Assembly: GCA_903844815.1 (NCBI GenBank)
Contig: CAIMVD010000280.1
Coordinates: forward strand, 1 to 44,151
Source: an uncultured Bacteroidota bacterium
GTDB lineage: Bacteria > Bacteroidota > Bacteroidia > Bacteroidales > VadinHA17
Reading direction: 5' to 3'
Length of the DNA: 44,151 bases
The notes below the pieces were generated by a model. The model was given only the letters and a program-made list of their open reading frames with translations. It was not told where the DNA came from and did not search any database. The position numbers and the translations under genes were made by a program. Below, piece by piece: positions 1-44,151 of this stretch; the stretch's first letter is position 1, and the number at the start of each line of letters is the position of its first letter.

Positions 1-47
1 ATTCTTTTCTTGATAACTTTGCTTCATGTTTTTAAAGTTTTGAAGCG

Positions 48-1214
48 GTGAACGAGAAGATCTGGAACAGGGATTTTGTTTTCCTTATACTGTCGAATTC
101 TTTAATGTATATCACTTATTATGCTATACTTTCAGCATTGCCAATCTATTTGGTAAGCGAGCTTCATGCTTCAAAAGTTCAGGTTGGAGTAGTTGTTGGT
201 GCTTATACAATTGCTTCTGTTCTGGTTCGTCCGTTTTCAGGTTTTGCTCTCGACAAGTTTGGCCGGCGCACCATCTTCCTGTCAGCCCTGCTACTCTATT
301 CACTGTTGTTTGCGGGATACCTTGTTGCATTAACTATTACATCTGTTTTGTTACTCAGATTCGGACAGGGGCTTACCTGGGGATTTACTACCGTATCAGG
401 ATCAACAATTGCAGTAGATAATATTCCTCCGTCGAAAAGGGGCGAAGGTATCGGCTATTTTGCTCTGTCGACTACACTTGGGATGTCAGCAGGACCTGTT
501 ATCGGATTATTTGTATGTCACAGGTGGGGATATACCGCCATGTTTATTACAGGTTTTTTTATAAGCATAGCGAGTCTGGGATGCGCCTATGCAATTCATT
601 TACGAAAACGATTTTTAATCGGGAAACGAATTCAGCTTAAATGGAACAGTTTGTTCGAAAGAAGTTCAATACTTCCTTCTTTAAATGTTTTTATAACTAT
701 GATTGCCTATGGCGGATTGATGTCGTTTATTGCTCTTTATGGAAGGGAGATAGGTATTCAGAACTCTTCCCTTTACTTTTTGTTTTTTTCAGCAGGCATT
801 GCAGCCGCAAGACTTACGGCAGGTAAGGAGTTTGACAGGAATGGCCCGGGAAGGGTAATTACGCTATGCCTGATTTTGCTTATTATAGGTTTTCCGATGC
901 TGGCTCTTGCGAAAAATCCGATACTTTTTTATACGTCGGCAATAGTAATTGGATTTGGCAACGGAGTTATCTTTCCTACATTCCAGTCAATTGTAAATAA
1001 CCTTGCTGATTCCACGCGTCGGGGAGTCGCTAATTCCACACTTTACACTGCGGTAGACCTGGGAATGGGATCCGGAATGATAATGGCAGGCTTAATTGCG
1101 CAGAAGATCTCCTTCTCCGCAATCTTCTGGGTAAATTCCCTTGTATGCATTGCAGGGCTGATTTTCTTCCGTTCTTTTGTTTTAAAATATTATGAGAGCA
1201 ATTGGGACAAATAG
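48..1214 (+). CDS. MFS transporter, DHA1-like efflux type
   Basis: This is a 388-residue inner-membrane secondary transporter of the major facilitator superfamily. The protein is almost entirely hydrophobic segments, consistent with 12 membrane helices, and the loop between helices 2 and 3 carries the MFS motif A (GFALDKFGRRTIF, about residues 64-76). The length is normal for drug or sugar efflux members such as the YfcJ/arabinose-efflux type. The start is a GTG at 48: the frame is closed by a TAA at 33-35 and no ATG lies before the first helix. A weak purine stretch precedes it. The substrate cannot be inferred. It stands alone on the plus strand, with the TPR gene starting 136 bp downstream. 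Confidence 0.88.
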   Translation: MNEKIWNRDFVFLILSNSLMYITYYAILSALPIYLVSELHASKVQVGVVVGAYTIASVLVRPFSGFALDKFGRRTIFLSALLLYSLLFAGYLVALTITSVLLLRFGQGLTWGFTTVSGSTIAVDNIPPSKRGEGIGYFALSTTLGMSAGPVIGLFVCHRWGYTAMFITGFFISIASLGCAYAIHLRKRFLIGKRIQLKWNSLFERSSILPSLNVFITMIAYGGLMSFIALYGREIGIQNSSLYFLFFSAGIAAARLTAGKEFDRNGPGRVITLCLILLIIGFPMLALAKNPILFYTSAIVIGFGNGVIFPTFQSIVNNLADSTRRGVANSTLYTAVDLGMGSGMIMAGLIAQKISFSAIFWVNSLVCIAGLIFFRSFVLKYYESNWDK

Positions 1215-1350
1215 GAGATTGAAGGGATTTCTTCCCATGTCAGTTTCATGAAAGGCTTAAGATTTGCCAGGGTATTTAAATATCAAATATATTTTTTACA
1301 TTTAGCGCAATTATAATTTGATAAAATTTAATAATAAACTGATTATCTGT

Positions 1351-2331
1351 ATGAAATTGAATCTAAGAAAGTCGGGAAATCTTGCAGGAATACTGGTTAC
1401 CGCTGCGGTATTCAGTACCAACCTCAACGGACAGGATCGAAATGAGGTCATAAAGTTTTACAATGAAGGCGCAAAAGTGATGCAGACTGATACGAAAGCA
1501 GCCATTGCAGCATTTGAGAATGTTGTTTCACTTTCCGACAAGGTAGGAGAAACTGTAGCTGATCTCAAACAAAAAGCTGTTCAGGTATTGCCCGGATTGT
1601 ATGTTAAAGATGCATCTGCGGCAGTGAGTGAGAAAAAACCAGCAACCGAAATCATTAAGTTAGCAAAGACGGCTGCAAAAGCCGCTGAAAAATATGGAAG
1701 TGCACCCGGTAAGGAGAATGCATCAAAGGTACTCGTACAGGGTTATTATGTGATGGGAACCGAGTTTTTCGCAAAGAAGGATTATGATAATGCCATCATT
1801 TCATTTGATAGTCTGCTAGCAATTAATCCGGGTTATGCCAGTGCAATATTCAATAAGGCTCTGATATACAAGAATCAGAACAATGCAGCAGCTTATGAGC
1901 AAACTATAGATTTGTTTATCGAAAAGCAGAAAGATGTCAGTGGCGGTGAAAAAGCAAAACAAGCATCGGTGCAAGCCCTGGAGTATTTCCGTGGCGCAGG
2001 ATCTAAGGCAAACCAGGCGAATAAGCTGGATGATGCACTTATTCTTTTTAATAAGGCAGCCAAGTACGGTGATGATAAGGACCTTTTCTACTATTTCGCC
2101 GATGTATATAATAAGCAGAAGAATTATGACAACGGAATTTCCTATGCTCAGAAGGGTCTGGATCTTGAAACAGGCGCTCCCGAGGCCAAAGCAAAGTTTT
2201 ATTTTCAGATTGCAATGGCACAGGCTGGTAAAGGCCAAACAGCAGAAGCATGCGAGTCGTTTAAAAATGCCATGTACGGTCCTTTTGCCGATCCGTCAAA
2301 AGCTCAGAGGACAAATCTGAAATGTAAATAA
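1351..2331 (+). CDS. Exported TPR-repeat protein
   Basis: The ATG at 1351 is preferred over an upstream TTG at 1318 because it directly begins a signal peptide (MKLNLRKSGN, then a hydrophobic run ending near NLNGQD). The mature protein is helical, alanine- and lysine-rich, and contains tetratricopeptide-like pairs, for example around AKKDYDNAIISFDSLLAINP, near residue 145, and a later KQKNYDNGISYAQKGL segment. Such proteins are common periplasmic or outer-membrane-associated scaffolds in Bacteroidota. No catalytic motif is seen. A strong hairpin terminator follows within 30 bp of the stop. The exact role is unknown. Confidence 0.8.
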   Translation: MKLNLRKSGNLAGILVTAAVFSTNLNGQDRNEVIKFYNEGAKVMQTDTKAAIAAFENVVSLSDKVGETVADLKQKAVQVLPGLYVKDASAAVSEKKPATEIIKLAKTAAKAAEKYGSAPGKENASKVLVQGYYVMGTEFFAKKDYDNAIISFDSLLAINPGYASAIFNKALIYKNQNNAAAYEQTIDLFIEKQKDVSGGEKAKQASVQALEYFRGAGSKANQANKLDDALILFNKAAKYGDDKDLFYYFADVYNKQKNYDNGISYAQKGLDLETGAPEAKAKFYFQIAMAQAGKGQTAEACESFKNAMYGPFADPSKAQRTNLKCK

Positions 2332-2357
2332 TGGTTTAGACCTGATAGTACAACGTG

Positions 2358-2405
2358 CTGCAGCAAATGTCTATTTTATGACTTTTGCTGCAGTTTCTGT
2401 TTTTG
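2358..2405 (+). terminator. Hairpin terminator between convergent genes
   Basis: The arms CTGCAGCAAATGTC (2358-2371) and GACTTTTGCTGCAG (2380-2393) pair over 14 bp with one T/T mismatch around an 8-nt AT loop. The tract TTTCTGTTTTTG follows. It lies between the stops of the TPR gene (plus) and the hybrid kinase (minus), so it may terminate both, but the T-tract favours the plus strand. Confidence 0.75.
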
Positions 2406-2419
2406 CACACCACAAGGAT

Positions 2420-4237
2420 TTAAATGGCAGGATTATCAGAAATACCTGCATGCCTGTATATTGCTTCCATTAATGCCTCCTCCCTTATTGGTTTAGAGAT
2501 AAATTCATCGCATCCTGCCTGCATTGCGTTCTCAATATCCTTAGGAAGCGTATAGGCCGTCTGAGCTATTACAGGAAGATTAGGGTATAATTTTTTTAAT
2601 TCTTTTGTGGCTTCAAGACCTCCCATAACAGGCATCTGAATATCCATCAATATTATGTCATAATTGTTTATTGCTGTTTTATTCAGTGCTTCCAGGCCAT
2701 TAACAGCATGGTCGACTTTTTTAACTTTTTCAGAAAGAAGAAAATCAATAATGAGAATATTGGTCATTTCGTCATCGACTACCAGTACGGTAATATCTTT
2801 GAGAGATTTCACAGAACGTGGAACGGAGGAGGGTCTGGCATTATGATCGGCCAGCACTTCAACCGGTATTGTAAAATAAAAACGGGACCCTCCTCCCTGT
2901 ATGGAATCCATGCCGATGTTTCCGCCGATTATTTCTACCAGTTTTTTTGAAATATTCAATCCCAGTCCGATGCCTCTTATTGTTGCGGAAATTGCCTCTT
3001 CTCCCCTGTAGAACTCATCAAAAATCCGACTTCGTTCTTTTTCCGAAATGCCAATGCCTGTATCCTGGACATAAAATGTTATTTTTTCGTTATGAAGCAC
3101 AAAACCTGATTCGATACTGCCTTCCAAAGTGTATTTGATGGCATTTGAGATAAGATTTGATAAAACTTGTCTGATTTTAGCCTCGTCGGACCGGATTCTA
3201 AGGTTCTTTAAATCATCCGGTATATTAATCTTTATTTCAATTTCACCGCTTAAATCGGGAAGTTCAAACATTTGAACTATATCAGCGATTAATACTGCAG
3301 GGTGAAATTCAGAAAGAGTCAAAGGCAGATTTTCACTTTGCAGCCTTGAGAGATACATAGTGTTTTCAAACAGGGCAAGCAATTGATCGGTACTTTTCTT
3401 CAGAAGAGTTATAAGGTTATCTCTTTCATAGGCATTTGCCTTACTTAGCATATCCGGCAGGCCACGTATTGCATTAAGAGGAGTCCGGACCTCATGACTC
3501 ATATTATTGAGGAAAGCTGTTTTAAGTCTGTCGCTTTCTTCTGCCTTATCCCTTGAAGCCAATAACTCCAATCTTGCCTGTTTGCGTTCTTCTATCTCCT
3601 GAATCAGATTAGCGTTGCTTTTTTCCAGATCCATCGTCCTGATTCTTACCTGCTCTTCCAGATTCTCATTCAGGAGAGTCAGACTGCTTTGGGCTTCACT
3701 GAGTTCCTTGTTGGTTTCGATCAGTTCAAGGTTTTTACGAATGGCATAGTCGTAAGTTGACAGAAGAACATCGAGAATTTGACGTGACGATGAATTAATA
3801 AAGTACTTCTTCTTTTCAAAAAGTATTTCCAGTACAGAGTTTTGCTCTTGATTTTCCCTTAATTCCGAGTTCTGTATGAAATACTCAATCCTTGAGATCA
3901 GAAATTCTTCAGAGTAAGGTTTTACAAGAAAACCGTCTGCCCCGCATTCCAGAGCCATAATAACATCTTCAGGGTTCGAAAGGGAGGTCAGCAAAATAAC
4001 CGGAATTTTTCTAAGGTTTTCATCCTTCTTAAGCAGGGAACAAAACCTGTATCCATCCATTTCCGGCATAACAATATCGCTTACTACTATAGCGGGTTTT
4101 TGCAGGCGGATTGAGTTAAATGCCTCAAGACCATTTATTTCGTGATAAACGGCATAGTTATGTTTCTCCAATGTATATTTCAGCCGTTCTGCCTGAGTTA
4201 TACTATCTTCCACAATAAGAATTTTGACCTTTTCCAT
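2420..4237 (-). CDS. Soluble hybrid histidine kinase (REC-HisKA-HATPase-REC)
   Basis: Starting at the ATG at 4237, the protein has 605 residues and begins directly with a receiver domain (MEKVKILIVEDS; phospho-acceptor Asp54 in SDIVMPEMDG). A coiled coil (about 150-235) follows, then a HisKA dimerisation domain with His248 in NNMSHEVRTPLNAI, a HATPase_c domain (about 350-470, with DTGIGIS and GIGLGLNISKKL), and a C-terminal receiver with Asp532 in LMDIQMPVMGG. No membrane helix or signal peptide is present, so it is cytoplasmic and probably receives phosphate or protein input from a partner. An in-frame upstream ATG at 4375 would add 46 residues of low-complexity sequence that do not fit the receiver fold, so I rejected it. 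The thioesterase gene lies upstream on the same strand, 144 bp away. No DNA-binding output is encoded, so this is an intermediate in a phosphorelay. Confidence 0.9.
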   Translation of the reverse strand: MEKVKILIVEDSITQAERLKYTLEKHNYAVYHEINGLEAFNSIRLQKPAIVVSDIVMPEMDGYRFCSLLKKDENLRKIPVILLTSLSNPEDVIMALECGADGFLVKPYSEEFLISRIEYFIQNSELRENQEQNSVLEILFEKKKYFINSSSRQILDVLLSTYDYAIRKNLELIETNKELSEAQSSLTLLNENLEEQVRIRTMDLEKSNANLIQEIEERKQARLELLASRDKAEESDRLKTAFLNNMSHEVRTPLNAIRGLPDMLSKANAYERDNLITLLKKSTDQLLALFENTMYLSRLQSENLPLTLSEFHPAVLIADIVQMFELPDLSGEIEIKINIPDDLKNLRIRSDEAKIRQVLSNLISNAIKYTLEGSIESGFVLHNEKITFYVQDTGIGISEKERSRIFDEFYRGEEAISATIRGIGLGLNISKKLVEIIGGNIGMDSIQGGGSRFYFTIPVEVLADHNARPSSVPRSVKSLKDITVLVVDDEMTNILIIDFLLSEKVKKVDHAVNGLEALNKTAINNYDIILMDIQMPVMGGLEATKELKKLYPNLPVIAQTAYTLPKDIENAMQAGCDEFISKPIREEALMEAIYRHAGISDNPAI

Positions 4238-4381
4238 TATTAGTGGTCTGGTTTGCTTAAATAATTTACACTGAACCGGACTTTCAATATTCCCCTGCGC
4301 AAATATAATTGAATCTGAATCTCCATTGTTGATCAGGAAGGTGAAAATTCCCAAATCAAAGAGCCCGTCCATCAATTCTGT

Positions 4382-4789
4382 TTAAGGAATATTTTTTTCA
4401 AGGATCGATATAAACTCCTCAGGTGCCCGACAGGGTTTTCCCGTCAGAGCATTCATGAATCCAAGCATCACTTCTCCCTCATTAATAAGTTCATGTTTTT
4501 CGTTATAGATCTGCGATATTACACGGAACTTTACTTTAGGAATTTCCTTTATTATTGTCTTAATAGTAAGAACCTCATCATACAGGGCAGGTTTGTAGTA
4601 ATTACAGTTTAAGTATCTCACAGGCAATATTATGCCGCTCTCCTCTACTTCCTTGTACGACTTCCACATTTCCCTTATCAGATCAGTCCGTCCAATTTCA
4701 TATAGCCTGGGATAGTTACCATAGTACATCACACCCATTCTGTCGGTATCGCCATAACATACCCTGTATTTTGTTTCAAAGGTGACCAT
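4382..4789 (-). CDS. Acyl-CoA thioesterase, YbgC/4HBT hotdog family
   Basis: This 135-residue protein has the single hotdog-fold domain of the 4-hydroxybenzoyl-CoA thioesterase family. The N-terminal YGDTDRMGVMYYGNY (residues 12-26) matches the family's catalytic segment, where an Asp in DTDxxG and the following YxxNY shape the active site. The length is typical of the family. It probably hydrolyses short- or medium-chain acyl-CoA in the cytoplasm, but the substrate is not readable from sequence. It is divergent from the alcohol dehydrogenase gene across a 168-bp intergenic region. Confidence 0.9.
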   Translation of the reverse strand: MVTFETKYRVCYGDTDRMGVMYYGNYPRLYEIGRTDLIREMWKSYKEVEESGIILPVRYLNCNYYKPALYDEVLTIKTIIKEIPKVKFRVISQIYNEKHELINEGEVMLGFMNALTGKPCRAPEEFISILEKNIP

Positions 4790-4881
4790 TGATTGTTTTT
4801 TAAAAGACCTTCCTAACTTAGGGATAAAAGTATTAAAATAATCCTTATAATTGGACGTATAATATTTAACCAGAGGCTGCT

Positions 4882-4918
4882 GAATTCTTGTGTTTCACAT
4901 AAGAATTCTTGTGGTTCA
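4882..4918 (+). promoter_or_regulatory. Paired 16-bp direct repeat, possible operator
   Basis: GAATTCTTGTGTTTCA (4882-4897) and GAATTCTTGTGGTTCA (4903-4918) differ at one base and are spaced 21 bp start to start, about two helical turns. A further GAATT starts at 4921. The pair lies 40 bp before the alcohol dehydrogenase start, inside a divergent intergenic region, where a regulator could bind one face of the DNA. No regulator gene adjoins it. Confidence 0.45.
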
Positions 4919-4957
4919 GTGAATTGAATATTACAACTATAACATAATAAGCTGATT

Positions 4958-5980
4958 ATGCTACAGACGTTACTCACAGAACCTTTCACAATTCATTTGG
5001 GTGATTCGCCAGTTCCGGAACCACGGATCGGGGAAGTATTAATCAGGTTAACAATGACCGGAATATGTGGCTCAGATGTACACATGTTTAAAAAGGGGAA
5101 CACTGAAGAAGGTCCGTTAACTATCGGTCATGAAGGAATAGGAATCATTGAAAAAGTTGGTGAAGGAATTTCATCAGGAAGAGTTGGTGAACGTGTTGTT
5201 ATTGAACCGAATATTCCATGTTCCAATTGTCCTGAATGCAGGAGCGGCAGGGGAAATACCTGCCGTAACAAAAGAATTATCGGAGTGAGGGAGCATGGAT
5301 GTTTTGCAGAATACATTGCAATTCCCGATGCTTTTGCCCATTCCATACCTGAAAATATCCATGATATTGATGCGGTTGTTATTGAGCCCGCAGCTATTGC
5401 CCTTGCAGCCTTAAATCGTTCAAAAGCAAAACCAGGCGATACAATTGCTGTAATTGGTCTTGGTTCCATCGGATTACTGTTAACACATATAGCTCTGTCG
5501 CTGGGATATAAGGTATTGGTCTCCGAATTGACGGAATCGAAAATAAAGGTGGCTACGTATATGGGAGCAACCTTAATTCATGAAGGAAAAAGCAGGGAAG
5601 AGACGGGCGAAGTTCTGGAAAGGGTTTTTGAGGAAGAGGAAATAGTGACTTTATTCGAATGTGCAGGTTCTGAAAAATCTGTCACGATGGCAATTGAAGC
5701 TTCACCAAGAGGCTGTGAGGTAATTCTTCTCGGGATGGCTGACTCAGGCGCCATTTTTAGTCCCCGGCTGATTTCACGAAAAGGGAACAATATTATCCCT
5801 TCGTTAGTCTACGATCATCCCTATGATTTTAAACGTTGCATCCGTTTGATAGATTATGGAATTATTAAGCCCGGGTTTATTGTATCCGGCTTTTATGCAC
5901 TTGAAAATTTACAGGAGGCCCTTGCAGAAGCTGTTACAGGGAATGAGATTAAAATTGTTATTTCCATTTCGGGTAATTGA
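4958..5980 (+). CDS. Zinc-dependent medium-chain alcohol/polyol dehydrogenase
   Basis: The 340-residue protein is a medium-chain dehydrogenase of the sorbitol/threonine/galactonate dehydrogenase type. The catalytic zinc ligands are visible as Cys37 (GICGSD) and His58-Glu59 (IGHEG). A structural zinc lobe is present with Cys88, Cys91, Cys94 and Cys102 (PCSNCPECRSGRGNTC). The NAD(P) Rossmann motif is GLGSIG near residue 167. It would oxidise a sugar alcohol or sugar acid with NAD(P)+ in the cytoplasm. Downstream is the remnant of an MFS transporter gene, suggesting it once formed a small uptake and oxidation operon. The exact substrate is not determined. Confidence 0.88.
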   Translation: MLQTLLTEPFTIHLGDSPVPEPRIGEVLIRLTMTGICGSDVHMFKKGNTEEGPLTIGHEGIGIIEKVGEGISSGRVGERVVIEPNIPCSNCPECRSGRGNTCRNKRIIGVREHGCFAEYIAIPDAFAHSIPENIHDIDAVVIEPAAIALAALNRSKAKPGDTIAVIGLGSIGLLLTHIALSLGYKVLVSELTESKIKVATYMGATLIHEGKSREETGEVLERVFEEEEIVTLFECAGSEKSVTMAIEASPRGCEVILLGMADSGAIFSPRLISRKGNNIIPSLVYDHPYDFKRCIRLIDYGIIKPGFIVSGFYALENLQEALAEAVTGNEIKIVISISGN

Positions 5981-6025
5981 AAAAATGCAATGGACAGCAA
6001 ATCAACACGAAGAATAGTTACCTAA

Positions 6026-6196
6026 AAGGAGCTGAACGACATAATTCTGATTTTCATAATGACATTTTTAATGGGATTATTTGTACAGGGAGGATTTAAG
6101 GGTTAATGGCCTGCAACAACAAGGGTTTACAATACCGGGATCAGGGCAACGGGAATTGGCTGGGCAACAGGGGCAGGACGATCGAAAAATTTTAGG
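6026..6196 (+). pseudogene. Remnant of an MFS (aromatic/sugar-acid type) transporter
   Basis: Translating the plus strand from 6026 gives a membrane helix (IILIFIMTFLMGLFVQGG), an in-frame TAA at 6104-6106, and then WPATTRVYNTG followed by IRATGIGWATGAGR before a TAG at 6194. The RATGxGWAxGxGR signature is characteristic of the loop before helix 11 in MFS symporters of the AAHS and related families. Only about 55 codons of a protein of about 400 residues survive, with no start and an internal stop, so the gene is dead. Its position directly after the dehydrogenase suggests a former transporter partner. Confidence 0.75.
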
Positions 6197-6227
6197 TAAC
6201 CCACCCTCCATACAATAAATTACAAAC

Positions 6228-6995
6228 TCAGGATTTAATATCAATTCCTACAGGACAATGGTCAGATCCGACAATACTGTCGAGGATAAAGGCATTCTCC
6301 ACTGATGGAAGGAAAGACTCGCTGACAAGGAAATAATCGATTCTCCAGCCGACGTTCTTTGTTCTGGCATCAAGACGATAACTCCACCAGCTGTATTTAT
6401 CTTTTTCGTCAGGATGTAAACAGCGAAAGGTATCTGCCAGTCCGCCAGCTGTAAACCTGTCCATCCCGTCAATCTCCTCCTGCATATAACCTGCAAATTT
6501 GTTGTAATTGGCTTTCGGACGAGCCAGGTCAATTGCCTTATGGGCAACGTTAAAGTCACCACAGACAATTACCGGTTTGACCTTCTCCAGGTCTTTCAGA
6601 AAATTAAAAAAAGAAATATCCCAATCCTGTCTGTAGCCCAGTCTCTTAAGCTCGCTTCCTGAATTAGGAACATAGACATTTACCAGGAAAAAGGTTTCGA
6701 ATTCCAGGCAGAGTACCCGGCCTTCGGTATCATGCTCGGATAGGTTAATCCCCTTTGCGACATTCAGTGGTTCGATTTTCGATATGACCGAAGTTCCTGA
6801 GTAGCCAGGTTTTTGTGCCGAATTTGAAAAGATATGATAACCTTCCAGAGGCTTAAGTGTTTCGGCAACCTGATCTACATTGGCTTTAGTTTCCTGGAGA
6901 CACATGATATCGGCTCCTATGATTTCCAGATCTGAAAAAAAGGTCTTTTTTGCTATGGCGCGGATACCATTTACGTTCCAGGATACAATTTTCAT
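6228..6995 (-). CDS. xth: Exodeoxyribonuclease III / AP endonuclease
   Basis: This is a 255-residue, full-length member of the ExoIII/APE family, which cleaves DNA 5' to abasic sites and trims 3' ends in base-excision repair. The diagnostic motifs occur in order: NVNGIRA near the N-terminus, LQETKA with metal-binding Glu35, the central Y-P-N-S-G segment (VYVPNSGSE), the catalytic GDFNVAH, the RIDYFLVS segment, and the C-terminal SDHCPVG with the catalytic His. It is cytoplasmic and single-domain. It appears to be monocistronic, with the MFS remnant downstream. Confidence 0.95.
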   Translation of the reverse strand: MKIVSWNVNGIRAIAKKTFFSDLEIIGADIMCLQETKANVDQVAETLKPLEGYHIFSNSAQKPGYSGTSVISKIEPLNVAKGINLSEHDTEGRVLCLEFETFFLVNVYVPNSGSELKRLGYRQDWDISFFNFLKDLEKVKPVIVCGDFNVAHKAIDLARPKANYNKFAGYMQEEIDGMDRFTAGGLADTFRCLHPDEKDKYSWWSYRLDARTKNVGWRIDYFLVSESFLPSVENAFILDSIVGSDHCPVGIDIKS

Positions 6996-7204
6996 AGTTT
7001 CAAAATTGATAAGTTGTAAAACTAGTTACTTTAGGGAAAAAATCATCAGTTGTCATCCGTTTTATATAGAGAAACTGACTGAAGATGCCTGACTTTTAAT
7101 ATTGTTTTCAGGTCTTTGCAGGCTTTACACTAAGGAAGATATTTGGATTTTTTATTACTTTTAGAATAATTAATTTCTCCGGGAAGTCAGAAAAATAATC
7201 ATAC

Positions 7205-8926
7205 ATGAATGTAAATAAATCCAAAACAATCAGCGTGGCAATGCTGTCGATGATTGCATCCCACTCACTCCTTACCGGATTGCACGGGCAGTCTTCCGAT
7301 CGTTCAAAACCAAATATTCTTTGCATAACGGTTGAAGATATCTCATGTTATCTTGGATGTTATGGTGATCCTGCTGCAAAATCTCCGTTTCTCGATAGTC
7401 TGGCAAAGGAGTCAATACGTTTTACAAACATGCATACCCCAGTTGGTGTCAGCGCTCCAAGCCGGTTTGCACTTTTAACGGGAATGTACCCTACGGCCTG
7501 TGGAGCTAATTATATGAGAGCCAGCCAGAAGAACTATGAAGTGGTACTTCCTGAAAATATAAAGGCTTACACTGAGTATCTTCGGTCAGCCGGTTATTAC
7601 TGTACAAATAACTCCAAGACCGATTATCAGACGGGAGTAACACCGTCACAGTGGGATGAAAACAGCTCTTCAGCTACATGGAAAAAATGCCCTGACGGGC
7701 AACCCTTTTTTGCCGTTTTCAATATAAATACAACCCATGAGAGCCAGATATGGATGCGCGCAAAACAGCCCCTTTTAATAAAGCCTGAAGATATCGACAT
7801 GGCAAGGTTTCCATATTTACCTGATGATCAGGTTATTCGTCAGGACCTGGCGAGGATGTACTCAAATATTGCAGTTATGGACCAGGAAACAAGGAGCCTT
7901 GTAAATGACCTGAAAAAGTCGGGGGTGGCCGATAATACGATAATTATCTGGTTTTCCGACAATGGGGGCCCGATCCCAAGGGGCAAAAGATCTCTTTATA
8001 TTACCGGTACACAGGTGCCGTTTATGATCAGACTCCCCGATGGTTACAGGTCGGGGGAAACCGAGGACAAGCTTTGTTCCTTTATCGACGTGCCGGCAAC
8101 AATCCTCTCACTTGCAGGAATTAAAGAACCCGAATACATGCATGGGAGAGCTTTTCTTGGCGCTCAGACCACTGCTCCCAGGGAATATATATTCGGTGCC
8201 AGGGACCGTTTCGATGAGGTTGTTGATCGCAGTGCATATGCGCGTGACAAACGTTTTCAGTATATCAGGAATTACATAACAGAAACATGCAATTACCTTG
8301 ATAATCAATATGCTTTATCGATGCCCATGGTGGTAAGGATGAACGAGTTGCGTGATGCCGGCAGATTAAATGAGAAACAAATGCTTTATTACAGGGCGCC
8401 ACGGCCCGTTGAGGAATTCTATGATCTCCTCAATGATCCGTATGAACTGAACAACCTGGCTTCCGAGCCTTCATTTAAATACGATTTTGACAGGCTGAAG
8501 GAGGCTTTTAATGAATGGAATAACACAATCAATGCAGTATGGAATACAAAAACCGAAGAAGAATGGATTGCCGAATTCAAACCAAATGGTATTAAGAGAG
8601 TTGTCGATAATCCTGTGGTTCAAATCATGGATGGAAAGTTGTCACTATCCTGTTCAACGCCCGGTGCATCAATTGTTTATAAAAATAATTATATACCTGA
8701 AAAATCTGAAAAGGTTAAAAAAACCGGGAATCAGAACCCCGCTGCTCAAAACTCACCAGCCGGGATGCCATCGGGTGGAAATATATTAATTGCAGCCGGG
8801 GCAAAGAGTCCGGAATACAATGACTGGATTCTTTATAACGGCCCGATAACTATCCGAAAGGGTGATAAAATTACGGCAATGGCATGCAGGGCCGGTTACG
8901 CTTCAAGTGAAAAAATCACGAAATAA
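7205..8926 (+). CDS. Secreted S-type sulfatase with C-terminal CHB_HEX_C-like domain
   Basis: The 573-residue protein begins with a signal peptide (to about residue 29, LHGQSS). It belongs to the formylglycine sulfatases. The modified residue is Ser83 in SAPSRFALLTG, the serine version that needs an anaerobic anSME maturase, which is not in this window. Metal and catalytic elements are visible: ITVEDIS (41-47; ED in place of the usual DD), NTTHES and FSDNGGP. The overall order resembles N-sulfoglucosamine sulfohydrolase-like enzymes. After about residue 475 comes an extra beta domain (SCSTPGASIVYKN to KITAMACRAGYASS) of the chitobiase/beta-hexosaminidase C-terminal type. It likely desulfates a glycan in the periplasm. 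It is convergent with the GH55-like gene, 25 bp apart. Confidence 0.9.
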   Translation: MNVNKSKTISVAMLSMIASHSLLTGLHGQSSDRSKPNILCITVEDISCYLGCYGDPAAKSPFLDSLAKESIRFTNMHTPVGVSAPSRFALLTGMYPTACGANYMRASQKNYEVVLPENIKAYTEYLRSAGYYCTNNSKTDYQTGVTPSQWDENSSSATWKKCPDGQPFFAVFNINTTHESQIWMRAKQPLLIKPEDIDMARFPYLPDDQVIRQDLARMYSNIAVMDQETRSLVNDLKKSGVADNTIIIWFSDNGGPIPRGKRSLYITGTQVPFMIRLPDGYRSGETEDKLCSFIDVPATILSLAGIKEPEYMHGRAFLGAQTTAPREYIFGARDRFDEVVDRSAYARDKRFQYIRNYITETCNYLDNQYALSMPMVVRMNELRDAGRLNEKQMLYYRAPRPVEEFYDLLNDPYELNNLASEPSFKYDFDRLKEAFNEWNNTINAVWNTKTEEEWIAEFKPNGIKRVVDNPVVQIMDGKLSLSCSTPGASIVYKNNYIPEKSEKVKKTGNQNPAAQNSPAGMPSGGNILIAAGAKSPEYNDWILYNGPITIRKGDKITAMACRAGYASSEKITK

Positions 8927-8951
8927 ATCATTAAAAAGATCCGGGGAAGGA

Positions 8952-10754
8952 TTAATCCATAGTTGCTTTTCTGTTCGAGACATTCACGGCTCCCCCTTTC
9001 CCGTTAATGATACTTCTTACAACACTCTCCTTGTTGCCGTTGAGCCAGAATATTATTTTATGATGTATTTTCTTTTCCAGGTTTAACGGAGTCTCAATTG
9101 CGTTGTCAACAATAACGGGAGCATCATAAAATACATTATAGATCCCGATTCCCCAGGCCTCATGGCTTTTGACGGCTGCTGACACCTTGTATGATGCGTA
9201 ACCATTAACCCCGTCGTGTTTCCACGATTCTGTCGTGGGAGGATCGTATGGCATCTCGCTCTGATAAAAATAGACTCTTCCGTTATTGCCGTTCCAAATG
9301 GTCTGGTATTCCTGGAAGTGCTCATTAAACAAACCGTAGATAGTCACATTATCCCCGTTGACGATCAGTCCGTTTGCGCATCTGTTCTTTTCCCAGCCAA
9401 CCCCGTTGCCATGATCGGCTCGCCAGATCCAGGTATGGTCCACGTATACATCGCTGCTGTTAATTTCCATGCACATTTTAGCTGAACCTTCAGTCGGCCC
9501 GCCAACCCTGAAAAAGATATCATAAAGAAACAGGGGGTTTTTAGAATGAGATTTATGTGAGCCAGGCTCCCCGACTACAAACAGTTTCTCTGAAAATGTT
9601 TTTCCCGCATCAATTGTAAGTCCGCAGATCATTACGCCATCAACATCCGATATTTCCATTGCTGCCGTTCCGTTTTCAGGGATCAGGGTTGAAAGTCCGG
9701 TTCCCATTATCACTGTACCTGCCTTAGTCACCTTTAGGCTTTGACCGAGAAAATATTTTCCCGGAGTAAAAAGGAGGTATTTTCCTTCCGTAAGGGCCTT
9801 ATTTATTGTTGCGGAATTATCGGTTTCGGGCCGTACGATGTAAAATTTATCAATTCTGATTGTTTTTTCGTTTTCAATCCCACCAGACCAGCCATTTCCT
9901 GTAGTTTCTTTTCTTATCTCAGGGATTTTTATTTTGAAACCTTTTTCATCACATGCCAGGTATGGTTTTTCACGAATAAGCGGTGTTTTTTCGATGGTTG
10001 TATAAGGTTTTTCAGGCCAGTTTTCGTCGGGAGCCTGAGGTACTCCCATGAACATCATGTTCCAGTTGCCTCCTTCCCAGTTTCCGAATTCGGTGTTTCT
10101 CGTAAACCATTGTTGCTGAGGCCCTGAATTTATTGTCCCATCGATTTTTGAATCGGCCAGGAAACCTCCGCTTGCATAACCCTTATCGAATAACTGAAGG
10201 TTGCCCTTAATGTGAACCCTTCTCAGTGGTGCTGCCTGTGATACTCCCCATACCATAGTAGAATTGACTTTTGGTATTACAGTAAGGTTTTCAACCGAGC
10301 GCCAGAAGTTTGTAAGCACACTGTTCCCGTGTGTCGTGTTCGACCTTACTGCTCCTTCAATCACAACATCATCCGGAGAATCGCCAAGCCCCAGGACCTG
10401 CATATAATAATCGACCTTTACATCGAGATAGTAGGTGCCCTTTTTAAACAATAGGGCGTACCGGTTAGAACTGAATTCGCTGCTCCGTTTTGACTGCCTG
10501 GCAAATAAAGTATCAATCACGGTCTGGATCTCATTCATATCCATCGAAGGATCAAAAATAAATACGTTTTCTCCCAGTGGTGAATTGTTATACTTTCCTC
10601 CGTAAAATTCGCTGTGATTCCCGCGATCCGGACCAGACTGAGAGAAGCAAAAGTCCTGGCCCGTGATCAGAATCAGCGCAAGAGAAATTATAAGAAGTCC
10701 CGGAGAAAAAAAAGAGATTTCTTTTACTGCTTTGGAGTATCTTTCAGAAAACAT
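8952..10754 (-). CDS. Secreted GH55-like beta-helix protein
   Basis: The 600-residue protein has an N-terminal hydrophobic segment (about residues 18-36) ending near CFSQSG, consistent with export. The body has features I associate with GH55-like proteins, some of which are misannotated as adenylyl cyclase or coagulation-factor-like: RYALLFKKGTYYLDV, VLGLGDSPDDV, LTNFWRSVENL, QQQWFTRN, WIWRADHGNGVGW and FYQSEMPYDPP. Two repeated pectate-lyase-type beta-helices (about 60-260 and 300-560) are expected. GH55 members cleave beta-1,3-glucan; whether this one does is inference, and I did not identify the catalytic glutamate. Together with the neighbouring sulfatase it suggests attack on a polysaccharide. 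Confidence 0.75.
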   Translation of the reverse strand: MFSERYSKAVKEISFFSPGLLIISLALILITGQDFCFSQSGPDRGNHSEFYGGKYNNSPLGENVFIFDPSMDMNEIQTVIDTLFARQSKRSSEFSSNRYALLFKKGTYYLDVKVDYYMQVLGLGDSPDDVVIEGAVRSNTTHGNSVLTNFWRSVENLTVIPKVNSTMVWGVSQAAPLRRVHIKGNLQLFDKGYASGGFLADSKIDGTINSGPQQQWFTRNTEFGNWEGGNWNMMFMGVPQAPDENWPEKPYTTIEKTPLIREKPYLACDEKGFKIKIPEIRKETTGNGWSGGIENEKTIRIDKFYIVRPETDNSATINKALTEGKYLLFTPGKYFLGQSLKVTKAGTVIMGTGLSTLIPENGTAAMEISDVDGVMICGLTIDAGKTFSEKLFVVGEPGSHKSHSKNPLFLYDIFFRVGGPTEGSAKMCMEINSSDVYVDHTWIWRADHGNGVGWEKNRCANGLIVNGDNVTIYGLFNEHFQEYQTIWNGNNGRVYFYQSEMPYDPPTTESWKHDGVNGYASYKVSAAVKSHEAWGIGIYNVFYDAPVIVDNAIETPLNLEKKIHHKIIFWLNGNKESVVRSIINGKGGAVNVSNRKATMD

Positions 10755-10817
10755 ATTTTCACCTGATTTTAGAATTACCAGTTACGCACATGAAGGGATA
10801 ATATTTATGCAATTTAC

Positions 10818-10825
10818 CAAAAGTA
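10818..10825 (-). promoter_or_regulatory. Candidate Bacteroidota -7 box
   Basis: On the minus strand this reads TACTTTTG, matching TAnnTTTG, about 65 bp before the GH55-like start. No well-placed TTTG -33 box was found, so support is partial. Confidence 0.3.
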
Positions 10826-10997
10826 AGTGAGCTTGAGCTAATTTCCGGAGCTTAAGTTAAGGCAAACATATCCTTAAAGATAATGAGTTAGTTGTTTTTG
10901 CCGATAAGTACCTTGAGGTTTATGCAAATGCAGTTGCAGCCTTCAATAATTTTTTAGATTATGAACCGTCAGGATTACAACGTTTCATTGTATTTAG

Positions 10998-11005
10998 TAT
11001 CTTTG
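10998..11005 (+). promoter_or_regulatory. Candidate Bacteroidota -7 box
   Basis: TATCTTTG matches TAnnTTTG exactly and lies about 120 bp before the barrel-like gene's ATG at 11125. No exact -33 TTTG is found at the standard spacing. Confidence 0.35.
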
Positions 11006-11124
11006 TTAAGGGGAACAAAATCACGTTAGAATTTGAAACATCAGGATTGATCTTATTCACAAACATTTTCAGAAAGATATTTTCAGTCTTGTACTTTTAC
11101 GTTATGCCGTTAAAATCTAAAAAT

Positions 11125-12345
11125 ATGAAAAGGGCAATTTTTTTGTCAGTATTATTCTGTATTACACTTATCAGCAACGGACAATCTGATTTCCGGGAAG
11201 GTTTTGTTATCAACCAGAATCAGGATACAATCTTTGGCCAGATAAAATATAAGGAGGCAAACTCGAACTATCATTATTGCCAGTTCAAAGGACTTGATAG
11301 TCAGGATATTATTTCATACAAAGCAGGTGAAATTATCGGATACGGGTTTAAAAACGACAAATATTTTGAATCAAAAAAAATTGAAGCCGTCGATCAAACT
11401 TCTGAAACTGTTCTTCTTGAAGTTTTGATAAGAGGGATGGTTACATTATATAAATATGATAAAGTATTCTATATTGAAAAGGCAGGTTACGGACTGTTAA
11501 AGCTTTCAAATAAAACAACGGAGGAGACAGCCGGAGGAGCAGTAACAGAAACAGAATCAAGAAATTATATTGGCATTTTAAGTGTATTGTTATCTGACTG
11601 CACCGAGATAAGTTCAGGAATTACCCGCACATCATATGGTGAAAAATCCTTCACTGACCTTATTGAGAAGTATAATAAATCCATGAATTCGCCGGTGGTA
11701 ATTTATAAGGATAAAAAACCCTGGGTACATGCAAGATTCGGAATTGCCGGAGGATTAATCAATTCCGGTATAGTATTGGAAGCCAGTACCAATATCTTTG
11801 ATCACCTGGGACCTTTCGGACGGTCAAATTCCCCGATTGGTGGTGTTTCTTTTGAGATACTGGCGCCACGGTTTAATGAAAAAATTTCAGTTCATTCCGA
11901 TTTTCTATTCAGCAAATCAAATTATGATTCTTTTAATGAAGAAGACATGTTTGGTAAAAACACGAAAAACTATGTGACTATTGATATGACTCATCTGAAG
12001 ATCCCAATAGGTTTAAGGTATACTTTTCAGGGGAAGAAGCTGTCAACATTTTTAAATATCGGGCTGTCAGAAACTTTTACACTGAGCTCCAAATCAGACT
12101 GGATCCAGGAAGTTCGTTACGTTACTTTGTTTGATACTTACCAGGATGAGGCTTTGGGAATAAGCAAATCGGAACCCGGAATGTGGGGAGGTGCCGGGAT
12201 TTCCAAATCAATCGGCAAGGGACTGAATCTTAATCTTGAACTCAGATTTGAGAAAACGGACGGGATAAACGGCGAAGATTTTTTTGCCGTAACAAAATCA
12301 AATGTTACAAGTTTTCAGTTTCTTATCGGGATCTCAACTAAATAA
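11125..12345 (+). CDS. Probable outer-membrane beta-barrel protein
   Basis: The ATG at 11125 is chosen because it begins a clean signal peptide (MKRAIFLSVLF, cleaved near SNGQ); the frame is open further upstream but gives no better start. The mature protein of about 385 residues has an N-terminal region that begins FREGFVINQNQDTIFGQIKY, a pattern of small Bacteroidota surface proteins. A C-terminal half follows with alternating hydrophobic strands (IPIGLRYTFQGKKL, FLNIGLSETFTL, LNLNLELRFEK) ending in FQFLIGIS, consistent with a PorT-like or OmpA-like barrel of about eight strands. No enzymatic motif is present. I do not recognise the family more precisely. Confidence 0.7.
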   Translation: MKRAIFLSVLFCITLISNGQSDFREGFVINQNQDTIFGQIKYKEANSNYHYCQFKGLDSQDIISYKAGEIIGYGFKNDKYFESKKIEAVDQTSETVLLEVLIRGMVTLYKYDKVFYIEKAGYGLLKLSNKTTEETAGGAVTETESRNYIGILSVLLSDCTEISSGITRTSYGEKSFTDLIEKYNKSMNSPVVIYKDKKPWVHARFGIAGGLINSGIVLEASTNIFDHLGPFGRSNSPIGGVSFEILAPRFNEKISVHSDFLFSKSNYDSFNEEDMFGKNTKNYVTIDMTHLKIPIGLRYTFQGKKLSTFLNIGLSETFTLSSKSDWIQEVRYVTLFDTYQDEALGISKSEPGMWGGAGISKSIGKGLNLNLELRFEKTDGINGEDFFAVTKSNVTSFQFLIGISTK

Positions 12346-12353
12346 GGATTAAG

Positions 12354-12376
12354 AGTAAAATTTTTACTTGTTTTTC
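12354..12376 (+). terminator. Weak AT-rich terminator
   Basis: AGTAAAA (12354-12360) pairs with TTTTACT (12362-12368) and is followed by TGTTTTTC, just after the barrel-like gene stop. The 1-nt gap means the real loop uses some of the A/T bases, so this is a weak call. Confidence 0.35.
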
Positions 12377-12428
12377 ATAAGACGGATTGTAAGCCTGGAC
12401 CAGGAGCATTTTAGATTTGAACTTGTTT

Positions 12429-12436
12429 TAAATTTG
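12429..12436 (+). promoter_or_regulatory. Candidate Bacteroidota -7 box
   Basis: TAAATTTG matches TAnnTTTG and lies 42 bp before the FISUMP gene's ATG. A TTTG at 12416-12419 is too close to serve as the -33 box. Confidence 0.35.
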
Positions 12437-12477
12437 GCTTGTATGATGATTTTTTACACCTTCTAAAAAAAACAATC

Positions 12478-13791
12478 ATGAACTACACATTTACTTTTTT
12501 AGCCTGCATTATTGCAATTTCTGCTAATGCGCAAAACTACCTTGTATCCTTTACCGGATCAGGTGCATCTTCGACAGTATCGAATGTAAAGGTTGAAAAT
12601 TTAACCCAGGGTACATCTGTGATTCTGAATGAAAACGATGTATTGCGACTCACATTTGCGACGTCAGACTATAAGACACCGGATAATCAATCAAACGGTT
12701 TGAAGATTTACCCAAACCCTATGATTGAAAATTCAACCTTCGAATTTAGCCCGCCTGTACCCGGTGCTGCTACAATATCAGTGATTGATATGACGGGTAA
12801 ATTACTAGTAAAAATGGAAGAAAATTTAGAAAGCTCAACACATTCATACAGGCTTTCTGGATTAAAGAGCGGATTTTATGTAATCAATGTCAGGGGAAAC
12901 ACCTATCATTTAAGCGGCAAACTACTTAGCAAAGGGGATTCAAGGAGTTCCGTATCTCTTGAAAAGGTCAGGCATTCATCCCGGTCAGCTTTTGAGGAAA
13001 CAAAAAAGATAACCCCTAAAGGGATTCTGGCAACGGTTGATATGGCTTATACTCAGGGAGAGAGATTAAAGTTTACAGGAATGACAGGGATATACAGCAC
13101 AATAAAAATGGACATTCCTTCATCAGATAAGACAATTGATTTTGAATTTAGTGCCTGTACTGATGGTGATAATAACAATTATCCCATAGTCAAAATAGGG
13201 ACACAAATCTGGATGGCTGAAAACCTGAAGACAACAAAATACCTGAATACCGATTTAATAGGAACTACATCTTCTCCAAATCTGAATATTTCTAATGAGA
13301 CCACATCAAAATATGAGTGGGCATATAGTGGAATTGAAACAAATGTGGCCACTTACGGGAGATTATATACATGGTTTACAGCAACTGACAGCAGGAGTGT
13401 TTGTCCGTCAGGCTGGCATCTGCCGACCCTGGCAGAATATTTATCCCTCTTTGATTACCTTGGAAAGAACGGTTATGGTTATGAGGGTGTTTCGTGGAAA
13501 ACGGCTAAATCAATCAGCTCCTCTTCCGTTTGGACCACGAGTCTGTTAGCAGGATCCCCGGGCAACGACATGGCATCCAACAATGCCAGCGGATTTACGG
13601 CGCTTCCCGCCGGTTATCGTTCTGACTACGGATGGTACGCCGGTATTGGAACTAAGTCATATTGGTGGTGTTCTTCCGAATCGGGTGGTTTTGGCGATGT
13701 AACCGCCCTGAATTACGATCAACAGGGATTGGGAATCTCAGGTGTTAGTAAGAAGTATGGTTGTCCCATCCGTTGTTTAAAGAATTTGTAA
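12478..13791 (+). CDS. Secreted FISUMP-domain protein with internal T9SS-like sorting domain
   Basis: The ATG at 12478 starts a signal peptide (MNYTFTFLACIIAISANAQ), making a 437-residue precursor; a longer reading from 12439 would bury it. Residues about 74-155 (GLKIYPNPM to YVINVRGNTYHLSGKLL) look like a Por secretion (T9SS type A) fold, but at the N-terminal side rather than the C-terminus. This arrangement occurs in many Bacteroidota FISUMP proteins. Residues about 228-437 are the FISUMP domain, with its hallmarks IGTQIWMAENLKT, YGRLYTW, CPSGWHLPT, SGFTALPAGYR, YWWCSSE and CPIRCLKN. The domain is thought to bind or present on the cell surface, but its ligand is unknown. Confidence 0.88.
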   Translation: MNYTFTFLACIIAISANAQNYLVSFTGSGASSTVSNVKVENLTQGTSVILNENDVLRLTFATSDYKTPDNQSNGLKIYPNPMIENSTFEFSPPVPGAATISVIDMTGKLLVKMEENLESSTHSYRLSGLKSGFYVINVRGNTYHLSGKLLSKGDSRSSVSLEKVRHSSRSAFEETKKITPKGILATVDMAYTQGERLKFTGMTGIYSTIKMDIPSSDKTIDFEFSACTDGDNNNYPIVKIGTQIWMAENLKTTKYLNTDLIGTTSSPNLNISNETTSKYEWAYSGIETNVATYGRLYTWFTATDSRSVCPSGWHLPTLAEYLSLFDYLGKNGYGYEGVSWKTAKSISSSSVWTTSLLAGSPGNDMASNNASGFTALPAGYRSDYGWYAGIGTKSYWWCSSESGGFGDVTALNYDQQGLGISGVSKKYGCPIRCLKNL

Positions 13792-13884
13792 TCCCAGCAA
13801 TTATCCGGCAATCGTGGTCGCAGCAATTGTAAATTTCAATGTTGCTTAAGTCTGGGAATCAGGTATTTTCGGTAAATCAGGCCT

Positions 13885-14583
13885 TTATTTGTCATTTCCC
13901 TTCAGGAGATTAATGAGAATTACCCCATTGGAACCCCTGCTGCCGTAGATTGAGGCATCAGATCCTTTCAGTACCTGAATTGATTTGATGGTCAGTGGGT
14001 GGATGTTATCGATTGTGGAAACAGGAACTCCGTCAACAACAAATAAAGGTTCATTACTCGAATTGAGTGAGGTATTACTCCTTATCATTATGCTGGATCC
14101 ACTGACCACAACACCGGGAACTTCTCCACGTATCAGGTCATACACATTATTATAACCGGAATACTTTGATTTCGTTGCGTCAATATTCCCAACAGGGCCA
14201 GAAAGATTTTTCTTCTTAACGCTTCCGTAACCTATATTGACTTGTTCATCTCCCGGGACAGTTTTATTATAGGGGATTGAGATTTTAAAAGTAAAATCGA
14301 TACTTTCCCTGCCTCCTATTTCTTCTTGAATAGTTCCCCCTGCTGTGATAAAAACGCCGATCTTTTTAGCATCCGACCGGACTTTGATTTTATAAAATCC
14401 GCTGCCATCGGTGTATTTCTGTGTTTTTTCTCCATCGATGATAATGACTGCATCGGGAACAGGAATAGCGGCAACATCGCGTACATAACCCGTAATTGTG
14501 GTTTTTTTCCCGGCTTTCTGGGCATAAAGTCCTGTTATTGAACTAACAGTAAGAAAGACACAAAATATTATAATGTTTTTCAT
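13885..14583 (-). CDS. Plug-only TonB-receptor-like (SusC-type) protein
   Basis: The ATG at 14583 starts a signal peptide (MKNIIIFCVFLTVSSITGLYAQ). The 232-residue protein has a carboxypeptidase-regulatory-like domain (about 30-100, ITGYVRDVAAIPVPDAVI), then a TonB-dependent receptor plug (about 120-230). The plug shows the SusC pattern GYGSVKKKNLSGPVG, NVYDLIRGEVPGV, EPLFVVDGVPV and DASIYGSRGSNGVI. SusC proteins continue for about 800 residues into a 22-strand barrel, but here the protein stops at once after VILINLLKGNDK. Because the ending is clean, and short plug proteins are known in Bacteroidota, I read it as a stand-alone plug rather than a broken gene. No SusD is nearby. Confidence 0.8.
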   Translation of the reverse strand: MKNIIIFCVFLTVSSITGLYAQKAGKKTTITGYVRDVAAIPVPDAVIIIDGEKTQKYTDGSGFYKIKVRSDAKKIGVFITAGGTIQEEIGGRESIDFTFKISIPYNKTVPGDEQVNIGYGSVKKKNLSGPVGNIDATKSKYSGYNNVYDLIRGEVPGVVVSGSSIMIRSNTSLNSSNEPLFVVDGVPVSTIDNIHPLTIKSIQVLKGSDASIYGSRGSNGVILINLLKGNDK

Positions 14584-14777
14584 CGGATTTATGTTGGTAT
14601 ATGAGCAAATCAAGAAGTAAGAACTTTTCTCTGTCGTGATAGACAATCAAAGATAGGAATTCTTTTTGTGCAAATATTGCAGGCAGGGCTGCAAGTTACA
14701 TCTGAAAACCGGTAATATGATTTGGAGAAGATGAGATGTAATGCCCGTTGCTGTGTTGGTTGGTATCAGAATAAAAT

Positions 14778-14812
14778 AATCCCGGAAGATCAAAGTTTGA
14801 TCATCCGGGATT
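14778..14812 (-). terminator. Rho-independent terminator of the lipoprotein gene
   Basis: AATCCCGGA, A, GATCAAA pairs with TTTGATC, A, TCCGGGATT: 16 base pairs with one A/A mismatch and a very small loop. On the minus strand it is followed by ATTTTATTCT. It lies 32 bp past the stop of the 14844-16439 gene. Confidence 0.75.
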
Positions 14813-14843
14813 AAAACGGTGGACTGGCTGGATTAAAAGGTTA

Positions 14844-16439
14844 TTACGAGCCCAGATTTATAAAGTAAAAGGCCTTTTTGGTTTTGGATATCAGATATTT
14901 GTTATTATAGACGAATTGTCTGGGTCCGGGACTAGTATTTGCAGGTTTTGGCAGTTCTGCCACGTACTCGAACGATCCGTTATTTGTGTTATAAATTTCA
15001 CCAACCTTACCGAAGATAAAACAATATCCTTGCGGAATCACGTAGTGGCTATTTAATGTCTGAACGGCTGGAATTTCAGCAAGTATTTTATTGTCCTGGT
15101 CATATAGTCTGATGTTGTTTAATTGGACTGTTGACGACCAACCCTCTCTTAATTCCTGAACCAGATATCCTTTAATTGAAACTCCGCTGAAACTGGAATT
15201 AGAGTTACCGTAGGCGCCAAGATCAACCGGAGCAGCCGGATTAGTTATATCATATCTCTTGTTATTTGAATAATTCGATGCCACGTACATATAATTTTTG
15301 TAGTGAGAAACTGCCTGGGAATTTACTCCTACATTAATTTTATCATATGCTATAACTGTATTATTTACAACTGAGAATATCCTTAGAGTTCTGGCCCAGT
15401 GACCTATCCAGTAGTAATTATTGTCCGATAAAGGGCTTGACATAAATTGCCAAGCCAGAATTCCTGTATCCATACCTGTAAAGTCAGATATGTGCTTCCA
15501 GCTTTTAATATTGGTTATATCGTAAGCAGTCAATGAATTTACTGTTAGAGGAATCAGTATGACATTTTCCTTTACAACGAAATCTCCCATGGTCTTAAAT
15601 TGTATCGAATCAATAACCTGCCGGGCTTCAATATCAAATATGAAAAGGGAATCATTTGAAATATTGGAGAATACGATGTATTTATTATTACCTGTATAAA
15701 ATCCAATCTCTTTATTAATTCTGATAGAATCACTTATTTGCCAGGGGTTTGGATTAAACCCTGAGGTCGTGCTAAATTCCATGTCGCATCCGTAAATAGA
15801 GCCAAGCACATTTACTGTTTTCAACCTGAAATGATACGTCTTACTTCTTGCCAGTCCTGAAATTTTTGCATTTACGTAGGTATTTAGATTTCCTGTGACG
15901 GGACTCTGAGTGGCAGTTACCGTACTTCCGTATTCTGTTGTTAATCCATATTCAAAAGATACCACAGTATTTAAGAAATTGGCATTGACTGCACCATTTA
16001 GAACAGCCCCGGCGGATGAGATTTCTGTTGCTGGCTGGGTTACCCCGTTTGGAAATTCTCCTGCTGATGAAAAAGTTTTATCTGAACCATAGGAGGTACC
16101 AATTATGTTTGTCGCATAAGCTCTTATATGGTAAGTTGTTGCAGGAGTCAGGCCGGAAATATCACTTGCAAATTGTCCGCTTCCCGTTTCATCAGATGTC
16201 TTTGAATCAGAAGTAGTTGGATTTTTTTCCGGACTCCAGCATACACCCCGTGAAATAACAGGCGAATTACCGTCAAAAGTTATATTTCCACCACTCCTTG
16301 CAGATGTAGCGGTAATGTAAGTGACTGTTGATGTTGCGATAAATGGCAATGTAGCCGGTTCGTCTTTTTTACAGCCAGCAAGTAAAAAAAGGGTTAGAGT
16401 AAAAGCCGAGATTGGACTAGTTAAATAAAATTTTCTCAT
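14844..16439 (-). CDS. Surface lipoprotein with fibronectin-like repeats and propeller-like C-terminus
   Basis: The 531-residue protein starts with a lipoprotein signal (FLLAGC, lipidated Cys23) followed by the charged KKDEP often seen on exported Bacteroidota lipoproteins. Two fibronectin-type repeats follow (about 33-125 and 130-225), with the phrases GVCWSPEKNPT, GLTPATTYHIRAYATN and the second SLARSKTYHFRLKTVN-like unit. The remaining 300 residues contain repeated short beta strands (KYIVFSNISNDSLFIFDI, NYMYVASNYSN, YLISKTKKAFYFINLGS) resembling a beta-propeller of the LVIVD type. A ligand or adhesion role is plausible but not shown. It ends before a strong terminator. Confidence 0.75.
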   Translation of the reverse strand: MRKFYLTSPISAFTLTLFLLAGCKKDEPATLPFIATSTVTYITATSARSGGNITFDGNSPVISRGVCWSPEKNPTTSDSKTSDETGSGQFASDISGLTPATTYHIRAYATNIIGTSYGSDKTFSSAGEFPNGVTQPATEISSAGAVLNGAVNANFLNTVVSFEYGLTTEYGSTVTATQSPVTGNLNTYVNAKISGLARSKTYHFRLKTVNVLGSIYGCDMEFSTTSGFNPNPWQISDSIRINKEIGFYTGNNKYIVFSNISNDSLFIFDIEARQVIDSIQFKTMGDFVVKENVILIPLTVNSLTAYDITNIKSWKHISDFTGMDTGILAWQFMSSPLSDNNYYWIGHWARTLRIFSVVNNTVIAYDKINVGVNSQAVSHYKNYMYVASNYSNNKRYDITNPAAPVDLGAYGNSNSSFSGVSIKGYLVQELREGWSSTVQLNNIRLYDQDNKILAEIPAVQTLNSHYVIPQGYCFIFGKVGEIYNTNNGSFEYVAELPKPANTSPGPRQFVYNNKYLISKTKKAFYFINLGS

Positions 16440-16572
16440 AGTGTGAATTATAATAAGTTATCTTGCTACATTTAATAATATAAGATTTAATCTTAATATT
16501 ATCAGATAGTTAAATTTAAATATAGAGTCTAAAACCCATACCTCCCGTGCAATAAGTTCCACATCTTCCGTT

Positions 16573-16580
16573 CAAATATA
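16573..16580 (-). promoter_or_regulatory. Candidate Bacteroidota -7 box
   Basis: The minus strand reads TATATTTG, matching TAnnTTTG, about 135 bp before the lipoprotein gene. No TTTG -33 box is found at standard spacing. Confidence 0.3.
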
Positions 16581-16681
16581 ATTAATCAAAAAAGAAGAAA
16601 TTTTGTCAATGTATAACCGTAGTGATTTAGGGATAACCGTATGAATAACCTGTCTGAACGTAGAAATTAGTGTTCAAGACT

Positions 16682-19585
16682 TCAGGTTAATCTGCTTTCC
16701 TTGGGAATGAATAGTTCCACTCTGAGACCAGAGTGCACCATGTTTTCAATCAGGTCTGTGTAAACCAGTTTATATTTTTGAGCCGAACCGGGGGGATTGA
16801 ACATTCTTATCCGGGAATGAGTAATTGAAGTACTATGGGGTCGGTCGGCATCAATTATAACAATTTCTTCTCCGGTGGTTATGGCCCGACCGCATCCATT
16901 ATCGGTTATTGAGCATTTCAACAGGTCAGGTCCTATTTCATCAAATGCTATTGAGATATGGCCTTTTCTTTCCAGATTTTTAAACCCATGCCTTATTGCG
17001 TTTTCAACAAAAGGCTGAATGAGCATTGGAGGGATCATTACAAACGCCTCTTTTTCCTTGTTAATGCTCAAAATATCGTAGTCGAATTTGTCAGGAAACC
17101 TCAGCTTTTCCATCCTCAAATAGCTATTAAGAAAGTCTATTTCCTGGTCTATTGTTATCATTTTCCTGGATGCATTTGCAAGAGTAGCCCTGACCACTTT
17201 TGAAAAATCGGAGAGATAAGCAAGCCCTTCTTTTTTCTTTTCTGCAAGGATATAATACTGAATACCAGATACGCAATTGAAAACGAAATGAGGATTCATT
17301 TGTGCCTGTAGGGCTTGCATTTCAAGATAAGCGATTTTATTATCAATTTCAAGCCTTTGTTGCTGTTCTCTTTTTCTTCGACTTAGATACTTGTATACGA
17401 CAATGTTTGATAAGGTTATGAGGACGATCAAAAAAGCCAGCTTAACATACCATAATGCCCACCAAGGATAAAGGATATTGAAATCAACAGAAAAGGGTAA
17501 AGTTTTCCCCAGGGAAGTCATATTAACAGATTCGACTTTCAGGGTATATCGACCTGGAGGAAGATTTGTGTATACAGCATTCCTGTTATAGTTCCAATCA
17601 CTCCATGACTTATCGTAGCCTTCAAGCAGGTAGCGGAACTTGTCGGATCCTGAATTCCTGTAGTTGAAAATATCAAAATGAAAAACAATATTGTTTTCAA
17701 AATATTGCAAGGTTTTAGGTTTCTTGTTTTGAATCTTCCCGTATAAAAATTGCATTACCGTAGCATTCTCAACAGGTTTCTGATTTATTTCCATCCCGGT
17801 AAGCACAATTCTGCCTAAAGATGAAGTATCGGAAAGATATGATTTGGTATTAAGCATAATTAGTTTGTTGCCAGATGCGACCCAAATATTGCCTGATTTA
17901 TCAAGTACAGCTTTTCTGGAAGACAAAGCTGTATATCCATCCTTTTCATCCAATGTTCTTACTATGTATTCCCCCTTGTTGTACAACTTTGCAAGGTCGA
18001 TACAATTTAATCCTTTATTACTTCCAGCCCATAATCTGCCAGAATTGTCAGCCAGGACCCAATGAATACTGTTCCCTGTCAACCCGTGTCTGTTTCCAAT
18101 GCGGTAGTTTATCGCAAGACTATCGGCAACAAGGGTGGCTATAAATATCTCCCCGGAATTTGTACCCCAAATTACATGACCACTATCATCAAAGCAGATA
18201 TCATTAATATTATTGCTGATTTCAGGATTTGTTAAATTAAATTCTGTGAGCATCGCCCCCCTGCTCATCCATAATCCGTTTGACCAGGATGAGTACCATA
18301 TCTGGTTGCCATATTTTCTTATATGGTTGACATTCTGTGGGTTACCCGTCTTGTCAAACATACTTATTTTAGGTATTGGAACTTTTCCTGAATTAACGGC
18401 GTTAAAGTAATCATCCCTGAAACCTGAGTATAAAAATGAGACTCCCCATCCGCAAAGCAATAAGGTATCGCCTGTTTCCTCTAATTCAGAAAAAGCTCCA
18501 CCAGGAGCTAAATAGCTGAAATTCCTTGTTATGTCTTCTGAACTGAATATACCGAGCCGGGAAGAAAAGATAAACGAATGATCTTTTGTTTCAATAACTC
18601 TATAAAAATTAAAGTGGCTCGTTTTTTCAAATAGAGGAAGAGATGAAGAATCAAGTTTACTCGCGTTTAAAAAAAACGGATCAATAATATCTGCAGGCAA
18701 GGGCAGTCTATTCCAAATACGTTGGAAGGTAGTAAACATCTGATGTTTATTGAGAAACTTGTAATCTCCGGGATCTCTTGTATCCATCTGAATCATGTCA
18801 TCAGATCCTGCTATCCAAAGCCTGTCTTTCGAATCAATTAGCAAATCATTTATCTTATTTTCCGTAAGACCAAAATATGATGGCGAATAGTATTCAAAAT
18901 GGCTGAAAGGCACCATAAAAAGCCCTTCATTCAAAGTGCCTACCCAAAGTAAGTCTTGCTGCTTATCGGCATATACGGTCCATATTTCCAAGTCGCTGAT
19001 TCCAAATTCACTTTTGAAGTCTACGAATGAATTCCTGTTATACCTGTATAATCCTCCGTGCATATTTTCAAAGGGGAAAGCCCATGCTGCGAGCCATATG
19101 TCACCCCGTTTATCCTCAGTTATTCCAAAGATTTTCCCCAGAGAGTCATTACTAACAGTTGCGTCAGTTCTTAAAATCTTTATTCCCTTTTCCCTGTCTG
19201 AAAAAACAGTATCACCCCTTGAGGAAATAAATAAAGAAAAACTATTAAGAGGATACCGTTGTCCCCCGTCTCCTGCACTTATAAAAAGATCATTTTCAGG
19301 AAAGTACCTTGTAGGGTTATGCTTACTGTTGGTAGAAACATAAATAAAAGCTCCGGCATCTTCTATCCCTGTAATGAAATCGTCTTTTAGAAAAGAAGGT
19401 ATTTTGAATTCATTTTTTCTGATAATAGTCAATCCTTTATATGTTCCTGCAAAAATTGATTTCAGCCTCTTTGAATAATGAAGTATACGAACACGGTCAT
19501 CAGAGAGTCCTTCTTTTTCAGTGAATCTTGAAAATGCATTTCCGTCATAACTGTATATTCCTTCGCCATAGCTTCCGAACCACAT
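16682..19585 (-). CDS. Propeller-sensor LytS-type histidine kinase, N-terminus missing
   Basis: The first usable ATG (19585) gives 967 residues, but it starts in the middle of a two-component-regulator propeller blade; the same blade continues upstream in frame (VWSIAEDENGT) to a TAA at 19655-19657. No signal peptide is encoded, although this family is normally exported and has one. Two seven-bladed propellers should occupy residues 1 to about 610, followed by a Y_Y_Y domain (about 630-695, NLPPGRYTLKVESVN), a transmembrane helix (about 705-727), and a His_kinase domain with His766 in QMNPHFVFN. A HATPase with PFVENAIRHG and ITDNGCGRA completes it. It would normally phosphorylate a LytTR regulator; none is present. 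It may be a 5'-truncated pseudogene. Confidence 0.8.
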   Translation of the reverse strand: MWFGSYGEGIYSYDGNAFSRFTEKEGLSDDRVRILHYSKRLKSIFAGTYKGLTIIRKNEFKIPSFLKDDFITGIEDAGAFIYVSTNSKHNPTRYFPENDLFISAGDGGQRYPLNSFSLFISSRGDTVFSDREKGIKILRTDATVSNDSLGKIFGITEDKRGDIWLAAWAFPFENMHGGLYRYNRNSFVDFKSEFGISDLEIWTVYADKQQDLLWVGTLNEGLFMVPFSHFEYYSPSYFGLTENKINDLLIDSKDRLWIAGSDDMIQMDTRDPGDYKFLNKHQMFTTFQRIWNRLPLPADIIDPFFLNASKLDSSSLPLFEKTSHFNFYRVIETKDHSFIFSSRLGIFSSEDITRNFSYLAPGGAFSELEETGDTLLLCGWGVSFLYSGFRDDYFNAVNSGKVPIPKISMFDKTGNPQNVNHIRKYGNQIWYSSWSNGLWMSRGAMLTEFNLTNPEISNNINDICFDDSGHVIWGTNSGEIFIATLVADSLAINYRIGNRHGLTGNSIHWVLADNSGRLWAGSNKGLNCIDLAKLYNKGEYIVRTLDEKDGYTALSSRKAVLDKSGNIWVASGNKLIMLNTKSYLSDTSSLGRIVLTGMEINQKPVENATVMQFLYGKIQNKKPKTLQYFENNIVFHFDIFNYRNSGSDKFRYLLEGYDKSWSDWNYNRNAVYTNLPPGRYTLKVESVNMTSLGKTLPFSVDFNILYPWWALWYVKLAFLIVLITLSNIVVYKYLSRRKREQQQRLEIDNKIAYLEMQALQAQMNPHFVFNCVSGIQYYILAEKKKEGLAYLSDFSKVVRATLANASRKMITIDQEIDFLNSYLRMEKLRFPDKFDYDILSINKEKEAFVMIPPMLIQPFVENAIRHGFKNLERKGHISIAFDEIGPDLLKCSITDNGCGRAITTGEEIVIIDADRPHSTSITHSRIRMFNPPGSAQKYKLVYTDLIENMVHSGLRVELFIPKESRLT

Positions 19586-19852
19586 CGTCCCGTTTTCATC
19601 TTCGGCAATTGACCAAACAGAAATTGCTGTACGTAGAATTATTAAGGTTATCCGTTATAAATAATGGAATAATCGTAATACTGTGCAAAATGTATATCAT
19701 GGTTTCAATATAGTGACCTATATTGACTTAAATAATGCGAACAGGATGCCCATGTATCATGGTGGCGCCCTCATATTGTTTGGAATCGGATTGATAACAG
19801 ATATTTAAAATCCACCGAAAAACTTTTAAAGGCAGAAACGAGGTTGATAGTA

Positions 19853-20854
19853 TCACTTGACTATAATTACATTTTCCCTGCTCAGAATCTCCTGAGGAAT
19901 AATGATACTGTACCGGGCTGCTTCTGCGGGATTTATCAGGATATTGGTTTTGGAAACAAATTCAAAGGGGATCTCTCCCGGGCTCTTTCCATCGAGAATT
20001 TGTCCTGCAAGCCTTGCTGCATCAATACCTGCCTGGACGTAATCACGCGAAATAACAACAACGGCTCCCTTTTCCGCCTGGTCGCTGACAAAACCGAAAA
20101 CCGGAATATTCTGGTCGCGGCATATTTTGATAATACTTGGAATGGAGACAGAGGTAAGATTATCGACAATCTGGCATACAATCGAGGGCTGACTGGCAAT
20201 CAGCGACATAGTTGCATCAATTATTTCAACACTTGTATTTACGGGCATTGTGACCAGTTCAATCCCTTCAAGCTCTGCGTGCTTCTTAAGATCTTCCATA
20301 TTCCTCACCGAGTTTATCTCGCCCGGAGAGTAAATGGTGCCTATCTTCTTCATTCCGGGGGAAATCAGCTTTATAAGAGCCACCATTCCCCCGACATCGC
20401 TCAGGGTAGAAATTCCCGTTACGTTGGGAAGATGATCTTCAAAGCTTTTTCCCGCTCCTGCTATCAAAGGATCGGCAATACATGAAAAAACAATTGGAAT
20501 ATCCTTTATTTTATTCACTGCAACCTGCAGGGTTGGTGTGGAAGTAACAAAAATAAGCCGCGGCCTCTCATTCAGCACTGCATCAAATATCATGTTCAGG
20601 GTGCCTATATCCCCCTGTGCATTATAGACCTTCATTTTGTAATCCTTATCGGCTGTTAGCCCCACGAGTGAGAGCCCGTCCTTAATACCCTTCAGGGAAA
20701 GTTCTGAAAGAGGGGAATCGCTGTACTGCACGACTGCAATTTTAAGATTTACCGCTGCAGTTTTTGGAGAATTGCAGGCAGAAAAAATTAATAAAATGGT
20801 TATCAGCCCCAGGAATGAGGCTATTTTCAGCTTAGATGCCAATGCTCTTTTCAT
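19853..20854 (-). CDS. Orphan ABC-type substrate-binding lipoprotein (TrpX-like)
   Basis: The 333-residue protein is a lipoprotein (LIFSAC lipobox, Cys27) of the ABC_sub_bind family, with two lobes: IAVVQYSDSPLSELSLKGIKDGL at the start, DIPIVFSCIADPLIAG in the first lobe hinge and GTIYSPGEINSVRNMEDLKKHAE beginning the second. These domains bind small molecules such as amino acids. Its usual permease and ATPase genes are absent on both sides. The next gene on the same strand is the propeller kinase, 198 bp beyond its stop, so it could act as an extracytoplasmic sensor for a kinase rather than for transport. That is inference. Confidence 0.85.
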   Translation of the reverse strand: MKRALASKLKIASFLGLITILLIFSACNSPKTAAVNLKIAVVQYSDSPLSELSLKGIKDGLSLVGLTADKDYKMKVYNAQGDIGTLNMIFDAVLNERPRLIFVTSTPTLQVAVNKIKDIPIVFSCIADPLIAGAGKSFEDHLPNVTGISTLSDVGGMVALIKLISPGMKKIGTIYSPGEINSVRNMEDLKKHAELEGIELVTMPVNTSVEIIDATMSLIASQPSIVCQIVDNLTSVSIPSIIKICRDQNIPVFGFVSDQAEKGAVVVISRDYVQAGIDAARLAGQILDGKSPGEIPFEFVSKTNILINPAEAARYSIIIPQEILSRENVIIVK

Positions 20855-21002
20855 TTTATAATAATTTTGTTTTTAACCGGTTAGCGATCTGCCTTTTTAT
20901 AATTTAATTACCGCCCTCTTCCTCATATTGTTCAATCCATTTTCCTGTTCCCATTTTTTCTGAACGGGTTATTTTTATTCAGGTAACAAAATACCAGCGG
21001 GA

Positions 21003-24000
21003 TCAATAGAACTGCAGCTGTATGGCTATATTCCCCGAGCCGTATTGTGTTCCGAGGTAAGTAGTGGTAACTATTGTCTGCTGTTGCGTAACAGGATCAA
21101 TGGTGCCGGATCTTTTAGTATAGGTCAGACTCTTTATAGTTTTTTGAGTCTCAGCCGTGCTGAAAGTATGGAAGAAATATCTTGACCAGTCGCCCGGCAC
21201 TCCGGAATAAGGAGTAAGCCAAACATTGCCCAGGACTATCTCAATTTCCACGGTTCTGACAGGATCAGTCGGTAAGTACTGAAGGTTTTCAAGGTGATGG
21301 ATCGTCATGTCGCCCTTGACAAAATTGTATGAAATTGTCTGGGTTACGGATTTCGACCCGGCAATAGTCTCAATCGTTTCATCACCTGTCTGAATATTGT
21401 AAGAGACCTGACCAAAATACTGGGGAAATTTACGTATAGGTCCGGCCGCGTTATCCAGGATACCCAGGCTCTCAGTAACGCCATCAGTCAGCCTGTGGAT
21501 CGTTAAATCCGTGGGTATGAGATACCCGTTGTAAATGCTATAGAAACCTATCGCGTCCCAGTAGTGAAGGTCGGGAACAGGGTAGTATGCAATATCATAG
21601 TTTTCTTCAAAGGTCTTCGATTTATCCTTATTAATGAAAAGCAGGTAAACTTTATCTTTGTTCTCTTCTATGTTCGGAACTTTATGCGGTTCGATAATGA
21701 AACCTGTGCTGTCCTGATCGGAGAGGTCCTCATAAATCATCCTTTTCGTATCACTGTCGTACCGGCAAAGGTAAACCTTGTTATTGGGATCACCGGCAAT
21801 TTTGCGTTTCAGCCTGACTATGGTTTTTTCCATTGTCAGGTTATAAATCTGCAACATTTTTGTTGACAAGTATGGAAGAGACAGCTTGATGTTCTCTTTT
21901 TGGGAAGGCTTGAGCTGACCGGATTTAAAGGTTACATATCTGCTCTGCATGAAGGAAACTGGTGCAAGAAAGAAATATTTAAGAGGATCCTCTCCTGCTT
22001 TTTTATCCAGAAGAGTAAACTTCTCATTTCCGCCTTCGATGAGGTATTTGACAAAATTTTCATACTCGTCGCCGACAGTCGATTTCAGATGTGTGGCAAT
22101 GAAGCCGTCGAGATAACTGAGCCAGCTGCCCAGATATGATGTTTCCCTAAGCAGCTCTTCAGGCTTGAGTTTGTCACCCGGCCTGTAACTCCGCATGTAG
22201 TGGAGGAAAGTACTTGCTGTATTTGCATCAGCACTGTTTACTGTCCTTTTACATATAAGTGGAACATTTGAAAAATCATCCCATGAGGCAGCCAGCAGAT
22301 CAAAGATTGACTTGTTTCCTCCTGAGGCCAGAATGGTCTGATTGAGAAGCTGTTCCGGCTCGGCTGCAGGCATTTCCGTGTCATTCCACACCATCCTGTC
22401 GGCCAGAGGTGCCGTAGCTTCCTGCCAGAAATAATTCTGGGTCAGCATAATCATATAGTAATCCTGGGTATAATGAAAATACTCATGAGCAAGGGATGTT
22501 TTTAGCTCTGAGCGATCGGTGGCGAACATGGGATCGACATACATATATCCCCGTAGTGCCAGATAGCCGCCATAATCCAGACTCCCGGCTGCACTGGCAC
22601 CAGTTATACTCCCCAGATATACGTTGAAACGCAGACCGGGAGTTTCAAGACCGAGACCATCGAATTTATTCATAATATCGGTCAGGTAGCCGGCTATGTC
22701 CTGAGCCATCAGGAGATCTCCGTCTTTGTCGGGATCGGTGTTGGGATTATACCACGATTCCGGTTTATTCTTATAGCTGGTTTCGTAAGCCTGGTAAAAG
22801 TTATCCTCCGAACCAGTACGGTACCTGTAAATAACGTTTACCCTTCCAAAGGTCATAATGTGAGTGTAAGAACCATGCGCGTACTCAAACCATCCAAGCT
22901 TGGTGAGATGGTTCGTTTCAAAGACCAGGGAGCTGTCTTCGAGACTCATTCGTGAGCTGCCGAACGGAACCCATTTGCCGTTGGCCTCATCGTACCATAC
23001 CGCCCTGAATCTGTCGATGTCAAGGGCATTAAACTTATCTTTAAAATTCTTAAGCCTGATAAACAATGGAGCATCAAATACGGAGCCGAAACTTAAATTA
23101 ACATCGTACACTGTTCCTGCAATGACCGAATCGGGAAAAGCAGGCGGGTCATTGAGCTTCTTGATGGTAAGTTTGAAATCTTTTTGAGTGAGGTTGGCAG
23201 GTATCGTTATCTCAATGCTGTCGCGTGAAACCGTGACAGACTTATTCCTTACATTAAGAAGTGTATCGGTAACCTGAATGCCATACGGTTTAATTTTTAC
23301 CGTATCGCTTGGCACCGGATTACAATCGCCATCCTTTATCATATAACGGAACATCATTGGGGTTACCGGTTCCAGGAGTACCTTGTTGCCGGCGACAGAT
23401 ACCTTGTTCTGTTTAAGTGATGCGTTGTTTAAGTTTGTATTTACATCGACCCATTCTCCGGGATTGTATGATGCCTGCCATGAAATTGTTCCTCTTATAC
23501 CGTCGGCCGGAAATAACATGAGGATATTGTCGCTGATGCCCTGGTTGCCGGCTGTTCGTGAACTTAAAACCGTACCATTCTCGAACGGATCAACGGAGGC
23601 TGACTTAATAATCAGGGGTTTGGTCTGAAGTTCAAGTAGTTTCCTGTACTTTTTATTTGTAATGCGGCAGGTGTAGCTCCCTTCATTCTCCTTTTTGAAT
23701 GACTTGAAACTCAGTACAGGCCCTTCCTGAACGAGATCACTACCCTTGTACCACTTGTATTGGTCGGCATAATGCGACATCCTGCTAATTTTCCGGATAT
23801 CAACCCCGGCAGAATCGCCTTCGGGGAATTTCATGATTGAATCCGTCAGCGGAACAATAGACTGGTCCCAGTAGCTGAACTCGTAATCATCCGTGAAGAT
23901 CGTATCGTCGGGCATCATTGACGATGCAATATCATCGAAGATAAATTTATTATTTCTGATATCCAGCGACATCAGGTTAAGATGGCTGATCGGGGGAATA

Positions 24001-26414
24001 GGCCCCGAGAGCAGATTCCTGTTAATATACAACTGCTTCAGACCGGTAAGGAAACAGAAGGTAACAGGAATTCTCGACAGTTTGTTTTCCCTTATTTCAA
24101 GGGTTTCGATTTTGGTAAGGTTTTCAAAAGAAGCCGGAAGATCCGAAAGAAGGTTGTTATTCATCAGGAGTGATGACAACCTGGTCATCTTGCCGAATGA
24201 TTCGGGCAATGATTCAAGTCTGTTGGCTGAAAGATTCATATCCCACAATGCCGGCATATCCCCGAGGTCAGGTATCAGGTCAATTTTATTATTGTCAAGC
24301 AACAGCCTGTAAAGCTTTGTAAGTTTCGAAACGGAGGCGGGAATAGTGGTGATTTCATTATTGGCCGCTTCGATTGACTGCAGCAGGGTGAGCCTTCCAA
24401 TGCTGTCGGGCAAACCTGTGAACTTGTTATTGCTTAGATAAAGGCTTGTCAGTTTTACAGAATTGCAGACAGCGTCGGGCAGTTTACCTTCAAAGCTGTT
24501 TTCTGAAATATAAAAATTCTGGAGATTTGTCCAGGTACCTGTAGAAGCAGGGAAAGATCCTGAGAACTTGTTCTTAGCGATATCAAAGTCTTTTATTAAT
24601 GTCAGGTACCCAATTTTATCCGTAAGGCTTCCGGTTAGGAGATTGTCCCGAACGGAAAAGGTTAACAGTTTTGTGAGGTTTCCTATTCCCGGAGAGATAG
24701 TTCCTGTCAGCTGGTTTATCGCAAGGTTCAGGTCGGTCAGACCTGTCATATTGTAAATCACATCCGGGATACTTCCCGTGAGCTTGTTATCCGACAGATT
24801 AATAGTCGTCAGGTTTGTCAGCTTGCTTATTTCCACAGGTATTGTTCCCGTGAGCTTATTCCTGAAGATCTGAAGTTCTCTCAGGTTTGCTAGATTACCC
24901 GTCTCTGGTGGAATAGTCCCCGAAAGGGAGTTGTTTCCAAGGTTAAGGATGTAAAGCGAGGAGAGATTGCCAATCTCTTTTGGGATACTTCCCGTGATCT
25001 GGTTGGTCCCAAGGTTAAGCTCGTGAAGCATCGACAGGTTGCCAATTTCCTTTGGCAGTGTACCCGATAAGGTGTTCCATGAAAGATCAAGACGAATCAC
25101 TCTCCCGCCAACTGCAGTTACTCCATACCATTTATTGACAGGGGTCTGAAGCCAACCCGTTCTGTTTTTCCATTGATCACCGTTTGTGCTTTTGTAAATG
25201 GCGACAAGTGCAAGGGAGTCTTGTTCATTTGTTTTAATGGGCTTAGGTGATAACCCCACGATTGCCGATCCCTTCATGAAAAAATCATACCCGCCGGCAG
25301 CCTGGAATCCCTCAAGTAAATAATATCCGTCGCTCATCCCCGACCATCCGAAATTCAGATGGAAATAATTATTGTCAAATCCGTCGCATACAACTGTGTG
25401 CCCGAATGACTGATCCGGACTTGAACCTGGTCCAAGCGCATAAAAAACTGGTCGGTTCGAGGCTATTTCATCTCTGATGATCTGATAAAACAACTCAATA
25501 TTGGATCTGAAATCACCCCATTCTATGTAATCAGCATTATTGTACCTGAAGTAGGATTGAAATGCAGTAATCGCGTTGCCAATGCTCGCCCCGCTCATAA
25601 GTAATCCGTTATAGGAGAGATAGCCATAGCCCATATTGACACCCACGCCGCAGTGATACAGAAGCTTGCTAATAGCGGCATTCGGAGAGGAGGGTGAACC
25701 CGGCATCTCGTTCCACTTATAGGTTGTATTTCCGAAATCGGCATTCAGCACCCCGTATTTTGATGTATAGCTGTTTGACCCTGTTCCCGATGAAGGGTAT
25801 TTGAAGTATCTCATAATCTGTCCCATGGTGACAGCAACACAACCAGCGGGAGCCCTTCTGTTTAAAGAGGCATCTAAGGGGCATTCGAGATCATAGAAGC
25901 CGCTTTGATTCCATCGGATTGTATCTTTCTCAAGGAGGGGAGCAACAGCTAAAGTTGTATTTTTTGCTGACATGGTTCCTGAAACAGGCAGCCTGAAATC
26001 TGTTGCCTGCTCGTAGTAATTCCTGAGTATTTTCAGTGCCTGATTGTTTGAGGAAGTGTCGATTCTCCCTTTGTCAGAATAGGCGGTAACAAACATATCG
26101 CCATTAACATCTGCAACTATTGCGAAACCAGAGCCGGCATCCTGGAAAAAATAGAGCTTGTTTCTAACAGTATCGGGAGACTGGTAGACCTCATTCAGTG
26201 AAGAAGTACTTTTTTGAACTTTCTTCCCGGCGAATTTTGAAGAAAGAAACTGTTCGGCAATGGCTTTAGCCCTGATGCTTGCATCTTCCTGGCCATATAA
26301 CCCGGATACGGCTGATGAAAAGATCAGGATAATGAACGATAGCAGAAACGGAGATATTGCCTGAATGGAGCAAGGAAGATTTTTCTTCAGCTGAGTAGTA
26401 ATTGTTCCTTTCAT
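21003..26414 (-). CDS. Giant secreted protein: C10 peptidase, LRRs, Ig-like, HEXXH domain
   Basis: The 1803-residue protein has a signal peptide (cleaved near SGLYGQ, about residue 42). Domain order by eye: a streptopain-type propeptide (45-180); a C10 cysteine peptidase with nucleophile Cys192 (APAGCVAVTMGQ), His339 (FGHTVVCDGF) and FHLNFGWSG; about 17 leucine-rich repeats (408-820), the first nine of the 24-residue plant type (SGTIPxEIGNL), then 23-residue bacterial units; an Ig-like domain (about 875-935); beta-rich linkers; and a domain with LAHEYFHYTQ, the zinc motif HEYFH at 1310-1314, plus EATA with Glu1332 as a possible third ligand. It ends GNIAIQLQFY with no T9SS tail. The start ATG overlaps the stop of the upstream gene (ATGA), so translation is coupled. 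Two protease types in one chain is unusual. The second peptidase is inferred from the motif only. Confidence 0.85.
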   Translation of the reverse strand: MKGTITTQLKKNLPCSIQAISPFLLSFIILIFSSAVSGLYGQEDASIRAKAIAEQFLSSKFAGKKVQKSTSSLNEVYQSPDTVRNKLYFFQDAGSGFAIVADVNGDMFVTAYSDKGRIDTSSNNQALKILRNYYEQATDFRLPVSGTMSAKNTTLAVAPLLEKDTIRWNQSGFYDLECPLDASLNRRAPAGCVAVTMGQIMRYFKYPSSGTGSNSYTSKYGVLNADFGNTTYKWNEMPGSPSSPNAAISKLLYHCGVGVNMGYGYLSYNGLLMSGASIGNAITAFQSYFRYNNADYIEWGDFRSNIELFYQIIRDEIASNRPVFYALGPGSSPDQSFGHTVVCDGFDNNYFHLNFGWSGMSDGYYLLEGFQAAGGYDFFMKGSAIVGLSPKPIKTNEQDSLALVAIYKSTNGDQWKNRTGWLQTPVNKWYGVTAVGGRVIRLDLSWNTLSGTLPKEIGNLSMLHELNLGTNQITGSIPKEIGNLSSLYILNLGNNSLSGTIPPETGNLANLRELQIFRNKLTGTIPVEISKLTNLTTINLSDNKLTGSIPDVIYNMTGLTDLNLAINQLTGTISPGIGNLTKLLTFSVRDNLLTGSLTDKIGYLTLIKDFDIAKNKFSGSFPASTGTWTNLQNFYISENSFEGKLPDAVCNSVKLTSLYLSNNKFTGLPDSIGRLTLLQSIEAANNEITTIPASVSKLTKLYRLLLDNNKIDLIPDLGDMPALWDMNLSANRLESLPESFGKMTRLSSLLMNNNLLSDLPASFENLTKIETLEIRENKLSRIPVTFCFLTGLKQLYINRNLLSGPIPPISHLNLMSLDIRNNKFIFDDIASSMMPDDTIFTDDYEFSYWDQSIVPLTDSIMKFPEGDSAGVDIRKISRMSHYADQYKWYKGSDLVQEGPVLSFKSFKKENEGSYTCRITNKKYRKLLELQTKPLIIKSASVDPFENGTVLSSRTAGNQGISDNILMLFPADGIRGTISWQASYNPGEWVDVNTNLNNASLKQNKVSVAGNKVLLEPVTPMMFRYMIKDGDCNPVPSDTVKIKPYGIQVTDTLLNVRNKSVTVSRDSIEITIPANLTQKDFKLTIKKLNDPPAFPDSVIAGTVYDVNLSFGSVFDAPLFIRLKNFKDKFNALDIDRFRAVWYDEANGKWVPFGSSRMSLEDSSLVFETNHLTKLGWFEYAHGSYTHIMTFGRVNVIYRYRTGSEDNFYQAYETSYKNKPESWYNPNTDPDKDGDLLMAQDIAGYLTDIMNKFDGLGLETPGLRFNVYLGSITGASAAGSLDYGGYLALRGYMYVDPMFATDRSELKTSLAHEYFHYTQDYYMIMLTQNYFWQEATAPLADRMVWNDTEMPAAEPEQLLNQTILASGGNKSIFDLLAASWDDFSNVPLICKRTVNSADANTASTFLHYMRSYRPGDKLKPEELLRETSYLGSWLSYLDGFIATHLKSTVGDEYENFVKYLIEGGNEKFTLLDKKAGEDPLKYFFLAPVSFMQSRYVTFKSGQLKPSQKENIKLSLPYLSTKMLQIYNLTMEKTIVRLKRKIAGDPNNKVYLCRYDSDTKRMIYEDLSDQDSTGFIIEPHKVPNIEENKDKVYLLFINKDKSKTFEENYDIAYYPVPDLHYWDAIGFYSIYNGYLIPTDLTIHRLTDGVTESLGILDNAAGPIRKFPQYFGQVSYNIQTGDETIETIAGSKSVTQTISYNFVKGDMTIHHLENLQYLPTDPVRTVEIEIVLGNVWLTPYSGVPGDWSRYFFHTFSTAETQKTIKSLTYTKRSGTIDPVTQQQTIVTTTYLGTQYGSGNIAIQLQFY

Positions 26415-27001
26415 GGCACGATGATCTTTTTGTGTCCTATTAATATGCCTTTGCTATCCTCAAATTTCAGAAAATAGATTCCTGCAGGGAAATTAATCTC
26501 CTGACGCATTTCACCCGAAATCTGTTTTCTTAGGATTACCGTGCCAAGGTTATTGACAATTGTGAGGTTCACTGGTCCGGGAATGTCATGCAGATCTATT
26601 GTAAGATTCCCGGATACAGGAACCGGATAAACTGCGATGTCGCTAAGCTTTCCGGTGATATCTTCAATTCCGACCGTTGCTGCAGTAGTGCTGCAATTGT
26701 TTGCATCTTTTACCACCAGCCTGTAAATTCCGCCACTAACCGTTTCTGTAATCTCTACAACAGGTTTAGTTCCGATCACTTCATTATTCCTGTACCAGTA
26801 GAACTGATAAGGATCCTTTCCTCCTGTAATGCTGATATTCTCTCCCAGTACAAGGGAGTTCCCTGAATGTGAAACAAGCGAATCGAGGAGGTTTATTTCA
26901 AGTATTCCGGGCTGATCAGCCATCACCTTCACGGAAGTTTGCGAGTATCCCGTGACGGGGGGAATAAAAGCCATCAATATAATTAGTAAATCTTTTCTCA
27001 T
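26411..27001 (-). CDS. Small secreted Ig-like protein with T9SS type A sorting tail
   Basis: The 196-residue precursor begins with a signal peptide (MRKDLLIILMAFIPPVTGYSQ). An Ig/PKD-like domain follows (about 30-110; SITGGKDPYQFYWYRNN and YRLVVKDANNCS). Residues about 115-196 form a type A T9SS sorting domain (IAVYPVPVSGNLTIDL, VNNLGTVILRKQ, FPAGIYFLKFEDSKG, ending KKIIVP). It should be exported by type 9 secretion and anchored or released at the surface. It is the first gene of a pair: its TGA overlaps the ATG of the 1803-residue peptidase by four bases. It may be the secretion or anchoring partner of that protein, which itself has no tail. Confidence 0.85.
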   Translation of the reverse strand: MRKDLLIILMAFIPPVTGYSQTSVKVMADQPGILEINLLDSLVSHSGNSLVLGENISITGGKDPYQFYWYRNNEVIGTKPVVEITETVSGGIYRLVVKDANNCSTTAATVGIEDITGKLSDIAVYPVPVSGNLTIDLHDIPGPVNLTIVNNLGTVILRKQISGEMRQEINFPAGIYFLKFEDSKGILIGHKKIIVP

Positions 27002-27514
27002 AACTGGCAGTATTAATAATCAGTTAACCCCATTGCAGAAACCCATATTTCTGGGTTTATAGTTCTATTGATTTTCCACCTCCTAAACGGCGATAAATTT
27101 CCTCCGGAGCCTTTTTCCTCCAGTTTTTACAAATATGGATCAATTAAGGGGAAATATCAATAGTCCTTCTCATGTCATTTTGAGGTCATAATAAACTATA
27201 TCATCACAAGATTATCCCCATCAAATTTCGATCTCTGTACAGATTCCTCTTTTAGACTAATGAAATCTGAATATAAATATTAATGCGTATCTTTATTTTG
27301 ATTTATAATACTTTGATTGTATTCATCCTCTTAAATTGAGTAGTATGAAGAGCATCAACAAATCCGGATCTCAGTTAAAAAGCAAAGAGAAAGAAGAATT
27401 GCAGGAGATAGAGATTCTGTACCCTGAGTTTCTGAAGCTGATACAGGATATTATTTTTTTGCTTTCCCCGGACAGATTAATTCTAATAATCTTATCACTA
27501 AATAATCATCTCCA
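27002..27514 (+). other. Gene-poor region between divergent operons
   Basis: This 513-bp stretch lies between the T9SS-tailed gene (minus) and the V4R gene (plus). It contains a hairpin in the leader of the minus-strand pair (27039-27058) and AT-rich sequence around 27280-27320 that probably carries the plus-strand promoter, although no exact TAnnTTTG is found. The short open frame at 27342-27566 is described separately. No other gene is seen. Confidence 0.5.
27039..27058 (-). promoter_or_regulatory. Hairpin in the leader of the peptidase operon
   Basis: AAACCCA (27039-27045) and TGGGTTT (27052-27058) pair over seven bases around a 6-nt loop, 38 bp before the minus-strand start at 27001. It could be an operator or a leader hairpin; nothing further identifies it. 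Confidence 0.3.
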
Positions 27515-27566
27515 ATGGAAACAAACACCAAGTACAATTTCGAATGGAAAAATCTGGGTGACTTAA
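27342..27566 (+). CDS. Doubtful small open frame before the V4R gene
   Basis: An ATG at 27342 opens a 74-residue frame (MKSINKSGSQLKSKEKEELQ) that is charged at first and then hydrophobic (FLLSPDRLILIILSL). Its last 17 codons overlap the start of the V4R gene in another frame, so the end is unlikely to be meaningful. It might be a real leader peptide, a decayed gene start, or chance. I do not recognise it. Confidence 0.2.
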   Translation, partial: SMKSINKSGSQLKSKEKEELQEIEILYPEFLKLIQDIIFLLSPDRLILIILSLNNHLQWKQTPSTISNGKIWVT

Positions 27567-28036
27567 ACCTTGGACGTCCAAATCTGGGTACAAACACTCA
27601 TTTAGCAGTATACCGTTTAATGCAGTATACTATGCGCGATGTAATTGAAAAGCATTTAGGTCCTGAAAAGACAAATGAATTATTTGTTGAGGCAGGGTTT
27701 AAAGCCGGAACCGAATTCTGCAAAAATGCTCTTGATTGTTCTCTCGGTTTCAATGAATTCGTAGCTAACCTGACTGTAACACTTGAAAAATTCGGAATAG
27801 GTGTGCTGCGAATAGAGAAAGCTGATTTGGAGAAAATGTCTTTAGTCCTCACTGTTTCTGAAGATCTTGATTGTTCAGGCCTTCCGGTCATTGGTGTGGC
27901 AGTTTGCGATTACGATGAAGGGTTTATTGCAGGGATTATGCATTACTATACCGGTAAAGACTTCAAAGTAAAGGAAATTGATTGCTGGTGCACTGGCGAC
28001 CGCACCTGCCGCTTTACTGTAGATTTGTTAAACTAA
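27515..28036 (+). CDS. V4R-domain sensor protein
   Basis: The 173-residue protein is essentially one V4R (4-vinyl-reductase) domain. Its C-terminal segment has the family pattern CDYDEGFIAGIMHYYTGK, followed by a cysteine-rich ending (ECWC-like: EIDCWCTGDRTCRF), which in related proteins binds small hydrophobic molecules or metal. There is no membrane segment, so it is cytoplasmic. It is the first gene of a compact signalling operon: 12 bp separate its stop from the PAS protein, followed by a hybrid kinase. V4R domains usually sit inside regulators such as DmpR; here the domain is a free-standing protein. A role as the input sensor of the relay is inference. Confidence 0.85.
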   Translation: METNTKYNFEWKNLGDLNLGRPNLGTNTHLAVYRLMQYTMRDVIEKHLGPEKTNELFVEAGFKAGTEFCKNALDCSLGFNEFVANLTVTLEKFGIGVLRIEKADLEKMSLVLTVSEDLDCSGLPVIGVAVCDYDEGFIAGIMHYYTGKDFKVKEIDCWCTGDRTCRFTVDLLN

Positions 28037-28048
28037 TCGGCTTTTTAC

Positions 28049-29365
28049 ATGCCAATAGAAGATGAAATAATATTAGAAAATCTTAATCAGGTTCTCCTGT
28101 ATCTGATTGACGGCAAGATTGAATCAGCCAATGACTTGTTAGATAAACTGGATCCGGAATTGACTGAAAAGAATCTTTGGTCAGAACTAACAGCTAACTT
28201 CAGAAAGTATTTAATACAGTATAAGGAAGGAGCCGAATTCCTCCGGGCCATTGCAAACGGAAACCTCAGTGTCGTCCCACCCCAAGATCCGAATCGCGAC
28301 AACATCATGATCTCTCAATATAAGCAGCTGCAGTCGATTCTGAGCCATCTGATCTGGCAAACACAGCAAATTGCAAACGGGGATTTAAACCAAAAGATCA
28401 CCTTCCTCGGTGATCTTTCAATATCATACAATAGACTGATAGCCTCTTTGCGTGAGATGAGGCAGTTGGAGGAACGACTGAGATTAGCCTCCAATGCAGG
28501 TAAAATTGGCATATGGGACTGGGACATTGTAAATGACACATTGATTTGGGATGATAGCATGTACTATCTGTATTGTATTCGTAAAGAAGATTTTGGAGGA
28601 GCATATGATGCCTGGATAAAAACCTTGCATCCTGAGGATAAGGAGTATATTGAAGGGGAAATTCAGGCTGCCATCAGGGGAGTACATGAATATTCCCCTG
28701 AGTTTCGTATTATTACTGCAGATGGTTCCGTAAAGGTTATAAAAGCAGAATCCAAAACAATACGCGACCAAAGTGGCAAGGCGCTTCGTATGACTGGCAC
28801 TAATATTGATATTACCCATACCAAACAGGCAGAAATAGCCCTGAAAGAGAATGAACTGAAATTCCGCACCTTATTCGAGACCGCGGGTGATGCCATTCTG
28901 CTGTTTACAGAAGGTCGTTGGGTTGACTGCAATGCACGGGCATTGAGAATATTTGGCTGTACCCGAAACCAGATCATCGGCGCAAACCCTGGCAGGTTCT
29001 CTCCTCCAAGACAACCGGACGGGCAGTCATCAGAAGAATTAACTATTGAAAGGATCAATCTTGCCTACAGTGGAAAACCTCAATTCTTCGAGTGGGAGCA
29101 CTGCCGGGCTGATGCAACTCCTTTTACTACAGAGGTCAATCTGAACCGGCTTGATGTCGGAGGCAAACAGTATATTCAGGCTATCGTGCGAGATGTGTCA
29201 GGCCGCAAGCTGGCTGAAGCCAAAGTTTCCGAACAACTTAATGAACTTCGAAGGTGGTATGACGCAATAGCAGACAGGGAAGATCGGATAATTGAGATGA
29301 AAATGGAAGTAAATAAATTACTGACTGAAGCAGGCAAGCCTCCACGATATGAAAGTGTTATTTAG
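28049..29365 (+). CDS. Soluble HAMP-like/PAS signalling protein without kinase
   Basis: The 438-residue protein has no membrane helix. Residues about 55-140 form a HAMP-like helical linker (FLRAIANGNLSV, then QIANGDLNQKITFLGD). A PAS_3-type domain with its PAC follows (about 145-265; GKIGIWDWDI, FRIITADGSVK), then a second PAS (about 268-388; FETAGDAILLF, ANPGRFSPP, FTTEVNLNRLDVGG). It ends in a coiled coil (RRWYDAIADREDRIIEMKME) that in related proteins leads into a histidine kinase, but here the chain stops at PPRYESVI. It therefore cannot autophosphorylate and probably passes a signal from V4R to the next-encoded kinase. The gene lies 12 bp after V4R and 59 bp before the kinase. Confidence 0.85.
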   Translation: MPIEDEIILENLNQVLLYLIDGKIESANDLLDKLDPELTEKNLWSELTANFRKYLIQYKEGAEFLRAIANGNLSVVPPQDPNRDNIMISQYKQLQSILSHLIWQTQQIANGDLNQKITFLGDLSISYNRLIASLREMRQLEERLRLASNAGKIGIWDWDIVNDTLIWDDSMYYLYCIRKEDFGGAYDAWIKTLHPEDKEYIEGEIQAAIRGVHEYSPEFRIITADGSVKVIKAESKTIRDQSGKALRMTGTNIDITHTKQAEIALKENELKFRTLFETAGDAILLFTEGRWVDCNARALRIFGCTRNQIIGANPGRFSPPRQPDGQSSEELTIERINLAYSGKPQFFEWEHCRADATPFTTEVNLNRLDVGGKQYIQAIVRDVSGRKLAEAKVSEQLNELRRWYDAIADREDRIIEMKMEVNKLLTEAGKPPRYESVI

Positions 29366-29424
29366 TTATGAAATGAAGAATATCATTTCAGGATTAGTTT
29401 CCTGTGAAGGCATAATGATTATTA

Positions 29425-32400
29425 ATGCCTCCACAAACATCCTTTAGGAAAAGTATAAAAGATCGTTTAAAATCATTTTTGCGATTTAAATTTTCGATAA
29501 TGATATTAATCAAAAAGAAAGAAAAGCGAACCCTCTTTTATCTGTTGATAATCTTTGGATTATTAACAGCCGGAATTATTTTTGCCGGGATCACATATTA
29601 TAAAAATTTCAAAGAACATTTCAAAACAGAGATAGAAAATCAGCTTACGGCAATCGCGGAGTTAAAAATAGGGGAGATTGTTCAGTGGCGTAAAGAGAGG
29701 ATGGGTGACGGGAATTTATATTTAAATAATGAAATATTTGCAGAACTCGTCAAACGCTATTTCAAAGACCAAAATGATTTTGATGCGAAAAAACGAATTA
29801 TGGCGTGGCTGGAGAAAGTATATACTTCTTATGAATACAACGCTGTTTTTCTTATAGATACACAATTAACAAAAAGAATTTTATTGCCTGATAAATTCGA
29901 TGTATCGCAAGTAACGCTGTCTCCAGGCACTTTTGACTCTCTGAAGTCGGGCAAAATTGTTTTTGAAGATTTCTATTATAATGTCACCCAGCAAAAAACA
30001 CTTCTGAAAATTTTCGTTCCTATTCTTGACCAGGATAAAGGGAATCAGGTTACAGGAATAATTGAATTGCGGATAGATCCCGAAGTATATCTTTATCCGT
30101 TATTAGATAAATGGCCCGCTTCGGACAAAGCAGCTGAAACATTGATTGCAAAGCGCGAAGGAAATGAAGCAGTATATCTGAATGAATTAAAATTCCGAAA
30201 GAACTCGACACTTAATGCACGGGTTACGTTGGAGAAAAAAGAACAACTCGTTGTAAAATCAGTTCTTGGCGAAAATGGCATTGTGGAGGGGTTTGATTAC
30301 CGGGGTGAGAGAGTGATTGGCTATGTTTGCGCTGTTCCAAACTCCCCATGGTTTTTAGTTGCCATGATTGACAAGACAGAAGCATTTGCCCCGTTGAAAG
30401 AAACCCAATGGACTATCATAGTGTTTGTCATTGTATTTATTTTAGGCTCAGGTACGGGAATATGGATTCTCAGGAGAGAACAGAAAATTAAGGATTATGA
30501 AGAAAAACTAGGTGAGGCTTTAAAAATTAAAGCACTCACTTCACGTTATGAAACAATTCTTGCCACTGTCTCCGAAATAGTTATTGAAGTAGATGTTAAT
30601 AACCTTAATTCTTGGGCAAATAAGGAAGGTAAAATATTTTTCGGAGAAGAAATTCTTGGGAAAGGAACTTACTATTACTTTGCGGAAGACCAGGAAGGGA
30701 ATAAAAAAGTACATCAGGTCTTAAATGGGGAAGAGGATACTATTTGTCTGGAGAGCTGGCAAAGACGCAAAGACGGCGTAAACCGCTTGCTTGCGTGGTG
30801 GGGCAAAGTTCTGAAAGATGAATACGGAAATGTAAAGGGTGTCCTTTTAACAGCAAGAGATATTACAGAGCAGAAGAAAACAGAGGAAGATCTCAGGAAG
30901 CTTCATAAAGCTATTGACAGTTCCAGAGAAGCAATCTTCATGACCGACAGGGAAGGTATTTTTACATTTATCAATACCGGATTTACGGCTATTTACGGTT
31001 ACGATTCTTCCGAGGTTATTGGCAGGGTAACGCCACGTATACTCAAGAGCGGATTTTTGTCAGACAACGAATATTTAATGTTTTGGAATACCCTGCTGAA
31101 TGGACAGGAAGTAAAAAGAGAGCTCAAAAATAAACGGAAGGATGGAGCTATAATCGATATAGAGGCATCCTCAATTGCAATCTTTAGTGAGAACAATAAT
31201 ATTATAGGATTTCTCGGAATTCAAAGCGATATCACAGCACGAAAAAGCATAGAAGCAGAACAATTCGATGCAAATAATAAATCACGAAAAATACTTCTCA
31301 GCGTTATTGAAGATCAGAAAATGGCCAAAGAAGCCCTCCGCAAGTTAAATGATGATCTTGAAACCAGAATAAATGAGAGGACAAGACAGATTGCCGTTGC
31401 GAGATCCGAAGCCGAACATGCAAACAGGACAAAGAGTGAATTCCTTGCCAATATGAGCCACGAGATCCGAACTCCGATGAATGCAGTCCTCGGCTACGCA
31501 GACCTGTTGGCAATATCTCTTGAAAATAAAACACATAAAGATTATGCTGAATCTATAAAATCAAGCGGAAGAGGCCTGCTTACTCTTATAAACGGAATCC
31601 TTGACCTGTCAAAAATAGAAGCCGGCAAACTGGAACTGGAATTCGATTATGCCAATACAGAATTCTTCTTTTCTGAATTCGAAAAGATCTTTTCAATGAA
31701 GATATCTGAAAAGGGATTGAAGTTCATTCTGGATATTGCTCCAGGAACTCCGGCAGGTATTTATATTGATGAAACACGTTTGCGACAGATAATGTTAAAC
31801 CTGATTGCCAATTCAATAAAATTTACAGAAAACGGATATATAAAAATTAAAATTTGCTCCAGGAATCCGCGGATCATAAGTTATGAAAATGGCAAAAAAG
31901 AGGAGTATATCGATCTTGTAATCGAAATAGAAGATACCGGTATCGGCATTTCAGATGAATTTCAAAAACAGATCTTTGACCCGTTCACACAGCAATCGGG
32001 TCAGAAGAAGTATGGCGGTACAGGATTAGGACTGGCAATTACAAAGAGGCTGATCGCATTGATGAACGGGACAATCAGCCTTAAATCTGAATTAAACAAG
32101 GGAAGTACTTTTCAGATAATTCTTCCTGAAATTGCCAGCTTAAAGGATTTTGAGAAAAAAGGATCCGAAATTCAATTGAATATCCGGGATATTGAATTTG
32201 AAAAGGCTTGTATTATTGTTGCAGATGATATTGAATCGAACCGGAAATATCTTATTGATGTTTTAAAACACACAAAAATTAGAATATCAGAAGCAGCAGA
32301 CGGACAGATTGCATATATGCTTGCAAAAGAAACAGTTCCGGATCTTATTATTACTGATATCCGCATGCCTGATTTAGATGGATTTGAATTACTTGAGAAA

Positions 32401-32895
32401 CTAAAAAAGGATAAGGAACTGGAACATATCCCGGTTATTGCTTATTCAGCCTCTGTAATGAGAGACCAGAAAGAAAAAATTTATAAGAGCCAATTTGCGG
32501 ATTTATTGATTAAACCGGTTTCTGTCACAGAATTATTTCTTGCTTTAATGAATCATTTACCGTATAAATCACACATTACTAAAAGCCTGCATCAGACTGT
32601 GGAGATCAATTTGATGAAGGATATTTCAGATTTGACCGGATTGATTAATTCTCTTGAAACCAGCTTTATGGACATCTGGAAAACATTTGCCGCCCGACAG
32701 CCCATTAACGGAATTATGGATTTTGGCAGGAAGATGATTGATTTGGGAAATGTACATAATGCAATAATTATCTCCGGATACGGCGAAGAACTGGTAACAG
32801 CTGCAGATAGTTTCGATATAAAGGCAATTTTAATACTGCTTAACAAGTATCCTTCCCTTATTGAAAATCTTAAGGATTACGTTCAAAAGAATTGA
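29425..32895 (+). CDS. Membrane hybrid histidine kinase (Cache-like, 2 PAS, HK, REC)
   Basis: This is 1156 residues from the ATG at 29425; the ATG at 29500 (residue 26), directly before the first membrane helix, is an alternative. A first helix (about 38-58) and a second (about 328-348) flank a Cache-like periplasmic sensor. Then come two PAS domains (about 375-490 and 495-605), a coiled coil, HisKA with His679 (ANMSHEIRTPMNAVLGYADLL), HATPase (EDTGIGISDEF, GGTGLGLAITKRL) and a receiver with Asp978 (ITDIRMPDLDGFELL). A helical tail (about 1060-1156) lacks an obvious Hpt histidine. It is the kinase of the V4R/PAS operon. A TTG codon overlapping its TGA begins the remnant of a response regulator. 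Confidence 0.9.
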   Translation: MPPQTSFRKSIKDRLKSFLRFKFSIMILIKKKEKRTLFYLLIIFGLLTAGIIFAGITYYKNFKEHFKTEIENQLTAIAELKIGEIVQWRKERMGDGNLYLNNEIFAELVKRYFKDQNDFDAKKRIMAWLEKVYTSYEYNAVFLIDTQLTKRILLPDKFDVSQVTLSPGTFDSLKSGKIVFEDFYYNVTQQKTLLKIFVPILDQDKGNQVTGIIELRIDPEVYLYPLLDKWPASDKAAETLIAKREGNEAVYLNELKFRKNSTLNARVTLEKKEQLVVKSVLGENGIVEGFDYRGERVIGYVCAVPNSPWFLVAMIDKTEAFAPLKETQWTIIVFVIVFILGSGTGIWILRREQKIKDYEEKLGEALKIKALTSRYETILATVSEIVIEVDVNNLNSWANKEGKIFFGEEILGKGTYYYFAEDQEGNKKVHQVLNGEEDTICLESWQRRKDGVNRLLAWWGKVLKDEYGNVKGVLLTARDITEQKKTEEDLRKLHKAIDSSREAIFMTDREGIFTFINTGFTAIYGYDSSEVIGRVTPRILKSGFLSDNEYLMFWNTLLNGQEVKRELKNKRKDGAIIDIEASSIAIFSENNNIIGFLGIQSDITARKSIEAEQFDANNKSRKILLSVIEDQKMAKEALRKLNDDLETRINERTRQIAVARSEAEHANRTKSEFLANMSHEIRTPMNAVLGYADLLAISLENKTHKDYAESIKSSGRGLLTLINGILDLSKIEAGKLELEFDYANTEFFFSEFEKIFSMKISEKGLKFILDIAPGTPAGIYIDETRLRQIMLNLIANSIKFTENGYIKIKICSRNPRIISYENGKKEEYIDLVIEIEDTGIGISDEFQKQIFDPFTQQSGQKKYGGTGLGLAITKRLIALMNGTISLKSELNKGSTFQIILPEIASLKDFEKKGSEIQLNIRDIEFEKACIIVADDIESNRKYLIDVLKHTKIRISEAADGQIAYMLAKETVPDLIITDIRMPDLDGFELLEKLKKDKELEHIPVIAYSASVMRDQKEKIYKSQFADLLIKPVSVTELFLALMNHLPYKSHITKSLHQTVEINLMKDISDLTGLINSLETSFMDIWKTFAARQPINGIMDFGRKMIDLGNVHNAIIISGYGEELVTAADSFDIKAILILLNKYPSLIENLKDYVQKN

Positions 32896-33059
32896 ATAAA
32901 ACGGAAAAGAAAAATGTACAGGAACCTCCTATTCTGAGTGCAGATGATAATCCCGAAAACCCGCAGGTCGCGGGGAAATTATTGAAAGAGGAGAGAATGA
33001 GAGTGTACGCTTTCGTGCTAACTATGATTACATTTGGATTCAGTAAAGTTGTTTTATAA
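32892..33059 (+). pseudogene. Truncated response-regulator remnant
   Basis: A TTG at 32892-32894 overlaps the kinase stop and opens 55 codons. Its first part reads LNKTEKKNVQEPPILSADD, then NPENPQVAGKLLKEERMRVYAF, which matches the start of a receiver domain (strand 1 with the acidic DD pair, and helix 1). It then turns into unrelated sequence (VLTMITFGFSKVVL) and stops at a TAA (33057-33059) that shares one base with the next gene's ATG. The phospho-acceptor Asp and the rest of the receiver are gone. I read it as the deleted response regulator of the upstream kinase, cut at a junction near 33015. Confidence 0.65.
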
Positions 33060-35218
33060 TGAAAAGCACAAAAAGAATTTATTCAGCGATCCTGTTGGTG
33101 GTTTTGCTTTGCTCTGGTCTGTTCATCGGCTTCAGGGTCGATTTGGAAAAAACACAAGCGGAAGAAATAGCAGTAAATACGCCAATGGTCTTTCTGGCTG
33201 TAAAGGATGTAAAAGTCAATGACTCATTCTGGGGTCCAAAATTAAAAATATGGAGTGATATCACTGTTAATGATGTATTTAATAAGTTTGAGGGGCAATA
33301 TGAAGCAGAGTCAGGCCGTGATCTTCTGAATGATTATAAAGCACTGGGAAGAACAAGGGATGCATTCCGGAATTTTGATATTGTGGCGAAGGGAGAACGG
33401 GGAACAGGACAAAAACAGCACGACGGACCTCCGTGGTACGACGGGTTAGTATACGAAACAATAAGGGGTGCCAGCGATTTTCTCAGTCAGTTCCCTGACA
33501 AAAAAACAGAAGAAAGAATTGATGCATATATTGACAGGATAGAAGCTGCTCAAAATTCGGAAGGCGACGGGTACATAAATACATATACAATGCTTGCGGA
33601 GCCGGCACATCGCTGGGGATTAAATGGCGGATTTGAACGCTTTCAGCATGATGTTTATAACTCGGGAGCACTTATGGAAGCGGCTGTACATTATTACAAT
33701 GCAACCGGGAAAACAAAACTCTTAAATGTTGCTGTAAAATGCGCCAATAACATATGCAGGGTGATGGGTCCTGCGCCAAAGCTGAATGTTGTTCCCGGAC
33801 ATGCCCTGCCTGAAGAAGCTATTATGAAACTATACTGGTTATTTAAGAATAATCCTGCTCTCAAGAATAAAATGACAGAGAAAGTAAATGAAGAGGATTA
33901 TTACGATATGGCAAGATTCTGGATAGAATCCCGTGGAATGAATTGCGGCTTACCGGTATGGAATGTGTGGAGCCAGAAAGAATGTGAGAAGTGGATAAAA
34001 GACAATACTTATTCTGATCCCCTGTATGGGAATCACAGCCGGCCATCATGGGGTTTATATAACCAGGATTCTGTACCGGTTTTTCAGCAAAGGACAATTG
34101 AAGGACACGCTGTTCGTGCTACTCTCTTTGGCACATGCGTAACAACAGTAGCACTGGAAAACAACGACCCGCGCTATATAGAGGCCTCTTCAGCAATATG
34201 GGACAACATGGCGGGAAGGCGTATGTATATAACAGGAGGGTGCGGATCGTTCAGATATGAGGAGATGTTCGGGCCCGATTATGTTTTGCCGAGCGACGGC
34301 TACCTTGAAACATGTGCTGCAGTAGGATCGGCCTTTTTCAGCGGGCGCATGGCGGAGTTACATTGTGATGGGAAATATTTTGATGCTTTTGAAAGAAGCC
34401 TTTATAATAATGTCCTCTCCGGAATCTCGCTCTCAGGAGACCATTACTCCTATGAAAACCCATTAATAGGCGAGGGTGTCAAAAGATGGAGCTGGCATGG
34501 CTGTCCGTGCTGCCCGCCAATGTTTTTAAAAATAGCCGGTGAATTACCCGGATATATTTATTCGGAAAAGAACAGTTCCTTATACATAAACTTATTCATT
34601 GGCAGTGAGGCAAAGATTAAGCTGGGAATCGGCCAGGAAGTTACAGTTAAACAAACAACCGGATATCCATGGGAAGGAAATATTGTAATTAATATTGAAC
34701 CTGCGACAAGGAAAGAATTTACAGTAAAGGTTCGCATACCGGGTTGGGCACAAAACGCAGAAAATCCTTATGGTTTATACCTGTCGGATGTTAAGACCAA
34801 GGTAGCTTTAAAAGTAAATGGTAAGAATATGCCGCTTAAAATTTCAGGAGGATATGTCGATATTACCCGAATTTGGTCAAAGGGTGATATAATAGAACTG
34901 AATTTGCCCATGGAGCCTAGATTTGTATCTGCAAATGAAAAAGTTGGAAGTTTAAAAGGTATGACTGTGGTTGCATCAGGACCAATAGTATATGGATTGG
35001 AAGAGGTGGATAATCCGGAATTGAATTCTTACAAAATTGATATTAATTCCCAGGCCAGCATGTCATTTAAGAATGACCTATTAAATGGGGTAAACATAAT
35101 CAAAGGCAAGGCAATCAATAAAAGTGGAGCGAAGGTCGATTTTACAGCCGTGCCTTTTTATGCGATCAACAATCGTAAGCCCGGGAATGCTTTTAAAGTA
35201 TGGATGCCGTTTCAGTAA
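33059..35218 (+). CDS. GH127 beta-L-arabinofuranosidase, exported
   Basis: The 719-residue protein has a signal-type N-terminus (hydrophobic to about residue 25) and the full GH127 fold. All residues of the zinc-cysteine active site of this family can be seen: Glu417 and Cys419 in YLETCA, and Cys482, Cys484, Cys485 in GCPCCPPM. In the characterised family member HypBA1, the equivalent of Cys484 is the nucleophile. The acid/base region GSFRYEEMFGPDY is also present. Other family phrases are DSFWGPKL and DGPPWYDGLVYETIRG. It would release L-arabinose from plant-derived chains in the periplasm. Its start overlaps the stop of the response-regulator remnant by one base, so it may now be transcribed from the signalling operon. 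A 44-bp gap precedes the phosphatase gene. Confidence 0.92.
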   Translation: MKSTKRIYSAILLVVLLCSGLFIGFRVDLEKTQAEEIAVNTPMVFLAVKDVKVNDSFWGPKLKIWSDITVNDVFNKFEGQYEAESGRDLLNDYKALGRTRDAFRNFDIVAKGERGTGQKQHDGPPWYDGLVYETIRGASDFLSQFPDKKTEERIDAYIDRIEAAQNSEGDGYINTYTMLAEPAHRWGLNGGFERFQHDVYNSGALMEAAVHYYNATGKTKLLNVAVKCANNICRVMGPAPKLNVVPGHALPEEAIMKLYWLFKNNPALKNKMTEKVNEEDYYDMARFWIESRGMNCGLPVWNVWSQKECEKWIKDNTYSDPLYGNHSRPSWGLYNQDSVPVFQQRTIEGHAVRATLFGTCVTTVALENNDPRYIEASSAIWDNMAGRRMYITGGCGSFRYEEMFGPDYVLPSDGYLETCAAVGSAFFSGRMAELHCDGKYFDAFERSLYNNVLSGISLSGDHYSYENPLIGEGVKRWSWHGCPCCPPMFLKIAGELPGYIYSEKNSSLYINLFIGSEAKIKLGIGQEVTVKQTTGYPWEGNIVINIEPATRKEFTVKVRIPGWAQNAENPYGLYLSDVKTKVALKVNGKNMPLKISGGYVDITRIWSKGDIIELNLPMEPRFVSANEKVGSLKGMTVVASGPIVYGLEEVDNPELNSYKIDINSQASMSFKNDLLNGVNIIKGKAINKSGAKVDFTAVPFYAINNRKPGNAFKVWMPFQ

Positions 35219-35262
35219 TGGCTTGAAGGCGGACAAATTATGCACTTATTAAAAACCTAATA

Positions 35263-36927
35263 ATGAAAATCACAGTTAACAACATTGTGCTTGAACTTCA
35301 TAACGGGGCTAAAGTAAAAGACGCAATTTTGAAATATTATTCTCAACAGGGAATTAACAGGCCAAAAAACTTCCTTCTTGTTAAGGACCGGTTTGGAAAT
35401 GAAGTTGCCTTCGATGGAGAGCTCGACGAAGGCAACACTCTTTTGATTAAGACAGAACCTGAAAAGAGATCTTCTTTTTCAAAACTGGTTCTGGCCTTAC
35501 TGGCAATCGGTCTTCTTTTCTCCTGCAGCACCGGAAAGAAAGCAATTACTGGCAAACAAGGTGATAGACAAGCCATCATTTTTGCAGTAAACGATATGCA
35601 TGCAACAATCGACAATTTTCCAAAGCTTGCCTACATCGTCGATAGTCTGCAGGCCATTTATCCCGGCATGCTGCTTGTTGCCGCGGGGGATAATCAAACA
35701 GGAAATCCGGTTAACGATCAGTATCCCGAAAAAGGATTACCCATGATTGAATTGATGAATGCCACAGGCTTTGACCTGAGCGCGGTTGGAAACCATGAAT
35801 TTGATTCACGCCCTAAAGGTTTCAGCAACCTGACTCACAAGGCAAAATTCGATTTTATCTGCGCCAATATGTCAACGGACAATTCCAATAATGTTAAAGT
35901 GAGTCCTTATAAAATATTCACGCTTCCCAACGGACTGAAACTGGCGTTTTTCGGACTTTTGCAAATCAATCAAAACGGTATTCCCGATTCGCATCCTGAC
36001 AATGTAAAAGGATTTTCCTTCCGCTCTCCGTTTGAAACAGCTCCGGAATACCTCTTTCTGAATGATCAAAGTGATATTTTAATTGCACTGACTCACATTG
36101 GTTTTGAAAACGACGTAAAACTTGCCGAAACATTGCCAGCCGGTATCGATCTTATTATCGGCGGGCATTCGCACACGAAGGTTGAAAAAGAACAAATCCA
36201 CAACGGCGTTCTGATTACACAGGCCGAAAACAAACTTAAATACGGGACTCTGATCAAATTAACCTTAAAAAGCGGCGGACCCTTGCAAAGAAGCATGGAA
36301 CTCATCAACATCAGAAACTCGAAGAACGAAAAACCTTCCATTCGTGCCATGGTCGATAAATACAACGACAACCCTGCTCTGAAAGAAGTGATTTCAACAG
36401 CTACAGACGATTTTTCGTCGTATGAAGAACTGGGTTATTTTATGGCCGATGCACAGCGCGATGTTGCTAAAGCCGACATTGCACTTGTAAATCCGGGAGG
36501 TGTACGCATCGATCGTCTTGCTAAGGGGCCTATCTCAATTATGAATGTTTATCAGCTCGATCCCTTCGGAAATGAACTTGTGGTAACAAAACTTACAGGA
36601 AATGAAATTCATTCTTTGATGCTTGCAGCCTATACAATCGACGACAAACTTCCAATCTATCCATCGGGGATCAAAACGAAGCTTAAGCTCAATACGGATG
36701 GCAATCTCGCAGATGTTGCACTTCTGACAGAAAGCGGTACCCCTCTCGATCTGAATCAAACCTACACTGTTGCCATGAATAACTATATGACGCAGGTATA
36801 TAAATACAAACACAGCGATCCTGGTCAGTCGCTCTTTATTGCAACAGCCGATGCAACAATTACTTACCTGAGAAAAAATCAAAATGTCAGAAGTTACAGG
36901 GGAGAAAAAAGGGTTCAGATCAACTAG
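35263..36927 (+). CDS. 5'-nucleotidase-like metallophosphatase with N-terminal cytoplasmic domain
   Basis: The 554-residue protein contains a calcineurin-type metallophosphatase (about 105-345) with Asp111/His113 (NDMHATIDNF), GDNQTGNP, GNHEFD, LTHIGFEND and GGHSHTK, and a 5'-nucleotidase C-terminal domain (about 375-550) with VNPGGVRID and DPFGNEL. It should remove phosphate from nucleotides outside the cytoplasm. The oddity is the N-terminus: residues 1-66 form a hydrophilic, beta-grasp-like domain (MKITVNNIVLELHNGAKVKD), followed by a helix (72-87) that resembles a lipobox (GLLFSC, Cys88). The start ATG is firmly in frame. Either the first domain stays in the cytoplasm behind a membrane anchor, or an internal start is used. 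No TTG/GTG/ATG is seen in the right place before the helix. Confidence 0.88.
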   Translation: MKITVNNIVLELHNGAKVKDAILKYYSQQGINRPKNFLLVKDRFGNEVAFDGELDEGNTLLIKTEPEKRSSFSKLVLALLAIGLLFSCSTGKKAITGKQGDRQAIIFAVNDMHATIDNFPKLAYIVDSLQAIYPGMLLVAAGDNQTGNPVNDQYPEKGLPMIELMNATGFDLSAVGNHEFDSRPKGFSNLTHKAKFDFICANMSTDNSNNVKVSPYKIFTLPNGLKLAFFGLLQINQNGIPDSHPDNVKGFSFRSPFETAPEYLFLNDQSDILIALTHIGFENDVKLAETLPAGIDLIIGGHSHTKVEKEQIHNGVLITQAENKLKYGTLIKLTLKSGGPLQRSMELINIRNSKNEKPSIRAMVDKYNDNPALKEVISTATDDFSSYEELGYFMADAQRDVAKADIALVNPGGVRIDRLAKGPISIMNVYQLDPFGNELVVTKLTGNEIHSLMLAAYTIDDKLPIYPSGIKTKLKLNTDGNLADVALLTESGTPLDLNQTYTVAMNNYMTQVYKYKHSDPGQSLFIATADATITYLRKNQNVRSYRGEKRVQIN

Positions 36928-37001
36928 TACATTTCAATGGAATCCTTTTCCCGTGGGTTTATTATTTCTAATAACGAAAGTTTATTAAACCTTTTTAAAA
37001 A

Positions 37002-37033
37002 TCAGATGTCTAAGAATTATAACAAACATCTGA
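37002..37033 (+). promoter_or_regulatory. Dyad immediately before the serine hydrolase start
   Basis: TCAGATGT (37002-37009) and ACATCTGA (37026-37033) form a perfect 8-bp inverted repeat with 16 nt between, ending 4 bp before the ATG at 37038. It could be a regulator site or a hairpin hiding the ribosome-binding site. Confidence 0.35.
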
Positions 37034-37037
37034 AATT

Positions 37038-38102
37038 ATGAAAGATCTGAAATTCCTTTTGATACTGTTAATTCCTTTTTTTGGCTGTAATAAAGAAGAA
37101 CCGCAACCCGACTCGGATGACACTATGTATTTTCCTTCAAATACCGGTAATGTCTGGGAAACAAAGTCTCTTTCCATTTTGGGATGGAACGAAAGTGCTG
37201 TACAACCCTTAAAAGATTATCTCATTCAAAAGCATACAAAGTCGTTTATGATCCTTGTAAATGGCAGAATTGTAATTGAAGAATATTTTAACGGACACAC
37301 ACAAAACTCTTCGTGGCAATGGAATAGCGCAGGCAAAACACTTGTTGCAACCACAACGGGAATAGCCCAGCAGGAAGGGTTATTAAACATTAATAACAGC
37401 GCCGCTCAATATCTTGGTACAGGCTGGACCAGTGAACCAACAGAAAAAGAGAACTTAATAAAACTACGGCATTTGCTTACAATGACTTCAGGACTCAATG
37501 ATGCAAAGGATCTGGTAATAAAATCGAATTTAACATATATTGCAGATGCTGGAACAAGATGGTCTTACCATAATGTTTTTCAAAAACTGATGGATGTTGT
37601 GGGGGCAGCAGGTAATCAGGATTTTGAAATTTATTTCAATGCCAGGCTGAAGGATAAAATAGGTATGGACGGCTTCTGGAATAACGGACTTATTTTTAAG
37701 ATCTATCACAGTAGTACACGAAGTATGGCACGATTTGGGCTGCTTGCCCTGAATAAAGGAAAATGGGGGAACGAGCAGATAATAAACGAAGCATTTTTTA
37801 TCGAAAGTATCAGTACCTCACAAAACATAAATCCGTCATACGGTTATTTATGGTGGCTGAATGGTAAAGCCAGTTATATGGTACCCGGAGGTCAGGCAGT
37901 ATATCAGGGACCATTGGTGCCGAATGCCCCATTGGATATGTATGCGGCAATGGGAGCAGAAGATCAGCGTATCTATGTGCTTCCGGGCAAAAACATTGTA
38001 ATAGTAAGAATGGGAGATGCATCTGACCCGTTAAACCCAGGCTTTGCCCTTTCAGGATTTGATTATGATCTCTGGGAGAAAATCAATGCAGTGTTGAACT
38101 AA
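37038..38102 (+). CDS. Beta-lactamase/serine hydrolase-like lipoprotein
   Basis: The 354-residue protein has a lipoprotein signal (LIPFFGC, Cys17). It belongs to the class C beta-lactamase/DD-peptidase-like serine hydrolases: SxxK as Ser97-Ala-Gly-Lys100 (WNSAGK) and the YxN motif Tyr177-His-Asn179 (WSYHNVF). The third motif is less clear; VPGGQ and a preceding YGYLWW segment occupy the usual place. Members hydrolyse peptide or ester bonds in the periplasm; real antibiotic resistance is not implied. It is convergent with the RidA-like gene. Confidence 0.85.
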   Translation: MKDLKFLLILLIPFFGCNKEEPQPDSDDTMYFPSNTGNVWETKSLSILGWNESAVQPLKDYLIQKHTKSFMILVNGRIVIEEYFNGHTQNSSWQWNSAGKTLVATTTGIAQQEGLLNINNSAAQYLGTGWTSEPTEKENLIKLRHLLTMTSGLNDAKDLVIKSNLTYIADAGTRWSYHNVFQKLMDVVGAAGNQDFEIYFNARLKDKIGMDGFWNNGLIFKIYHSSTRSMARFGLLALNKGKWGNEQIINEAFFIESISTSQNINPSYGYLWWLNGKASYMVPGGQAVYQGPLVPNAPLDMYAAMGAEDQRIYVLPGKNIVIVRMGDASDPLNPGFALSGFDYDLWEKINAVLN

Positions 38103-38182
38103 AACCGGGTTTTAAAATATTTAAATTGAATAACAACGAATGCTCACCCCCCGGGCTGTCAGATTTCTCAGGAATTGCAGGT

Positions 38183-39307
38183 TCATTTGTGAAATTCAGC
38201 TTCAATTTCAACAAGCAGGTTTTCGCGGCATACATCTGCCTCAATAAATACTGACGGGGCTCCGTTAAAATAACTGCTGCAGATCTGTTTTACCTTTTCA
38301 AAGTCAGACTGCCGTTTTATATACACCCTCAGAAGGATCAGGTCTCCGGTATCAAAACTAGTCGTACCGGGGGAACCATTCCGGTTGTTTGTATCGACAA
38401 GTTTCATAATGTTTTCAATTGTTACCAGGGTCTGTTTTTCGATGTCATCAATTCCGATCGTATCCTGTCCCAGTATTGAGGCAGTACCTGAAATGAAAAG
38501 GGTGTATTTATTTGCATACGATACGGCCATTGCCCGCTCGAACTGCGGACACTGGACCCCTTTCAGTACAACCTGTCCGTATTGAGATGGTCTTACCTGT
38601 CCGGGATTATTTACAGGTAGAATTCTGAGCTCATCCCCTCCCTTAACTGCAAAAAAATCGAGGCTTACCCCTCCATGCTTTATTCCGATGCCTGTGGCAG
38701 CAGGAAAGACCTGTTGGGTTCTGTATGCTGAATAATTCCTGCTCCTGACGCTGTTAAAATTATGATAGTTCTCACCATTACCCGTAACCGATGTTATATT
38801 ACCAATGTAGTTCCATTGCCTGACAATATTATCAAGATTCATCTCTTCTGACTCAAGAACCAGTCTCATCAGGTCGAAAGCTTCACCGGCAGCTTTTGTG
38901 GTGTCATCGGGGAATAATGTTGACCCGGTTCCGCCACCCCAGAGAAATTTTACCTCCCCCTTTGAACATGTTACATAGCTGGTACCCGAAAAATTCCTGT
39001 ATTGCAGATCAAAGGATTCGTGTTTAATGAGGCCGGCTTCGAGCGAAACCTTCCAGGGCCTTTCAGGCGGATGGAGAGTAATACTGCAGACCGGTATTTT
39101 ATCATGGAACGTTAATGCGATGTCATTCATCATCTGTTGGTGCATTTCAACATAACTAGTGAAATCAGGCGCTTCAATGAAAACATTTATTTTAACAAGG
39201 CTGTAACCATCAGGAATGCCGACCCTCAGTTTTCCCAGGCATTGTTTCCACTCCTCCTCAAAGACTCCCACGGTTTGGGGAAGGATTAATAAGTATTTAT
39301 CTAACAT
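38183..39307 (-). CDS. Chorismatase/RidA-like tandem-domain protein
   Basis: The 374-residue protein is made of two related halves. The C-terminal half (about 250-372) is a recognisable YjgF/RidA domain (VSYANKYTLFISGTASILG, IEKQTLVTIENIMKLV, ending VFIEADVCRENLLVEIEAEF). The N-terminal half (about 1-240) has a diverged version. The length and two-domain build resemble the FkbO/Hyg5 chorismatase group, which hydrolyses chorismate, but substrate residues were not verified. A cytoplasmic enzyme is likely: there is no signal peptide. It is flanked by a 528-bp gene-free region. Confidence 0.65.
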   Translation of the reverse strand: MLDKYLLILPQTVGVFEEEWKQCLGKLRVGIPDGYSLVKINVFIEAPDFTSYVEMHQQMMNDIALTFHDKIPVCSITLHPPERPWKVSLEAGLIKHESFDLQYRNFSGTSYVTCSKGEVKFLWGGGTGSTLFPDDTTKAAGEAFDLMRLVLESEEMNLDNIVRQWNYIGNITSVTGNGENYHNFNSVRSRNYSAYRTQQVFPAATGIGIKHGGVSLDFFAVKGGDELRILPVNNPGQVRPSQYGQVVLKGVQCPQFERAMAVSYANKYTLFISGTASILGQDTIGIDDIEKQTLVTIENIMKLVDTNNRNGSPGTTSFDTGDLILLRVYIKRQSDFEKVKQICSSYFNGAPSVFIEADVCRENLLVEIEAEFHK

Positions 39308-39835
39308 TACTAAAATAATTATTCCAAACTAACTTGCTGTAATTCACAACTTTTCATTAAGGATTGGAACCTCTGGCCAGATTTTGGAACTGTTCTTTCG
39401 ATATTGCCGGATGACAGTAAGTACCGTATCATAAGGAATGATAGTTCTTTTTCCAACCCCTTAAAAAAATTATTCGGAAAAGTAGGAACATAAATAACCG
39501 GCTACATTAAAACGAGATTAAATTATGGGGTAAGTCTGCATGATTAATGCATTCAGTTGAAGCTGGATTGTCGAAGTAAAAAATGTGCAGTTCCATCGCA
39601 GCTGGCTGGCATAGACGTCAAGCTAAGGTTTGAATTGGAAATGTGGAGATTTTTTAAGTTTGGGGGCTGTATAAAAAAGTTCTCCGTGGTCCTCTGTGGC
39701 ACCTCTGTGGTCCTCTGTGAAAGTTCTTAACAACTTGTTACACAGAGATACACAGAGAAGGCACAGAGATACACAGAGAAAGGTAAAGTTGAATTTCAGG
39801 TTTATTAGACAACCCCAGAGTCTACTATATCTGAG
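39308..39835 (+). other. Gene-free region with repeat hairpin
   Basis: Between the RidA-like and saccharopine-dehydrogenase-like genes (both minus) I see no gene. The segment 39308-39670 shows no recognisable structure. The segment 39682-39780 is a repeat-built hairpin described separately. Confidence 0.6.
39682..39780 (-). repeat. CTCTGTG iterated inverted-repeat element
   Basis: One arm (39682-39720) repeats the unit CTCTGTGG three or four times at about 10-bp spacing (CCTCTGTGGC, ACCTCTGTGG, TCCTCTGTGA). The other arm (39741-39780) repeats its complement CACAGAGA four times. The spacer AAGTTCTTAACAACTTGTTA lies between them. The structure follows the saccharopine-dehydrogenase-like stop by about 55 bp and could act as its terminator. 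Similar iterons are known from Bacteroidota intergenic regions (recalled, not searched). Confidence 0.65.
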
Positions 39836-40978
39836 TTATGACAGAGTTCTTGTGTTTTTATTGAAATGAATATTTCTGTCTCCCAGGTATTTCAGTATAT
39901 AGTCAAAACAGACTTCATGTTTCCCGACAAGCTCCGGAGGGAAAACGCCTTTTTCGGTAAATAATCCGTCAAGAAACATATTGGCTGCGGCTGTGGCTGT
40001 ATAACCAGTTGTCCTGGCCATTGATGATGTGTTTGTTTCGGGGTTATATTCATCGTATAGATCATACACAACTTCCTCATTCTGACCGCCGGCATTTTCT
40101 CCCTTCACAGTAACTCTCATTACAGTAAACTCTTTTTCTGCTTCTCCTGATTTCCAGTTGTTAATCAGGATTCTGCTGGTAAAATCCAGGGGTGATACTG
40201 TTGTCCCATTTACAACAATATTTTCCATACTGAAAAACCCGGCTTCTTTTAATACTCTCACATATTCTGCATGTCCCGGATAACGCAGAGTTTTTTCCTT
40301 CATATTAGGTATGTGGCTCATTGTAAAAATTATAGACCTGAGTCCATCCGAATTAAATGATTCAAGGGTACCAACCTTTTCAAAATCGGTATATTCACAA
40401 TCGGTCAGAGGTTCACGAATCACTATCTCCCCATGTTCAACATACCGGGCTGGCCGGGTATATTCCTCGATAACATCAATTGGAGAGAAGGGTGCTTTAT
40501 AACAAAAAGGCCATTTCTTTTCTTTTGGGAGTCCTCCGACCAGACATTCAAAATGACTTAGTTTCATCTTTTCATTATAGCGTCCCAGAATTAAATTATC
40601 CAGTCCCGGGGCCACTCCACAGTCGACAATCGCGGTTACATTTTTTTCTTTGGCGAGAGCGTTAAGGGGTAAAAAGTCTTCAGGGGAAAACGAGATATCG
40701 ATAACATTCATTCCCGAATTAATTATTGTTTTCAGGGTATTAAACCCTAAAAACCCCGGGACGGCACAAACTACAAGATCATACTCTTTAATTGTACTTT
40801 GTAATTCGGATTCTTTGGTCACATCTAACTCCTTAATATTTAAAGAGTCATCTTTTTGTTTTATTTTGTTTAATACCCTGATGTCCAAATCACAAAGAGT
40901 TACCTGGTGGTCGTGGGCCAGATCCAATGCTATAGCGCTGCCTACAAGGCCGGCACCCAATACAATAATTTTGCTCAT
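39836..40978 (-). CDS. Saccharopine dehydrogenase-like NAD(P)-dependent enzyme
   Basis: The 380-residue protein has an N-terminal Rossmann domain (IIVLGAGLVGSAIALDLA; GAGLVG at 8-13), with an acidic residue (CDLD) after strand 2 suited to NAD. The second domain contains the DCGVAPGLDNLILGRY segment and the saccharopine dehydrogenase-type C-terminal part (TTGYTATAAANMFLDGLF). Family members act on amino acids, typically in lysine or polyamine-like routes; the substrate here is not clear. It is full length, cytoplasmic, and ends before the CTCTGTG hairpin. Confidence 0.85.
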   Translation of the reverse strand: MSKIIVLGAGLVGSAIALDLAHDHQVTLCDLDIRVLNKIKQKDDSLNIKELDVTKESELQSTIKEYDLVVCAVPGFLGFNTLKTIINSGMNVIDISFSPEDFLPLNALAKEKNVTAIVDCGVAPGLDNLILGRYNEKMKLSHFECLVGGLPKEKKWPFCYKAPFSPIDVIEEYTRPARYVEHGEIVIREPLTDCEYTDFEKVGTLESFNSDGLRSIIFTMSHIPNMKEKTLRYPGHAEYVRVLKEAGFFSMENIVVNGTTVSPLDFTSRILINNWKSGEAEKEFTVMRVTVKGENAGGQNEEVVYDLYDEYNPETNTSSMARTTGYTATAAANMFLDGLFTEKGVFPPELVGKHEVCFDYILKYLGDRNIHFNKNTRTLS

Positions 40979-41193
40979 GATGAGAGATTAGAATGTTAGA
41001 AAAAATAGAAAAAATGGAAAGAAGTTGAGGAAAGGGATTATCATAGCCCGGGGATGAAGACCCATGGCATTTCGATTGTTTCAACAATAATTGTTAGTTG
41101 CATATCACAAAAGTGGGAAATATTTTTGAAAGAGTATCAAAAATGTCCGACTAAAAGTGGGGGATTAACTTTTTCAAAATTGCCGTAGAAAAA

Positions 41194-41225
41194 TTTGCGT
41201 TTTCAAAATTGATCTTCTATATTTG
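41194..41225 (+). promoter_or_regulatory. Bacteroidota-type promoter of the BlaI operon
   Basis: TTTG (41194-41197) and TATATTTG (41218-41225, TAnnTTTG) are spaced by 20 bp, close to the consensus, and lie 28 bp before the BlaI start. Upstream, TTTTCAAAATTG occurs twice (41171-41182 and 41200-41211). Confidence 0.65.
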
Positions 41226-41230
41226 TAGAA
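41215..41230 (+). promoter_or_regulatory. Probable BlaI operator
   Basis: TTCTATATTTGTAGAA is a 5+6+5 dyad (TTCTA/TAGAA) that covers the -7 box of the BlaI promoter. BlaI/MecI repressors bind TACTA/TAGTA-like dyads, so autoregulation fits. The flanks ATTG and CAAT extend the symmetry loosely. Confidence 0.6.
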
Positions 41231-41252
41231 TACAATTAACACATATAGAAAG

Positions 41253-41624
41253 ATGCGGCTTGCAAAATCTGAAGAACAAATTATGGGATATCTCTGGAAA
41301 CTTGAAAAAGCCTACCTGAAAAATATTCTTGACGAATTTCCGGATCCAAAACCGGCAGCAACAACGGTTGTAACAGTTTTAAAACGGATGACAGATAAGG
41401 GATTTGTTGCTTTTAATCAACATGGAAGTAACAGAGAGTATTTCCCCCTGATAAAGAAAACGGAGTACTTTGCAAAACAAGTGAATGCAGTTATTAAGAA
41501 CTATTTTAATGATTCAGCCTCTCAGTTTGCTTCTTTCGTTACCAATGAAACCAATTTGAACCTGTCGGATTTGGAAGAGCTAAAACAATTAGTAGAACAA
41601 AAGATTAAAAATCAGAAAAAATAA
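41253..41624 (+). CDS. BlaI/MecI/CopY-family repressor
   Basis: This is a 123-residue winged-helix repressor. The N-terminal domain contains the family helix-turn-helix (SEEQIMGYLWKLEKAYLKNI, then TTVVTVLKRMTDKGFV). The C-terminal dimerisation helices end at residue 123 (LEELKQLVEQKIKNQ). In the family, release of repression requires cleavage by an M56 protease, which is the next gene, starting 6 bp downstream. The operator dyad covering the -7 box suggests self-regulation. The controlled target outside this operon is not identifiable here. Confidence 0.92.
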   Translation: MRLAKSEEQIMGYLWKLEKAYLKNILDEFPDPKPAATTVVTVLKRMTDKGFVAFNQHGSNREYFPLIKKTEYFAKQVNAVIKNYFNDSASQFASFVTNETNLNLSDLEELKQLVEQKIKNQKK

Positions 41625-41630
41625 AATGAT

Positions 41631-42839
41631 ATGATAACATACATTATCAAATCAACAATCAGCCTGGTATTGTTATATGGATTTTACCATTTTTTTCTTC
41701 GCCAGTATAAAATGCTGATTTTTAACAGAATCTTCCTGATTTCTTCTCTGGCATTTTCGCTGGTGATTCCGTTTATCATTATTCCGGTCAAAGCAGGTTT
41801 TACGATAAATTCGAGTATAAATGCATTTACCGTTACCACCAACCAGATAATTCAGAAGGGAGGAAATACTGTCAGCCTAACTCCTCATATTACAGTTGAA
41901 AGTATTTTGGGTTCAGTCTTTTTAGTCATTTCTGGTGCTCTGCTTCTTCGTTTTGTTTTAAATATTACTAATCTAATAGGCAAGATCATAAAGAGTAAAA
42001 GAATAGAAAATCAGTTTACAACAATCGTCCTTGTTGAGGAGAATATTATTCCGTATTCATTCTTCAGATACATTTTTGTCAACAGCAAAAGTTATGAAGA
42101 AGGGAAAATAGAAAAAGAAATATTACTTCACGAAGAAGCTCACTGCCTGCATTATCATTCTATAGACATACTAATATTGGAAATCATTAATGTTTTTTTC
42201 TGGTTCAATCCTGTAATCTGGCTCTTTCGGAAAGCGATCCAGTTAAATCATGAGTACTATGCTGATAATAGTGTTTTGAGTAATAGTGATTCCGCAGATT
42301 ACCAGCAGTTTTTAATAAATCTTGTAATTCAAAATAACACAAGTTATCTGGCGAGTAATTTTAAATATTCACAAATTGAAAACCGATTAGAAATGATGAC
42401 AAATAATAAGCCCTTGCACCTTTTGAACTTAAGGAAATTTTCTGCAGCCATTATATTTCTTGTTGTAGGTATCTTAGTATCATTCGGCCAAAAGACAGTT
42501 GGTCCAAAGAAATCAAATATTGAGAATACCCAAAATTTTCAACTTGAAGGTGCAAGTGAAGTAACGATAGTCAATAATATTTGGACAATTAGTGGTAATG
42601 TAATAATACGCATCCCCAAAACTGAAACTAACTATACTCTCATCAAAACTGATTCTGCTACTTATGATAAAGAAAAAAATATCATTAAAGTCAATACAGG
42701 GACATTGGAAATATATAATTCTGGAGATATTGATCCGATTGAGAGAATTTCATTTGTTGATTTAAAATATGATGCAGAAACAGGAAAGACAATCATTAAT
42801 AAGATCAATTCGGTAGTCTATTTTAAGGATAAAAAGTAA
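41631..42839 (+). CDS. M56-family sensor metalloprotease (BlaR1-like)
   Basis: The 402-residue protein has about four membrane helices (N-terminal pair near 8-55; one near 85-115; one near 270-285) around a cytoplasmic-side M56 peptidase: HEEAH at 167-171, zinc motif HExxH, with the downstream NPVIW and LNHEYYADN (possible third ligand Glu). In BlaR1 it cleaves the BlaI repressor on signal. Its C-terminus (about 290-402) is not a penicillin-binding domain but a beta-rich stretch (VTIVNNIWTISGNVIIRI, ATYDKEKNIIKVNTG) with a faint resemblance to LptA/OstA-like repeats; that is a guess. It forms an operon with the preceding repressor (6 bp gap). Confidence 0.88.
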   Translation: MITYIIKSTISLVLLYGFYHFFLRQYKMLIFNRIFLISSLAFSLVIPFIIIPVKAGFTINSSINAFTVTTNQIIQKGGNTVSLTPHITVESILGSVFLVISGALLLRFVLNITNLIGKIIKSKRIENQFTTIVLVEENIIPYSFFRYIFVNSKSYEEGKIEKEILLHEEAHCLHYHSIDILILEIINVFFWFNPVIWLFRKAIQLNHEYYADNSVLSNSDSADYQQFLINLVIQNNTSYLASNFKYSQIENRLEMMTNNKPLHLLNLRKFSAAIIFLVVGILVSFGQKTVGPKKSNIENTQNFQLEGASEVTIVNNIWTISGNVIIRIPKTETNYTLIKTDSATYDKEKNIIKVNTGTLEIYNSGDIDPIERISFVDLKYDAETGKTIINKINSVVYFKDKK

Positions 42840-42947
42840 CTGGCATCACCGTGACAGACAGATTTGTAATAAACCTCCTGTAACCTGGAAAGAAGATAAA
42901 TTTGGATTTACTCTATTCAATTCGGTTTACGTCATTATTGCTGCCTT

Positions 42948-42971
42948 TGATAGTATCAAATGATACTATCA
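42948..42971 (+). terminator. Inverted repeat after the M56 gene, possible terminator or operator
   Basis: TGATAGTATCA (42948-42958) and TGATACTATCA (42961-42971) are exact reverse complements separated by AA, 109 bp past the M56 stop. No T-tract follows directly, so terminator function is uncertain and a dimeric regulator site is equally possible. Confidence 0.4.
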
Positions 42972-43153
42972 TGATTATAATTTTATGACTATCGGGGAGA
43001 ATAATAAAGGGATTCTTAACTTATTTTCTTAGTTATTTATCTGGCAATTTTTCAAAGAACAGTAAATATTATTTTTCCCCTTGTCCTTAATGCTTTGATA
43101 GATCTGATGTATTAACCTGAAAACAGTATTAGGATTGATTCGAAATGCACGAT

Positions 43154-43234
43154 AAGATTCCTCACTACTCCGCCTTAAATTGATATTTTCATGTTGATTG
43201 ATAATTATTTACGGCGGCTTCGTTCGGAATGACA
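43154..43234 (+). repeat. Hairpin repeat element, copy A
   Basis: It begins with AAGATTCCTCA (43154-43164) and ends with TTCGGAATGACA (43223-43234). Between them, CCGCC-T-TAAAT (43170-43180) pairs with ATTTA-C-GGCGG (43207-43217), giving a stem with one mismatch and a loop of about 26 nt. Copy B has the same end blocks in inverted orientation but a different stem. Confidence 0.65.
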
Positions 43235-43250
43235 TGTCATTTTTATAGTG

Positions 43251-43334
43251 AGGGAGGGGAAGAAGTGGCGATTCTCAAGTGGAATTTTTCTATTTGAAAT
43301 TGGTCTAAGAGAATCGCCACTTCTTCCCCTCCCT
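43251..43334 (+). repeat. 26-bp perfect inverted repeat with 32-nt spacer
   Basis: Positions 43251-43276 and 43309-43334 are exact reverse complements (arm starts AGGGAGGGGAAG, ends GGCGATTCTC). It lies symmetrically between copies A and B of the hairpin repeat, and has a strongly purine-rich arm (GGGAGGGGAAGAAG). Confidence 0.8.
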
Positions 43335-43349
43335 GAACCAAACAAAATG

Positions 43350-43422
43350 TGTCATTCCGAATTAATCCACCATGCTAATACATTCATTATTAATGCTGTA
43401 GAGTGGATTAATGAGGAATCTT
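43350..43422 (-). repeat. Hairpin repeat element, copy B (inverted)
   Basis: On the minus strand it begins AAGATTCCTCA (43422-43412) and ends TTCGGAATGACA (43361-43350), the same blocks as copy A. Its stem is TTAATCCAC (43362-43370) with GTGGATTAA (43403-43411): a perfect 9-bp pair of different sequence from copy A's stem, at the equivalent position. Confidence 0.65.
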
Positions 43423-43543
43423 CCGGAGAATCCGAAATTATTCTTTAATTAGTTTTATGAGGAACCTTTTTATGCTTAATGTCAGATATTCATATAAAAT
43501 TTAGTGAAACCATCTGATACGAAAACATCAGTGATTCTTAATC

Positions 43544-44151
43544 TTACCGTGTCAATAATTCCGACACAACTACAGAATTATCTTTTCGGATAATCCCGTA
43601 AAGTTTTTCCTTTTCACTCCTGTCCCATGCAATTCCCTGTCCGTGCGAGTCAATTTTTACTGACTGTAAATACTCAAGCACCTGACCTGACCGGGGCAAC
43701 TTAAGAATATAAACCTCAGCGCTGTCGTGACCCGTAACATAAAGTTTGCCATCTGCTCCCCATGATCCCCCTGAAACGCTCATTGGTTTTACTTCAGAGA
43801 TAATACTTTGAGGGAAGGTCCATGATTCCTTTTCATGCCAGTCACTGTCAAACCTGACCAGAATAGTCGATTCGGTTCCCTTATTAATATCCTTTTTGAA
43901 CTGATCATAATGTGCAAAGCAGATCCACCAGGAATTATCATAAAAATCAGCCCAGGTACAGGAACCGTACTTAATGCCGAAACTATGAGAGCCGGTATGT
44001 TTAAGATCTCCTGTTGAGAATATCTCAATTGAGCTTTTCATTGGAATTCCCGGATAATTCGAATGAGCGCAAAAAAGTTTATCATTAATCACGACACCCC
44101 CGTCGAGATGGATTATTTTCCCTGTTGTATCCTTCCATGAAATAATCATGC
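43544..44151 (-). CDS. Propeller-like exported protein (cycloisomerase-like), partial
   Basis: The frame runs from the window edge to the stop at 43544; the ATG at 44149 is only two bases from the edge, so the true start is probably outside. The 201 visible residues have the repeated strand pattern of a beta-propeller and phrases I associate with proteins annotated as cycloisomerase in Planctomycetes and Bacteroidota: HLDGGVVINDKLFCAHSNYP, FGIKYGSCTWADFYDN, YVTGHDSAEVYILKLP and GQGIAWDRSEKEKLYG. No catalytic role is certain. The family comparison is from memory and not checked by search. Confidence 0.6.
   Translation of the reverse strand, partial: MIISWKDTTGKIIHLDGGVVINDKLFCAHSNYPGIPMKSSIEIFSTGDLKHTGSHSFGIKYGSCTWADFYDNSWWICFAHYDQFKKDINKGTESTILVRFDSDWHEKESWTFPQSIISEVKPMSVSGGSWGADGKLYVTGHDSAEVYILKLPRSGQVLEYLQSVKIDSHGQGIAWDRSEKEKLYGIIRKDNSVVVSELLTR

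What the first reader, a model, noticed from the sequence alone, without database searches (positions are those of the whole stretch)
21003..26414. One secreted chain carries a C10 cysteine peptidase, plant-type LRRs and an HEXXH metallopeptidase-like domain
The protein has a complete C10 dyad (Cys192, His339) in its N-terminal third, then about 17 leucine-rich repeats that change from a plant-like 24-residue form to a bacterial 23-residue form, then an Ig-like domain, and far downstream the segment LAHEYFHYTQ with a Glu1332 18 residues after the second histidine, as in gluzincins. I know of no characterised protein joining a streptopain-like protease to an LRR array and a zinc-protease-like domain. 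The LRRs could choose a substrate for two cutting activities, or one domain could process the other.
Basis: partly seen in the sequence, partly recalled or inferred. Interest (0 to 1): 0.8.

Follow-up and report, generated by a model that had tools for sequence, protein, structure and literature searches.

The report
Two-protease surface protein with plant-like repeats
Some Bacteroidales bacteria encode one very large protein, apparently exported, that carries two unrelated protein-cutting domains on either side of a plant-receptor-like recognition arm, next to a small partner gene that holds an export tag; the arrangement is conserved, so it looks like a real working machine whose target is unknown.

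Summary
The 1803-aa ORF (21003-26414, minus strand) has a signal-like start, an I69 propeptide, a C10 domain (Cys192, His339), 17 LRRs, a weak Ig match and a C-terminal domain with HEXXH plus Glu1332. It is not a chance fusion. In 32 proteins (window, 28 loci, 3 found with a motif-free query) HEXXH and the Glu are kept in 32; the C10 pair in 25 of the 25 readable in frame. On realignment, the 50 solved structures listed for the C-terminal model are all M1 or M4 zinc peptidases, though Foldseek's own ranking was led by beta-sandwiches; zinc-site geometry was not measured. The N-terminal model matches SpeB zymogen and plant receptor LRRs.

The big protein shows no type IX sorting tail; a ~200-aa gene directly upstream (4-base overlap) does. 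It is intact in 23 of 25 testable loci, all 23 with the tail; one more has a remnant. I propose a latent two-protease chain exported or anchored through this partner. Both activities, the target and the partner's role are inferred. The family is rare: 5 of 393 genomes of the order and 1 of 395 of the phylum, own included.

The parts
21003..26414 (-). 1803-aa C10-LRR-Ig-gluzincin protein
26292..26414 (-). N-terminal hydrophobic signal-like segment, about residues 1-41 (end is my estimate)
   Evidence: sequence; no signal-peptide tool run
26004..26273 (-). I69 (Spi-type) inhibitor / propeptide domain, residues 48-137
25320..25913 (-). C10 peptidase domain, residues 168-365; Cys192 codon 25839-25841, His339 codon 25398-25400
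   Evidence: Pfam PF01640 E 3.1e-46; interpain A and SpeB by phmmer; dyad in 22 of 22 aligned members that cover it and 3 of 3 further ones
23904..25229 (-). LRR N-cap and 17 leucine-rich repeats, residues 396-837
23640..23765 (-). Ig-like region, residues 884-925 (weak, below Pfam cut-off)
   Evidence: PF13895 E 7.8e-4
22830..23231 (-). beta domain before the metallopeptidase, residues 1062-1195 (resembles ZU5-type domains by recall only)
   Evidence: model strands 5-135
22032..22808 (-). gluzincin-like metallopeptidase domain, residues 1203-1461 (limits from the model)
22473..22487 (-). HEYFH, residues 1310-1314
   Evidence: HEXXH in 32 of 32 members
22419..22421 (-). Glu1332, proposed third zinc ligand
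   Evidence: 32 of 32 members
21576..21959 (-). beta-sandwich after the metallopeptidase, residues 1486-1613
   Evidence: model strands 428-551; probably the source of the Foldseek PliG / enterotoxin C-domain / collagen-binding matches, an inference because ranges were not given
21009..21356 (-). terminal beta domain, residues 1687-1802; not recognised as a T9SS sorting tail
26411..27001 (-). 196-aa partner: signal-like segment, one middle domain (Ig/SprB-repeat-like in some homologues), T9SS type A sorting tail; its stop overlaps the big gene's start by 4 bases
   Evidence: SprB repeat in 4 and Ig_2 in 1 of 23 homologues
26420..26632 (-). T9SS sorting tail of the partner
   Evidence: PF18962 E 4.5e-9, TIGR04183 E 7.9e-9, same place

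Best explanation
A secreted, latent, two-headed protease. It enters the periplasm by its N-terminal signal and its I69 propeptide keeps the C10 site shut (inferred from the SpeB-zymogen-like model). A small co-encoded partner with a type IX sorting tail carries it out, or holds it on the cell surface; the big chain shows no such tail of its own (carrier role inferred). Outside, the propeptide is removed. The plant-receptor-like LRR arm binds a protein or peptide target, and the C10 head and the gluzincin head cut it, or one head matures the other. Shown: the domains, their recurrence in one chain, the conserved catalytic signatures, the conserved tailed neighbour, no recognised tail in the big chain. 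Inferred: both activities, export by the partner, target choice by the LRRs.
Confidence: 0.55

Rival explanations
1. The partner is not a carrier but a surface inhibitor or guard for the protease, as Spi is for SpeB and as the staphostatin-like Bfi proteins are proposed to be for C10 proteases of Bacteroides fragilis.
For: PMC2873492 (passages): two of four B. fragilis C10 genes are next to, and co-transcribed with, genes for staphostatin-like inhibitors. Adjacency here in 23 of 25 loci.
Against: The family matches of the 23 partners are sorting-tail families, SprB repeat (4), Ig_2 (1) and a few weak unrelated ones, and no inhibitor family; the big chain already has an I69 propeptide.
Confidence: 0.2
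2. Only the C10 head works; the C-terminal domain is a binding domain that merely keeps the motif.
For: The C-terminal module has no library family over its cut-off in the window protein, and Foldseek's first matches are beta-sandwich domains.
Against: HEXXH and Glu do not change in 32 of 32, while residues 1200-1500 average 42% identity among 20 complete members. Lost activity would usually cost the catalytic Glu1311 (general knowledge).
Confidence: 0.12
3. The big chain leaves by its own, unrecognised type IX signal in its last domain, or by another route, and the partner is only a co-expressed surface protein.
For: Members without an intact partner exist (L017, L028). The terminal domain is beta-rich, as known sorting tails are (PMC11285876, start of abstract in the listing). 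Peptidases without recognised tails affect extracellular proteolysis in Flavobacterium columnare (PMC9936825, section 7).
Against: No sorting-tail match; the tailed partner is kept in 23 of 25 loci.
Confidence: 0.25

Closest known systems
C10 peptidases: SpeB (streptopain), interpain A; periodontain/PrtT by name
   Different: The eight solved C10 chains matched are 251-380 residues long. Many of the C10 frames listed for the order (a capped list) are about 600-1000 aa; some reach 2754 aa and were not examined, so other C10 fusions are not excluded
Gluzincins: M1 aminopeptidases and M4 thermolysin-like peptidases
   Different: 17 residues between second His and Glu in 31 of 32; GXMEN in 0 of 32; no Pfam family over cut-off in the C-terminal half of the window protein
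MXAN_6640 family putative metalloprotease (NF045524)
   Same: Weak profile match over the HEXXH part, in 6 of 29 members at E up to 0.01
   Different: 20-22 bits against a cut-off of 140 for the window protein
C10 protease-inhibitor gene pairs of Bacteroides fragilis (bfp/bfi)
   Same: C10 gene beside a small gene (PMC2873492, passages)
   Different: Here the neighbour carries a T9SS sorting tail and matches no inhibitor family
Plant receptor LRR ectodomains (MIK2) and Leptospira LRR proteins
   Different: No kinase match; a protease domain on each side

Membership tests
C10 peptidase | Profile match over the curated cut-off | tested here: met
   158.5 against 26 bits
C10 peptidase | Catalytic Cys and His | tested here: met
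   22 of 22 aligned members that cover it plus 3 of 3 further members
C10 peptidase | Propeptide-inhibited zymogen | tested here: inconclusive
   I69 match and SpeB-zymogen superposition; latency not testable
C10 peptidase | Peptidase activity | not testable with these tools
   needs an enzyme assay
Gluzincin (clan MA(E)) | HEXXH plus downstream Glu | tested here: met
   32 of 32
Gluzincin (clan MA(E)) | Thermolysin-like fold with zinc site | tested here: inconclusive
M1 aminopeptidase | GXMEN exopeptidase motif (recalled) | tested here: not met
   0 of 32
M4 thermolysin family | 19 residues between second His and Glu (recalled) | tested here: not met
   17 in 31 of 32, 18 in 1
MXAN_6640 HExxH (NF045524) | Score over curated cut-off 140 bits | tested here: not met
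   20.2-23.3 bits for the window protein
T9SS type A cargo, big protein | C-terminal sorting domain | tested here: not met
   0 of 29 C-terminal halves at E up to 0.01 (four cut by a contig end, 21 pieces 2-15 residues short); best E 0.029 in 25 complete ends; none in whole L017 and L028 or L043
T9SS type A cargo, partner | C-terminal sorting domain | tested here: met
   Over both cut-offs in the window; TIGR04183 in 23 of 23 partners at E up to 0.05 and PF18962 in 22 of 23 at E up to 0.01; of four other partners looked at singly, L026 is just below the cut-offs and L043, L044, L019 over that of TIGR04183

The most novel reading that the evidence does not exclude
A split type IX cargo: a 1,800-residue two-protease chain without a sorting tail that normally leaves the cell in complex with a small tailed carrier encoded beside it, its metallopeptidase head being a swappable cassette on a fixed C10-LRR scaffold.
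Probability: 0.35. Interest if true: 0.75.

Novelty: new variant of a known kind. Interest (0 to 1): 0.58.

Why it matters
Each domain is of a known kind, but a conserved chain with a cysteine-protease and a zinc-protease domain around a plant-receptor-like LRR arm is unusual. If the tailed partner exports it, type IX secretion can move a large untagged enzyme as a complex, which can be tested directly. The LRR arm suggests a protease with a chosen target rather than general digestion (inference).

Tried and rejected
Chance motif: rejected (0.13% of shuffles; 32 of 32 conserved). Search bias: the scan used patterns around LAHE..H and TQDYY, so HEXXH in those 28 loci is partly forced; the Glu was not in the patterns, and the motif-free A4 search removed the bias for 3 members. 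Two of the 28 loci (L020, L026) are the two query genomes found again. Assembly artefact or private fusion: rejected, the same order stands in records titled as strains of Anaerophaga thermohalophila, Marinilabilia rubra, Breznakibacter xylanolyticus and Plebeiobacterium marinum. Plasmids: no match for the C-terminal half. PDB sequence search with residues 1139-1803: one row at E 0.47, not credible. Clean joint inheritance of all domains: not seen; FastTree trees of four segments of 20 members share 4-8 of 17 splits per pair, with 2-6 supported splits in conflict. L032 against L018 falls from 57-77% identity to 29-44% over window residues 1148-1447 and is 40-55% after, which I read as exchange of the metallopeptidase cassette. 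Literature: searches listed no paper that I recognised as describing this architecture, and none holding MXAN_6640; the library lacks most subscription journals. Papers: PMC2873492, PMC5445135, PMC10994853, PMC11285876 seen as passages; PMC9936825 one passage and section 7; all others as listings.

Dropped rows and corrections: L006/L007 (same contigs as L020/L026 by length, 16853 and 57227, and motif) were not counted twice. In building the partner model I dropped four of 22 upstream ORFs as wrong picks (L013, L017, L028, L034), so 18 of the 23 strong matches match by construction; L013, L034, L042, L043 and L044 are independent. Five more, weak matches (E 5e-11 to 6e-6) are in other ORFs of 258-1089 aa and were taken as other sorting-tail proteins. 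An earlier count said the partner is downstream in L044; that is wrong: one search printed reverse-strand coordinates, and it is upstream with 19 bases overlap. Domain distances used 20 complete members.

Full report
The sequence. The minus-strand ORF 21003-26414 encodes 1803 aa. Pfam finds an I69 propeptide (48-137), a C10 peptidase (168-365, E 3.1e-46), several LRR models and a sub-threshold Ig_2 (884-925); the last ~880 residues match nothing over a cut-off. NCBIfam's matches to this protein are LRR proteins far below their cut-offs and a weak match of 1261-1344 to the MXAN_6640 putative metalloprotease family, 20.2 bits against 140. A script count gives 17 LRRs, nine spacings of 24 and then seven of 22-23, and confirms the six named residues. 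Of 20,000 shuffles, 0.13% have HEXXH with a Glu after 17-19 residues.

Relatives. The C-terminal half is held by 3 of 98 relatives, own included. An alignment of these three found 28 loci in the species-genome collection, two of them the query genomes again; record titles name Bacteroidales, Paludibacter, Marinilabiliaceae, Prolixibacteraceae, Bacteroidetes and similar groups, including strains of Anaerophaga, Marinilabilia, Breznakibacter and Plebeiobacterium. With the window that makes 29 proteins. HEXXH and Glu1332 are invariant in 29 of 29, and Cys192 and His339 in 22 of 22 that cover them; of the other seven, six are cut by a contig end and L013 has its C10 part in a separate upstream ORF of the same frame. 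Because that scan used the HEXXH region as a pattern, I searched 393 genomes of the order with an alignment of residues 1350-1580 only (A4). Five matched, own included; G086 was known and three were new, all full-length ORFs of 1730-1818 aa with C10 signature, HEXXH and Glu. Of 395 genomes over the phylum only the own matched. His-to-Glu spacing is 17 residues in 31 of 32 and 18 in one. No copy of the module was seen in a protein shown to lack the C10 part; the six cut ones cannot tell. C10 itself is common in the order, 197 of 295 genomes; long C10 frames listed there were not examined.

Neighbours. Directly upstream, overlapping by 4 bases, lies a 196-aa gene with a signal-like start, a middle domain and a T9SS sorting tail. 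Of 25 loci with DNA upstream, 23 have an intact homologue (22 next to the big ORF or, in L013, to its C10 ORF; in L034 one ORF lies between), L028 has a remnant just upstream with an internal stop, and L017 has none. TIGR04183 matches 23 of 23 of these partners and PF18962 22 of 23; SprB repeat matches 4 and Ig_2 1. Upstream of the partner, 15 of the 25 loci also have a gene related to L026:3050-4126; the three examined are BACON plus FGE-sulfatase, and the L026 one is distantly like PorK/GldK (64.6 against 350 bits). The window has none at that sensitivity, and several loci are too short to tell. The big protein has no sorting tail by family search of 29 C-terminal halves (with the limits told) or by the partner's own tail model in 25 ends. 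The own genome has SprA and 79 sorting-tail matches.

Mosaic history. Trees of four segments disagree in several supported splits. L032 is 57-77% identical to L018 up to residue about 1147, 29-44% over 1148-1447 and 40-55% after; over 1148-1447 it is 42-58% identical to L015, L016 and L019. I read this as exchange of the metallopeptidase cassette inside a fixed scaffold; it is one case with simple trees, so provisional.

Mechanism. The inhibitor rival rests on precedent: B. fragilis C10 genes co-transcribed with staphostatin-like genes (PMC2873492, passages). In Flavobacterium columnare, deleting either of two peptidase genes without recognised tails lowered extracellular proteolysis (PMC9936825, section 7), so lack of a tail does not by itself exclude other export routes.

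Noticed in passing
L032, part aligned to window residues 1148-1447: Metallopeptidase segment looks exchanged between two family types while the rest of the protein stays closer to L018.
   Followed up: partly
L026:3050-4126 and 14 other loci: Gene upstream of the partner, BACON plus FGE-sulfatase in the three examined, distantly like PorK/GldK; not found in the window.
   Followed up: partly
L002 / L008 (G000:C318:24738-25184): The only other C10 match of the own genome is spread over several short frames, with a T9SS tail match nearby.
   Followed up: no
window 12439-13788: A T9SS sorting-tail match lies at residues 90-159 of 450, in front of a Fib_succ_major domain rather than at the C-terminus; the TTG start is uncertain.
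   Followed up: no
L028:1214-1372: Eroded partner remnant (C-terminal part, one internal stop) directly before an open big gene.
   Followed up: partly
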